From contig NC_063014.1 in assembly GCF_020509005.1 (NCBI RefSeq), positions 5,146,001 through 5,210,000 of the forward strand: 64,000 nucleotides of DNA. The letters are read 5' to 3'. Position numbers and translations under genes: made by a program. Every line of letters starts with the position of its first letter. Within the stretch, counting starts at the first letter, position 1. Source of the stretch: Fulvia fulva (Eukaryota > Ascomycota > Dothideomycetes > Mycosphaerellales > Mycosphaerellaceae). This document shows, piece by piece, positions 1 through 64,000 of this stretch. The notes below the pieces were generated by a model. The model did not search any database and was not told the DNA's origin. It was given only the letters and a program-made list of their open reading frames with translations.

Positions 1-2732
1 CGAAACAGATGCCTTAGATTTCGTTACTACGGTAGTAATTTTATAGAAACACGGAGACGTCTAGAGACCGGTAGTATATATGTCAAAGAAAATGTTACTA
101 TAGGAGTATAACTACGAGATTTATAATAAGGAACTATTAGCTATCGTCCTTGCCTTTGAAGAATAGAGACCTAAGCTTACCGTTAACTTAGACGATAATA
201 TAGATACCGATTTCGAGAATACGAAATAGATAACAATCCGGTTATCGTCTACTCTAATCATAAGAACCTGAAATACTTTATAAGCACGAAACAACTTAAT
301 AGACGGTAGGTACGCTAGGTATAGTTCCTAGTACAGTCCGTATTCAAAATCACCTATCGTCTAGGTATATAGGGTATAAAGCCTAATAGTCTTACTAGAC
401 GATTATAAGATCTGCCGTCGGATCTAAGTAATCCACGTCTATAGCATTAGAGCTAGGTCATCCTACCGCCCGCTCGCCTCGATATTAAGCTCAATTTAAG
501 CGAGCTACGGGAGGGGGAGGTAGCGTAGTAGGTAGTATAGCAGGATTTACTTATATAAGTCAAGGCTCTATATAACGAAGAGACCGTTTAGGCTACTATA
601 TAATAGCTATCCTAGAACTAGTAAGTACCCCTATTACGTAAATATAAGATTGACGATCGTACGTCTAAAGTAGAAGATAGTATAATCTATATAAAGAACG
701 CCTACGGAGGATATAGCTTATTTGTCCTAGAAGTTACTAGCGTAGTAGAACTTCGTACTCTAATTACGAAACGTTTCTACGATATACCCGCGGCTAGGCA
801 TTCCGGCCGTAAAAAGACATTCGAGTTGATTAGTAGATACTACCGCTAGCTACGTATAGTATAAACGATTAAGAGATTCGTCCGTAATTATATTATATAT
901 AGAACAACGGTTCCGTCAAATTAGTAGTATTAGGGCCTCCTTTTACTATTACCGGTACCCTTCGGAGTATAGGAGGATATCGCTATTAACTTCGTTATAG
1001 ATTTGCCCGTAAGTAAGAGCTTAACCGATAGACAAATATATAAGAACGTCCTTATAGTTACGGACAGGCTTACTAAGGAGAGACACCTAATCCTAGTGCT
1101 ATAGATAGACGCCCTATATATTGTATATATCTTTATCCGCTATATCTTCGTACGTTATAGTATTCCTAAGAGTATCGTCTCGGACCGGGGCTCCTAGTAG
1201 ACGTCTACGTTCTAGAGACGAGTTTACTCCTTACTCGGTATTTAATAACGACTATCGACGGCCTTTTACCTAGAATCTAATAGATAGTCTAAAAACATAA
1301 ATAAGGTTATAGAACGCTACCTTAGGGCCTACATTAACTACGCCTAAGATGATTAGGTTGATTAGTTACTACTTACCGAGTTTACTACTAATCATTATAT
1401 ATTAGCTACTACTAGAGTATTACCCTTCTACGCTAATACCGGTCGTAACCTAGAATTCACGGATACTAGTCTAACTACCCCTATAAAGCTTATGCCCTAT
1501 AAGTAACGACTCGATATAGAATCTACGAATACGTTTGCTAAGCGTTTAAACTAGATGTACGTATATCTAAGGTAAGAAATTATGTTAGCCTAAGCGTTAT
1601 AAGCAGATTTTATAAACGTATATCGCTAGCTACCTCCGAATTATAATATCGGCGACGAAGTTTATATTAACACTACTAACTAGTTAATAACACGCCCGTC
1701 TAAGAAGCTCGATATTAAGAACGTAGGGCCGTACGAGATCACCGTAGTACTCCCGTATTAAAATGCTTACCGCGTTATAATACCCGATCAGTTAGGTAAT
1801 CTCTATAATACTTTCTACGCCTCGCTCCTATAACTAGCTACTAATGACCCCGAACCTAGATAGATCCTAGTACCGCCGCCTCTAATCGAGATCACCCGTG
1901 ACGACGACGGCGAAACATCCGAAGAGTACTTCGTAGAGGATACACTCGATAGGAAATATTTTAAGCTAAAGGGAAGACTACTAAAACACTTACTACCGAA
2001 GCAAGACGAGTATAAATACCTAGTAAAGTAGAAAGGATACCGCGAGCCGAGCTAGGAGCTACTAGAAGTATTAGTAGGAGTAGCCGCCTCTATTAAAGAC
2101 TTCTACTATAACTTTCCGACGAAGTCTATACCCGCCGACTTTAAGCCGCCGTACGACTAGGTACCTAATAAGGACCGAGTTACTAGTATACTACAATCTT
2201 ATACTAAGTCTAGATAGTTACCTACGGAGAACGCGAGTACGTCTATACCGGTAGTTATACCGTAAACTAATACGCCCGTAACGGCGTCTAAGCTATAAGT
2301 AAGGACGTTACGCCGCTCGACAAGACTTAATACGAGTACGATAGAGTTTTATCCTATAGCCGCCGTCGATACGCCTATAGTTAACCTATAAAGCTCTATA
2401 GAAACGAACGCTATAGACATAGGCTCGGATACTTAATACGCTAGGGCTACTATAGAACCGCGTATGCCTACTTCTATAAAGATAATAACGGATAGAAGTC
2501 TCTATAATAAGCGTTAGAATAAGGATGTCGCTATATACCCTAAGCCTCTATATAGCCGTACTAGCTTAGCCGCCCGACGGATATAGTAATCGATAGTAAG
2601 GAGGATATTAAGGGTTTAGAGGATGCTTAAGCTAAATAAGGTAGACTAGAGGATAATATAGTTTTCGTAGATATACTACTATAGAGACAGAGCCGTCCGA
2701 GGACGAATAGCGATCTAAAGGGGGGGGGGTAC
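1..2732 (+). pseudogene. Gypsy A: RIP-inactivated 3' part of a Ty3/gypsy pol (RNase H, integrase, chromodomain)
   Basis: The forward strand encodes the C-terminal half of a Ty3/gypsy polyprotein, broken by many TAG/TAA codons and some frame changes. An RNase H tail is readable near 80-170 (YNYEIYNKELLAIV), then the linker HKNLKYF near 255. The integrase follows: a zinc-binding region near 800-910, then the catalytic core with VIDLP near 990, SDRG near 1170, and NRQ...VIERYLR near 1275-1325. A chromodomain occupies about 1924-2100 (EYFVEDTLDRKYF, then YKYLVK-stop-KGY). RT, protease and gag lie outside the window. The density of TpA at former CpA/TpG sites marks it as RIPed. Family placement is firm; function is lost. 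Confidence 0.88.
1924..2160 (+). pseudogene. Chromodomain of gypsy A integrase (degenerate)
   Basis: This is the C-terminal module of the gypsy A integrase. The frame reads EYFVEDTLDRKYF at the start, then YKYLVK, a stop where the conserved Trp would be, and KGY, then a helix ending near 2160. The order (acidic-aromatic start, KYLVKWKGY-like strand, C-terminal helix) is that of chromodomains of the Ty3/gypsy chromovirus lineage. These are known to bind methylated histone H3 and bias integration towards heterochromatin. The Trp codon TGG became TAG, a typical RIP change. Confidence 0.8.
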
Positions 2733-2877
2733 TATTACGGTTTACTACTACTATAACGTCGCGCGCCTTAGCGCTTCCTTATATATCTCGTACGCTTTGT
2801 ACTTCTCTTTCGTAGCCTTACCGAATAACGCTTGTTTTACGGCAACCCTATACTATCGTCTAATAGATCACTACCCG
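2718..2877 (+). repeat. Gypsy A polypurine tract and truncated 3' LTR
   Basis: A purine run (AAAGGGGGGGGGG followed by TAC, about 2718-2732) precedes a sequence opening TATTACGG at 2733. This is what RIP would make of TGTCACGG, the LTR start also seen in other gypsy families here. The LTR is cut at about 2877 by a LINE fragment and the rest is not found downstream. The LTR length is therefore unknown. Confidence 0.6.
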
Positions 2878-3848
2878 TAATAAGTAGCTTATTAACTTCG
2901 TACGGTCCTACCTCTAAAACCGTAGTACATCGATCCTAGTCGGTTAGTACAAAAGCCTATTTTAAGTAGTCTATACTAGAATCCCGTAAGGCTTAACGCT
3001 AGTACCTATTCTGTTCCTCTTCTTTATAGCGACGCTACTCCTAGCCCTAGAATCCTAGAATACCGCTACGAGCGGCTTCGTAGACGATACGAATATCCTA
3101 GCGTAGTCTTCCTCGACTAAGGAGAACTATAGGCTACTAGAAGAGAAGCACAAGATCTACGAGGACTAGGCTAGGAGGTATAGGGCTCGGTTTGCCCTAG
3201 AAAAGTACAATATAATACACTTTACGCGCCGGCTACGGTTCTATAATATATAAGCTTCTATCTAGATATAGGGATATATAACTAACCCGGTAAATTAGCT
3301 TAGGGTCCTCGGACTATAGGTAGACCCGGCGCTACGGTAGAGGAAGTACGTATAGGTAATATTACGGAAAGCTAAATAGAATATAGTATTATACTAGAGG
3401 CATACTACGTCTATATAGGGGGCGGACTTTCGGTAGTTACGACTTCTATATACGGCTATTATACGGCCAGTCCTTACCTATAGTAGCTAAGTATAGTCCT
3501 TAGGCGAGAGGGCCTACCTATTAAAGGGACTCGTCGCGCCGTTAGCGAAGATCCAAAACCAATGCCTAAGGAAGGTTACCGGGGTATATAAGTCGATACT
3601 AATAAGGATGCTTAAGTACGAGACCGCTATACCGCCGATCGACCTATATATCTAGGGACTACGGACCTCCTACTTAGGTAAGTCGGTATAGTACCTAGTA
3701 TAGAAGGTCATCGCTAGTATAGTCGTAAGGGCTCGCGAATTAGTACTAGCGTATAAGGGTATTCGACCCGGAAACAAGCCGAACTACCGGGTAAGGGACG
3801 AATAGCTAGTAATATAATAGGAAGGTAAGAAATCGTTTATAGAGTAAC
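2878..3848 (+). pseudogene. LINE fragment (non-LTR RT), 5'-truncated, RIPed
   Basis: This is part of the same non-LTR family as LINE 1 (11898-16876) and LINE 2, here on the forward strand. The RT palm motif is intact at 3077-3088 (FVDD, in GFVDDTNILA), followed by the thumb-region motif FALEKYN...HF. Similarity to LINE 1 starts abruptly inside the RT domain near 2878, a normal 5' truncation. It ends at 3848 where the LTR of copia 1 begins. The missing 3' end is not found on the other side of copia 1. Many stops from RIP. Confidence 0.82.
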
Positions 3849-4083
3849 TGTTAAGATATAGCATCTCAAAGGGAGTCAACAATTAGGAAGTGATCTAGTA
3901 GCCTAAGGCATCTATAATAACTCAGCTTATAGGGAGATACCTTCTCTCCCCTTTAGCTTAGATAGATATCTAATACAATCAACACATTAGTTCCTAATAT
4001 ATTGCTATATACTCGTGCTATTAGTCAGTTGAAGATTGATCTCTTACTCCACTCCGCTACTATCTATCCGTACCTGTTTAATA
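3849..4083 (+). repeat. Copia 1 5' LTR (235 bp)
   Basis: Direct repeat of 9423-9657. It begins TGTTAAGATATAG and ends CTGTTTAATA. The terminal CA has become TA, and most differences from the 3' LTR are C/T or G/A at CpA/TpG, as RIP produces. Confidence 0.95.
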
Positions 4084-4098
4084 GGTTATAAGCCCGGG
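4084..4098 (+). promoter_or_regulatory. Copia 1 primer-binding site (initiator tRNA-Met anticodon arm)
   Basis: Immediately after the LTR reads GGTTATAAGCCCGGG. With one RIP change (TGA to TAA) it corresponds to GGTTATGAGCCCGGG, the complement of an initiator-tRNA anticodon arm with CAT in the loop (CCCGGGCTCATAACC). Priming from an internal half-tRNA is established for Drosophila copia. The same site follows the 5' LTR of copia 2 and, as GTTATGAGCCCG, that of copia C. Confidence 0.7.
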
Positions 4099-4560
4099 TT
4101 TATATAGGAATAAGAGTAACCTATATTAGTATAGGTTACTTATATCCCTTACTATCGTAGTAGAGAACATCTAGGAATTAGAAGTCTACCCCGTCTATCC
4201 TATTAAGGAGCTTAGTTCGATACTAAGTAATAGGTAACCTAGATAAGGACTCTATACGGCTTACTTAAAGCTAATACCTTAAAGATACTCTATAGGTAGA
4301 ACTGTATCGAGATACTATTAAGAAGGACTTCAAGTAAGTCATTTGAAGCTCTACTAGGAGAGACAGACCTATGTCCTAGCCCCGAGACCTTATACCGCTC
4401 CTTCTTTACTTTACTAAGTAGGCCTTAGTATCTACACCTACGAACTTTCCTATTCTATACTAGAAGCCTTAGTAGGATCTGAGCGACTACTTTAGAACAT
4501 ATACACCTTGTTTTATTATATCTAATCTATTATAGATTTATACTAAGAGAAGATAGAGGA
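4099..4560 (+). other. Copia 1 5' leader, no gene seen
   Basis: RIPed leader between the primer-binding site and the first readable gag/pol sequence. It contains short inverted repeats such as AACCTATATTAGTATAGGTT near 4130-4149, but no open frame or domain I can name. The corresponding leader of copia 2 (48,100-48,520, reverse strand) is nearly the same. Confidence 0.5.
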
Positions 4561-7500
4561 GAAGAGAGGCAAAATCCCAATTCTTAGGAGGGACAATTAG
4601 AAGAGATAGTTTAACCTTCCGAGATACAAGATAGAGAGCTAATTAGTATTCTTTATAATTAATGACCTAATAGAAGTGTCTTTTAACAACATTAAGGGCA
4701 AGACTCTAAAACTCTAAGAAGAGGCTATAACTAAAGAGATCCTTAATACGCTAATATAGACAAGACATAATGTAGTATATAACTTCAGTATCCTTAGTAG
4801 GATTATAGAAGAAGATGAATTTGAGCTTAAGGGCTTATATAAATCTAGAAGAGCTACTAAGAAGTGGGTGTATCTGTAGAACAAGTATAGCTAGGTACTA
4901 CTACCTATATATATAAGCTTATAAAGCAATTTGTGACCTTTGAGATAAGTGAAGAGTTCACTATTAGATCTGTATAGACACACCTAGTTTCTCTTAGAAA
5001 AAGGATTGCTAATGTTGACCTAGAGGGTCAGCATTATAGGAAAGCTAATATAAGGATGACCTAGCTCTTAAGCTCACTGCTACCTAGCTACTATATAGCT
5101 AGGGATACTATTATAGCTCAGCTAAAGATAGATTATAAAAGGACCTTAAAGATTCTTAAAGCTTAAGAAGCTAGGTTAGATCCCTCTAAGGCTAAGTATA
5201 GTATAGTAGCTACCTAGGTCAAGCCCTTAGGTCTAGTAAGACTACTCTCCTACCTTCTCTATAAGAAGGATTATCTAATAAAGGACTACCCTAGTCTGCC
5301 TAAGGCAAGAAAGGTCCTTAGATCTTATTCCTAACCACTATCTTCCTAGAATATACCACATATTAAGAAGAAGAGAACTCTACTACCTACTTTAAGGAGG
5401 ACACTAAGAGAGAAGTCCTCTATAGGAGAACTTAAGAAAATAGTAAAGAAACTCAGCTCTAATATACTATCACTCTAGAAGAACTAGGCCTAGTCTTATA
5501 CCTCTAAAGTAAAGAAGACTAGAAAAGGTTTTTCCGCCTAAGAGTTACGTGACTTATGCAGCTCATCCCTAGAGACAATGTCTAATAATAATAAGTATGA
5601 TAAAGTGGCTTACTTAACTACAGAAGTCTAAGGCAAGTTCCCCTTATTAGAGTAGTTACTTAACTCCTATACTTCATCCTATATAACTAACTAAAGCTAC
5701 CTCTTTAGATCGATAAGTCCCTTAATAAGGAAGAAATAGATCAAAGTAGGAAGTGGTTTTTTATTAGCCACTTATATTAGGAATGTAGAGATGAGTAGGA
5801 GAGCTAGTAGAAAAGTTGTTTTAGAAGATGTCCTACTTATACCTAAGCTAGGAGTAAACCTAGTTTTATAGAACTAGTTTAGTAAGCAGTTTAGTGTTTA
5901 ACCTCTATTATTTTCTCTTGTTTCCCCCTCTAGTAAGACTATTGTGTAGACAAAGCTCCTTAGGGGGGCTCTATTTATTAATAAGATTTCTCCTCTCCTA
6001 TAAGAACGGGCACATTACTTATTATATGTACCACTAATAGAGAATGCCTTTGTGACTACTTAATTAGAGACCGACCTAAAGTAGTGGGAGCTTTAGTATA
6101 GAAGATTTGCACACTTTAGGAAGAATTTGCTCTAGAATCTTTATAAGGTAATAGACTTGAAAGAACCTATTCATATCCCTAAGAATGGCTTTCACTAGTA
6201 TAGAGTATGTTCAATAGCAAAGATAAAGAAGTACAAAGGCAAAGTTATAGAGAGAAGACCTAAAAGACTTACCCTTATATCTATTAATATATATAGCCTA
6301 CTACCAATCTTAAGACTAGGATTTAAATACTAGCTTAAGATTGTTAACAACTTCTCTAGGAAGAAGTAGACTTTTCCTCTTAGGAAAAGAGAAGATGCTC
6401 CAGTTGCTCTCTAGAACTAGAAGATCAAAGTAGAGAGGAAATCATTAGCGTAGCTAAAAGTAGTAAGGCTTAACAATATAAAAGAACTTATTACATTAGT
6501 AAAGCAGTAGGAGAAGGATTTAGGAATTAGGCTCGAGCCGACTAAGGCATATAACTCTCTATAGAATGGACTAGTTAAGAGGGTAATATAAACCTTAGAG
6601 GACTCTATAAGGGCAATGCTTAAAGAGGCTAAAATGCCGGTTAAATTTTGGCCTAAAGTGTCACGGGCAGCCCGCGACCCCTCACTGTAGCTGCGTCGGC
6701 CCGGCTGAACCGCGGACCTTCTGCATCGGGTTAGCGCGGCTTGGCTTTACTTTATAACTTCGCCGCGCCTCGCGCTCCTCTTTCGTAGCTTCGTAGAACA
6801 ACAACTATCTCATTCGGACCCTATGGTACGCGCGCCCTTACATAAAGTACTAGAGGCCCAAACTTATATAAGGAACAAACTACTAAATAGCCTAGATTAC
6901 GATAGGTTCAAGGTTTCACTAGATAAGGCTTTTGATAGTATTAAACCGACTATTAACCATTTGAAAGTTTAGGGATATAAAGTTGTTGTCTATATAGACA
7001 CAAGATCCTAACCTTAATAGGCAAGAAGTGACAAGCTAATAAATAGGGGTAAAGGAGTAGTGTTTATTAGGTATATTAAAAACATAGCTAAAGCCTAGCT
7101 CTTCGAGGAACTAGACATAAGAGCTATTAAACAACACATATATACAGACTTCTTTAAGGACTAGCCTAGAGGTAATATAGGTCTTAATGTTCTAACATTG
7201 AATCTACTAAGCAGTATACTAGCTAGGAAGCTCTTAGGATGGCCGAGGAAGAACGTATCCTTAGGACAATCTACCTATTATTTAGGCGTCTATTAAAGCA
7301 CCCCCGAAATAGATTAGCTAATTAAGAGCCCTAAAGTCGCTTAGCCGAGAAAGCTGTTTATATAACTTCTCTAACCTCCGGAGAACGTAGGGGAATTTCA
7401 GAAAATCGATTAGCTAATTAAGAGAAGCTCCCTAGATCCCTAGGAAATAGACGTTACTAGGTCATAAGTAACGGTCCCTAAATCATCCCTTAGGAAGAGA

Positions 7501-9422
7501 AAGGCTGACTATGATATTAAGGGCTATAACATAAAATAGAAAGCCCTAAAATCTATAGTCCCTAAGCCCGAACTAACTACTAAAGTAGGAGAAGCAATAG
7601 ACCTCTTAGAGAACCTTGCTACTTTTTACTAAGCTTTCTTTATAGCTATACAATCATTAGACAGTTCAATACTATAGGATAGCAAATTCCTAGAAGAAGT
7701 TAAGGAAATGGCCTTTATAGTAACTATAGAAGCTATTATATATAAGTAAGAGGTCCTAATTCCAAAATCCTATAAGGATGCTATAAATAACAAGAAATAG
7801 GGACATCTTTAGAAGGAAGCAATCCAAAAGGAACTAGATGCTCTATAGAGTAACAACACCTAGGAAAATTCTATTCTACTAAAAGGAGCAAATCTAGTTA
7901 TATTAAGATAGGTCTTTAATATTAAGAGAAGTATTAGTAGAGCTATTGAAAAGTTTAAGGCTAGACTAGTTACAAGGGGCTTCTTATAGAAGTTTAGTGT
8001 TGACTTTATAGAGACATTTGTACCTATAGTAAGACAGGACACCCTTAGGGTGTTTATAGCTATTGTATATAAGAAGGATCTTCATCTTTACTAAGTAGAT
8101 ATGAATAATGCATTTATGGAAAGCACCCTCTATAAAGACATCTTTATGTTACTAATACTAGGAGTTAAGCTTCTACTAAACATAGTGTTCAAAATCCTTA
8201 AAAGCTTATATAGACTTAAGCAAGCAGCTAGAGATTGAAATTAACTCTGTGTGTTAAAGCTTAGAGAGATTGGATTCATATAGTCAGAAGTGGATCTATG
8301 CCTACTTATCTATAAGAAGAGGGAGATCATAATCCTTATATATATAGATAACATTCCAATTGCTACACTAAAGTTAATAGATGTTCTCTAGTTTAAAAGA
8401 GAACCTGGTAAGATCTTCAAGATCAAAGATCTAGGTGAACCTAAAAAGATCCTTAGTATAAGAGTTATAAGGGATAGGAAGAGAGGAATCCTAAAACTTA
8501 ACTAAGGACACTTTATTAGGGACAGCCTAGCTAAGATAGGAATAAACTATAAGAAGGCAGCACCTACACACTTACCTATAGATAGCTATAAGGCCCTTAA
8601 ACCTTCAAGCTATATAGATAAGAGGTGTGACAAGGCAGAGTACTAGAGTATTAATAGTACTTAGATATAGCTAGCAATAATCACAAGGCTAGACATTGCT
8701 TTTACCCTAGGAAGGATAAGCTCATTTGTAAGTGACCTATCTACCTACCACATAAAGGCTTTAAATAAGATCACTAGGTACCTAAGATTATACCCTAATC
8801 TAGGACTTTAGTTCTTAAAGTCTAGAAAAGGACACCTTATTAGATACTATAATTCTGATTATATAATAGACAAAGCAGACAGAGTCTTAATCCTTAGGTA
8901 TGTCTTCTTCCTCTATAGGGCACCAGTTTCTTAGATAAGTAAGAAGCAAAAGTCTGTAGTAATATCTATGATAGAGGCTAAATATATAGCTATAAATATA
9001 TATACGAAGTAGTCCCAATTCCTAGCTTCACTACTAAGAGAAATGGATTGTCTAGAGTTAGTAGGAGACTGTTCCTATCAACTAAGAATCACTAGAAACT
9101 AGGAGACTGTATTAAATTTAAGACCAGTCCAATTAAGAGGTAACAATCAAGCTGCCCTTACCCTAGTAAAAGATGTATATATTTATGACAAGTCGAAGCA
9201 CATTAATATTGCCTATAACGCTATTAGGAAACTTTAGTAGAGGAGGCTTATTGCTATTAAGTATACCCTAACCTCTAAGATAGTTATAGACGGGTTTATA
9301 AAACTAAAGACTAGTCTACACTTCTAGAGGTTTATAAGCTAGCTTAACCTGTTATAAAAAGGTCTAAGTACTATTAATAGGAAGTGAGCAGACTATAACC
9401 TCCTATACGAGATAAGTAGGAG
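4561..9422 (+). pseudogene. Copia 1 gag-pol, RIP-inactivated
   Basis: Domains are readable in order despite many stops. After the gag region there is protease-flanking sequence near 5,800-5,880 (VLEDVLLIPKLGVNLV), the GAG-pre-integrase region near 6,080-6,210, and the integrase core and C-terminus near 6,290-6,900, split by the solo LTR after KFWPK. RT follows near 7,900-8,400 with ARLVTRGF, DMNNAFM and LKSLYRLKQAARD. RNase H spans about 8,850-9,300 (EAKYIAI, NNQAALTL). The RT catalytic box reads YIDN at 8341-8352: the second Asp codon changed GAC to AAC, a TpG-to-TpA event, so catalysis would be lost even without the stops. Confidence 0.9.
6659..6842 (+). mobile_element. 184-bp solo LTR of the gypsy C family, un-RIPed
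   Basis: It starts TGTCACGGGCAG and ends GCGCCCTTACA, flanked by the 5-bp duplication TAAAG (6654-6658 and 6843-6847). It is the reverse complement of the gypsy C LTRs at 30574-30757 and 37606-37789 but keeps CpA/TpG where those have TpA. The empty site is seen in copia 2 (around 45,960-45,990, reverse strand), which reads straight through. It therefore inserted, and lost its internal part by LTR-LTR recombination, after the two copia copies separated. Confidence 0.95.
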
Positions 9423-9657
9423 TGTTAAGATGTAGCATCTTAAAGGGAGTCAATAATTAGGAAGTAATCTAGTAGCCTAAGGTATCTATAATGACTTAGC
9501 TTATAGGGAGATACCTTCTCTCCCCTTTAGCTTAGATAGACATCTAACACAATTAACATATTAGTTCCTAATATATTGCTATATGCTCGTGCTATTAGTC
9601 AGTTAAAGATTGATCTCTTACTCTACTCCGCTACTATCTACCCGTACCTATTTAACA
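9423..9657 (+). repeat. Copia 1 3' LTR (235 bp)
   Basis: Direct repeat of 3849-4083. It starts TGTTAAGATGTAG and ends CTATTTAACA, preceded by the purine-rich tract GATAAGTAGGAG. The next base (9658) is already gypsy D coding sequence. Confidence 0.95.
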
Positions 9658-9822
9658 CTATCCCTTATTTATAGACTCTAGATCCTAATATCTAGGTGTC
9701 TAGTATAACGATTAGCGAAGCCTACGAAGAGAACCTAGACGAAGGTTACCTTATTTAGGATATAGGGACTCTTAACTCTAATAAGCTAGAGCCTACGACT
9801 AAGGAACTTATTTACGACATTA
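9658..9822 (+). pseudogene. Gypsy D segment 1: pol region upstream of RT
   Basis: The frame reads TISEAYEENLDEGYLI and then LEPTTKELIYDIM, continuing after the solo LTR as IRLSTILAKDKAIYINKK. It is part of the polyprotein between protease and RT. It begins at 9658 directly against the copia 1 LTR, so the 5' end of gypsy D was removed rather than merely interrupted. Confidence 0.7.
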
Positions 9823-10342
9823 TGTCATGGTCTCCCCACAGAGTGTACAGAAGGTGGGGACAGAAGAGCCTCAGAGTGCTCAGAAGTCGTCAAGAAGTGA
9901 CAGTCCAGCTTGGTGTGTGAGCGCCAAGAATCATATGCCCCGTAACATTCACTACGGGACCTAGCCCTCCAAATTCACCCCTCTACCAAACCTTGACAGA
10001 TTCACTTCGGCTCGTGACTGTGTGACTCACGGCACTCCCGCGAGCACCCGCGACTGCGCTGGACCCTGGAAGAAGCACGTGGAAGACTCGGAACGTAGGG
10101 CAGGTTGGAATAAGGTTTTGAGCAAAGCTGCTGAGCGCGGCTTCGCACGGGTTAGCCCTGTTGATGCGGGGACACGCACTCGCGAGGGTCGCGTATAAAT
10201 ATCTGGCCTTCCCCAGGCCTCTCTTGCTTTCTTCGTCTTTTGTTTTGTGTAGCAATTATACTATACCCTTTTGCATCTGTACTTCGCACCTGCATTCTCG
10301 CTTTCACCCTTGCATCTCACAGGCCAGGCTCTCGCCCTGACA
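9823..10342 (+). mobile_element. 520-bp solo LTR of the gypsy B family, un-RIPed
   Basis: It begins TGTCATGGTCTCCCC and ends CTCGCCCTGACA, with a perfect 5-bp duplication CATTA at 9818-9822 and 10343-10347. It has the same length as the gypsy B LTRs (17757-18276, and 23528-23920 plus 30368-30494) but retains CpA/TpG throughout. It serves as a near-ancestral reference; for instance CCCTGGAAG here reads CCCTAGAAG in gypsy B sense orientation. It contains a TATA box. A 90-codon open frame on its reverse strand (9983-10255) is probably incidental. Confidence 0.96.
10194..10201 (+). promoter_or_regulatory. TATA box of the gypsy B family LTR
   Basis: TATAAATA lies about 370 bp into the 520-bp LTR, in sense orientation, followed by pyrimidine-rich sequence (CTTGCTTTCTTCGTC). 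That is a plausible pol II start region for the U3/R boundary. The same motif survives in both gypsy B LTRs (reverse strand, 17898-17905 and 23669-23676). Confidence 0.6.
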
Positions 10343-10347
10343 CATTA

Positions 10348-11897
10348 GTATACGGCTAAGTACTATATTAGCTAAAGACAAGGCTATCTATATAAATAAG
10401 AAGTAAGCGACTATACGAGAAGTCGAATTCTTACTACCCTAATAGCTAAAGGACCTAAAGTACGGATTTGACCCGTCTATCGCTAAAGGCCTACCTCCCT
10501 ATCGCCCCGAATTAGATTTAGCGATTAAATTCGTTAAAGAAGCTAAGCTACCTTTTAAGCGTCCTTATTCTATATCGAAACTAGAGCTCGATATAACTAA
10601 AGCCTACGTCGATAAGGAAGAAGCCGCTAGTAAAATCCGACGCTCTATGTCCTAGATCGCTAGTCCTATTATTATTGTTAAGAAGCTAGGTAGAGGACTC
10701 TATATCTACGTAGACTATAGAGCTGTTAACGCTATTACCGTTAAGAATAGGTACCTAATACCTTAAGTCTGTAAGACTCTAGCTCGTATAAGCGGTATAT
10801 AGTAGTTTACTACCTTAGACATTATTATAGTATTTAACGAGCTACGTATCCGTAAAGGCGACGAATATAAGACAGCCTTCACTACCCGATAAAGTACCTA
10901 CTAATGGCTTATAGTGCCATTTAGTCTCTATAACGTACTAAGCGCGTTCTAGGTATATATTAATAAAGTATTATCTAGATACCTAGACGACTTCGTGTCT
11001 ATATACCTAGACGACTATATCGTGTTTACGTATAGTTCATTTAAGGAATACGTAAAACACGTACGTACTATTATTAAGTGTCTAATTAACGCTCGACTTC
11101 CTATAGACGTCTATAAGTACCGCTTCTTCTAGAAGAGCGTCAAGTTCTTAGGACTAATTATTACTAATAAGGGCATTTAGATAGATAAATCTAAGGTCTA
11201 GACTATTATAGATTAGGCTACTCTATAGAGCTTAAAGGATATACTGTCCTTCCTTAGGCTAGCCAACTTCTATAGGAGGTTCGTTAATAACTTTTCCGGT
11301 GTCGTTATACCTTTAACCGACCTTATACGCGGCAACGTACTTAAGAATCGTGTACCCTTCGTATAGAGCCTAGACTACTAAAGTGCATTCGAGACCCTAA
11401 AGGTAGTATTCTATAAACGCCTAGTATTAGTACACGCTAATATTACTAAGCCCTACGTCGTAGAAACTAATTCCTTAGATAGGTATATAGCTAGTATATT
11501 GTCTTAGGTTAGAGAGGACGGTAAATTATATCCTATCGTATTCTACTCGATAAAGATAAACCTAGTAGAATATAATTACGAGATTTACGATAAGGAGCTA
11601 ATAGCTATTATTAAAGCGTTCGAGAAATAGAGGCCGGAGCTAATAAGCGCTCCCTCTAAGGTTCTTACCGACTATAAGGGCTTAGAGTAGTTTATAACGA
11701 CTTAGTAGCTAACCCGCCGATAAGCGCGCTAGAGCGAGTTCCTATCCGGGTTCGACTTCTAGATAGAATATCGCCCTAGTAAGCTTAGGATAAAGCCCGA
11801 CAGCCTTACGCGCTATAGATAAGATATAGACGATAAGGATAATGTGAAACATAGGTAGTAAGCTATATTAAAGCTACGTAATCTCCCTCCTAATATA
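10348..11897 (+). pseudogene. Gypsy D segment 2: RT and RNase H (degenerate)
   Basis: The frame reads LPPYRPELDLAIKF, then [21 protein letters not shown] and [13 protein letters not shown], the opening blocks of a Ty3/gypsy RT. The catalytic box YLDD is intact at 11004-11015. RNase H follows (EYNYEIYDKELIAI near 11,570). Later comes LTDYKGLE near 11,680 and a linker ending LRNLPPNI at the LINE 1 insertion. Numerous TAG/TAA codons stand at former CAG, CAA and TGG. Confidence 0.88.
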
Positions 11898-11914
11898 GAT
11901 AGATAGATAGATTT
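11895..11914 (-). repeat. LINE 1 3'-terminal (TAGA)n microsatellite
   Basis: ATAGATAGATAGATAGATTT marks the 3' terminus of LINE 1, directly against the target duplication. The same repeat type ends LINE X (39,579-39,597) and LINE 3 (61,455-61,477), so it belongs to the elements. Confidence 0.85.
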
Positions 11915-11999
11915 GTCATTCCCCTATTCTAGGACCCTATCCGGCCTATATAGGTATATATCTATTGTTATATATAAAGAGAAACCCGAATAGGTGAAA

Positions 12000-14900
12000 A
12001 CCCTTCCCGCCCCTAACTTCTCCTTATCTAGATTAGCTTTCCCTCTAAACGTACGTAGTCTATGTCACTACCCCGTTAGCCCCCGCTCCTAGCCGGTCTC
12101 GTCGCGCTACGTCGTATCCTCTCTTCCTATACTACTCCTACTAGGCGGTACTGTTCTAGCTAGCCCTTCTCTAGTATCTAGTTCGTAATGCGCCGTAGGT
12201 CCTTAGCGTTATTAAGAAGTGCCCTAATCGTCCGGTTCCTCGCCTTTACTATCTACTCCCCCCTTCCTAGCGACTACCTCGGACAGACGAGGAGTGCGTG
12301 CCGTACGTTCTAGGAGCGATAGCCGTATAGGCAGCTAGTATTCGTGTATCCTAGAACCTTCCTCTATAATAGGTACCCCTAGAGGCCGATGTGTTCGCTT
12401 CGTAGTTAGGTTACTATACTACTCTATACCCTCGTAAGGCGGTAGTAGATAAGCTTTAGGGGGTGCTTAACCGCGGATTTTGTAGCTAACTATTCCTTAG
12501 GTTATCCCGCTAGCTAAGGGCGTCTACTATGCCCTACAACCTAGTTGTTCTACCTCTCTTTCTATAGTTGCTCTATAAACGATTTCTTACCTTCCTATTA
12601 TGTTGCTAGCTATTCGTCCCTTACCCGGTAGTTCGGCTCGTTTCCGGGTCGAATGCCCCTATACGCTAGTACTAATTCGCGGGCCCTTACGACTATACTA
12701 GCGATGACCTTCTATACTAGGTACTATACCGACTTGCCTAAGTAGGAGGTCCGTAGTCCCTATATATATAGGTCGATCGGCGGTATAGCGGTCTCGTACT
12801 TAAGTATCCTCGTTAGTATCGACTTATATACCCCGGTGACCTTCCTTAGGCATTAGTTTTGGATCTTCGCTAGCGGCGCGACGAGTCCCTTCGATAGGCA
12901 GGCCCTCTTACCTAAGGACTACACTTAGCTACTATAGGTAAGGACTGGCCGTATAATAGCCGTATATAGAAGTCGTAACTGCCGGAAGTCCGCCCCCTAT
13001 ATAGACGTAGTAAGCCTCTAGTATAATACTATATTCTATTTAGCTTTCCGTAATATTGCCTATACGTACTTCCTCTACCGTAGCGCCGGGTCCACCTATA
13101 GTCCGAGGATCCTAAGCTGATTTGTAGGGTTAGTCGTGTGCCCCTATATCTAGATAGAAGCTTATATATTGTGGAACCGTAGCCGGCGCGTAAAGTGTAT
13201 CAGATTGTACTTTTCTAGGGCAAACCGAGCCCCGTGCCTCCTAGCCTAGTCCTCGTAGATCTTATGCTTCTCTTCTAGTAGCCTATAGTTCTCCTTAGTC
13301 GAGGAAGACTACGCTAGGATGTTTATGTCGTCTACGAAGCCGCTCGTAGCGGTGTTCTGGGATTCTAGGGCTAGGAGTAGCGTCGCTATAAAGAAGAGGA
13401 ACAGAATAGGTACTAGCGTTAAGCCTTACGGGATTCTAGTATAGACTACTTAAAATAGGCTTCTGTACTAGCCGACTAGGATCGACGTACTACGGTTTTA
13501 GAGGTAGGACCGTACGAAGTTAACAAGCTACTTAGGGAGTCCTTTCGACCTTAGGATGTAGAGTAGCCGCGGGTATAACACGTAGTCGAAGGCTCCCGAT
13601 ATGTCTAGGCTAAGTAAGGAAGCTACCTTGTCTCTATTCTTATACTAGATAGCCTTTACCTAAGAGGTAATAAGTTCTATCGCGGATAGCGTCGATCGCT
13701 ATAGGCGCGTACCTATCTAGGTGTCCGGGAGTAGGGAGTGTTCCTCTACCGCCTCGGAGAGTCTCGTTATAACTAGCTTCTTAAGCGCCTTCCTAAGAGT
13801 GTTAAGGAGCGCAATTAGGCGGTACAACTTCACCTACGTATAGTCTTCCTTCTACGGCTTACGTAGGACTACTATCGTTAATTGTTTAAAAGCTATCGGG
13901 TAGTATCCGGTCTATAGGTAGGCGTTAAAGATCGCTATAACTACTAGGGCTAGTTGATCTCTATACTTCTTTAGTAGCTCGTTTGGGATCCTATCCGGCC
14001 CCGGGGCTTTCTTCGCCGGCAACTTCCTTAGTATAGCGGCAACTTCTCCCTCGGACACCTCCTATTAGACCGCGATACTAGGGGCTAGGGGAGTAGAGCT
14101 ATTTATGTCGCTTAGATTAGCCTCGACTAGGGGCGGGAAGAACTTGCTAGCTAGTAGACGCGCCTTGGCCTCGGGGTCGCTAACCGGGCCACTAGGCGAT
14201 TATAGCGCTAGGATAGAGAAGGAGGGGCCCTATATAGGGTCCCGTCGGGCCTATTTCGCTAGCTTCCATATCCTCTCTAGCTTGCCGGCGATTTCTTCTA
14301 CTATAGCCCTCTAGCCGACTGCTTTCTCCCTTCGTATTATAGCTTTCTTCTGTTAGTATACCTCCCTATATACGTTCTAGGCCTCCTCGCTATAGCTGCT
14401 CGTCTATACCCGGCGGGCTCTCCTTGCTTCTCTTACTACCGTAGTACACTCCGGCGTCTAGTATAGTTTAGAATATATTATCAGTTAGGTAAGCGGAACG
14501 TAAAGTAAGGTCGCTTTTCTTATTTCGTCTATTAACCCCTAGACTACTTCGTCTATCTCGTCTTTACTATTATATTACTACTACGCGATCTAGACTAGCC
14601 TCTTAGAGTTATCGAGGTACGCCTAGATGTTAGCCTAGTAGGCCTTTCCCTAGTTTAGCTTAGGGGTTCTCGCTAGTATACGTTATATCTATGTCGTAAT
14701 AGAGGTCCTGACTAGTATGTGGTCTGACGACGCCTCGAGTTCATATTCGATCCTATATTAGGTTACCGTATAGTAGTAGCTATCTAAGATCTAGGAGAGG
14801 TCGATCGTGCCTTAGAGTCCCCCTCTCTTCTAGGTGCCTAGGTCCTTCGGGGTATTAAGGGCAATTACGTTACTCGCTATTAAGTCGAGTACTTCGTCGG

Positions 14901-15420
14901 CTATAGGGTACGGCTATATAAGGCTTTCCTAGGAAGGGTGGTATATGTTAAAGTCTCCTACTACGATGTGGTACCCTTGTCTCTTAAGCGCACTATCTAG
15001 GTGTCTATAGACCCCTAGGTCGCGGCTAGACCTCGAGGCTAGCGGTTGTATATATAGGTTGTATATCTAGGTACTACCTACGTAGAGGGAGGTAATATCG
15101 CCCCCGCCTTCTTCGTCTACGTAGTACACTACCTCCTAGTCGGATTCTAGTATGTCCTTGCTGACATAGAAGCACGTACGGGGTCTACCGTCGCCTCGTA
15201 GGTATGTCGTATAGCCTAGTAACTTATAGGTCGTTAGTCTCTTATAGTACGGGTTAATCTATAGCTCCTAGGTTATAAGGACGTAGTAGACGCGCGGGTC
15301 CGCCTCGTATAGGAAATGGTTCTAGACTATATCCTTACTATAGTTGACGTTATACTAGATAATGCTAAGCGTGTCGAGGCTAGTTATCGGTATCGACAAT
15401 CATTTCCTCTATATCGTCCT
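12000..15420 (-). pseudogene. LINE 1 ORF2: endonuclease-RT, RIP-inactivated
   Basis: Reading on the reverse strand, the N-terminal apurinic-type endonuclease is visible near 14,800-15,400 (GDFNIYHPS near 14,950). It is followed by RT blocks near 13,000-14,000: LLNTLRKALKKLV, SLLSLDISGAFDYV, and a degenerate form of the motif that reads GIPQGSTLSPILF in LINE X. The catalytic FVDD is intact at 13327-13338 (FVDDINILA). Near 12,310 a C-terminal zinc motif of the CxC...HxxxxC type remains (RHALLVCP). The relatives are LINE 2 (56179-61068) and the fragment at 2878-3848. Confidence 0.85.
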
Positions 15421-15469
15421 ATGTCCTACTACCCTATACGTCCTAGCCTACGCCTATTAGCTATATACT

Positions 15470-16500
15470 AAAGGGGAGCCGGGCCTAGTTAGATTCCCTC
15501 GCCGTAGCTAGTAGAGTACGTGGCCTCCCGTACGCCCTAGTTTACGTATCCTTTATATCGTTCTCGGCCCTAGGGCGCTTATACCCGACCGCCGCTAGTT
15601 AGTTCCGGTATAGGCTAGCCTTACGGTCGCCGTAGAATCTTAGGGCGACGGTTCTGTTTGTAATTGCCTTGTTTTTCGCTAGTTTCCGCTATAGGCATTC
15701 CGTACTATACGATAGGTAGTACCCCGGACAGTTCGCGTACCGTCTCGTAGTTAATATATAGTCCCTAGACATATAGTCTCCTATATAGTTCGAGTAGGCC
15801 TACTTGTTTATATACGTGTAGGTTTGGTGTCTATACTGTTAGCATTTGAAGCATTAGAGGACACGAAAGGATAAGGAGTGCTTTTCTACTGTCTTAAGGC
15901 TATATTGCTAGACCAGGCCTTGTTCTATCGCTAGATCCGCCGCTTTCGCGTCTTATAGCTATACTATTAGCGCCGAGGCCTTCTTGCCTTCTGGCCATTT
16001 CCTATAGAGCCAAGTCGCCTTCTAGATTAGAGAGTTAAGAGTGACCGGGTTGTCCTCTTAGAGAGCGCGTAGGTGACCCTAGTTAGTTAGGTCAAACTCC
16101 TTAGGCATGTCGTGGACTAGGATCGTGAATTGTTTCGTTAAGACCTTCGCTAATACCGTAACCTTAGATGCCTACTATAGCTATGCCTCTAGGTGCCTCC
16201 TAGTAGTAGTAGAGCTAGTATAGATCTATAGAGTGCCGTTAGACTATTAGTTCACTACGACCACCCCTAGTTAGTTAATTCGTTAGGCGAGCTCCTTGTT
16301 CGATAGCTTCGTAACTTCGGCCTAGTCTTCCTTTGCTATAATACGGATCGTAACTATATCGTGCGTTAGGCGGGGGCCTAGTATCGATGCCGCGACCGAT
16401 GCCTAGCTATAGGGGTGTTGATTTCGGGTGGCCTTACTAATCGCCTAGGACGTCGTCCTTATTTCTTATTGCCCTCGGTAATACGACAGTATAAGCGCCG
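15470..16500 (-). pseudogene. LINE 1 ORF1: gag-like protein with zinc knuckles, degenerate
   Basis: On the reverse strand near 15,840-15,870 the translation gives CFKC followed by a histidine at the correct spacing (CFKC-x-x-Y-x-H). A second and third knuckle are suggested at about 15,780-15,800 and 15,690-15,730 (YANCPGYYLSYSTEC). Several Cys and His codons have been altered by RIP. ORF1 proteins of this LINE group bind element RNA and form the RNP. The start and exact limits cannot be fixed because of stops. Confidence 0.65.
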
Positions 16501-16890
16501 TGCGTAGCTAAGTGATCATTACCTAAAGAGACCGGTAAGGGAGCTAATCGTTAGTTTCTATACTTTTTACGTCCTCTATAAGTTGCTACTAGTTGTCTTA
16601 GGGGGGCTTCGCCTATAGGGCCGTAGGCGCCGTTAGTACCGTAGCCTAGGCTACTATTACCTAGGAGTTGCCTAATGTAGCTAGGCACCTCCGCGGCGTT
16701 TAGAGCTGAAGAAATAGGGTGAAGAGAGCTTTAAGCTATCTAGATTAAATAAGGTAGAACTCCCTTAGTCCTAGAGGTAGTGGCCTGCTTTATATATCGT
16801 TAGAATGGCCTTAATAAGAGCTTTCGAATGTGTCTTGTTTTGGCGTAGAGATCGATGTCGTAAGGATATAATAGGTTCCCTCCTAATATA

Positions 16891-17756
16891 CGTAAGCGCT
16901 TAAAGCTATTAGCTATAACTACTCCGCGTACTACGGCCGACTAGTATTAATTAGTACTTTACGTACTCGAAGTAAACGAGGCCTCTATCGAAGAACTTAT
17001 TAAGGAAGCCTATACTAAAGACGAGCTAGCGTACGGTATTAAGAAGGCCCTAGACGATAATACTCGTACTTTACTACGAAACCTAGAAGGCTCTAGCTAT
17101 ATCTCGCTTAGCAACTATAAGTTAGACGGTGACCTAATTAAGATCTAAGGACGTATATACGTACCGTATAAGCTTCGTCCGGAGCTAATAGCGAGGCACT
17201 ACGATACTCTATTAGCTAGGTATCCTAGGCGTAAGAAGATAGTCGACCTGCTTACGCGTACGTACTACTAGCCTAGTCTAGTAGTAGATGTCGCTAAGTA
17301 CGTTAAGAATTGTTACCTATATATACGATCTAAGGCTTTTTATAATACGTACTAAGGTATACTCCGATAGTTACCCGTACCCTCGGGTACCTATAAGGAG
17401 GTAGTACTCGATTACGTAGTAGAGCTACCGGATAGTTATAGTACTAAGGGCGTAAAGTATAACGCTATCCTTACCCTAACCTATAGACTTACTAAGAGGA
17501 AGCATCTTATACCCGTAGTAGATTTGACCCCTAAGGTAGCGGCCGACGCCGTATTAAAGTACGTAATTAAGAATTAGGGCCTATTCGATACGGTAGTATT
17601 AGACCGTAGTAGTTAGTAGGTAAGCTAATTCTAGAAGGCTCTAATAGCGCGTCTAGCTATACGTATAAAGATCTCGACTACCTTTTACCCTTAGACTAAT
17701 AGGTAGTTAGAACGTACGAACTAAGCTATAGAATAGTACCTACGCGCGTACGTTAA
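16891..17756 (+). pseudogene. Gypsy D segment 3: integrase zinc finger and core
   Basis: After the LINE 1 duplication the gypsy D frame resumes with the linker and the zinc-binding domain near 17,180-17,330 (HYDTLLAGYPRRKKIVDLLTR, VKNCYLY). The catalytic core follows: LDYVVELP near 17,410, VVLDRSS near 17,600 and NRQLERTNQ-like sequence with stops near 17,700, then YLRAYVN up to the GTTAA duplication of gypsy B. After that insertion the frame continues as NYT and then VEFALNN at 30,500. Confidence 0.82.
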
Positions 17757-18276
17757 TGTTAGGGCGAGAGCCTGGCCTATAAGATGTAAGGGTGAAAGCG
17801 AGAATGCAGGTGCGAAGTGTAGATGCAAAAGGGTATAGTATAATTGCTATACAAAACAAAAGACGAAGGAAGTAAGAGAGGCCTAGGGAAGGCCAGATAT
17901 TTATACGCGACCCTCGCGAGTGCGTGTCCCCGTATTAATAGGGCTAACCCGTGCGAAGCCGCGCTTAGCAGCTTTGCTCAAAACCTTATTCCAACCTGCC
18001 CTACGTTCCGAGTCTTCTACGTGCTTCTTCTAGGGTCTAGCGCAGTCGCGGGTGCTCGCGGGAGTGCCGTGAGTCACATAGTCACGAGCCGAAGTGAATC
18101 TGTCAAGGTTTGGTAGAGGGGTGAATTTGGAGGGCTAGGTCCCGTAGTGAATGTTACGGGGCATATAATTCTTAGCGCTCACACACTAAGCTAGACTGTC
18201 ACTTCTTAACGACTTCTGAGCACTCTAAGGCTCTTCTGTCCCCACCTTCTGTACTCTCTGTAGGGAGACCATGACA
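17757..18276 (-). repeat. Gypsy B 3' LTR (520 bp)
   Basis: Forward-strand ends are TGTTAGGG and CATGACA, the reverse complement of the solo LTR at 9823-10342 with scattered CpA-to-TpA changes. A TATA box (reverse strand) lies at 17898-17905. Confidence 0.95.
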
Positions 18277-18290
18277 GTAGCCCCCCCGAA
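18277..18290 (-). promoter_or_regulatory. Gypsy B polypurine tract
   Basis: On the reverse strand TTCGGGGGGGCTAC runs into the 3' LTR (TGTCATGG). This is the expected position for plus-strand priming. Confidence 0.6.
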
Positions 18291-18349
18291 CAAAGCTAAG
18301 TTCCTACGAAGCCGTAGTAGTTCTATATATCGAGGATGTTCAGCTTTAG

Positions 18350-21300
18350 TACTAGGCCTAGGCCTGATGTCATAGTCGATACACTATTAGTAAGCCCCGT
18401 CGAAGAGCTCAGATTCGAAGAGCCTGCCGATATTGACTTCTAGGCCGTCTACGCGGGCGTAGTATTCTTCGATTGCTTGACGATTAAAGATGATATGTTA
18501 GATAGGTTCCTATAAGGTATCCTACTTAGGGCAACCTTGCCATTCGACTTCATACTTGATCGGCGGTAGTCCTTCAACGTCGTTAGGCTCTACGCGGATT
18601 CCCCGGATCTTGCGGACGGTATAGTCGTCAGAAGGTAGGTTAATAGGCTCGTCGACTTCTACTTCATCGGGAGGACCTAGCATGTCTTGGTTTTGGTTCG
18701 GGAATAGGTCCTTAGCCGACGGCCGAAGGCGTACGGGATGGAAGACGTCGTGGATCTTTATGTTCGTAGGAAGAGCTAGACGGTAGGCGTGTGAACTAAT
18801 ACGCTCGGTGATCTTAAAAGGACCTAGGTTCTTCCAGTTCAGCTTCTTAGAGGGGCGGTCTGTCTTGATGTTCTTAGAGTTGAGGTAGACTATATCGCCT
18901 ACTTAGTAGTCGGGAGCTGGCTAGCGACGACGATTGGCTTGATCCTCGTAGATTGCTTGTGCGTATACCATCTCGTCGTGAACTTCTTCATAGATCTGTA
19001 AGAGCATAGTAGCGAACTCGTCTGCTACTTGCTCGTTTGCGTCTTCGGTAGGCGGGAGAGGTTCTTCTGGTTCTATACCTATACGAGGGTAGTAACCTCT
19101 CGTAGTATAGAAGGGAGAGTAGCCAGTAGTCTCCGAGTCCTAGTTACGAGTAGCGAACTCCACCGTAGGGATATGCTAAGGCCAATCCTTCTAGTGGTAG
19201 TCGACGAAGCAACGAAGGACCTACTCGAGGATAGCGTTCGTAATTTCGGTCTAGCCGTCGGTCTGTAGCTAAAAACTAGTCGAGAGGTTATGCTTGATGC
19301 CTAGGATAGCACACAGACGCTTCCAGAAGTACGAGATGAACTAGGTGCCTCTGTCAGAGGTGATGCTATCCGGGAGGCCTTGAAAGCGCCAGACGAATTC
19401 GTAGAACAAGCGAGCAGTCTCCTTTACGGTCATGCTCTAGCACGGGATTATGTACCGGTCCTTAGAGTGACGGTCCACGATCACTAGAAGGGCCTTTGCT
19501 TTTACGCCGCTAAAGGTCTTGCCGTGAGGAAGATCGGTGATAAAGTCTATAGTGATGTGCTTCCACGGACGATCAGGAGCCGGGAGAGGGTATAAGAGAC
19601 CGTAGGGACGGTAGCGGTTAGCTTTGGCTCTTCGGCAAGTAGCGCAGTTTAGTACGTAGCGGCGGACGTCCTTCTAGGAATGCGGCCACCAGTAATACCT
19701 AGCGAGGAGCTTGTGGGTCTTGGCTACGCCTAGGTGACCCCTAGAGGCGGAGTCGTGGATGATTTGAAGAATCTTAGCTCGGATATTAGAGCCTTCGGGC
19801 TGCGGTACGTAAAGCTTCTTACGGAAGTAGACGACACCTCCCTAGAGCTCGCACTCGGACAGCGAGAAGCCCGGGAATGTCCTCGCGCCAGATTCAAGGG
19901 CCTGAACTAACTCTTAGGCGTCTATGTCGGCATCGTACGCTATTCGTACTCGTGCTATGATGCCTTCGGGCTGCTCCTTATTATCAAACCCCTCAAAGTC
20001 TAATTCGGATAAGCCGTCGGTCGTTACTAAGCCCTCTTCATCGTCGTTCAAGTCCTTAGCGTCCGAGGCGTATTCTTTAGGCTCGGATTCATCGTCACTC
20101 TCGTCAAGGTAGGCAGGAGCGAGCACGAGAGTAGCAAAGGAAGCGGCGAGCGTAGGCTAGCCGTTCGATAGGTACTCTCGAAGCTCGGAAGAGAGGTTAT
20201 GCTCTTTAATGACTTGTTGCCCTACGATTTGCCGGCCCCCTCTTCGATCAACTAGAGAGTCACTAGGGCGGCGGGTAAGGGCGTCGGCCATCGAGTTGGC
20301 CTTGCCGGGCGTGTACGAGATCACGAAGTTGAACCGGGAGAGGAACTCGCTCTAGCGGGCCTGGCGACGATTAAGTAGCTTGCTCTTCATAAAGTAGACG
20401 AGGTTCTTATAGTCGGAGCTTACTTGGACGGGCATAGCAGAGCCTTCGAGCTCGGGGCGCTACTCTTCGAAAGCTTTGACGATAGCGAGAAGCTCCTTGT
20501 CGTAGATCTCGTAGTTACACTCCGTGGCGGTCATCTTCTTAGAGAGGAAGGCGACAGGTAACCAGGGGGATTCAGGCGAGCGGCGTTGTAGCAGGACACC
20601 GCCCACCACGCCGTCGGATGCGTCGGTCTCTATACGGGTCTCCAGTTCGAAATCGAAGTGCCGTAGAAGCGGGTTCTTAACAAACTTCGCTTTGAGCAAG
20701 TCAAAAGCCTCCTAGCATTCGTCGGTCTAGGCGAACTTCTCACCCTTGCGCGTGAGCTTCGTCAAAGGGCGTACTACGCCCGAAAATGCGTGGATGAAGC
20801 GGCGGTAGAAGTTGGTAAAGCCTAGGAAACCCTAGACCTCTTTGACGTTCGTAGGAGTATCCTATTCGACGATAGCGTCGATCTTCTCTTAGTCCATCTT
20901 GATGCCGTCTACGGTAATGATCAAACTAAGGAACTTGACTTCGGTCTTCTTAAACTCGCACTTGTCGATGTCGAGCTACAAGCCGGCGTCTACGAGCTTC
21001 TGAAGGACCTTACAGACGTGCTCGCGGTACTCCTCCTTGGTCTCGCTATAGACTAGGATGTCGTCGATGTAGGCAGTGCAGAACTGATCGAGGAACTCCT
21101 AAAGGATGTCGTTAATGAAGTTCTAGAAGGTACTAGGCCCGTTACAAACGCCGAAGGGTATAACGAGCGACTCGAACAGCCCGTAGCGAGTACGGAAGGC
21201 TATGAGATACTCGTGTCCTTCTGCCATTCGTAACTTGTTAAACGTAGCGATGACATCGAGCTTGGTGAAGTACTTGGCCTTAGAGAGGCGCTCGAGCGTC

Positions 21301-22300
21301 TCCTAAATCAACGGTATTAGGTAGCGGTTCTTCTTTATAACAGCGTTCAAGCCTCGGTAGTCTACGTAGAAGCGTAGACCACCGCCGGGCTTCTTAACGA
21401 ACATGACGGGACTGCTAGCGCTAGAACGGCTCGCTCGAATAAACCCCTTCTTTAGGTTCTCTTCGAGGTATCTCTTAAGGACGATAAGCTCTTCTCGGGA
21501 CATAGAATATAACGGTCCGAACGGTGTCTCTACACCTTCTTCTAGCTCAATCTTGTGGTCGTGAGGGCGATGAGGAGGTAGCTCGTCTACGGCTTTAGCA
21601 TCGAATACGTAGAGGATGTGGTGTGCCTAAGGAGGGACCTTCGTAGCAGGGTCGGTAGGTATACGCTTCTTGTCGAGCTTCTCGAGGGCGATGTCGATAT
21701 CGCGGAGAGAGGCGGCGAAGACTTGAGCTTTAGGCTACTTAGTAGCAGTAGTGAAGGCAGCGGCGTTCACCTAGAAGATCTTGGTATACTCAGGACCGCG
21801 CTAAGGCGGCGGAGAAGGCGGAGGTGCCGGAGGAACTTCTAGAGGGAAGCTGATAGTAAGGGAAGTCTAGTCGATAATAGGTCGGTGTCGTCTGAACTAG
21901 GGGAGGCCGAGGATAAACTTCTGATGCGGTAGGGACGTAAGGAAGCTAGTGATCGACATACGCTTGCCTCCGAGGGTGATTAACGTGTGTACAACATAAG
22001 TAATCTTACTAGTGGTAGTCTCCGTGCCGTTAAAGAGTTCAAGGGTGCGAGGGTACTTTAGTTCCTAGGGTTCGAGGTTGAGAGAGGTCGCGAGTTTATA
22101 GTCTATAAAAGACTCGCCTAGTGCGCCAGTGTCTATGAGAGTGAGATTAGAAGAAGAGAGTTTCTTTAAGCCGATATTTACATTCGTAACGAACGGTTTA
22201 TAAGCGTGGTCCTTGCCCGTCTCGTCGTATAGGTCTAGCTGTGCTGTATTGATCCTCAACTTCTTTCCTCTCTTCACTTTCGGTAAACGTTGTTCTTGGT
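18350..22300 (-). pseudogene. Gypsy B pol: protease, RT, RNase H, integrase, chromodomain (interrupted by RIP stops)
   Basis: Reverse strand, N to C. A retropepsin-like protease with LIDTGALGESFID lies at 22,065-22,277 (catalytic DTGA intact). RT follows at about 20,900-21,510 with [21 protein letters not shown] at 21,303-21,503 and the catalytic YIDD at 21060-21071. RNase H is at 20,460-20,700 (RIETDASDGVVGGVL, NYEIYDKELLAIV). The integrase zinc-binding domain is near 19,620-19,690 (RYYWWPHS...NCATCR), and the core lies between about 19,000 and 19,600. A chromodomain-like strand KYEVEWQGCPK sits near 18,540-18,570. Several TAG/TAA codons interrupt the frame, so no full product can be made, but active-site residues are largely kept. 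Confidence 0.9.
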
Positions 22301-22349
22301 CTTTATCGCGTCGATGAGGAAGACCTAGGCTTTTTCCTACTTAGCGGGA

Positions 22350-23527
22350 GCAGTAGGAGCAGGCTCGATAGCGCCGATAGCGCCGCGAACCGGGTTGCGG
22401 GCGTTACGGGCAGCGAGCTGCGGACAGTTAGCTACGATGTAGCCTAGACCGCCGCAGTAGGTGTAGAGTCCGGCCTGGCGACGGCGAAGCTTCTCTTCGG
22501 GAGTGAGCTTACCGTTGACGAGGCCCTAGACTCGAGGGACGGCGGCACTAGCGCTGAGATCTATAGCGTCACCTATAGAGACGGGAGGGAGAGCCGTAGG
22601 AGCGGCGGCGCCTAGTGGAGCAGCGAAGTGGCTTCCGGGACCACGAGGCTGACGACCTTAAGAACGGGAAGCGAGGAGAGAGGCGGTGTGTTTTATGTTA
22701 GAGTCGAGGCGCTAGTAGGTCTCGACGAGCTTACGGAAGCTTATAGCACCGACGTCCTTATCCTCGAGGGCTCGAAGAAGCTCTGCTAACAAACCACGGC
22801 GGAGAGTGCTCTTCTTAGTCTCTTCGTTATAGCCGGTGAACCCGATGTCGCGGTTGAAGGCCGCGAGGTACTCGGCGAAGCTCTTGTTCTTCTAGAGGAG
22901 GTTGTAGATAGCGTTCTAGGCGGTGGCTCTACGGTCTGGATCACCAAAGGTAGCACGGAGGTCCTATATCAAGGTAAGGACGTCCGGGCAGCCGATAGTC
23001 TACGTAGCGTTGTCGATATAGTGTTGTACCTGAGCCGCGGCGTCTCCCCGAAGGAGGGAGAAGACGTACGTGACTTTGTCCTTCTCTTACGGAAAGTGGT
23101 CGGCATTAGCTAATAGCTTGATAGTGAGCTGTGTCTCAAATGCCTCAAACTTGCTCTTGTTACCGTCGAACTCGTCTAGGTCGTTGACCTTCTTAGAGAA
23201 GTGCTAGCGGCGGTTATCGTCGGCGTACGGGGCGAGGTTCTAGAAGGTGTTCACAATACCTTAAAGGTATATTGCTTGGTTGTTTGCTTGCTCGACCTGC
23301 TAGGCGGTCTCGCGGAAAGAGGAGACGGTACGGTTGATGAGAGCGTAGGCGGTGTCGGGGTTAGCGTTTGCCTAGGCACCGAAGGTAGCGGCGTTCGAGA
23401 AGGGGATATTAGCCTACTTACTAAAGTAGAATAGAGTGTCTTAGTTGTCGAGGTTAACACCTCTATCGGTAGCGTAATCCTATATAAGAATGACTCGAGT
23501 AGTTAACGGTTTGTTGGTCTTTTGTGA
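22350..23527 (-). pseudogene. Gypsy B gag with zinc knuckle (degenerate)
   Basis: On the reverse strand upstream of the protease there is a capsid-like region (about 22,700-23,450) and a zinc knuckle near 22,430-22,475. The knuckle reads YTYCGGLGYIVANCP: the first Cys and the His have become Tyr, both changes expected from RIP on TGC/CAC. A stop-interrupted frame continues to the 5' LTR. Confidence 0.75.
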
Positions 23528-23920
23528 TATTAGGGCGAGAGCCTGGCCTATAAGATGCAAGGGTGAAAGCGAGAATATAGGTGCGAAGTGTAGATACAAA
23601 AGGGTATGGTATAATTGCTACACAAAACAAAAGACGAAGGAAGCAAGAGAGGCCTAGGGAAGGCCAGATATTTATACGCGACCCTCGCGAGTGCGTGTCC
23701 CCGCATCAATAGGGCTAACCCGTACGAAGCCGCGCTTAGCAGCTTTGCTCAAAACCTTATTCCAACCTGCCCTACGTTCCGAGTCTTCCACGTGCTTCTT
23801 CTAGGGTCTAGCGTAGTCGCGGGTGCTCGCGGGAGTGCCGTGAGTCACATAGTTACGAGCCGAAGTGAATCTGTCAAGGTTTGGTAGAGGGGTGAATTTG
23901 GAGGGCTAGGTCCCGTAGTG
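23528..23920 (-). repeat. Gypsy B 5' LTR, larger part
   Basis: 393 bp of the 520-bp LTR, starting TATTAGGG on the forward strand (RIP form of TGTCAGGG). It is cut at 23920 by copia C; the other 127 bp lie at 30368-30494, after the second TAGTG copy. A TATA box (reverse strand) is at 23669-23676. Confidence 0.95.
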
Positions 23921-24127
23921 TGTCGCGATCCGAGCGTGCACATGGGCAACATCCCATCATCAAAACTTGAGGCCACGTACGCTAAGAATCAGGTGACTGA
24001 TTAGTCACCTGCAGCCTCTTCAAGAGCAACACTTGTCCATTCTAGATAGACACATGCAATACACAACCTGCTTTTGAAACACCCTATATGAGCCCGTACA
24101 ATAACTTCCCACACTTCTAACGTGATA
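23921..24127 (+). repeat. Copia C 5' LTR (207 bp)
   Basis: Starts TGTCGCGATCC and ends CTAACGTGATA, so the usual terminal CA is TA. It is identical by eye to 30156-30362. It contains the near-palindrome at 23991-24010 and TATATGA about 50 bp before its end, which may serve as a weak TATA element. Confidence 0.97.
23991..24010 (+). promoter_or_regulatory. LTR dyad: AGGTGACT-GATT-AGTCACCT
   Basis: A perfect 8-bp inverted repeat around a 4-bp spacer, present in both copia C LTRs (second copy 30226-30245). The half-sites contain TGACT/AGTCA, the core recognised by bZIP factors of the Gcn4/AP-1 type. It could act as an operator-like binding site or fold as an RNA hairpin; neither is shown. Confidence 0.4.
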
Positions 24128-24140
24128 GTTATGAGCCCGA
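24127..24140 (+). promoter_or_regulatory. Copia C primer-binding site (initiator tRNA-Met anticodon arm)
   Basis: AGTTATGAGCCCGA follows the LTR. Its complement contains CGGGCTCATAAC, an anticodon stem-loop with CAT, as in fungal initiator tRNA-Met. It matches the un-RIPed form of the site in copia 1 and copia 2, although the LTRs are unrelated. This suggests half-tRNA priming. Confidence 0.65.
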
Positions 24141-24290
24141 TTAGCGCTCACTAACATTCGCTGCGACAAGGAAGCCCCAAAGCAGAGTTTGCATCGTCAC
24201 AGCACTACTGCTACAACCAGTGCAGTAGTATCCCCTAGGCCTAGTGAACCCGCGTGGAACTTTCACCAGCCTACAACCCATTTTGCAGTT

Positions 24291-27200
24291 ATGGCCACTA
24301 CCGAGACGCCGGTGACTACCGGTGCCCTACCTCAGGGTACCGTGGTTCTGAAGAGCCATGACCAATGGGACAAGTTTGACCGTCAGCTAGAGCTCTACGC
24401 AGAGTCTTTGAATGTCTGGAAGTATGTGGATCCTCACCAACTGAGTAACGAGCCAACAGAGCCTACTCACTTGACGTTTGAGGAAATCCAACAAGCGTAC
24501 ACGGCAGGAGACGCTACATCAAGAGATCTCATCAAGCTACGACAAACAGACGCAGACCGAAGGCAACGGATGTACGACATCTTTGCTGCTGCGCGATCAA
24601 AGCTCATTACCTACCTCATCCGTACGACGACAGAGCTAGGGCAAGAGCTAATGCACGGCCAGAACACCCTTAGAGCGAAATACCAGGCTCTCAAGGATCA
24701 GTATGGTCCAGACGATATGCTGCGTAAGCGGCAGCTCACGCTTGAGCTGTCTAGGCTTCAGAAGGCTAGCGCACGCAGAATCGATGACTGGTGCTCAGAC
24801 TGGTTAGTTTTGCAGACCAAGATGCTTAAGTGCAACCACGCCGAGTACGACGACCTTAGTAGACACTTCCTACTTGCTATTCAGCAGAAGCAGGCTCCAG
24901 CCTACGGTGCTTCTCTATACAACGAGTGGAAGCGTGACAAAATGTCACTACAAAAGCTTACTGAGCGTTACCTCGAATGGATACGCGACACCGCACCAGC
25001 AACAACCAACGGTCGATCAGTCTTCGCAACCTTCTCCGGAGAAACCTCAGCAGAAGCAGAGGATGAAACAGCACCCACAGGTGCTGGTCAAAAGGAGGGT
25101 GACCGTGGCAGCAGCCGTGGTGACAACCGTGGCAACAGCCGCGGTGACAAGGGTCGTGGCAGCAGCCGCGGCGACAAGAACAAAGACAAGGACAACAACA
25201 GGCCAAGCGGCTGCTGGAACATCACCGGCGAGCCCAAGGACACCTGTCACAAGGGCCTGTTCTCATGCGATGTGATCAACCCCGACAAGCGCCCAGCAAA
25301 GGATCAGCGCTCAGAGCAGTGGAAGAAGTACTGGAAAAACTTCATCAACTACTGCTTGAGCGACGACGGCGAGCGTCTGCTTGGCGTGTTGAATCGCAAC
25401 AATCGCAAGGACCAGGAACGTGACAAGGCTATTGCTGATGCGAAGAAGGCATCACCAAGCGATAAGGGCTTTGTTGGCCTTACTGTTCTTTCTAGCTCAA
25501 TTAGCAAGTTGAGCGTCAACTTCAGGGATTGCTGGGTGTATGATAACTGTTCAGACACTCATGTGATCAATCATCATGACCAGGAGGGTGTAGAGTTCAT
25601 TGCAGAGCGCCTCACCACCTCAGAAATCCAGGCTGGAACAACCACCTTTCCAATTGCAGCGTTAGGGCGCGTTCATATGTCAATTGGGGGCCATTCATTC
25701 ACCTTGCTGGATGTGGCTTACTGCCCAGGCTTTCATGTGAACGTCATCTCTCACACACGCATGGAAAGAGCCGGACTCTGGTGGCACGGACGCAGCAATT
25801 CAATGTGGCACAACGACACTAAATTGATGGACCTACACCGCCCTACTGGTACAATCCCTTTCTTCAAGGTGGTCACACCACCTAAGTCACCCATCATTTA
25901 CCAATGGCCTACAAAAGAGGGCCTAGTACTGCCGAAGGTCACTGAAAAGATGCGCAACGCGCACTTCATCAGCACTATTGGCAGGGGTGCAAACATCGGC
26001 GATGAACCTGCCAACAGCGCAGCATCTCCAACTGCTCAAGAGGATGGTGATCGCACCGTTCTCGCAGTCATGAACAGCACTGGGGGCACTCAAGGTGCAG
26101 CTACGTCCAGCAGGACCCCCATCAAACACCGAAAGCTCTCTGGCCGCCAGTGGCATCAAATCTTTGGTCACATTGGCGCTGAACGCATCAAGCAGTTGCC
26201 GCTCAGAGTTGAGGGGGTGATCATTAACGATGGTCCAAGCGCACCCCTCACTGCACATTGCAGAGCATGTGGGCTTAGCAAAGCTCACAAGGTGCACAAT
26301 CGGTCTCAGCCCATCAGGGTGATGACCCCATACGGCCACATGGCCATGGACTTGGCAGAATTCACTGTCGCCTACAACGGTGACAGGTACCTCGTCCACT
26401 TCTACGATCTGGATACCCATGGACACTTCCAGTTCACCATCAAGAACAGGGATCAGCAATCGGTGTTGGCTTGCTTCAACAGCCTGCTGAGCTTCATCAA
26501 CTTCATTGGTCGCAGGTTCGTATGCTTCTACAGCGACAACGAGCCCGCCATTGGGAAGGTGTTTCGCTCAGTCATTAACAACAACAAGATTGAATGGCAC
26601 GCAACCGCGGAATACGCGCCTGCGCAGGACCCAGCAGAAAGAGCTGGAGCTCTGATCATCACCATGAGCAGAACCATTCGCATCCACGCACGATTGCCGG
26701 AAAAGCTTTGGCCAGAATGCACTGCAGCAGCGGTGTACATCCTCTGGCGATCCCCTATCCAGTCAAAGGGCTGGAAGACCCCATTCGAATTGGCAACAGG
26801 ACGAATTCCGAACGTGGGTCACATGGTGGTGTATGGCTCCCTTGCATACGTGTTCATCCATGGACCAAATCAGCCTGGCAAGAGCGAGAAACTCCAAGAG
26901 AGAGCGCTCATAGGCTACCTTGTGGGATACGACTCCACTAACATCTACCGCGTATGGGACCCATCAAAAGATAGGGTTATGCGAGTCAAGGACGTCCTCT
27001 TCGATGAGACCACGTTCTATGACCCATCACGCCTGACAGCAGGGTACACGACCCCTGTCGAGAACATCGCAACAGCGGAACCGGCTGAAGAGCCTGAACA
27101 ATACTACGACCTGTATGTCGCTCATCACGAGCAAGACACAGCACAGGCCGAGGGGGTGGAAGAACAGGCTCAGCAGCCGCACACCCAACAACCTCGAGAC

Positions 27201-29444
27201 GCCCACCAAAAGCTCCTTGGGCAAGAACCACACTGGCCGCAACACCGCGAGTCAGCAACATATAACCAAAAAGACCGGCAAATCGAGCACGTAACAGATC
27301 ACGTGACTCAAGACAACACACAGCAGTCAGCACCCAACACCACTGACTACTACGATACCCTGCAGCAGCAGATAATGGATGCCCTCACCGCAGAAGACCG
27401 TGAGGAGATCATGGGCAACACGGACCCTGATCGCGAGCCATATCCATTCACATTCACACCACCAGAAGACGCGTTAACACACAACGCGTCCAACACACCA
27501 CTCTTCCCCCTAGAGCCAGAGCTCTACACACCAGAGGAGTCCAACTATGCAGTCACAGAGAATGGAAAGCGCCTACGAACGGCCTACTTCCACCATGCAC
27601 TGCACCAGATCATGGTCGCTAATGTAATCATCGGCCAGATGTCCGGCATACGACCCAGAACACGCGCCTATCGCGACAAGAGCGATCGAAGCCCTACACG
27701 AAGAGGCAACAGCCCTCTAAGGCGTGTCAACACCACTACCTCTATGCACCGCGATGACCTTCCGCCCGAACCTTCTAACTACCGAGCCGCTATGAAACAC
27801 CGCTTCTGCCAACAGTGGATCGAAGCTATGGCCAAGGAGTTTGCCAAAGCCCTGGCAACAGGCACATTCAGATGGGCAACAAAGGAAGAGAAGGATCAGG
27901 ATGCTCAGCAAGAGGAGGGACTTCAGCCACTACTGCCGCTCAAGTGGGTGTACAAATACAAACTGGACGAGCACGGCATGCTGAAGAGCTTCAAGGCTAG
28001 GCTATGCGCAAGAGGCGATTTGCAAGGAACACACTTAGACACATACGCCGCCACACTGCCAGCAAGCATGTTCCGCCTCTGCTGTGCTATGGCCGCGAGC
28101 TTCGACCTAGAAGCCGAACAATTCGATGTTGTCAACGCCTTCCTGAACTCGGACCTGCCATACACCATGTATCTGCAACCACCTCCTGGAATCGACAGGC
28201 CATCCCATGGACACGCCCTCAAGCTGGTCAAGGCCCTCTACGGTCTGAAGGAGTCCCCTTTATTGTGGTACAACTCCCTAACCGAGACGCTGGCCTCCCT
28301 TGGACTAGTACCCCTGTCGGACTCCGAATGCATCTACCATGACAACAAGGTTATGTTCTTCTTTTACGTTGACGACCTGGTTATGCTCTACCACCGCAAG
28401 CACAAGGCCCATGCTGCCAACATCAAGCAGCGGCTGCTTGCCAAGTACGAGATGCACGAGCTCGGTGATCTCTCCTGGTTCCTAGGAATCAAGGTTACGC
28501 GCGACAGAAACAAGCGCTTGCTGTGGCTCTCTCAAGAAGACTACATTGAGAAGCTAGCCGCCAAATTCAGCATATCCACGAATGCACGCAAAACGACAGT
28601 GCCAGTAGATCAACACCTTGATTGGACCGTTCCAGAGGGTCATCAACCCACCTCTATCGCCATCCTTGCGTACCAACAACGTATAGGATCCCTCAACTTC
28701 GCCGCCACACACACGCGGCCTGACATCGCCTTTTCCTTGTCCATGCTATCGCAGTATCTGACCAAGCCAACTGAGACACACCTCAAGCTTGCAGATCAGT
28801 GCTTGCGCTATCTCCTGGAGACCAAGAACCTCTGCCTTGTATATGGCGCCAGCAAACACATCACTGGCCTTCACAGCCAACCAGAGCACCTCGGTAGCAA
28901 CCACGAGTTCTTTGGAGCATCGGACGCGTCCTACGGCATGAATAATGACAGGACCAGCTCAAATGGCTGGGTCTTCATGCTGTTCGGTGGACCAGTGGAT
29001 TATAAGGCATCTAAACAAATCACTGTCACCAAGTCCTCAACAGAGGCTGAGCTACTCGGGCTTTCGCAAGCCGCCTCAGAGCTCATACAGTGGGAACGAG
29101 TCTTCGCTGAGATACACCTTCAGTTCAATCAGCGCACCCACTTGTACTGCGACAACACGCAGACCATCCGCCTTGTCAACCAACAAGGGCAAAAGCTTGA
29201 CACGAAGCTACGCCACGTTGACATCCACCACCACTGGCTCCGACAGCGAGACCAGCGCGGAGACATTGAGATCAAGTATCTCAGCACCAACGACATGCCT
29301 GCAGACGGGCTGACCAAGCTGCTTCCACCACAGAAGCACAAGCACTTCGTCAAGCTGCTCAATATGGCTGAGGAAGGCGTGGACCCACGCACCTCAGTGC
29401 CCTCTGCAGCCGCATCAGGAGGTAACGGGCCAACAGACGCCTGA
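24291..29444 (+). CDS. Copia C gag-pol polyprotein (1717 aa, intact)
   Basis: Single frame from the first ATG (24291, MATTETPV); the open frame extends upstream to 24189 but begins with TTG there. In order: gag, about residues 20-260; an Arg/Gly/Asp/Ser-rich basic stretch near 270-305 with repeated RGSSRGD-like units, where copia elements usually have a CCHC knuckle; protease, with DNCSDTH at about 418-424; the GAG-pre-integrase HHCC zinc region (WHQIFGH...CRACG) near 625-665; integrase core with acidic residues near 687 (MDLAEF), 749 (SDNE) and 783 (PAERAG); RT with RLCARGD, FDVVNAFLN, LVKALYGLKESP and YVDD at about 1359-1362; RNase H with SDASYG, SSTEAELLGL and a final ADGLTKLL. The domain order is that of Ty1/copia. 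No stop or frameshift. Confidence 0.96.
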   Translation: MATTETPVTTGALPQGTVVLKSHDQWDKFDRQLELYAESLNVWKYVDPHQLSNEPTEPTHLTFEEIQQAYTAGDATSRDLIKLRQTDADRRQRMYDIFAAARSKLITYLIRTTTELGQELMHGQNTLRAKYQALKDQYGPDDMLRKRQLTLELSRLQKASARRIDDWCSDWLVLQTKMLKCNHAEYDDLSRHFLLAIQQKQAPAYGASLYNEWKRDKMSLQKLTERYLEWIRDTAPATTNGRSVFATFSGETSAEAEDETAPTGAGQKEGDRGSSRGDNRGNSRGDKGRGSSRGDKNKDKDNNRPSGCWNITGEPKDTCHKGLFSCDVINPDKRPAKDQRSEQWKKYWKNFINYCLSDDGERLLGVLNRNNRKDQERDKAIADAKKASPSDKGFVGLTVLSSSISKLSVNFRDCWVYDNCSDTHVINHHDQEGVEFIAERLTTSEIQAGTTTFPIAALGRVHMSIGGHSFTLLDVAYCPGFHVNVISHTRMERAGLWWHGRSNSMWHNDTKLMDLHRPTGTIPFFKVVTPPKSPIIYQWPTKEGLVLPKVTEKMRNAHFISTIGRGANIGDEPANSAASPTAQEDGDRTVLAVMNSTGGTQGAATSSRTPIKHRKLSGRQWHQIFGHIGAERIKQLPLRVEGVIINDGPSAPLTAHCRACGLSKAHKVHNRSQPIRVMTPYGHMAMDLAEFTVAYNGDRYLVHFYDLDTHGHFQFTIKNRDQQSVLACFNSLLSFINFIGRRFVCFYSDNEPAIGKVFRSVINNNKIEWHATAEYAPAQDPAERAGALIITMSRTIRIHARLPEKLWPECTAAAVYILWRSPIQSKGWKTPFELATGRIPNVGHMVVYGSLAYVFIHGPNQPGKSEKLQERALIGYLVGYDSTNIYRVWDPSKDRVMRVKDVLFDETTFYDPSRLTAGYTTPVENIATAEPAEEPEQYYDLYVAHHEQDTAQAEGVEEQAQQPHTQQPRDAHQKLLGQEPHWPQHRESATYNQKDRQIEHVTDHVTQDNTQQSAPNTTDYYDTLQQQIMDALTAEDREEIMGNTDPDREPYPFTFTPPEDALTHNASNTPLFPLEPELYTPEESNYAVTENGKRLRTAYFHHALHQIMVANVIIGQMSGIRPRTRAYRDKSDRSPTRRGNSPLRRVNTTTSMHRDDLPPEPSNYRAAMKHRFCQQWIEAMAKEFAKALATGTFRWATKEEKDQDAQQEEGLQPLLPLKWVYKYKLDEHGMLKSFKARLCARGDLQGTHLDTYAATLPASMFRLCCAMAASFDLEAEQFDVVNAFLNSDLPYTMYLQPPPGIDRPSHGHALKLVKALYGLKESPLLWYNSLTETLASLGLVPLSDSECIYHDNKVMFFFYVDDLVMLYHRKHKAHAANIKQRLLAKYEMHELGDLSWFLGIKVTRDRNKRLLWLSQEDYIEKLAAKFSISTNARKTTVPVDQHLDWTVPEGHQPTSIAILAYQQRIGSLNFAATHTRPDIAFSLSMLSQYLTKPTETHLKLADQCLRYLLETKNLCLVYGASKHITGLHSQPEHLGSNHEFFGASDASYGMNNDRTSSNGWVFMLFGGPVDYKASKQITVTKSSTEAELLGLSQAASELIQWERVFAEIHLQFNQRTHLYCDNTQTIRLVNQQGQKLDTKLRHVDIHHHWLRQRDQRGDIEIKYLSTNDMPADGLTKLLPPQKHKHFVKLLNMAEEGVDPRTSVPSAAASGGNGPTDA

Positions 29445-29631
29445 GAAGCCCGCAGCAGCGGCCTCACCTCATCTCGAAACGAACACCGAACGGCTTCATC
29501 TTTACGGACACCTCTCTGGAAGCGCCAGCAGGCGCAAAACACGGCCACCAGCAGCCACCAATGCTGTAGACGACAACGAAGCCAGGGCAAAGCATCCACC
29601 ATTCACCGGTGCGGCCCTGGCACCATCATCA

Positions 29632-29688
29632 ACAGGTGTTTCTCGGACTCCCATTGGCTAACAGCGCAAGGGCGAGAAACACCCCTGT
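29632..29688 (+). other. Stem-loop in the copia C 3' region
   Basis: ACAGGTGTTTCTCG (29632-29645) pairs with CGAGAAACACCCCTGT (29673-29688), leaving a two-base bulge and a 27-base loop. A third related block, CGAGAAACGCC, follows at about 29,720. It may be an RNA packaging or processing signal; function unknown. Confidence 0.55.
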
Positions 29689-29807
29689 CACCAGCAGCAG
29701 CGCGTCCAATCAGAAAGCGAGAAACGCCTCCAACTTGCTGCTAGCTACAACACTACCACCTTGTCACCACAAATATATGTTTAAGCATACGATAAGACTA
29801 AGGCTAC

Positions 29808-29930
29808 CCCTGGATTGAACTCAGGACCTCTGATGTTTGCCGGTGGGTGAGATGATTGCACACTCAAGTGAAAGTCCGTGCAACGGGACCATCACCTGAG
29901 CCATCTCACCGGCAACAGTCACACATTCTA
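29808..29930 (-). other. tRNA-like / SINE-head-like segment inside copia C
   Basis: On the reverse strand the sequence has TGGCTCAGGTG, an exact match to the pol III A-box consensus TRGYNNARNNG. Downstream is CCTGAGTTCAATCCAGG, which folds as a T-arm with a B-box one base short of consensus. Between them, arms of about 14 bases (GCCGGTGAGATGG and CATCTCACCCACCGGC) can pair. A proper acceptor stem is not evident, so it is not called a tRNA gene. A tRNA-derived SINE relic captured by the element is the best guess. Confidence 0.4.
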
Positions 29931-30144
29931 TGCTTTATTATATAGGTAACAATGGCAGCAGTGAAAGTGAGGAATGAGGGAAGGGGTACAAAGCTCACCT
30001 CACTTCACTTGAAACAGCTGACTTACCCTCACTGCAGCAGCAGCAACACCGAGGGCCTGACGTCACTGCCATAGATAGGGGGGGTAGTTATGACAGGGTG
30101 CACGCGATCACATGGGAATCAGCTCATTCACTCCAGCGCACGAG

Positions 30145-30155
30145 CTGAGGGGGTG
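30145..30155 (+). promoter_or_regulatory. Copia C polypurine tract
   Basis: CTGAGGGGGTG lies directly before the 3' LTR (TGTCGCG), the usual site of plus-strand priming. Confidence 0.7.
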
Positions 30156-30362
30156 TGTCGCGATCCGAGCGTGCACATGGGCAACATCCCATCATCAAAA
30201 CTTGAGGCCACGTACGCTAAGAATCAGGTGACTGATTAGTCACCTGCAGCCTCTTCAAGAGCAACACTTGTCCATTCTAGATAGACACATGCAATACACA
30301 ACCTGCTTTTGAAACACCCTATATGAGCCCGTACAATAACTTCCCACACTTCTAACGTGATA
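30156..30362 (+). repeat. Copia C 3' LTR (207 bp)
   Basis: Identical to the 5' LTR and followed by the second TAGTG copy. The rest of the gypsy B LTR resumes at 30368 (AATGTTGCGGGG). Confidence 0.97.
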
Positions 30363-30367
30363 TAGTG

Positions 30368-30494
30368 AATGTTGCGGGGCATATAATTCTTAGCGCTCAC
30401 ACACTAAGCTAGACTGTCACTTCTTGACGACTTCTGAGCACTCTGAGGCTCTTCTGTCCCCACCTTCTGTACTCTCTATAGGGAGACCATGATA
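30368..30494 (-). repeat. Gypsy B 5' LTR, smaller part
   Basis: 127 bp completing the LTR begun at 23528. It ends CATGATA (RIP form of CATGACA), and the GTTAA target duplication follows at 30495-30499. Confidence 0.95.
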
Positions 30495-30499
30495 GTTAA

Positions 30500-30573
30500 C
30501 TATACGTAGGACAATTAGGTCTAGTAGTTATCTATCGTAGAGTTTGCCCTAAACAATTAATAGAGCGCTACTA
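30500..30573 (+). pseudogene. Gypsy D segment 4: integrase core end
   Basis: The 74 bp continue the frame of segment 3 across the gypsy B insertion: AYVN is followed by NYT and then LSIVEFALNN, the block after the catalytic Glu in Ty3/gypsy integrases. It ends at the TACTA duplication of gypsy C and continues as TIGILPFF at 37,792. Confidence 0.85.
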
Positions 30574-30757
30574 TATAAGGGCGCGCGTATTATAGGGTCC
30601 GAACGAGATAGTTATTGTTCTACGAAGCTACGAAAGAGGAGCGCGAGGCGCGGCGAAGTTATAAAGTAAAGCTAAGCCGCGCTAACCCGATACGGAAGGT
30701 CCGCGCTTCAGCCGGGCCGACGTAGCTATAGTAGGGGGTCGCGGGCTATCCGTAATA
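30574..30757 (-). repeat. Gypsy C 3' LTR (184 bp)
   Basis: Forward strand begins TATAAGGGCGCG and ends CTATCCGTAATA. RIP has changed the terminal TG/CA to TA. The solo LTR at 6659-6842 shows the unmutated ends TGTCACGG and CTTACA. Confidence 0.95.
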
Positions 30758-30949
30758 GTATCCCCCCTCCCAAAATACGCCTTAGTCCTCTAAGCGTTAT
30801 CTACCTTATAAGGCTACTTGCCTATCGAGCTCTATAATCGCGCGAACGCCTAATTATCCTCTAGTACCCTATCGTTATCTAATAACATCGTATTCGCTCT
30901 ATTAAGACTATCCTCGACCGGCTTCCTTCGAGAAACATATTGCCTAGTT

Positions 30950-33900
30950 AGCTAGCTTACCCTAGACCTACGTCTGTCTTCGGCTAGTACTCGCGTATAA
31001 TCCTTATAACTAAAGTTAGGTATTATTATAGGCTCTATAGGCTCTTCTCGAGTATCGAATATATACGGAGCAGATTCTATTAGAGGTAAGGCTCGAGGCG
31101 ACTTATTCGTAACGGTATCTTTCGGAATGACCCTAATCGTATTGAGCCCGAGCACCTTAGTAGCTAGTAGGGACTAGTTAGATAGAGCTACGAAGCCTAT
31201 AGGCGTAGACAACTCCGGCCGGTTATAGTGAAAGTCTATAATAGCGGCGGCCGCGTGTTTAAGTATATCCTCTATAGGTTACTAGGTCTTACTATCCTCC
31301 TCGTTCTAATATCTAGCCTATTTCACCTTATACTATATATCTACCTTGCGCTTATGCCCCTTCTTTACCTTGCCTACCCGCTTACGGGTGTATATATTAA
31401 GGATCTTTCCTACCTCGTATATATACGTAGGTACTACTACTATATCGGCTACTACATTAGCCTCGGTAGTATTAGGTTCGATAGTTATCGGTAGTAGTAG
31501 CGCTAGATACTGCCCTTTAAGTAGTAGGAAATCGGGGTGGTCGGCTCGTTATAGTAGTAAGGTATAGAAGTAGTTATTAAGTCCTACTAGAGCGTCTAAT
31601 AGTTTCAGTCGATAAGAGAGTCTAGCCGGCATAACTTCCGTGATCTAGTAAGGGCCGGCATATTTCCTGTCTAGCTTCTTAGATAGTCGAGTCGTACGGA
31701 TGTTCTTAGTACTAAGATATACCTAATTACCTACCTTATAGTCTAGAGGAATACTTCGGTAGCGGTTTGCTACTTCTGCTTAGAGAGCTTATAACATTCG
31801 TATATTCTCTTAAAGGTGCTTATAAAGCTCGTAAATTCGACGTATAAAGGTTTCTACTAATCGCGTATCTAGTCGCTAGAGAGTAGTCAGTCCTCCCTCC
31901 TTTCTAGCGTTTAGGTCAACTCGCTCTATAAACTTAGGGTTGTAGCCTAAGGTAGCGTAGAACGGCGACACACTAGTAGTCTCGGACAGGTAATTATTAA
32001 TCGCGAACTAAGCAAGGCATAGCCATTCTGCCTAGTTATCCTATGCCTTATTAGTAAATATACGAAGATACTGTTCTATCGCCTAGTTAGTACGTTCTGA
32101 CTGTCTATTAGTTTCTAGGTAATATAAAGAACTTAGCTTACGATTTGTACGGAGCATCTTATAGTGTTTCTTCTAGAAGGTAGTAACCTACTACTTGCTA
32201 CGGTCTAATATAATAGTATTAGGAAACCCGCGCCAATAGAATATATATTTAAGGAAAAGCCTTGCCGTATTCTATACTATCATTACGCTAATAGGGATCA
32301 GCTCGACTTCCTTAGTAAGCCTATTAGTAACGGTCATAATGTTATTATAGACTATGCCGTTAAGAGTACTATCTAGGAGTCTAATAACGAAGTCGACTAC
32401 AATATGTTTCTAAGGCCGATCTGGAACAGGAAGTGGCTATAATAATCCTAGTGGCTAGGAGTATAGAGATTTTGTTATATAGTAGGTACGGCAATTCGCG
32501 GTATATCTACGTACGGATCTCGCTAATCTAGGCTAGTAGAATTTACGTACTACGAGTTTCTAAGTACGAGCTCGTCCTAGATAGCCTACTACTAGAGCGT
32601 TATAGTTTATCTTGATTATCCTAGTCTATAAGGCTTAGTCATTTAGTACCTATAAGCTCTAGCCGTCGTATTGATTTCGAATATATAGTAGGTCGCTATC
32701 TACTTTGTAGTATACTAGGTAAATCTTCGCTCTCTATAGTAGTGTAGGAGTGCGGTCTTTCTATAGGTCCTTAATCGCGGTCTTAAGCTCGTTATTAGTT
32801 ACGTACGCCGTCGACATTCGATACTCGAGTTCGGCTTCCCGTTAACTTTTACGCGTCGCCGGTTATTTAGTAGGCGTATCTCGTTCTATAGGCATAAACT
32901 CTTTAGCTTTAGGGTCTAGCTATACTAGTTCCTCTTCTTCCGGCGTATCTTCTACTATTGCCTATAGTAAGGCGATCTTAAGGAATCGCTTAGGAGGTAG
33001 CAATATCTGATACTAATGCTAGTTCCGAGGGTCGTTCACCCCCTACGGAAGGTCCTAGCTACGTCTCGTTAGGCTATCTAGCTTTATACCTTGAAGTCCT
33101 AGACGGTATATTATCTTGAAGTTGAACTATAATAAGAACTTAGCCTAACGCGCTTGTCGCCGATTTAGCTACTTTGTCTTTATAAAGTATTCTAGGTTCT
33201 TATAATCGGTATAAATCTTGACTAGCTATAAGTCCTTATTATCTACTTCGTAGGCGAGCTCGGGTCTCTATTCCTTAAAAGCCTTAATAATAGCTAATAG
33301 TTCCTTGTTATAGATTTTATAATTGCACTCCTATAGACTTAACTTCTTCGAGTAGAAGGCTATAGAATGTAGTACACCCTTCTCGTTATACTACGAAAGT
33401 ACGCCGGCGTTTACAAAATCTAAAGAATCTGTCTCTACTACCGTTTCCCTACCTTACACATAATATACGAGTATACCGGCTTTACTAAACGTAGCTTTCA
33501 AATTGTTAAAGGCTCGTTAGCAATCTAGTGACTATTAAATCCTTCTGTTCTTGTGATTACTTAGTCCGTCCGACTTAGTTAGGTTTATAAGAGGAGTAGC
33601 TATACGCGAAAATGCTTCGATGAACCGCCTATAGAAGTTGGCAAATCTAAGGAAGGCCTAGACATCCTTTAGGTTCTTAGGAGCTTCCTATATCTGAATA
33701 TATTCGAGTTTCTCGGGGTCTATCTCGATGCCGTTAGGGGTTATGATTAGCCTAAGATACCTTACCTTCTATTAGTAGGATTCGCTTTTGTCGATGTCTA
33801 CTATAAGTCCTACATCGCGTAGCTTAGTAAGAACCTTCCGTACGTGTTCAATATACTCCTCTAAGGTGTCACTAAAGATAAGTACGTCATCTAGGTAGGC

Positions 33901-34640
33901 CGACACAAAGTCGTCTAAGTGTTCTTATAAGACCTTATTAATGTATAATTAGAACGATACTAGTCCGTTATATAAGCCGAATAGTAGCACTAGACACTCG
34001 TAGATACCGTATCGTGTCGTAAACGCCGTTAACTACTCGTACCCTTTAGCTATCCGTAACTTGTTAAAGGCTGCTATAATGTCTAGCTTCGTAAAGTACT
34101 TCTTACCGTATATACGGTTAAGCGTCTCTTATATTAAGGGAATCGGATACCGGTTCTTAATAGTAATCGTATTCAATCCTCTATAGTCGATATAAACACG
34201 TAGCCTACCTCTAGGCTTACGTACTACTAGCACTAGTATAGGAGACTAGCTCGTCTTTTGCCCTACTTTCCATACCTTCCCTTTAGATGTTTACTCGTCT
34301 AGCTATTTCTTAACTACCTCGTTCTCCTTCTTAGCTAGGCCGTAGGGCTTGCGGTATAGTAGCTCTTATAGACCATTAGGCTTAATATAAATCTTATGAT
34401 CTACGCCTAGTCGGTAAGGTGGGAGTCCTTTATATACCTTAGCTAAGAAAGCGTCCGTAATATTGTAGTATATCGGCGGTAACTTCTCCTTCGGGTTATA
34501 ATTGAACTGCTTGTTTAAGAATTGGTCTAGATCATTAGTAGCTATTACACTTAGCTTAAGCTCTCCGTCGTTGCTCTTACGCCTAGTAGGCATAATATAG
34601 AAGCACTTAGCCCTAGGCCGGTACGCGTACATTCCCTACG
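30950..34640 (-). pseudogene. Gypsy C pol: RT, RNase H, integrase, chromodomain (RIP-inactivated)
   Basis: Reverse strand. The segment before RT reads EKLPPIYYNITDAF...LPPYRLGVDHKIY (34,366-34,632). RT has an intact YLDD at 33886-33897. RNase H lies near 33,230-33,420, and the integrase zinc finger and core near 32,000-32,620. The integrase C-terminal block reads TKNIRTTRLSKKLDRKYAGPY near 31,660-31,720. A chromodomain lies near 31,240-31,420 (YEVGKILN, KVDI-stop-YKVK-stop-AR). The last open segment (30,952-31,155) is the polyprotein tail. Stops and missense changes are of RIP type throughout. Confidence 0.86.
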
Positions 34641-34999
34641 CGCGTTAAGAAACGCCCTAGTAGTCCACTTCTTCATCGTCTATGTCTTCTAGGTCATATA
34701 ATAAGACGTTCAGCTCCGCCCCTCCTACTATAAAGCTCGCTACTTCTCTAGTAAAGGGCTCTAGTCCGTACCGTACTAGTGCCTACTTCTTCTTCTCGCG
34801 ATAGTTTAGGGATTATACTATTATCGATATCTTATTCTATAGACAGTGACCAAAGTAGTAATCTGATCTAAATACTACCTCGCCTGTCTCCTAGAAGATG
34901 TTTAGGTTATGCGCTATAAGCTACGGTAGGCTAAAGACGATATTATATTCGAGGTCGGTGACGTAGTATAACATTTGCTCGTAATGATCGCCGATAACT

Positions 35000-37380
35000 A
35001 CGTCTATAAGGGCCGCGTGTATAATCTGCCGTATAGTGGCCGTTCTATCTCCTAGTATTAGTCGTCGGCTTTACGTCAAAGGGATTAGGGGTATTATGTA
35101 TTTGCGTATAAATTTCTAGTCAAGAAAGAGAGAGGTAGAAGTAGAATCTATAAGGCCTCGAGCCTTTCTATATTATATCATTACGGGTAACAATATATAA
35201 GGGTATATAGCTAGCTATTATTTATCTAGTACGTATACCGATATCTTAAGCTCCTTACTATAGTCTGTTACCGTCTCTTACATTCCGTGTCTCTTAATCT
35301 TATACTCTTTCTGTCCTAGGAAGTTCGGGTAACCGCTATCTACTACGCTTAGGTAGCGGTCGTGCTATTTCCCTACTACGGATCGGCGGCTAGGGAACTA
35401 AGGTTCGCGTTCGGATTCGGCGTAGTATTATATAGACGCGGTAGGCGATAGTCGCTATTGTACCTATATATTAGGCATTTAGGGTTAGTTAATACGTAAG
35501 AACCTATACGGTAGCGGTAGTACTTACCCTACTTCTTAAGGTCTTCGCGCTACTTACGGTTAAGCGTAGGTAGGTTCTATAGATATGTCGGTAGATCCTC
35601 CTTCTTTTTAGTACTAGCGTACTATAGTAGGCGCTATACTAAGGCACCTACTATACCGGTAGCGGTACTAGTAACTACGTTACCGTTATTCTAGTTATTC
35701 TAGCCGCTATTACCGTTCGAGTTACTATTGCTACGGGGGCGCTCCTTCTACGGGTATAGTCGATCTGTCTCGTAGAAGCTCTCGTCTAGTACGGTGTACT
35801 CCTCGATAACGTCTTATATACTATCTAGGCGGCGGTCGACTTCGCGGTCGCTAAAGGTCTTAATAAAGTACTTACGGTTTAGTCGGTTACGGAATAGTAT
35901 AAGCTCGGTCTTATCGGTCTATAATATCTAGGCGCGCAACTTCGAGTAGCGTATATAGAAGGCTATAAAGGTTTCGCCTTATTATTACTTATAGGTAGTA
36001 ATGTTAACTATAGCCTTAGTTCCTTTATTACGTGTACTATATTAGCGTGTTATCTAATCTAATAACTCTTCTCTAGTCTTAAACTCGTTAAAGGACTACT
36101 GTCTAGGCATAGGGATCCTCGGCTTAATGCTTCGCTAAGGATCACCTTGCGTCTACCTATATACGAAGCGTAGACTATCTATCTTAGTACGGAAGGTTAC
36201 TATAGTTAGCTTTAGGAGAATACTACTATACTAGCTGTCGAAATTAGGGCCATTATCGTTCTTAAAGTGCTTAGGGTTAGGCATACCCTTACCGATCTCT
36301 ATACCGCGAGTAAGGGTACGGTTAATAGTGAAGAGACGTTCTAGAAGGTCAACTAGTAGTATCTAGGTACGGGTGTTACGTATTCTTAAGTCACGACTAT
36401 TATTAGGTCCTAGTCGCGGACGGTCGTTATTACGTCCTCGGCTATTATTACTACGGTTATAGTCGTCTCTATTGTTATTACTACTACCGCCACCGCTACC
36501 TCTACTAGTAGCTTCGCGATACCTACGTAATAGCTACTCGAGTAAGGTCTCGCGTAGGCGGGAACGAGAGGGTCGGCGGCCTAAGCGGCCCCTACCTCCG
36601 TTCTATATAGTGTCTCCTACCTTAAGCCGAGCCTTTAGGTTATCGACTTCTTGTTATAGGGCCTAGTTCTTCACCTTAGCATCTTATGCCTTCTTCTTCT
36701 CCTTCTCGTAGATCTCGCTAAACTACTTATATAGGCTATTAGCTTCCTTATATTTCTTCTCTAGCTCTTATAACTTAGCTAGGTCGTAATCCTTCTTACT
36801 CTTAAGATCTGCTACTATTTTCTATATAACAAGCTCTTCACTTCGTAGTATCTTATAGATGCGGTCGTATTCGGTATATAGCGTAGTGTACTAGGTGTTC
36901 TAGAGGTCGTTAGCTCGCTCTATTATATCGAGTTGTCTACCCTTAGTAATCGCCGTGTTAACTACTTATAGTACGAAGTCGTAGGTAGTCTTCGGGTATT
37001 AGGATATAAGGGTCGTGAGGTTGTCTAGGGTGACATTCTAGTATTCGGATACGAGAATGTGTTCTGCCTCGTCGAGTAATAGATACACCTCGTCTAGGTC
37101 GCCGCCTAGGTTCTCTTCGAGCTTAAACTCGAACAGTTCTATAAAGTCAATCTTACTACCTTCTTCTTGCTCGAAGGCCTTCTAGTAAGCTTTATTAATC
37201 TCTTGTTATAGCGCGACACCGGTGTCTACTATAACCCGCCGGTTGTCGTCCTATGTCTAACTCTAAGGGAAAGAGGAGAGGTCGGGGAAAAGAGATATAC
37301 GCTACTTACTTTTGCCCTTAGGCTTAGGTAGCGGTAGTATACCGCCGTTCGCTATTTATAAAGTCATATTATCTAGGTTC
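35000..37380 (-). pseudogene. Gypsy C gag and protease region (degenerate)
   Basis: The reverse strand between pol and the 5' LTR is open only in short pieces. A low-complexity stretch at about 35,650-35,760 and 36,400-36,520 encodes Asn/Arg-rich sequence (repeated AATAAT/CGT runs), typical of the hinge before gag zinc knuckles. Assignment rests on position and composition; I could not read a clean knuckle or protease motif. Confidence 0.5.
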
Positions 37381-37605
37381 GGGGGAGGCGTAACGGTGCC
37401 TATATCCTAACTGTCTACGAGCGCGCGACTACCTACTAATAATATCGCTACGTTACGTTCTCTAGGTATCTACGCGCTATACGCCTTACCGTGTTCTATA
37501 TTCTAATACGACTCTACGCGTTCTCGAGTTCTACGGTTCTATCTATTCCTATTATTACGCGTCCCTTACCTAGATCCGCGATCTAGGTAGGGTAGTAGAA
37601 CAAAC

Positions 37606-37789
37606 TATAAGGGCGCGCGTATTATAGGGTCCGAACGAGATAGTTATTGTTCTACGAAGCTACGAAAGAGGAGCGCGAGGCGCGGCGAAGTTATAAAGTA
37701 AAGCCAAGCCGCGCTAACCCGATACGGAAGGTCCGCGGTTTAGCCGGGCCGACGTAGCTATAGTAGGGGGTCGCGGGCTATCCGTAACA
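37606..37789 (-). repeat. Gypsy C 5' LTR (184 bp)
   Basis: Direct repeat of 30574-30757. The right end reads CCGTAACA, then an extra C, then the TACTA duplication. The internal side (reverse strand) begins GTTTGTTCTAC, where a primer-binding site would lie; no tRNA match is recognised. Confidence 0.95.
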
Positions 37790-37795
37790 CTACTA

Positions 37796-38801
37796 TAGGT
37801 ATATTACCGTTCTTTGTAACGCTAGGCCGTAATCCTCGAATAGAGGTATTACCTTAGGCTACGAGCAGTAATAGTACTAAGCTTCCGAAAGTATAGGCCT
37901 TATCGAAGTAGTACGTAGAAGATTTCGCGACTTTTATAGAGAACGTTAATATATACTACATTATATAGCTTAGATATACCTAAGAGCGGTACGTAGACAC
38001 CGTAGTAAATAAGCGTAAGCCTATACTAAGATACGTAATCGGCGATAAGGTTTAGCTAGATACTAGAAACATCCGTACTCGAAGGCCCTATAAGAAACTT
38101 AACTATAAGAATGTAGGTCCCTTTACGATTATCCGTAAGATTAACGTAGACGTATACGAGCCCGACCTTTAGGAAAGTATACGTATATACCCGAGGTTCT
38201 ATACTAGCGTACTACGCCTAGTAAACGACGACCTGTTTCCTAATTAAAGCTAAGGTTAACTACTTATTAAGGCCTCCGAAGGCGATAGCGAGGAGCTAGA
38301 TAAATACGCGGTTAAGGCGATTATAGATAGTAGATAGACTAGTAGAGCTAAGAAGTATATAAAGTATACCGTCCGTTAGGAAGGTAGTACTATTATAGAA
38401 GTGCCTTATAGTAAATTAAAAGGTAGTACCGAGGAAGTAATAGCAGATTATTATTATAAGAACCTATTAGCGGCCGGTCTACTACCTAGATAGCGTAAGC
38501 CTAAAGGTTAGATTTTAGACGACCTAGATATCGTTACCGATAGTCGACCCTACGACGCCCGCGTAATATAGATACAACTTAAGGTAAGCTAAGGCTTAAT
38601 ATATAGTTAGCTTATCTAAGGTATACTACGGTATAATATAGACTCTCGACTTAAGGCTTACTATAGTAAGATATATAGTCTCTCTACGGTTAACCCGACG
38701 TCAGCTAGCGCTTCCTAATAGTACGGTTCTTCCTTACGGATATACCCCGCGGCGATATATTTCCGCGTATAAGGGCGTACGGCGGTTTAAGAGGGGGGTA
38801 G
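37796..38801 (+). pseudogene. Gypsy D segment 5: integrase C-terminus and chromodomain-like module
   Basis: The frame resumes as IGILPFFVTLGRNPRIE. It runs through the integrase C-terminal fold (RKPYKKLNYKNVGPFTI-like, near 38,085-38,135) and reaches a chromodomain-like region at about 38,305-38,470 (YAVKAIIDSR, KKYIKYTVR-stop-EGS, EEVIADYYYKN). A polypurine tract GAGGGGGGTAG (38,791-38,801) precedes the LTR. Heavily RIPed. Confidence 0.8.
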
Positions 38802-38907
38802 TATCACGGTTCACCTCGTAAGACTACACTTAGTGTCACGTGACCTAGTACGCTAGCGCGCCCGGACCCTAGACCCTAACCTCGACGTTTACTTTATCGT
38901 AGCTTCG
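38802..38907 (+). repeat. Gypsy D 3' LTR, first part
   Basis: Begins TATCACGG (from TGTCACGG) right after the polypurine tract and is cut at 38907 by copia 2 (CTTCG duplication 38903-38907 and 48773-48777). It continues at 48,778. Confidence 0.75.
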
Positions 38908-39142
38908 TGTTAAATAGATACGGGTAGATAGTAGCGGATTGGAGTAAGAGATTACTCTTTAACTAACTAATAGTACGAGTATGTAGCAATATATTAGGAA
39001 CTAATATGTTGATTATATTAGATGTCTATCTAAGCTAAAGGGGAGAGAAGGTATCTCCCTATAAGCTAAGTCATTATAGATGCCTTAGGCTACTAGATCA
39101 CTTCCTAATTATTGACTCCCTTTAAGATGCTATATCTTAACA
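38908..39142 (-). repeat. Copia 2 3' LTR (235 bp)
   Basis: Forward strand begins TGTTAAATAGATACGGG and ends TATATCTTAACA; direct repeat of 48538-48772. Confidence 0.95.
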
Positions 39143-39582
39143 CTCCTACTCATCTCGTATAGGAGGTTACAGTCTGCTCACTTCCTATTAATAGTACTTA
39201 GACCTTTTTATAACAGGTTAAGCTAGCTTATAAACCTCTAGAAGTGTGGACTAGTCTTTGGTTTTATAAACCCGTCTATAACTATCTTAGAGGTTAGGGT
39301 ATACTTAATAGCAATAAGCCTCCTCTACCAAAGTTTCCTAATAGCGTTATAGGCAATATTAATGTGCTTCGACTTGTCATAAATATATACATCTTTTACT
39401 AGGGTAAGGGCAGCTTGATTGTTACCTCTTAATTGGACTGGTCTTAAATTTAATACAGTCTCCTAGTTTCTAGTGATTCTTAGTTGATAGGAACAGTCTC
39501 CTACTAACTCTAGACAATCCATTTCTCTTAGTAGTGAAGCTAGGAATTGGGACTGCTTCGTATATATATTTATAGCTATATA
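39143..39582 (-). pseudogene. Copia 2 pol, 3' segment (end of RNase H)
   Basis: Matches copia 1 positions about 8,990-9,422 in reverse, including the RNase H end and the purine-rich tract before the 3' LTR. It stops at the 14-bp duplication TTTATAGCTATATA (39569-39582) made by LINE X. Confidence 0.88.
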
Positions 39583-39597
39583 GATAGATAGATAGAT
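39579..39597 (-). repeat. LINE X 3'-terminal (TAGA)n microsatellite
   Basis: TATAGATAGATAGATAGAT at the LINE 3' boundary, abutting the target duplication. It matches the termini of LINE 1 and LINE 3. Confidence 0.85.
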
Positions 39598-39786
39598 TAT
39601 TCATTCGCCTGTTTTAGTGCCCTATGGCCTATGCAGGTCTCTCGCTATTTAGGTCTATTTGTGTAGGTAGGAAACCCGATTAACGGATGAAAACCTCCTC
39701 GTCTTTGCCCTCCTCGTTCTTTCCTGTCTTGTCCTTTCGTTCTCCTTCCTTCAGGGTACGCTAGTGTCATGGTTGTTACCCTATGA

Positions 39787-42783
39787 CTACCTTGCCCGTA
39801 ACCCTGGTGATGTCCTCCTCTCGATTCCCTTTCTCCCTTCTGTTTCCCCGGCTCTTCTCTCTCTCTCCCTCCTCTCTATCCACCTTTCCGTTTCTACTGC
39901 TAGGGAGAATTGCTCTAGGTAGTCCTCGTTAAGGATCCATCTTGTCACTCTCCTTATATCTTGTCTGTCCTGGATGATGGCCTGGTATTGCCTGTCTCTT
40001 GCCTTCGCCCTCCACTGGCTTCTCCCTTTTACCCACTTAGTACAGTTCAGCACCATGTGCTCCGGGTTTTGGGATAGGTAGCCACAGGGGCAACGTTTGG
40101 AATCGTATCCTGGGACTCTTCTTTGGTGCAAGTATGCTCTCAGCCCAATGTGCTCAGAGCGAATCTGGATAGCTATGCTTGCTTCCGCCCTCTTCAGGTC
40201 TTTATAGATAAGGTAGTTATACCTCCCGAAGGTCCTGGCCGCTGGTGGGGCTCCTGGCCTCACCGGTTTTTGGTTCCAACGCGTTTCCCATAGGTGACCT
40301 GCGATCCTTTCTGCTTGGCTTTGCTTCTTTTTCCCTTTGTCCCCTGTGTTAGCTTGCTCCCTCAGAGCTTCTCTCTGTTCAAGGGCTGCTAGGATTTCCT
40401 GTGATGTTTTTAGGTCTGCTTCCTTCTGTGGGATCATGTGTGGCCGGTTGGGTCTTCTCCTCCTCTCCCACTGGGTTCTTATCCTTTGAGTAGCTGCTTG
40501 GATGGTTCCCTGGGCTGGGTATGCTGATGTCTTCTCTGCGTATTGACACCTCATGCCCTGGAGGTACTCCCTGATGGGGGCTGTACCTGATTCCATTTCC
40601 ATTGTCCTGTGAGGGGTTGACTTGTATGCCCCTAGTACTCTCTTTAGGCAGGCTGCCTGCGCTCTGTTGAGGGGGTCCTCAATTCTCTTCGGGATGTGTT
40701 TTTCCGCTGCCCAAATTGCTGCTCCATATAGCATTGCGGGCTTGACAATGGCCTTGTACATGGTCTGGGCCTTTGTGAAGGTCGCCCCCCAGGTTGACGC
40801 AGTGAGTCTCTCGATTGATTGTCTGTTGGTGTCCGCTCTCGCTTGCGCCTTCTTCACTTGTGGTCCCCAGCTGAGTTTCGGGTCTAGCCATATCCCAAGG
40901 ACTCTGAGTTCCCTTGTAGGATGGGTCTCGAACCCCTGGATTTTTACTGGTGCTGCCAAGTTGTGTTTTGTCTTTGCCTTGCTAAAATGGATAAGTTGGT
41001 ACTTGTCCGGTGCGAATTTTGCCCCATGCTCTCTTGCCCACTTTTCGCATTGTCTATGTCTCTCCTCTAGGAGTGCGCAGTTTTCCTCTGTGGACCCCGA
41101 CCACGCTAGGATATTTGTGTCATCCACGAACCCCGATGCTGAGGTGTTTGCTGTTTCTAGGAGTGGGGTCAGGTCGGCCATAAAGAGGAGGAACAGAATT
41201 GGGGAGAGTGTAGAGCCCTGTGGGATGCCCGTGTTCGCAATTGGGGTCTGCGGGGCTTTGAAGGACCCTAGGAGGATCTGGGTTGTTCTGTCCTTAAGGA
41301 ATGACTGCACAAAGTGTACTATCCAGGCTGGGATGCTTTTCATTCTGAGGATGTGTAGGAGCCTTGCGTGGGACACATTGTCGAAAGCCCCTGATATGTC
41401 TAGTGAAAGCAGTGAGGCTACCTTGTTGTTGCCATAGTGCCAGATGTGTCTGATTTGCTCTGTGATCAGTTCGACTGCTGTGAGGGTAGATCTCTTTTGT
41501 CTCCCCCCCATTTGCGTTGCCGGGAGGAGGTTGTGTTCTTCTACTATTCCGGTGAGCCTTATAGCCACGACCTTCTCTAGGAGCTTCCCTAGTGTGTTCA
41601 GCAACGCAATTGGTCTGTATGACTTCAACTTGGTATAGTCTTCCTTTTGGGGTTTCCTTAGGACGCAAGTCAGTGATTGCCTAAAGGCCTTTGGGCAATA
41701 CCCCTGCTTCATGCACTGGGTAAAGATTGGCGCAAGCACTGGAGTGATAAGGCTGCTGCTAGCTTTTAGGTAACAGTTAGGGATCTTGTCTGGGCCTGGG
41801 GCTTTGTTACCCTTCAGTTTCTTGATAATGTTTCCGATCTCTATAGCAGACACTTGCCAGTTAGCCTCCCTTGGCGGAGGAATGTGTGTTCCTGGGATGT
41901 TGCTTAGGTCTGCCTCTACCTGAGTCCCGAAGAAGTGGTCTGCGAATGCTTTCGCTTTCCCTATCGGAGTGGTTTGCGTTTCCCCGTCTTGGTCCTGTAT
42001 TGAGGGAAACTGGGGCGGGGAGTTTCGTTCCTCGTCTGGTTTCCTGGCCCATTCTGCTAGTCTCCAGATTTGTTCCGGGTGTTCTGTGATCATCCCTACG
42101 GTTGACCTCCACTCCTGCGTCTTGTCTCTTCTGATCTGCGCCTTCTTTGCTTTGCACGCGTTGTTATAGGCTTCCCAGTTTGCTTGGGTGCGTCGCTGCT
42201 CCCATCTCCTTCTTGCTTTCCTTGCCTCCTTGACTTTGGCTGTGCACTCTAGTGTCCAGTATGGCTTCTGGTATAGCGACCATCTCTTCTCAGGTATATG
42301 GGCCTGGGCTGCCCTTTGCATAGCTTCTATCAGCTGCTCCACTGCTTGGTCAATCCCCTCCGTTGTGTGTATGTTGTCAATGTTCACCTGTTCTAGTTCG
42401 CCTTCTAGCCGCTGCTGTACTAGTGTCCACTCGGCCTGCTTCCAGCAGAGCCTCCTCTCAGGTTCCCTCTCCTCCTCAACTGTGAGTTGGATGTCGGTTT
42501 GGATTGGATAGTGGTCTGATGAGGACTCTAGTTGGTCATTGACTGTGCAGCTTTCTACCCGTCGTGTTAAGGCGTGGGACATGAAGCATAGGTCTAGCGT
42601 GCTAGAACTGTTGTTTCTAGCCCAAGTTTCTGTTCCCTTTGGCGTGATCAAGTCCATTTGGGCTGTTTCCATCTGACCAATGAGCCTCCCTGCTAAGAAG
42701 TGGTGTGCTGGGGTGAAGTCCGATCCCCACTTTGGCAAGGAAGGAATCGTATTTAGCAAGCTAGCTACGAGATAAGGTGACAA
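39787..42783 (-). CDS. LINE X ORF2: endonuclease remnant, reverse transcriptase, CCHC motif
   Basis: Open frame of 998 codons, listed from a TTG at 42783. The first in-frame ATG is at 42672 (METAQMDL), and LINE similarity starts near 42,740 (PKWGSDFTPAHHF). Only the C-terminal endonuclease part remains, with SSSTLDL and SSDHYPI (the conserved Asp-His near the end of the nuclease fold). The RT spans about residues 310-590: KLKGNKAPGPDKIPN, SLLSLDISGAFDNV, GIPQGSTLSPILF and catalytic FVDD at 552-555. A C-terminal zinc motif CPCGYLSQNPEHMVLNC starts near residue 898. Without the N-terminal half of the endonuclease the product probably could not nick DNA, although the RT looks intact. It is the un-RIPed counterpart of LINE 3. 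Confidence 0.9.
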   Translation of the reverse strand: MSPYLVASLLNTIPSLPKWGSDFTPAHHFLAGRLIGQMETAQMDLITPKGTETWARNNSSSTLDLCFMSHALTRRVESCTVNDQLESSSDHYPIQTDIQLTVEEEREPERRLCWKQAEWTLVQQRLEGELEQVNIDNIHTTEGIDQAVEQLIEAMQRAAQAHIPEKRWSLYQKPYWTLECTAKVKEARKARRRWEQRRTQANWEAYNNACKAKKAQIRRDKTQEWRSTVGMITEHPEQIWRLAEWARKPDEERNSPPQFPSIQDQDGETQTTPIGKAKAFADHFFGTQVEADLSNIPGTHIPPPREANWQVSAIEIGNIIKKLKGNKAPGPDKIPNCYLKASSSLITPVLAPIFTQCMKQGYCPKAFRQSLTCVLRKPQKEDYTKLKSYRPIALLNTLGKLLEKVVAIRLTGIVEEHNLLPATQMGGRQKRSTLTAVELITEQIRHIWHYGNNKVASLLSLDISGAFDNVSHARLLHILRMKSIPAWIVHFVQSFLKDRTTQILLGSFKAPQTPIANTGIPQGSTLSPILFLLFMADLTPLLETANTSASGFVDDTNILAWSGSTEENCALLEERHRQCEKWAREHGAKFAPDKYQLIHFSKAKTKHNLAAPVKIQGFETHPTRELRVLGIWLDPKLSWGPQVKKAQARADTNRQSIERLTASTWGATFTKAQTMYKAIVKPAMLYGAAIWAAEKHIPKRIEDPLNRAQAACLKRVLGAYKSTPHRTMEMESGTAPIREYLQGMRCQYAEKTSAYPAQGTIQAATQRIRTQWERRRRPNRPHMIPQKEADLKTSQEILAALEQREALREQANTGDKGKKKQSQAERIAGHLWETRWNQKPVRPGAPPAARTFGRYNYLIYKDLKRAEASIAIQIRSEHIGLRAYLHQRRVPGYDSKRCPCGYLSQNPEHMVLNCTKWVKGRSQWRAKARDRQYQAIIQDRQDIRRVTRWILNEDYLEQFSLAVETERWIERRERERRAGETEGRKGIERRTSPGLRAR

Positions 42784-43141
42784 GTCTTAACCGCGCTTTC
42801 CCACTCATCTAGCACCACCGTGTAGCCTCGTTTCGAGAGGTTAGCCCGGAGCAAAAGCTTCCCTCTACGCCCTCCCTCCCTGTTTGCTCCTTAAGCCAAT
42901 ATCCACCTCCATAGGCCTAAGCCCTTTAGTGCTCTCTATTGACCGACATGCGCATCCGTCCTCTCGGGCTGTACAGACAGTGTCAGCCGTCGCTGCCAGT
43001 GTACACCACGCCCCAGGTTTTGACGCCCTTCGCGTTACCGCAGCCTATCTCTAGAAAGCGGCCGTCCATGCCTCGCAGGTTTGCTCGGGGCACACACCAC
43101 GCCGGGCAGCGTACTCCTTGCGTTTCCACCTACTAACCAAT

Positions 43142-43302
43142 ATGAAGTTCCTTATCACCCTGCCCTCGATCCTCCCCGATCACAGAACTAATCCACTTGC
43201 ATTGTACGTCTTTTCCCCGTCCTAACAGCCGTCTTTTCCTTGCTTAGGCTATCGTCTTTTCCTCGTCGCAATCTACCATGTCAGACTAGGTGCGTTGTGT
43301 AG
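43142..43302 (+). other. Possible captured gene start with a short intron (speculative)
   Basis: An ATG at 43142 opens MKFLITLPSIL, a lysine followed by a hydrophobic run like a secretion signal. A fungal-type intron could lie at 43204-43247 (GTACGT, internal CTAAC, terminal TTAG). Splicing would give a 38-residue product ending at 43302. It is antisense to LINE X. It may be a fragment of a host transcript or coincidence. Confidence 0.2.
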
Positions 43303-43427
43303 CGGGACAGGCAGTGCCTCAGGCAAAACCCTCGTTCCCATACCGGGTGTTCAACAGGCCCTTACAGGCTTCGTCGCGTGTCCACCTACCCACCGCATTG
43401 CCCGCTGGCAAACACCAGATTGTTTCG

Positions 43428-43510
43428 TAGTCCGCTCGACGCCGTTACATAGTCCGCTCAGTTGTTGTTCTGTAGTCCGCTCGTCCAATGTTCGTCGCTT
43501 AGCCCGCTCG
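43428..43510. repeat. Degenerate tandem motif TAGTCCGCTCG, four copies
   Basis: Copies at 43428-43438, 43450-43460 (last base A), 43473-43483 and 43500-43510 (AGCCC variant), spaced 22, 23 and 27 bp. Only the 11-bp core is conserved; the spacers differ. Protein-binding sites or a decayed minisatellite are possible. Confidence 0.6.
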
Positions 43511-43827
43511 GTTTGCGGTCTCCGGAGGTGAAAATTCTGCACTCATACCAGAGGTGTCCTGTCGAGCGTATAGGCCACGGTTCCGCGCCCTTCTTACACG
43601 TAGAAAGAAGAGGGACTCGCTCCCGACACGAGTACACGCTCGTCGGATGGTTTTCATACCCGTTTTGCTGGTAGTCCTCTGTTCGCCGCGGCTTCGCCTA
43701 CGCTACGCGCCCGTCGCGCCTACGACGCTCCAGCGTGAGAATACTTGGCTCTCTCGTAGCTAGACGAGAGGTTCGTAGCCGACACCACGTACAGGTGATT
43801 CTCGTCGTCGACCTTTATAGCTATATA

Positions 43828-46800
43828 TTTAGCCTCTATTATAGATATTACTACAGACTTTTGCTTCTTACTTATCTAAGAAACTGGTGCCCTATAGAGG
43901 AAGAAGACATACCTAAGGATTAAGACTCTGTCTGCTTTGTCTATTATATAATCAGAATTATAGTATCTAATAAGGTGTCCTTTTCTAGACTTTAAGAACT
44001 GAAGTCCTAGATTAGGGTATAATCTTAGGTACCTAGTGATCTTATTTAAAGCCTTTATGTGGTAGGTAGATAGGTCACTTACAAATGAGCTTATCCTTCC
44101 TAGGGTAAAAGCAATGTCTAGCCTTGTGATTATTGCTAGCTATATCTAAGTACTATTAATACTCTAGTACTCTGCCTTGTCACACCTCTTATCTATATAG
44201 CTTAAAGGTTTAAGGGCCTTACAGCTATCTCTAGGTAAGTGTGTAGGTGCTGCCTTCTTATAGTTTATTCCTATCTTAGCTAGGCTGTCCCTAATAAAGT
44301 GTCCTTAGTTAAGTTTTAGGATTCCTCTCTTCCTATCCCTTATAACTCTTATACTAAGGATCTTTTTAGGTTCACCTAGATCTTTGATCTTGAAGATCTT
44401 ACCAGGTTCTCTTTTAAACTAGAGAACATCTATTAACTTTAGTGTAGCAATTGGAATGTTATCTATATATATAAGGATTATGATCTCCCTCTTCTTATAG
44501 ATAAGTAGGCATAGATCCACTTCTGACTATATGAATCCAATCTCTCTAAGCTTTAACACACAGAGTTAATTTCAATCTCTAGCTGCTTGCTTAAGTCTAT
44601 ATAAGCTTTTAAGGATTTTGAACACTATGTTTAGTAGAAGCTTAACTCCTAGTATTAGTAACATAAAGATGTCTTTATAGAGGGTGCTTTCCATAAATGC
44701 ATTATTCATATCTACTTAGTAAAGATGAAGATCCTTCTTATATACAATAGCTATAAACACCCTAAGGGTGTCCTGTCTTACTATAGGTACAAATGTCTCT
44801 ATAAAGTCAACACTAAACTTCTATAAGAAGCCCCTTGTAACTAGTCTAGCCTTGAACTTTTCAATAGCTCTACTAATACTTCTCTTAATATTAAAGACCT
44901 ATCTTAATATAACTAGATTTGCTCCTTTTAGTAGAATAGAATTTTCCTAGGTGTTGTTACTCTATAGAGCATCTAGTTCCTTTTGGATTGCTTCCTTCTA
45001 AAGATGTCCCTATTTCTTGTTATTTATAGCATCCTTATAGGATTTTGGAATTAGGACCTCTTACTTATATATAATAGCTTCTATAGTTACTATAAAGGCC
45101 ATTTCCTTAACTTCTTCTAGGAATTTGCTATCCTATAGTATTGAACTGTCTAATGATTGTATAGCTATAAAGAAAGCTTAGTAAAAAGTAGCAAGGTTCT
45201 CTAAGAGGTCTATTGCTTCTCCTACTTTAGTAGTTAGTTCGGGCTTAGGGACTATAGATTTTAGGGCTTTCTATTTTATGTTATAGCCCTTAATATCATA
45301 GTCAGCCTTTCTCTTCCTAAGGGATGATTTAGGGACCGTTACTTATGACCTAGTAACGTCTATTTCCTAGGGATCTAGGGAGCTTCTCTTAATTAGCTAA
45401 TCGATTTTCTGAAATTCCCCTACGTTCTCCGGAGGTTAGAGAAGTTATATAAACAGCTTTCTCGGCTAAGCGACTTTAGGGCTCTTAATTAGCTAATCTA
45501 TTTCGGGGGTGCTTTAATAGACGCCTAAATAATAGGTAGATTGTCCTAAGGATACGTTCTTCCTCGGCCATCCTAAGAGCTTCCTAGCTAGTATACTGCT
45601 TAGTAGATTCAATGTTAGAACATTAAGACCTATATTACCTCTAGGCTAGTCCTTAAAGAAGTCTGTATATATGTGTTGTTTAATAGCTCTTATGTCTAGT
45701 TCCTCGAAGAGCTAGGCTTTAGCTATGTTTTTAATATACCTAATAAACACTACTCCTTTACCCCTATTTATTAGCTTGTCACTTCTTGCCTATTAAGGTT
45801 AGGATCTTGTGTCTATATAGACAACAACTTTATATCCCTAAACTTTCAAATGGTTAATAGTCGGTTTAATACTATCAAAAGCCTTATCTAGTGAAACCTT
45901 GAACCTATCGTAATCTAGGCTATTTAGTAGTTTGTTCCTTATATAAGTTTGGGCCTCTAGTACTTTAGGCCAAAATTTAACCGGCATTTTAGCCTCTTTA
46001 AGCATTGCCCTTATAGAGTCCTCTAAGGTTTATATTACCCTCTTAACTAGTCCATTCTATAGAGAGTTATATGCCTTAGTCGGCTCGAGCCTAATTCCTA
46101 AATCCTTCTCCTACTGCTTTACTAATGTAATAAGTTCTTTTATATTGTTAAGCCTTACTGCTTTTAGCTACGCTAATGATTTCCTCTCTACTTTGATCTT
46201 CTAGTTCTAGAGAGCAACTAGAGCATCTTCTCTTTTCCTAAGAGGAAAAGTCTACTTCTTCCTAGAGAAGTTGTTAACAATCTTAAGCTAGTATTTAAAT
46301 CCTAGTCTTAAGATTGGTAGTAGGCCATATATATTAATAGATATAAGGGTAAGTCTTTTAGGTCTTCTCTCTATAACTTTGCCTTTGTACTTCTTTATCT
46401 TTGCTATTGAACATACTCTATACTAGTAAAAGCTATTCTTAGGGATATGAATAGGTTCTTTCAAGTCTATTACCTTATAAAGATTCTAGAGCAAATTCTT
46501 CCTAAAGTGTGCAAATCTTCTATACTAAAGCTCCCACTACTTTAGGTCGGTCTCTAATTAAGTAGTCACAAAGGCATTCTCTATTAGTGGTACATATAAT
46601 AAGTAATGTGCCCGTTCTTATAGGAGAGGAGAAATCTTATTAATAAATAGAGCCCCCCTAAGGAGCTTTGTCTACACAATAGTCTTACTAGAGGGGGAAA
46701 CAAGAGAAAATAATAGAGGTTAAACACTAAACTGCTTACTAAACTAGTTCTATAAAACTAGGTTTACTCCTAGCTTAGGTATAAGTAGGACATCTTCTAA

Positions 46801-48521
46801 AACAACTTTTCTACTAGCTCTCCTACTCATCTCTACATTCCTAATATAAGTGGCTAATAAAAAACCACTTCCTACTTTGATCTATTTCTTCCTTATTAAG
46901 GGACTTATCGATCTAAAGAGGTAGCTTTAGTTAGTTATATAGGATGAAGTATAGGAGTTAAGTAACTACTCTAATAAGGGGAACTTGCCTTAGACTTCTG
47001 TAGTTAAGTAAGCCACTTTATCATACTTATTATTATTAGACATTGTCTCTAGGGATGAGCTGCATAAGTCACGTGACTCTTAGGCGGAAAAACCTTTTCT
47101 AGTCTTCTTTACTTTAGAGGTATAAGACTAGGCCTAGTTCTTCTAGAGTGATAGTATATTAGAGCTGAGTTTCTTTACTATTTTCTTAAGTTCTCCTATA
47201 GAGGACTTCTCTCTTAGTGTCCTCCTTAAAGTAGGTAGTAGAGTTCTCTTCTTCTTAATATGTGGTATATTCTAGGAAGATAGTGGTTAGGAATAAGATC
47301 TAAGGACCTTTCTTGCCTTAGGCAGACTAGGGTAGTCCTTTATTAGATAATCCTTCTTATAGAGAAGGTAGGAGAGTAGTCTTACTAGACCTAAGGGCTT
47401 GACCTAGGTAGCTACTATACTATACTTAGCCTTAGAGGGATCTAACCTAGCTTCTTAAGCTTTAAGAATCTTTAAGGTCCTTTTATAATCTATCTTTAGC
47501 TGAGCTATAATAGTATCCCTAGCTATATAGTAGCTAGGTAGCAGTGAGCTTAAGAGCTAGGTCATCCTTATATTAGCTTTCCTATAATGCTGACCCTCTA
47601 GGTCAACATTAGCAATCCTTTTTCTAAGAGAAACTAGGTGTGTCTATACAGATCTAATAGTGAACTCTTCACTTATCTCAAAGGTCACAAATTGCTTTAT
47701 AAGCTTATATATATAGGTAGTAGTACCTAGCTATACTTGTTCTACAGATACACCCACTTCTTAGTAGCTCTTCTAGATTTATATAAGCCCTTAAGCTCAA
47801 ATTCATCTTCTTCTATAATCCTACTAAGGATACTGAAGTTATATACTATATTATGTCTTGTCTATATTAGCGTATTAAGGATCTCTTTAGTTATAGCCTC
47901 TTCTTAGAGTTTTAGAGTCTTGCCCTTAATGTTGTTAAAAGACACTTCTATTAGGTCATTAATTGTAAAGAATGCTAATTGGCTCTCTATCTTATATCTC
48001 TGAAGGTTGAACTATCTCTTCTAATTGTCCCTCCTAAGAATTAGGATTTTGCCTCCCTTCTCCTCTATCTTCTCTTAGTATAAATCTATAATAAATTGGA
48101 TGTAATAAAACAAGGTGTATATGTTCTAAGGTAGTAGCTCAGATCCTACTAAGGCTTCTAGTATAGAATAGGAAAGTTCGTAGGTGTGGATACTAAGGCC
48201 TGCCTAGTAAAGTAAAGAAGGAGCGGTATAAGGTCTCGGGGCTAGGATATAGGTCTGTCTCTCCTAGCAGAGCTTCAAATGACTTACTTAAAGTCCTTCT
48301 TAATAGTATCTCGATACAGTTCTACCTATAGAGTATCTTTAAGGTATTAGCTTTAAGTAAGCCGTATAGAGTCCTTATCTAGGTTACCTATTACTTAGTA
48401 TCGAACTAAGCTCCTTAATAGGATAGACGGGGTAGACTTCTAATTCCTAGATGTTCTCTACTACGATAGTAAGGGATATAAGTAACCTATACTAATATAG
48501 GTTGCTCTTACTCCTATATAA
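43828..48521 (-). pseudogene. Copia 2 gag-pol, main segment (RIP-inactivated)
   Basis: In reverse it follows copia 1 from the leader (about 48,500) through gag, protease flank, integrase (about 45,950-46,600), RT (about 44,350-45,000) and the first part of RNase H. The RT box reads YIDN at 44458-44469, the same mutated Asp codon as in copia 1. The region that carries the 184-bp solo LTR in copia 1 is uninterrupted here (about 45,960-45,990). Confidence 0.9.
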
Positions 48522-48522
48522 T

Positions 48523-48537
48523 CCCGGGCTTATAACC
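48523..48537 (-). promoter_or_regulatory. Copia 2 primer-binding site (initiator tRNA-Met anticodon arm)
   Basis: Reverse strand GGTTATAAGCCCGGG directly after the 5' LTR, the same as in copia 1 with the same TGA-to-TAA change. Confidence 0.7.
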
Positions 48538-48772
48538 TGTTAAATAGGTACGGGTAGATAGTAGCGGAGTAGAGTAAGAGATCAATCTTTAACTAACTAA
48601 TAGTACGAGTATGTAGCAATATATTAGGAACTAATATGTTGATTATGTTAGATGTCTATCTAAGCTAAAGGGGAGAGAAGGTATCTCCCTATAAGCTAAG
48701 TTATTATAGATGCCTTAGGCTACTAGATCACTTCCTAATTGTTAACTCCCTTTAAGATGCTATATCTTAACA
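48538..48772 (-). repeat. Copia 2 5' LTR (235 bp)
   Basis: Direct repeat of 38908-39142. Forward strand begins TGTTAAATAGGTACGGG and ends TATATCTTAACA, followed by the second CTTCG copy at 48773-48777. Confidence 0.95.
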
Positions 48773-48777
48773 CTTCG

Positions 48778-49300
48778 CGACTTTCTTATCTTCTCTTCTT
48801 CGTAGAACTTATTCGATTCTAAGGTATTAATACGTTTACGCCCTATCTTACGCCTAGTCCGTATTAGGTATATAGTAGAACAGCTTTTAGTTATAAAGGT
48901 ATCTTATTCCCTAGGATTAGAGACGTAGTCTCTTATACCTATATAGAGGGAATCTAGATCTCTAGCCCCTACTCCTTTCCCGACGCCTTAGCAATTTTAC
49001 CTACGTTTTACTATATAATAACGATCTCTATAGTAGTCTCGTACTAACGCTATACTAGTGTCTCGACTAATACGATATACCTACCGACCTATATTCGTAA
49101 TACTTAACCCTAAAACTTAAAAGTTGACTAATTAGAGCGGGCGCTAAGGCTAGCTAAGGGCTAGTATAGAGCTTTACACCTCGCTAACGCCTTACCTACG
49201 TACTCGTAAGCCCGTACTCCGGTATAGCTAGCGCTCGGTCGCTACGCTTAGTTATTAGGTTATACTAAACCTAATACGAACGTAGAAGAGCCGTATATAA
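48778..49300. other. Rest of gypsy D LTR and unassigned RIPed sequence
   Basis: The first part (to about 49,020) should be the remaining gypsy D 3' LTR, by continuity across copia 2. Beyond that comes RIPed sequence leading into gypsy E gag. I could not place the LTR end or a gypsy E 5' LTR here, since no repeat of the 55,852 region is visible. Confidence 0.4.
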
Positions 49301-51150
49301 CGTATACTACGGGAGGGGTAGCAAGTGAGGCGGAGTACCTTTAGGAGGTCCTTCTTAGCTAAATTTTCGAGATTCGATACCTATTCGATATTAGGAAGTC
49401 GAGAATATCTAGAAGAGATAGTCCGGGCCGAGTAAGGGAAAAGCCCTAAGGAACAGGATATAAAGGAGTTTATCCGTCTCTTCGTAGCCTCTAGTGACCT
49501 AATTAATCTAGAAGACCTCGATAACAGCTCCCGTAGCCGTCTTCTACTTTAGGGGCTCCTAGAGTCAGTTACTAAGGCAGTTTATAAGAAATATAGGCTC
49601 TATCCGAAGTAGCCTAAGAAGTTTCGGCGCTTTTAAAAGATACTAGACGAGGCGACAATTATCGCTAATAGTAAAGAAGGATAGAAGGCCGTATATACGG
49701 ACTTTCTACTTACTTTACCGTAGCTTTATCGGTCAGTTATAAAGCAGATACCGCGCTTAATCCCTAAGATTAATATACTTAACAAACTAGCTATTTCCGC
49801 TACTATCGACGATGACCTTATTTAGAAAATAGTAGAAATGAGTATTCGGGCTTACTAACGAGGTCGCGCGGCAGAGGTTAGATCCTTTAACCCTAGTGAA
49901 AATCAAAGGTCTATATAACTAGAAAACCCCGATCGCGTGCCTAAACTATAGGTTTACTTAATATAGCGCCCGTAGTTATAGAACCGCGAGCAGTCTAAAG
50001 CGCTTAATAGGTGCTATTATAACTATAGTAGTACGGAATATTAGGCTAATAGGTGCCCCGCGATGCTATTCCTTATCTTATAAGGGTATGTCTTTTTAGC
50101 GACAAATAACTAGTAGTACCTAGGAAAGAAGACCGATCTAAATCCCCCTAAGTTCAACTTCCGACGGGACTATAGCAAACCTAAGCTCCTTTATATACTT
50201 CCGTAGCTTAAGGAACACTATAGCCCGATTCTATTTAATAAGGACATGAAAATCCCTACGCTTCGGAAACAATAGATAGGTCGAGATTATACTAGTGTCT
50301 TAAGCGTAAAGCTTCCTAACTACTCTAAACCTCTACCTAACAACCGACACCTTATAGAATACGGCCCTTAAGATGTTAGATCTAGGTAGTAACTGACGGC
50401 CGCTAGTAGTTACTAGATCTAGTTTAAGGAAGAAGAAGAACCGGCTCTATAAGGGTATAGAATTATAAACTACGACGAGTTTAAGGTTAAGGCCTACCTA
50501 ATCTAGAGTAACAAATCTCGAGGTAAAGCTCTAGTAGGAATTATAAAGAACCCGAATCCTCGAACTAGGTCTAGTATATAGGCATTAAGGGTACGAGCCG
50601 AGGCCGCTAAAGCTATACGATAAGAACTCGAAGAGGAGATCCGGTAGGAAGAACTCGGTTAGTAGGAGGTAGAGATAATTAGAGACGCCGGTTCTAGGGC
50701 TAGTAGAAGCTAGTTAACGGTAGCGTTAGGGGAGACTCTTAGAACGACACCTAAGCCTCGAGCTAAGTTAAGGCCTACGCCCTCGGAATAGCCGGTAGGG
50801 CCTATTAATACCCTATTCGTATAGCGTAAACGGTTATAGAATATAAAGACGATGAGGATTAATAACTACGTCCGAAAGTACGGTATAGAAGATAGGCCCG
50901 TTACTAAGGAGGAGGGAGTGACCTATTAGATTGATTAAATCCTTTAGACCACGTTTCGAAACGTTAATACCCGGGACTAGTTTCGGTATAGTCGCTAGTT
51001 TAAAACTGCCTTGTTTAGGAGAGTAGTAAATACCCCTTATCTGTAGTCTAAGCTTACTACCGTCCGTAAGTTAGCTAGCTAAGAAGGGACTGAAGTCCGT
51101 ACGAGTTATATCGCTACCTATAAAGACGAGGAAGAAGGCGCTAATAAAGA
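49300..51150 (+). pseudogene. Gypsy E gag (degenerate)
   Basis: Stop-interrupted forward frame upstream of the gypsy E protease. A zinc knuckle is traceable near 50,025-50,085: CYYNYSS...ANRCPAM, with the second Cys changed to Tyr and a Tyr at the His position, both RIP-type. The preceding 650 bp are capsid-like by position only. A Gln/Glu/Arg-rich stretch follows to about 50,900. Confidence 0.6.
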
Positions 51151-54100
51151 AGTCTTTCGGGATGATTATTAAGCTCGCTTTCTAGGTATGTTCTTAACGA
51201 TTTTATGTAGTAAGGATGCTGTCCCTACTACCGAGTTGTACGAAAACATTAAAAAAATCGGTCTCTCTAGTATACTAGACGATTTTGTAATAGTACCTAG
51301 CCCTTAGGTAGTTACTAAGCTTAGGACTAGTAAAGGTCAGACTCGAGCCCTACTTAACGAGGGATCTAAAGTCAATATTATTAGCGAAGTTTAAGGGGGT
51401 AATTTCAAAGCTTAACACTTAGGTGTTTAGTATATACTACTAGATCGACATGTTTGTCTCCGCTAATCTAGATTCGCCTACGATCCTTAGCCGCCCTTAG
51501 TATAGGAAGGTACGACTAATAGGCCGTAACTACGACGATAGATTATAGGAAGGAATAATCGCTAGTAGGAAAGGTGAAAGTGTAATGTTCACGGCTATTA
51601 TAGGTACTAATAAGTATAAAACTCTTTAAGAACTTCTATAGTCCTCGAAAAATACGAACGCGGGTTAATTTACGGTAGTCAACCCGCTATAAGTATCAGA
51701 AGTCTAGTTTTAAAACAAGTCCGCTTTTCGAGTCTAGTCGGGGAGACCTTAGTAAATATATTAGGGGCGGAGTGTTCTAATAATACGGCGCGTCGACATC
51801 GATAAGAAGGTATAACAAAGCCAAAACCCAAGCCTATAGACACGACTATCTTCGACTACTTTAAGAATCACCGCGGCCCCGTATTATAATAAAGAGAAAA
51901 TGTCCTCGACCTTAGCCCGTATTCGAAGAAATTGCTAGGACTACTAGGGAACCGCTAATACTTGAGCGCTAAGGTGACTACTAACGCTCTAGGAGAGTAG
52001 GTCATTACAAATGTATACTCCGTGTAGGGCGACTAGTATACGGAGATCCTAAAACAGGGCTAGATTAATAGGTAGGCTTAGAAACGAGACGTAGGGTTGT
52101 ATAGACCCGGTATTAGGATGCCGTATATATTTACTATATATAAGCGTAAAGCTAACAAGAAAAGACCTATTAACGCGAGCGTTTACGAGAGGCCTTAGTC
52201 GAAAGTAGATAGTGACATAGATTAGAAGCGGAAGGCCCTTTACTAGGAATCTCTAATACTAGTAGGGTAAGGCCCGTTCGATAGGAGGTATCTTATTAAA
52301 AAGTTCTCTAGTATCGAGCGCGGCTCGAGGATTATACCTAGAAGGCTCGCTAGTATTAAGGTTAGTATCGCTCTCTCGGCTAAGGAAAGACAAATGTTTA
52401 AAGAAATGCTCTTTAACCAAGAAGGTGTCCTAGCGTAGGATTTTAGCTATATACGGCAGATCAGATATAATGTTATACCTCCTTAGAAGATTATAACGAT
52501 TACGTACAAACCGTAGTAGGCGCGGAACATTCGGTTATACCTAAGCTTACGAGCGATTATAGAACAGATAATCCGCGCTCGAATTAAGAATAGAATTCTT
52601 AAGTATAGTCAAGGTGCTTATACGAATACTTAGTTCTTAGTAGCGAAGAAGGTCGAGCTAAACAGTAAAGCTATACTATATAGGTTGATTAACTCCGCTA
52701 TACTCTTAAACGAGGTGACGATAAGGGATACGAACATTCCCCTAGACACGGACGGGTTCTCGGAAGACTTTACTAGGTGTAGAGTAGCCTCTTTAGTAGA
52801 CTTGTTTTCGGGGTACGACTAGATTACGCTTAACGAAAGCAGCCGAGACTTAACGGCCTTTATAACGCCTCTTAGGCTTATACGGTATATAACGTTACTA
52901 TAGGGTACGACGAACTTCGTTACTTAGTTCGTACGGGTAGTAACTAAGGTGTTAATAGACTACATTTCTTACCGAGCAAAACTATTTCTTGACGATATCG
53001 GCGTAAAAGGTCCTACTAAGGACTATAGTAACGCTAAGGTAGAGCCTAGCCTTCGACGATAGGTCGTAGAACATATTATATCCCTTGATCTTGTTCTTAC
53101 GGACCTAGAGAGGGCCGGAGCGGTAGTCGTAGGGGAGAAGTCGTAGTGGCTTTATAAGACCCTAAAGATCGTAGGCTATATTACTAGCCCGAGCGGCCGA
53201 TATCTAGATCCTAAGGTAGTAGCTAAGATCTTGAACTAGCTAACCCTAAAGTACGTAAAGGACGTTCGAGTTTATATTAGGATCTATGTTTACTTCCGGA
53301 TTTAGGTCCCCTAGTTCGTGATCGTCGCTCGGCTAATATATAAGCTTTTAAGGAAGGACGTCGAGTTTGTCTAGACTAAGAATAAGCAGTTCTCGAAAGA
53401 GAACCTAGTAAGATTCTTAGTGATAGTACTAGCGTTAGTAACTATCTCCTACGCCCTAGGAGCTAGTAGGATCTTCGTTTCTATTAATACGAGTAGTATT
53501 AGGTAGGGTTATATAATATCGTAGGAATTACTAGACAATACTCGACAAAGACACCCGGTAAGGTATAAGAGCGGTACCTAGAACGTAAACGAGGCTAAGT
53601 ACGATATAGGAAAGCGGGAGTGCCTCGGAGTGCTAAAGGGCCTTAAGAAGGTGTAGCGCTACCTCGTAGGAGTAGACTTTATCCTCGAAGTTGATACTAA
53701 AACGCTAGTATAGTAGTTAAATCGGCTAGTATCCGACATTCTAAACTCTATTATAGTAAGGTAGGTTACTTAGATCCAGCTGTTTACCTTTAAAGTAAGG
53801 TATGTCGATAGGAAGAAGTACTCCGGACCGGATGTACTATCTCGTAAACCACCTATAGCTAAAGAGCTTACGGAACCTAACGATAACATTAATAAGATAA
53901 TTAACGACAAATTCTTCCGTTACGCCGAGCTAGTTAACACTTTCCCCGTTATTCTAGAGCGTAAACGACTCCTCGAAACCTAGTATAGTAATAATTCCGA
54001 GCTTATAGCTTATATTCTAGTATATCGAATACGACCGGAATAGGTCACCCGGGCTAAGTATCGAAACCTCGTTAAGAAGAGTCCTCGGTACTACTTAAGA

Positions 54101-55500
54101 GACAAGCTCTTATTTTATTAGCGGCGAAGGGGTGTACCGATGTAGCTAGTAGTAGACGATAATAATACTTAGAAAGAGATCGTAATATACTGTTACGAAA
54201 AGTATAGTCACCGGAGTGTAGAGCTAGTATATAATCTTATTACTAGCCGGTATTACTAGGAGGGCTACTTCTCCGACGTATCGAATTAGATAAGGACTTA
54301 TACTCCTTATAACTTTCGCGAAGGTAACTAGAGAGTAGGAGAAATGTACTTATCGACTTAGTAGGTTATAGGAGAGAGGTAGTACTACGATCCCGTCTAC
54401 GTATATAGAAACGGGTACTTACTTATTGCCCGAGAAGCTCTAAGTAGGTAGATTAAGGCGAAGGTCGTACGGAAGCCTCTAAATTCGCGGGCGATTACTA
54501 AGTTCTTATACGAGATAGTTTTTAGCCGGCATAGATACTACTATAAGATTATGCTTAATAACGCTAGTATTAACGAAGGGGAGGTAGAGAGGATACTTAT
54601 TAGTATAGGTATTAAGTATATCCGGATCTTACCCTACTATCCGTAGTTAAATATAACTATAGAAGTAGGATATCGACCTGTTCTAGCTATATTAGCTAAG
54701 CTTACTAAGAACATCTATAAGTCCTAGGAACGATAGATTGCTACGGTACTTTAGGCTAACAGAACTACGGTATCTAGAATTACGGGTATAACGCCGGCGG
54801 AGGTCCTATATAGCTATCGTACTATTCTCCCGATCGAGGTAGAATACCCGATATAAGCGAACTATAAATAGGGATCTATTAGATTAATAGAGGAGCTATT
54901 AGCTATTCGGGCGCGTTAGTTATAGGTACGGGACATAAGTCTTTAGGAGTTATAGTTACGAAGAGTAAGGCTTCGTGCCCTAAGTAAGGAATACTTTGAT
55001 ACTAAACGTAGTATTAACTTCTAGGGGTTCTAGGTCGGAGATCTTATAGTCAAGTTCGACAAGCCGTATAAGGATGACCTATCTAGAAAGATTAGTCTAG
55101 CTTAGGCCGTATCGTATAGCTAAGGTGTACTCGTAGTTTAGTATATACGTCCTTAAAGAGCTTAATAGTACGAGGTTAAAGGGTATATAAGCCCGAGAGA
55201 ACCTAAAGCTAATCCTATAGTTAAGACCGGACCCGGAGCTTAATCTTCCTAACGCTAAAGACATTATAGCGCTAGAGGATAGGGTTGATGTCGAGAATGT
55301 CGAAAAGGGCGATCTTCCGAACAAGAACAGACCTACTACGTCCGGATCTAACGACGAAGAGGATGACGATATACTTCTAATAGGCATTAATAGGGCTACT
55401 ATACTTCCGGAACTAGAATCTAAGCCGACGAGACTATAGGTACGGCCTTATAACCTTACTATAGAGGAGATAGCCAAATTCACTAGGATTTAGGTCAAAG
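51150..55500 (+). pseudogene. Gypsy E pol: protease, RT, RNase H, integrase (RIP-inactivated)
   Basis: A retropepsin-like motif is recognisable near 51,335-51,385 as ALLNEGSKVNIIS, with Asn where the catalytic Asp is expected. RT runs from about 52,450 to 53,050 with LVDLFSGYD, LTAFITPLRLIRY and the catalytic FLDD at 52985-52996. RNase H lies near 53,450-53,830 (FVSINTS, AKYDIGKREC, LEVDTKTLV). The integrase zinc-binding domain and core fill about 54,150-54,800 (INEGEVERI, RILPYYP). A C-terminal block reads VGDLIVKFDKPYK near 55,035. It is a gypsy lineage distinct from A-D, and I see no chromodomain. All breaks are RIP-type stops. Confidence 0.85.
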
Positions 55501-55851
55501 GAGGGATAGGACTCTATTATTTCTTTTTCTTAGGCGTAAGGAGTTTACTTAGTAGTTTTAGTTTCTGACCTTAGTTTAACTAGCTTCTAGTTCTAGTACC
55601 TAGTTTCTAGCGTACTTGACCGATTTCTAGGCTATATCCTTGATTTGAGAGTAGGCTTACTACGAAGACTAGACTTTGACTTAGCCTCCTTAGCCCTTAT
55701 AGAATAAACTTGCGATCTCCTTAATATCTCTAGACTAACTACTTGACTAGACGCCGGATCCGCCTTCTTTACGTATAACTTGTAGGTATAGTTTCTTAGT
55801 CTATATTAGCGTAGCGGAGGTGAAACTAGGGACAGTTTCGTAATAGGGGAG
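55500..55851 (+). other. Gypsy E 3' untranslated region and polypurine tract
   Basis: No frame longer than a few dozen codons. It ends in a purine-rich run AATAGGGGAGGA (about 55,840-55,851) followed by TATATTAACG, which could be the RIPed start of an LTR. Confidence 0.45.
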
Positions 55852-56178
55852 GATATATTAACGAGCTAAGGGCCCCTTTAGACCCCGAAATTTGCGCGTC
55901 GAATCTCGTTAACCTTTAACGGTTAATTACGTAGTAGGGGTGTATAGGGGTACTACTAAGATATATATAGCTAGGAGGCGACCTTAGTAGGAAGCTAGGA
56001 CTTACGAAGAATCCCTCTATAAGGCGAAAATACGGAATCTAAAAAATTTCAGATTTATTATCTTTTAGGATCACTATATATATTTTACGGCCCGCGGACC
56101 GGTAAGTATATATACCTACGCGTAAGCTATCCTAAGGTCACTAGGCGCGCCCTTACTTACTAGGGTAGTTAGTCGTCT
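55852..56178 (+). repeat. Probable gypsy E 3' LTR, first part
   Basis: Inferred from the preceding polypurine tract and position after pol. LINE 2 begins at about 56,179. A matching 5' LTR was not found, so the assignment is weak. Confidence 0.35.
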
Positions 56179-56189
56179 ATAATATCTAT

Positions 56190-59100
56190 TGTTATATATA
56201 AAGGGAAACCTAAATAGGTAAAAACCCTTCCCGCCCCCGACTTCTCCTTATCTAGATTAGCTTTCCCTCTAAACGTACGTAGTCTATATCACTACCCCGT
56301 TAGCCCCCGCTCCTAGCTAGTCTCGTTACGCTACGCCGTATCCTCTCTTCCTATACTACTCCTACTAGGCGGTACTGTTCTAGCTAGCCCTTCTCTAGTA
56401 TCTAGTTCGTAATGCGCCGTAGGTCCTTAACGTTGTTAAGAAGTGCCCTAATCGTCCGGTTCCTCGCCTTTACTATCTACTCCCCTCTTCCTAGCGACTA
56501 CCTCGGGTAGACGAGGAGTACGTACCGTATATTCTAGGAGTAATAGCCGTAGGGGCAGCTAGTATTCGTGTATTCTAGAACCTTTCTCTATAATAGGTAC
56601 CCCCTAGAGGCCGATATATTCGCTTTGTAGTTAGGTTACTATACTACTCTATACCCTCGTAAGGCGGTAGTAGATAAGCTTCGGGGGGTACTTAACCGCG
56701 GATTTCGTAGCTAACTATTCCTTAGGTTATCCCGCTAGCTAAGGGCGTCTACTATACCCTATAACCTAGTTGTTCTACCTTTCCTTCTATAGTTACTCTA
56801 TAAAGAATTTCTTACCCTCCTATTATATTACTAGCTATTCGTCCCTTACCCGGTAGTTCGGCTCGTTTCCGGGTCGAATGCCCTTATACGCTAGTACTAA
56901 TTCGCGGGCCCTTACGACTATACTAGCGATGACCTTCTATACTAGGTACTATGCCGACTTACCTAAGTAGGAGGTCCGTAGTCCCTAGATATATAGGTCG
57001 ATTGGCGGTATAGCGGTCTCGTACTTAAGTATCCTTATTAGTATCGACTTATATACCCCGGTAACCTTCCTTAGGCATTAGTTTTAGATCTTCGCTAACG
57101 GCGCGACGAGTCCCTTTAATAGGTAGGCCCTCTCGCCTAAGGACTATACTTAGCTACTATAGGTAAGGACTGGCCGTATAATAGCCGTATATAGAAGTCG
57201 TAACTACCGAAAGTCCGCCCCCTATATAGACGTAGTATACCTCTAGTATAATACTATATTCTATTTAGCTTTCCGTAATATTACCTATACGTACTTCCTC
57301 TACCGTAGCGCCGGGTCTACCTATAGTCCGAGGACCCTAAGCTAATTTACCGGGTTAGTTATATATCCCTATATCTAGATAGAAGCTTATATATTATAGA
57401 ACTATAGCTAGCGCGTAAAGTGTATTAGATTGTACTTTTCTAGGGTAAACCGAGCCCTATACCTCCTAGCCTAGTCCTCGTAGATCTTGTGCTTCTCTTC
57501 TAGTAGCCTATAGTTCTCCTTAGTCGAGGAAGACTACGCTAGGATATTCGTGTCGTCTACGAAGCCGCTCGTAGCGGTGTTCTAGGATTCTAGGGCTAGG
57601 AGTAGCGTCGCTATAAAGAAGAGAAATAGGATAGGTACTAGCGTTAAGCCTTACGGGATTCTAGTATAGACTACTTAAAATAGGCTTTTATACTAACCGA
57701 CTAGGATCGACGTGCTACGGTTTTAGAGGTAGGACCGTACGAAGTTAATAAGCTACTTAGGGAGTCCTTTCGACCTTAGGATATAGAGTAGCCGCGGGTA
57801 TAACACGTAGTCGAAGGCTCCCGATATGTCTAGACTAAGTAAGGATACTACCTTATCCCTATTCCTATACTAGATAGCCTTTACCTAAGAGGTAAGAAGT
57901 TCTATCGCGGATAGCGTCGACCGCTATAGGCGCGTACCTATCTAGGTGTCCGGGAGTAGGGAGTACTCCTCTACCGCCTCGGAGAGTCTCGTTATAACTA
58001 GCTTCTTAAGCGCCTTCCTAAGAGTATTAAGGAGCGTAATTAGGCGGTACGACTTTACCTACGTATAGTCTTCCTTCTACGGCTTACGTAGGACTACTAT
58101 CGTCGATTATTTAAATGCCGTTAGGTAGTATCCGGTCTATAGGTAGGCGTTAAAGATCGCTACGACTACTAGGGCTAGTTAATCTCGATACTTCTTTAGT
58201 AGTTCGTTTAGGATCCTATCCGGCCCCGGGGCTTTCTTCGCCGGTAACTTCCTAAGTATAGCGGTAACATCTCCCTCGGACATATATTCTATTAGACCGC
58301 TATACTAGGGGCTAGGGGAGTAGAGCTGTTTATGTCGCTTAGATTAGCCTCGACTAGGGGCGGGAAGAACTTACTAGCTAGTAGACGCGCCTTAGCCTCG
58401 GGGTCGCTAATCGGGCTACTAGGCGATTATAGCGCTAGGATAGAGAAGGAGGGGCCCTATATAGGGTCCTATCGGGCCTATTTCGCTAGCTTCTATATCC
58501 TCGCTAGCTTGTCGGCGATTTCTTCTACTATAGCTCTCTAGCCGACTACTTTCTCCCTCCGTATCGTAGCTTTCTTCTATTAGTATACCTCCCTATATAC
58601 GTTCTAGGCCTCCTCGCTATAGCTACTCGTCTATACCCGGCGGGCTCTCCTTACTTCTCTTACTATCGTAGTACACTTCGGCGTCTAGTATAGTTTAGAC
58701 TATATCGTTAGTTAGGTAAGTAGAACGTAGAGTAAGGTCGCTTTTTCTATTTCGTCTATTAACCCTTAGACTGCCTCGTCTATCTCGTCTTTACTATTAC
58801 ATTACTACTACGCGATCTAGACTAGCCTCTCGGAGTCGTCGAGGTATGCCTAGATATTGGCCTAGAGGGCCTTTCCCTAGTTTAGCTTAGGGGTTCTCGC
58901 TAGTATATATTATATCTATATCGTAATAGAGGTCCTAACTAGTATATAGTCTAACGACGCCTCGAGTTCATGTTCGATCCTATAGTAGGTTACTATATAG
59001 TAGTAGCTATCCGAGATCTAGGAGAGGTCGATCGTGCCTTAGAGTCCCCCTCTCTTCTAGGTGCCTAGGTCCTTCGGGGTATTAAGAGCAATTACGTTGC

Positions 59101-59640
59101 TCGCTATTAAGTCGATTACTTCGTCGGCTATAGGGTACGGCTATATAAGGCTTTCCTAGGAAGAGTAGTATATATTAAAGTCTCCTACTACGATGTAGTA
59201 GCCTTGTCTCTTAAGCGTACTATCTAGGTGTCTATAGACCCTAAGGTCGCGGCTAGACCTCGAGGCTAGCGGTTATATATATATATTGTATATCTAATTA
59301 CTACCTACGTAGAGGGAGGTGATATCTCCCCCGCCTTCTTCGTCTACGTAGTATACTACCTCCTATTTAGATTCTAGTATGTCCTTACTAATATAGAAGT
59401 ACGTACGGGGTCTGCCGTCGCCTCGTAGGTATATCGTATAGCCTAGTAACTTATAGGTCGTTGGTCTCTTATAGTACGGGTTAATCTATAGCTCCTAGAT
59501 TACTAGGACGTAGTAGATGTACGGGTCCGCCTCGTATAGGAAATAGTTCTAGACTATATCCTTACTATAGTTAACGTTATACTAGATAATACTAAGCGTA
59601 TCGAGGCTAGTTATCGTTATCGATAATCATTTCCTCTATA
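56190..59640 (-). pseudogene. LINE 2 ORF2: endonuclease-RT, RIP-inactivated
   Basis: Reverse strand. Endonuclease near 59,030-59,620; RT near 57,230-58,250, including SLLSLDISGAFDY and FVDDTNILA; C-terminal zinc motif near 56,530. All blocks match LINE 1 at the same spacing. Many stops at former Gln and Trp codons. Confidence 0.82.
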
Positions 59641-59689
59641 TCGTCCTATGTCCTACTACCTTATACGTCCTAGTCTACGCCTATCGGCT

Positions 59690-60750
59690 ATATACTAAAG
59701 GGGAGCCGGGCCTAGTTAGATTCCCTCGCCGTAGCTAGTAGAGCACGTGGCCTCCCGTACGCCCTAGGTTACGTATCCTTTATATTATTCTCGGCCCTAG
59801 GGCGCTTATATCCGACCGCCGCTAGCTAGTTCCGGTATAGGCTAGCCTTACGGTCGCCGTAGAATCTTAGGGCGACGGTTCTATTTATAATTGCCTTGTT
59901 TTTACTAGTTTCCGCTATAGGCATTCCGCGCTATACGATAGGTAGTGCCCCGGATAGTTCGCGTACCGCCTCGTAGCTAATATATAGTCCCTAGATATAT
60001 AGTCTCCTATATAGTTCGAGTAGGCCTACTTGTTTATACACGTATAGGTTTGGTGTCTATACTGTTAGCATTTGAAGTATTAGAGGACACGGAAGGATAA
60101 GGAGTGCTTTTCTACTATCTTAAGGCTATATTGCTAGATTAGGCCTTGTTCTATTACTAGATCCGCCGCTTTTACGTCTTATAGCTATACGATTAGCGCC
60201 GAGGCCTTCTTACCTTCTGGCCATTTCCTATAGAGCCAAGTCGCCTTCTAGATTAGAGAGTTAAGAGTGACCGGGTTGTCCTCTTAGAGAGTACGTAGGT
60301 GACCTTAGTTAGTTAGGTCGAACTCTTTAGGAAAATCGTAGACTAGGATCGTAAATTACTTCGTTAAGACCTTCGTTAATGCCGTAACCTTAGATACCTA
60401 CTATAGCTATACCTCTAGGTGCCTCCTAGTAGTAGTAGAGCTAGTATAGATCTATAGAGTACCGTTAGACTATTAGTTCACTACGACTACCCCTAGTTAA
60501 TTAATTTGCTAGGCGAGCTCCTTATTCGATAGCTTCGCTACTTCGGCCTAGTCTTCCTTTACTATAATACGGATTGTAAATATATCGTACGTTAGGCGGG
60601 GCCCTAGTATCGAAGCCGCGACTAATACCTAGCTATAGGGGTGCTAACTCCGGGTGGCCTTATTAATCGCCTAAGACGTCGTCCTTATTTCTTATTACCC
60701 TCGGTAATACGATAGTATAAGGGCCGTACGTAGCTAAGTGATCATCACCT
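59690..60750 (-). pseudogene. LINE 2 ORF1: zinc-knuckle protein, degenerate
   Basis: Reverse-strand region collinear with LINE 1 ORF1, including the knuckle FKC with a following His near 60,050-60,080. The first Cys codon has become Tyr in this copy. No intact frame. Confidence 0.6.
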
Positions 60751-61068
60751 ATAGAGACCGGTATAGGAGCTAATTGTTAGTCTCTATACTTTTTACGTCC
60801 TCTATAAGTTGCTACTAGTTGTCTTAGGGGAGCTTTGCTTATAGAGCCGTAGGCGCCGGTAGTGCCGTAGCCTAGGCTACTATTACCTAGGAGTTACCTA
60901 ATATAGCTAGGCACCTCCGCGGCGTTTAGGGCTATAGAGCTAAAGAAATAGGGTGAAGAGAACTTTAAGCTATCTAACTTAAATAAGGTAGAACTCCCTT
61001 AATTCTAGGGGCAGTAGCCTGCTTTATAGATCGTTAGAATAGCCTTAATAAGGGCTTTCGAATGTGTC

Positions 61069-61454
61069 GTGTTTACCTATAGCGCCGACGCGTAATAATA
61101 GGAATAGATCGCGTCGCGTATCTACGCTTTATCTATAAAATACCGGCCTTAAGAAATAAAGTAAGCTTTAGTTTTTCTACGATTCGGAAAATCGTAGGCG
61201 TACTATATATTACGATATCTCTACTCTTATACTTCGAATTAATAAATTCTAGATATATCGACCTTACGCGTACCCGCTATACTTACTATATATAGGATAT
61301 ATAGCTCATTCTACTCGCCTTACTACGACGAATCTACCGATACGCTTTTTAATATTATATAACTACTATCTACGGCGCGTCTACCTAGAATCTTTCGTAA
61401 AAGGCGTCTCTAAGAGTGCGATCTACCGAGCGTACGATATATACCCTATAAATA
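61069..61454. other. Unassigned RIPed sequence between LINE 2 and LINE 3
   Basis: 386 bp, A+T-rich, with CTATAAAATA near 61,133 and AATAAAGTAAG near 61,155, which look like a TATA box and a polyadenylation region. It could be the rest of the LTR begun at 55,852. A short inverted repeat CTACGATT / AATCGTAG lies at about 61,178-61,197. No coding sequence. Confidence 0.35.
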
Positions 61455-64000
61455 TAGATAGATAGATAGATAGATATTTCATTAAGCCGTTATAGTGCCC
61501 TTTGGCCTATATAGCTATACTATCTTGTTTTCGTATATATAGAGGGGAAACCGTGTTAGTAAAAACCCCTCCTCCTTCCCGCCTGTCTTTTCCTCCTAGT
61601 TGTTGTCTTAATTTTCCCTTATTAGGGGTACGCTAGTGTTATAGGCCTGCCCTAATAACTACCCTATCTACCACCCCCTAGCTTCCGCCTCTTGTCTATC
61701 CACTCCTCCGTCTCGCTAGCGAGGCTAAACTACTAGAGGTATCCCTACTATAGTATCTACCGAGAGATTCGGCGAATATTGCCTTTGTCCCTAATGATTA
61801 ACTTATAGTCTCTCCTTCCCGCTTAGTGCCTCTAATTTCCCCTGCCTCTCGCCTACTACGGGCATCGTAGTAGTATATGTTCTAGGTTTTACGATAGGTA
61901 GCTACACTATTAGGCTGGGCTATAGATGTCTAGTACGCGTCTTCTAAACAGGTAGGCCCTTAACCTAATATGTTCGGACCTGATTTAGATCGCTATGCTT
62001 ACCTCGGCCCTTGTCAGGTCCCTATATAGCTAGTAATTGTGTCTCTAGAAGGCTCGGAGCGCTATCGGGCCTGTTGTCTTAGGGGGCTTCCTTTTCTAGT
62101 CCTGCTCCTATAGGTAGCTCGCTATCTATTCCGCTAGGCTTTAGGTCTTAGCCTTACTCCCGCCGGCCTAGCGAGTCCTACGCTCCTCCTCTTTTCGTGC
62201 TAGCTATTCGGTGCTTGTCTATATAGCCGTAAAGGTAGTAAGGTCATCCTCTTTTTGGCTTGTCCTATGTCCGGCCCCTCTCCGGTAGTAGCTTTCTATC
62301 TTATTCTTTGCCTCCTAGATCGTAGTTTGTACTAGGTAACCTGTCGTCCTTACCGCGTATTAAATTCTTATTCCCCGGATGTACTAGCCGATTAGTAGTG
62401 TTCCTGTCTCTATTTCTACCGTGCTTATTAACGTTGTCTTATATACGCCTAGTACCCTACGTAGGTTGCCTACCTATATCCTATTTAGGGGTTACTCTAT
62501 CCGTTTCGGGATCGGCTTGCCTACGCCTCCTATTCCCTAAATCTATGCCCCGTATAGTATAGCTAGTCTAACGATCGCCTTATATATTACTCTTGCCTTG
62601 TCGAATGTTGCTCCCTATATAGATGCCGTAACTCTCTTTATCGAGGCTTCGTTGACTTGTACTCGACTCTAGGCTTTCTTAACCTATACATTCTAGCTTA
62701 GCTTCGGGTCGAGCTAGATCCCTAGTACTCGTAGCTCCGCTAATAGCTTTGTCTCGTAGCCTTAGATTCTTACCGCCGCCTTTATATTATAGTGTATTCT
62801 CGCTTTACTAAAGTATATAAGTTAGTACTTTTCAGGGGCGAACTAGGCACTATACTTCTTTACCTACTCCTCGCATTTCTTGTGCCTATCTTCAAGGAGG
62901 CGACAGTTCTCTTCTATCGAGTCTAACTAGGCTAGGATGTTTGTGTCGTCTACGAACCCCGATACTAAGGTTTACGGAGAGGTGAGTAGGGGGATTAGAT
63001 CAGACATAAATATTAGAAACAGGATAGGGGAGAGAGTAGATCCCTAAGGTATTCTAGTCTCTACCTTTACCGGGTCGGACGTATACCTTCCTAGGACTAG
63101 GTATGTCGTCCGTTCCTAGAGAAAGGAGTAGACGAACGTCGTTACCTACTAGGGGATGCCTTTCTGCTATAGGATATGTATTAGCCTTTAGTATAAGACG
63201 TTATTGAAGGCTCCTACGATGTCGAGGGATAGTAAGGACGCCGCTCGGTTCCTACCGTAGTACTAGAGGGTCTGAATTTGCTCCGTAATTAGCTCTATTA
63301 CTATTAGTGTCGATCGCTAGCTTCTTCCCCCTATCTATATTACTAGGAGTACGTAGTTATCCTCGGCTAGCTACGTAAGTCTCTAGGCTACTATCTTTTC
63401 TAGGACCTTCCCTATCGTGTTTAGAAGTGCGATTAGTCTATACGACTTAGGCTAAGTATAGTCCTCCTTCTATAGCTTACGTAGCACTACTGTTATAGAC
63501 TCTCTATACGGCTTCGGGTGATACCCTAGCCGTAGGCACGCGGTAAATAGGTTTGCTAGGCTCGGCGCGATCTCTTCTCTATACTCTTTTAGTAGTATAT
63601 TTAGTATCCTATCTAGGCCTAGGGCTTTCCGTCCTTTTAGCTTACTTATAACTCCTATTACTATGTTAGAGCTAACCGCCTAATCTATATCTAGGGGTTC
63701 CGGGTATATACTCGGGTCGATATCCGTAAGGTCTACCTCTACTTACGTCGAAAAGAAATGGTCGGCTAATACTTTTGCCTTGCCCCGGGGCGTAGCCTAG
63801 GCAATCCCTTCGCGGTCTACAATTAGGGAGAAGTAAGGGGTTTGCTACTCTTTAGGTAGTCGTGCCTATTTAGTAAGTCTCTACTTCTGTTCCGGGTTTT
63901 CTATAACGAGCCCGATCGTCGCTCTCTAGTCCTATAGCTTATCGCGTCTTATCTATACCTTCTTCTCTTATGTCGCGCGACAGTATTGCTCCTACGTCTC
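61455..64000 (-). mobile_element. LINE 3: RIPed relative of LINE X, cut by the window edge
   Basis: It begins with the (TAGA)n tract 61,455-61,477 and a 3' region resembling LINE X (AGTGCCCTTTGGCCTAT against AGTGCCCTATGGCCTAT). The reverse strand encodes RT: SKLKGRKALGLDRI, SLLSLDIVGAFNNV, RIPQGSTLSPILFLIFMSDL and FVDD at 62945-62956. The linker before RT reaches the window end, so the endonuclease and 5' end lie outside. Stops of RIP type. Confidence 0.87.

Follow-up and report, generated by a model that had tools for sequence, protein, structure and literature searches.

The window, by which we mean the whole 64-kb stretch of DNA analysed here, carries at positions 39,583-43,813 a single insertion composed of a 5'-truncated LINE and a 1,078-nt module, both lying within one 14-bp target duplication. 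The features relevant to this insertion are the following:

39,569-39,582, no strand: left target-site duplication TTTATAGCTATATA, with its empty site at 8,983-8,996
39,583-42,735, minus strand: 5'-truncated LINE with (ATCT)n tail, 3' UTR and a frame for reverse transcriptase (RT) and partial endonuclease
42,736-43,813, minus strand: non-coding 5' module, 1,078 nt, running 5' GGTCGACG ... CCTTCCTTG 3', one of about 500
43,814-43,827, no strand: right 14-bp target-site duplication
8,697-9,296, minus strand: second copy of the host repeat, carrying the empty site 8,983-8,996
11,898-16,876, minus strand: near-complete LINE, about 4.98 kb, that lacks the module and is flanked by the duplication TCCCTCCTAATATA, used for comparison

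When the two flanks were aligned separately to the second host-repeat copy, identities of 99.4% and 99.3% were obtained, and the alignments overlapped by precisely the 14 bp that make up the empty site. The first-pass annotation had proposed one 14-bp duplication around a LINE and a foreign 5' part, with the empty site preserved in Copia 1, and both duplication copies and the empty site were located. An older, separate insertion at the junction did not appear, as the single duplication spans both parts. The LINE is read from the minus strand, with its (ATCT)n tail ending at 39,583, and its open frame includes a reverse transcriptase and a partial endonuclease domain. The foreign part had been given as 1,074 bp starting near 42,740; it indeed has no other match in the 64-kb window, yet its length is corrected to 1,078 nt and the junction to 42,735/42,736, the C at 42,735 being best read as the first LINE base kept and not as part of the module. 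The insertion had also been called free of repeat-induced point mutation (RIP). This holds for the LINE, with a TpA/ApT index of 0.94 against 2.03 and 1.70 in the flanks, but the module has a TpA/ApT of 1.71 with a (CpA+TpG)/(ApC+GpT) of 0.78, so that its RIP index alone is not decisive; the many near-identical module copies speak against RIP damage in the window copy.

The module family and its junctions

Searching the genome gave 518 matches for the 3' end of the module and 496 for the opposite end, with 0 for the controls. Junctions were read in 147 copies, with about 370 of the 518 lying outside this sample, and the same module was met at differing junctions, which supports the earlier proposal of a template switch, like that of the Magnaporthe elements MINE and WEIRD, involving a recurrent partner RNA. 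A free-standing module was sought as well, and none was present among the 147 copies read. The 5' end was complete in all 60 loci that cover it, 24 of which had been picked by the 3' end only. The longest sense ATG frame encodes 52 aa. The fold of the whole module is weaker than the mean of 40 shuffles (z +1.7), its two ends give z 0.0 and +0.4, and no ribozyme was found among Rfam matches up to E 5; a viroid-like or ribozyme-bearing RNA, which would show a rod-like fold beyond shuffles or an Rfam ribozyme, is therefore unsupported. Exact 20-22-base module patterns had no match in viral-contig and genome-contig collections, neither of them fungal, nor did blastn give a match in a plasmid collection, likewise not fungal. 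We found no description of such a system in Cladosporium fulvum in the literature searched, including the available portions of PMC9453070 and PMC10823647; repeat annotation may have split the module or merged it into LINE consensus sequences.

Variants of the module could be distinguished, and A, C and D each contain copies with 0-1 private changes. Variant B depends on a single RIP-type G-to-A change and collects old copies, and was thus given no weight. All 71 matches to the tags of variants C and D were joined to a LINE or to a module, with no solo module among them, these tags being imperfect in that L026 has one C mark only and L034 has D marks with no D tag.

The identical module end adjoins a LINE piece in 143 of the 147 copies read and a second module in the remaining 4. 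In L022 the outer module lacks C marks and the inner one has the C tag, which indicates two different module RNAs within one insertion. At least four well-filled LINE groups are involved (60, 44, 12 and 11 loci), and the 147 junctions fall at 84 distinct donor sites, 24 of which recur when sites that differ at no more than 4 of 24 bases are grouped together. The donor base preceding the first kept base is a pyrimidine at 76/76 sites with data (background 0.447), the first kept base is identical to the donor's base at 75/76, and the context is exactly R-Y-C at 65/76, followed mostly by C and not by A/U. An acceptor RNA ending in CCA was considered and rejected, since CCA occurs at 24/84 sites and is mostly explained by the C at the second position. 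Target duplications of 13-16 bp around both parts were seen in L010, L015, L019, L057 and the window copy, i.e. in five copies with both ends seen, as most fetched loci end short of one side; a 9-nt match at L035 was discarded as a chance duplication.

The LINE portion extends as far as the ORF1 region in 26/143 copies with the module and in 32/38 sampled copies without it, and the same fractions exceed 4 kb. The remaining 6/38 module-free LINEs may be truncated without a module. This comparison grew from a test in which the truncation points of 12 module-free LINEs were examined for the donor motif and yielded no usable duplication, a 10-nt match at L157 being discarded as chance.

Probable template jumping and its precedents

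We consider it very probable that template jumping onto free module RNA produced the insertion in the window together with the other chimeric LINE copies, about 500 in all. The reverse transcriptases of several LINE groups would start copying at the LINE 3' end and halt between the pyrimidine and (usually) the C of the donor. They would then jump onto a free, non-coding RNA of 1,078 nt, landing on its 3' end (...CCUUG) and reading through as far as the 5' end; there the cDNA would be joined to the target. Such an acceptor RNA would run from GGUCGACG to ...CCUUG. The sequences establish that the module ends are fixed, that donor sites are numerous and carry a motif and that, in five copies, a single duplication encloses both parts; we infer a discrete acceptor RNA whose 3' end is ...CCUUG, and preferential integration of cDNA that has arrived at a genuine RNA 5' end, either the LINE's own or that of the module.

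The best reading of the system is a MINE-like one at far higher copy number. In Magnaporthe, MINE consists of the WEIRD RNA fused to a 5'-truncated MGL LINE and is described in 31 copies from one fungus; WEIRD was thought to be possibly a housekeeping RNA, and its gene was not found (available text of PMC2104539). Both systems have a complete non-coding RNA some 1.1 kb long on the 5' side, a 5'-truncated LINE on the 3' side and a single duplication; they also have in common many junctions with recurring sites, double jumps and, in the available text of that report, no mention of a solo copy (PMC2104539). A similar R-Y-C donor motif is present at 15/18 junctions in Table 3 of PMC2104539, and the invariable pyrimidine before the first kept base is found at the published MINE junctions as well, the published motif being GCC*A/U and the one observed here looser. 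The systems differ in copy number, in length (1,113 nt for WEIRD, 1,078 nt for the module) and, as far as the available text of the MINE report goes, in the several LINE donor groups, the module-to-module jumps, the module variants and the LINE length contrast seen here. Two published 20-base WEIRD primers match the module no better than shuffles; as the comparison is confined to these two primers, independence of the module from WEIRD is favoured rather than demonstrated. With some 500 copies in a distantly related fungus, it becomes possible to approach statistically how the enzyme chooses its jump sites, whether the partner RNA belongs to the host or is a parasite, and why module-free LINEs are mostly long.

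Mammalian chimeras of U6 snRNA and L1, and other LINE-1 chimeras, likewise carry a full RNA copy 5' of a truncated LINE and are attributed to template switching (available parts of PMC13174262 and PMC2104539). They use known small RNAs and mRNAs, whereas the copies read here are dominated by a single RNA, about 1.1 kb long, that has no Rfam match; their switch sites are called random in the accessible text of PMC2104539, in contrast to the donor motif present here. That a short non-coding RNA has apparently been copied into the C. fulvum genome about 500 times by jumping onto unfinished retrotransposon ends points to an unusual route of spread for a genetic parasite.

SINEs are non-coding, non-autonomous, high-copy elements mobilised by LINEs, and the module is alike in these respects. 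Copying of a SINE starts from the SINE's own 3' end, which often resembles that of the LINE. Mg-SINE, for instance, is described as copied from its own, LINE-like 3' end (available text of PMC2104539). SINE 3' ends are LINE-like or tailed, whereas the module has no LINE-like 3' end, its sequence finishing in ...CCTTCCTTG and that of the LINE in (ATCT)n. Moreover, unlike a SINE, the module stands 5' of a LINE or of a second module in all 147 copies read.

Source and multiplication of the module

The module RNA may come from the chimeric loci or from a host gene. There is about an even chance that it is made from the chimeric copies, which would make the module a non-autonomous parasite spreading by template jumping and would add a route for non-coding RNA to spread through a genome. 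Somewhat more tentatively, the module might represent a new class of non-autonomous retroelement, a landing RNA for stalled LINE RTs without mimicry of the LINE 3' end, in which chimeric loci re-make free RNA with a precise 3' end and integration is completed preferentially at a true RNA 5' end, so that truncated LINEs would survive chiefly where a module caps them. It counts against self-supply that the model gives no account of how a chimeric locus would yield RNA with an exact 3' terminus. Alternatively, the RNA jumped onto might be a host non-coding product, as was proposed for WEIRD, encoded by a single ordinary gene or a few of them in a region that is unassembled, collapsed or unread; the chimeras would then be dead-end pseudogenes, with the jump mechanism unchanged. 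We regard this as a serious though rather doubtful alternative. With about 370 copies outside the junction sample, a solo source gene may exist, and WEIRD was called a probable housekeeping RNA (available text of PMC2104539). In addition, the rDNA locus of Race 5 was reported as collapsed (available text of PMC9453070), and 18S and 5.8S were sought and not found in the genome sequence searched, which leaves room for a fast-evolving spacer RNA. On the other hand, the C- and D-tag matches were chimeric without exception, and the nearly unchanged copies within each of A, C and D fit several sources active together. The reading of the module as pre-rRNA 5' spacer found no support in its complementarity to U3, which is no better than in 60 shuffles.

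Template jumping is also preferred over readings in which the chimeras arise otherwise. A few junctions fall within LINE 5' UTRs (L083, L086, L088, L152 and L153), as might be expected if a particular LINE family normally began with the module and the copies were internal deletions of it, a condition under which the first-pass annotation would have abandoned its own proposal; the several well-filled LINE groups, the 84 sites and the near-complete LINEs without module, both at 11,898-16,876 and among the 32/38 sampled LINEs that reach ORF1, make this highly improbable. The fixed module side of the junction resembles a splice donor, yet it is scarcely credible that splicing joined a module exon to internal positions of LINE transcripts ahead of their reverse transcription, and this reading was rejected in view of the absence of AG before the donor part (0/76 sites, with purine-pyrimidine or other bases instead); besides, the joins concern several LINE groups and also link one module to another. 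It is also very unlikely that a smaller number of chimeras arose and then multiplied as whole units. Although 24 of the 84 sites recur, so many sites in 147 copies argue against it, and at least two module variant classes were found at 18 of the 24 reused sites, so most joins look separate. Over all copies, 65/167 same-site pairs share a variant against 64.1-64.5 expected (p 0.44-0.47, under two labellings, the second with L034 and L026 reassigned). With no overall excess, and a marginal one when C and D are taken by themselves, whole-chimera spread was rejected as the main route. Nonetheless, among C and D copies 31/49 same-site pairs share a variant against 24.2 expected (p 0.05), and one reused site holds 6 C copies of 9, so that some chimeras may have been copied whole and may have added some of the copies.

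The chimeric insertion and its 5′ module

The LINE discussed here lies within one insertion whose 5′ part is a non-coding module:

39,583–43,813, minus strand: whole insertion, a single unit bounded by a 14-bp duplication
39,583–42,735, minus strand: LINE, 3′ part of the insertion, with an (ATCT)n tail and an open frame
42,736–43,813, minus strand: module, 5′ part of the insertion, 1,078 nt
8,697–9,296: uninterrupted site, in another host-repeat copy of this window

The flanks of the insertion align separately to 8,697–9,296 (99.4% and 99.3%) and overlap there by exactly the 14 bp, confirming both the single insertion and the retained empty site proposed in the first-pass annotation. A reverse transcriptase domain is present in the LINE frame, as is an endonuclease domain that lacks its beginning, a truncation already noticed in the first-pass annotation; 84% of the frame is 100% identical to a Passalora fulva protein in UniRef. 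The earlier view that the 5′ sequence is unrelated to other LINEs of the window holds insofar as the module has no other match there, but its length is 1,078 nt and not 1,074. No ATG frame longer than 62 aa was found on either strand of the module. Short internal repeats occur in it at 43,414–43,504 and 43,174–43,264, with GAGCGGACTA-like units spaced by 22–24 nt and GGAAAAGACG-like units, and its end regions show a perfect 12-nt complementarity (positions 51–62 versus 1042–1053). A second young element, with a 1,769-aa open frame and low RIP indices, lies at 24,135–29,444.

In the genome searched (67,169,167 bases, 14 contigs), the last 25 bases, i.e. the module end plus the following C, gave 518 matches with at most two mismatches and the first 25 bases gave 496, while the reversed-pattern control for these searches gave none. 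The best 40 full-length copies by score are each 100% identical after rounding; older copies, diverged by about 3–13%, are also present, their changes being mainly G-to-A and C-to-T.

Junctions with LINEs and the site of the proposed jump

We read 147 of the 518 matches across the module 3′ end, namely 54 loci of L001–L060 (six were left out as duplicates, four fetched twice and two from a tandem set), 6 of L061–L066, 58 of L067–L124 and 29 of L126–L154. The module continues into LINE sequence in 143 copies, so that the anticipated recurrence of the same module at different LINE junctions was borne out; at L086, L088, L095, L152 and L153 the sequence was called LINE from weak translated matches or because it overlaps other LINE loci. 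In the other four (L022, L062, L087, L137) the partner is a second module, entered at an internal position. Altogether 84 donor sites were distinguished, spanning LINE 5′ UTRs to ORF2 residue 1041 (P0003 numbering), in 13 donor groups (single linkage at 90% identity; 60, 44, 12 and 11 loci in the four biggest), a rough number as non-overlapping pieces cannot be linked. The module 5′ end is complete in all 60 loci covering it, of which the 24 of L031–L060 form the fair part, because L001–L030 were picked by full-length match and L061–L066 by the 5′ end. Duplications of 13–16 bp at both ends were found in the window copy and at L010, L015, L019 and L057; at L035 an end match of 9 nt was discounted as chance.

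At L083, L086, L088, L152 and L153 the module lies before or inside the LINE 5′ UTR, and these chimeras may be almost complete elements whose 5′ end was borrowed. Three tandem copies of one chimera (L053–L055, contig 1, ~8,826,000–8,835,400), with ~4.67 kb spacing and an identical junction, are a local duplication and not new insertions. At the insertion sites of L001–L060 and at window position 43,814, TATATA is often near the insertion point in the 5′ flanks and duplications have a (C)TATATA-like start, which would fit a target preference of the endonuclease.

The upstream donor sequence is visible in another copy for 76 of the 84 sites. The base following ...CCTTG is the donor's own at 75 of these 76, including four T and one G, and the module is thus best taken to terminate at ...CCTTG. 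In the donor, a pyrimidine precedes the first kept base at all 76 sites (background 0.447, p 3e-27) and a purine-pyrimidine at 69 (background 0.237, p 2e-35). Part of the excess of C at the first kept position is an ascertainment effect of a search pattern with a final C; in sets chosen otherwise, C stood there in 29/30 (L001–L030) and 28/29 (L126–L154). Simple microhomology was rejected as the cause of the purine-pyrimidine motif, because the motif sits upstream of the copied part; it may mark a pause or a cut in the donor RNA.

Probable independence of the joining events and candidate source of the module RNA

Module variants were told apart by marks: A; B (537A), possibly RIP-made in part; C (569G, 733G, 895C); and D (109C, 111A, 314G, 569G). 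Of the 24 reused sites, 18 are mixed, holding at least two classes when C, D and all else are told apart, and same-site pairs of one class (65/167) do not exceed the permutation expectation (64.1–64.5, p 0.44–0.47); given these mixtures and the lack of overall excess, recurring junctions look like hot spots. Among C and D copies alone, same-variant pairs numbered 31/49 versus 24.2 expected (p 0.05), and one reused site holds six C copies of nine; some spread of whole chimeras may have gone on alongside the hot spots. At L022 the outer module lacks the C marks and the inner one carries the C tag, so a single insertion seems to join copies of two distinct module RNAs.

All genomic occurrences of the C tag (40) and D tag (31) were traced, and 71/71 are joined to a LINE or a module. 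Copies with 0–1 private changes exist in each of A, C and D, and several sources therefore seem active at the same time. With 147 of 518 copies read, tags and variants tentatively favour chimeric copies as the RNA sources. Neither 18S nor 5.8S rRNA could be located in the genome searched, although rDNA is reported on chromosome 4 of Cladosporium fulvum Race 5 (PMC9453070).

LINE length and comparison with MINE

The LINEs here are taken as putative Tad1 after PMC9453070, which gives this family as 16.3% of the Race 5 genome. Two LINE 3′-end patterns gave 1,335 and 290 genome matches. From these, 40 chromosome 1 LINEs with no exact module tail upstream were sampled (15 from the top of one list and 25/28 of the other, three with a module being left out), and 33 have ORF1 sequence 3.95–4.45 kb upstream. 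Old modules lie at L203 (among the 33) and L201 (among the other 7), so 32/38 module-free LINEs are long; the remaining six may be truncated, and some of them are interrupted by other repeats. With a module, the LINE part extends to the ORF1 region or beyond in 26/143 junction loci (Fisher p 5e-14); the module-free sample is small and drawn from a single chromosome, and the two sides were measured by unlike yardsticks and have unlike family mixes. This contrast suggests that stalled LINE cDNA would mostly be rescued by a jump to the module, and that integration would favour cDNA ending at an RNA 5′ end.

MINE, the Magnaporthe chimera of WEIRD RNA and 5′-truncated MGL, appears to work in the same mode, and most of its features that could be tested recur here. 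In Table 3 of PMC2104539, 15/18 of its donor triplets are R-Y-C. Homology between the module and WEIRD is unproven. The Fulvia fulva system departs from MINE in scale, donor-group number, module-to-module jumps, variants and the length contrast.
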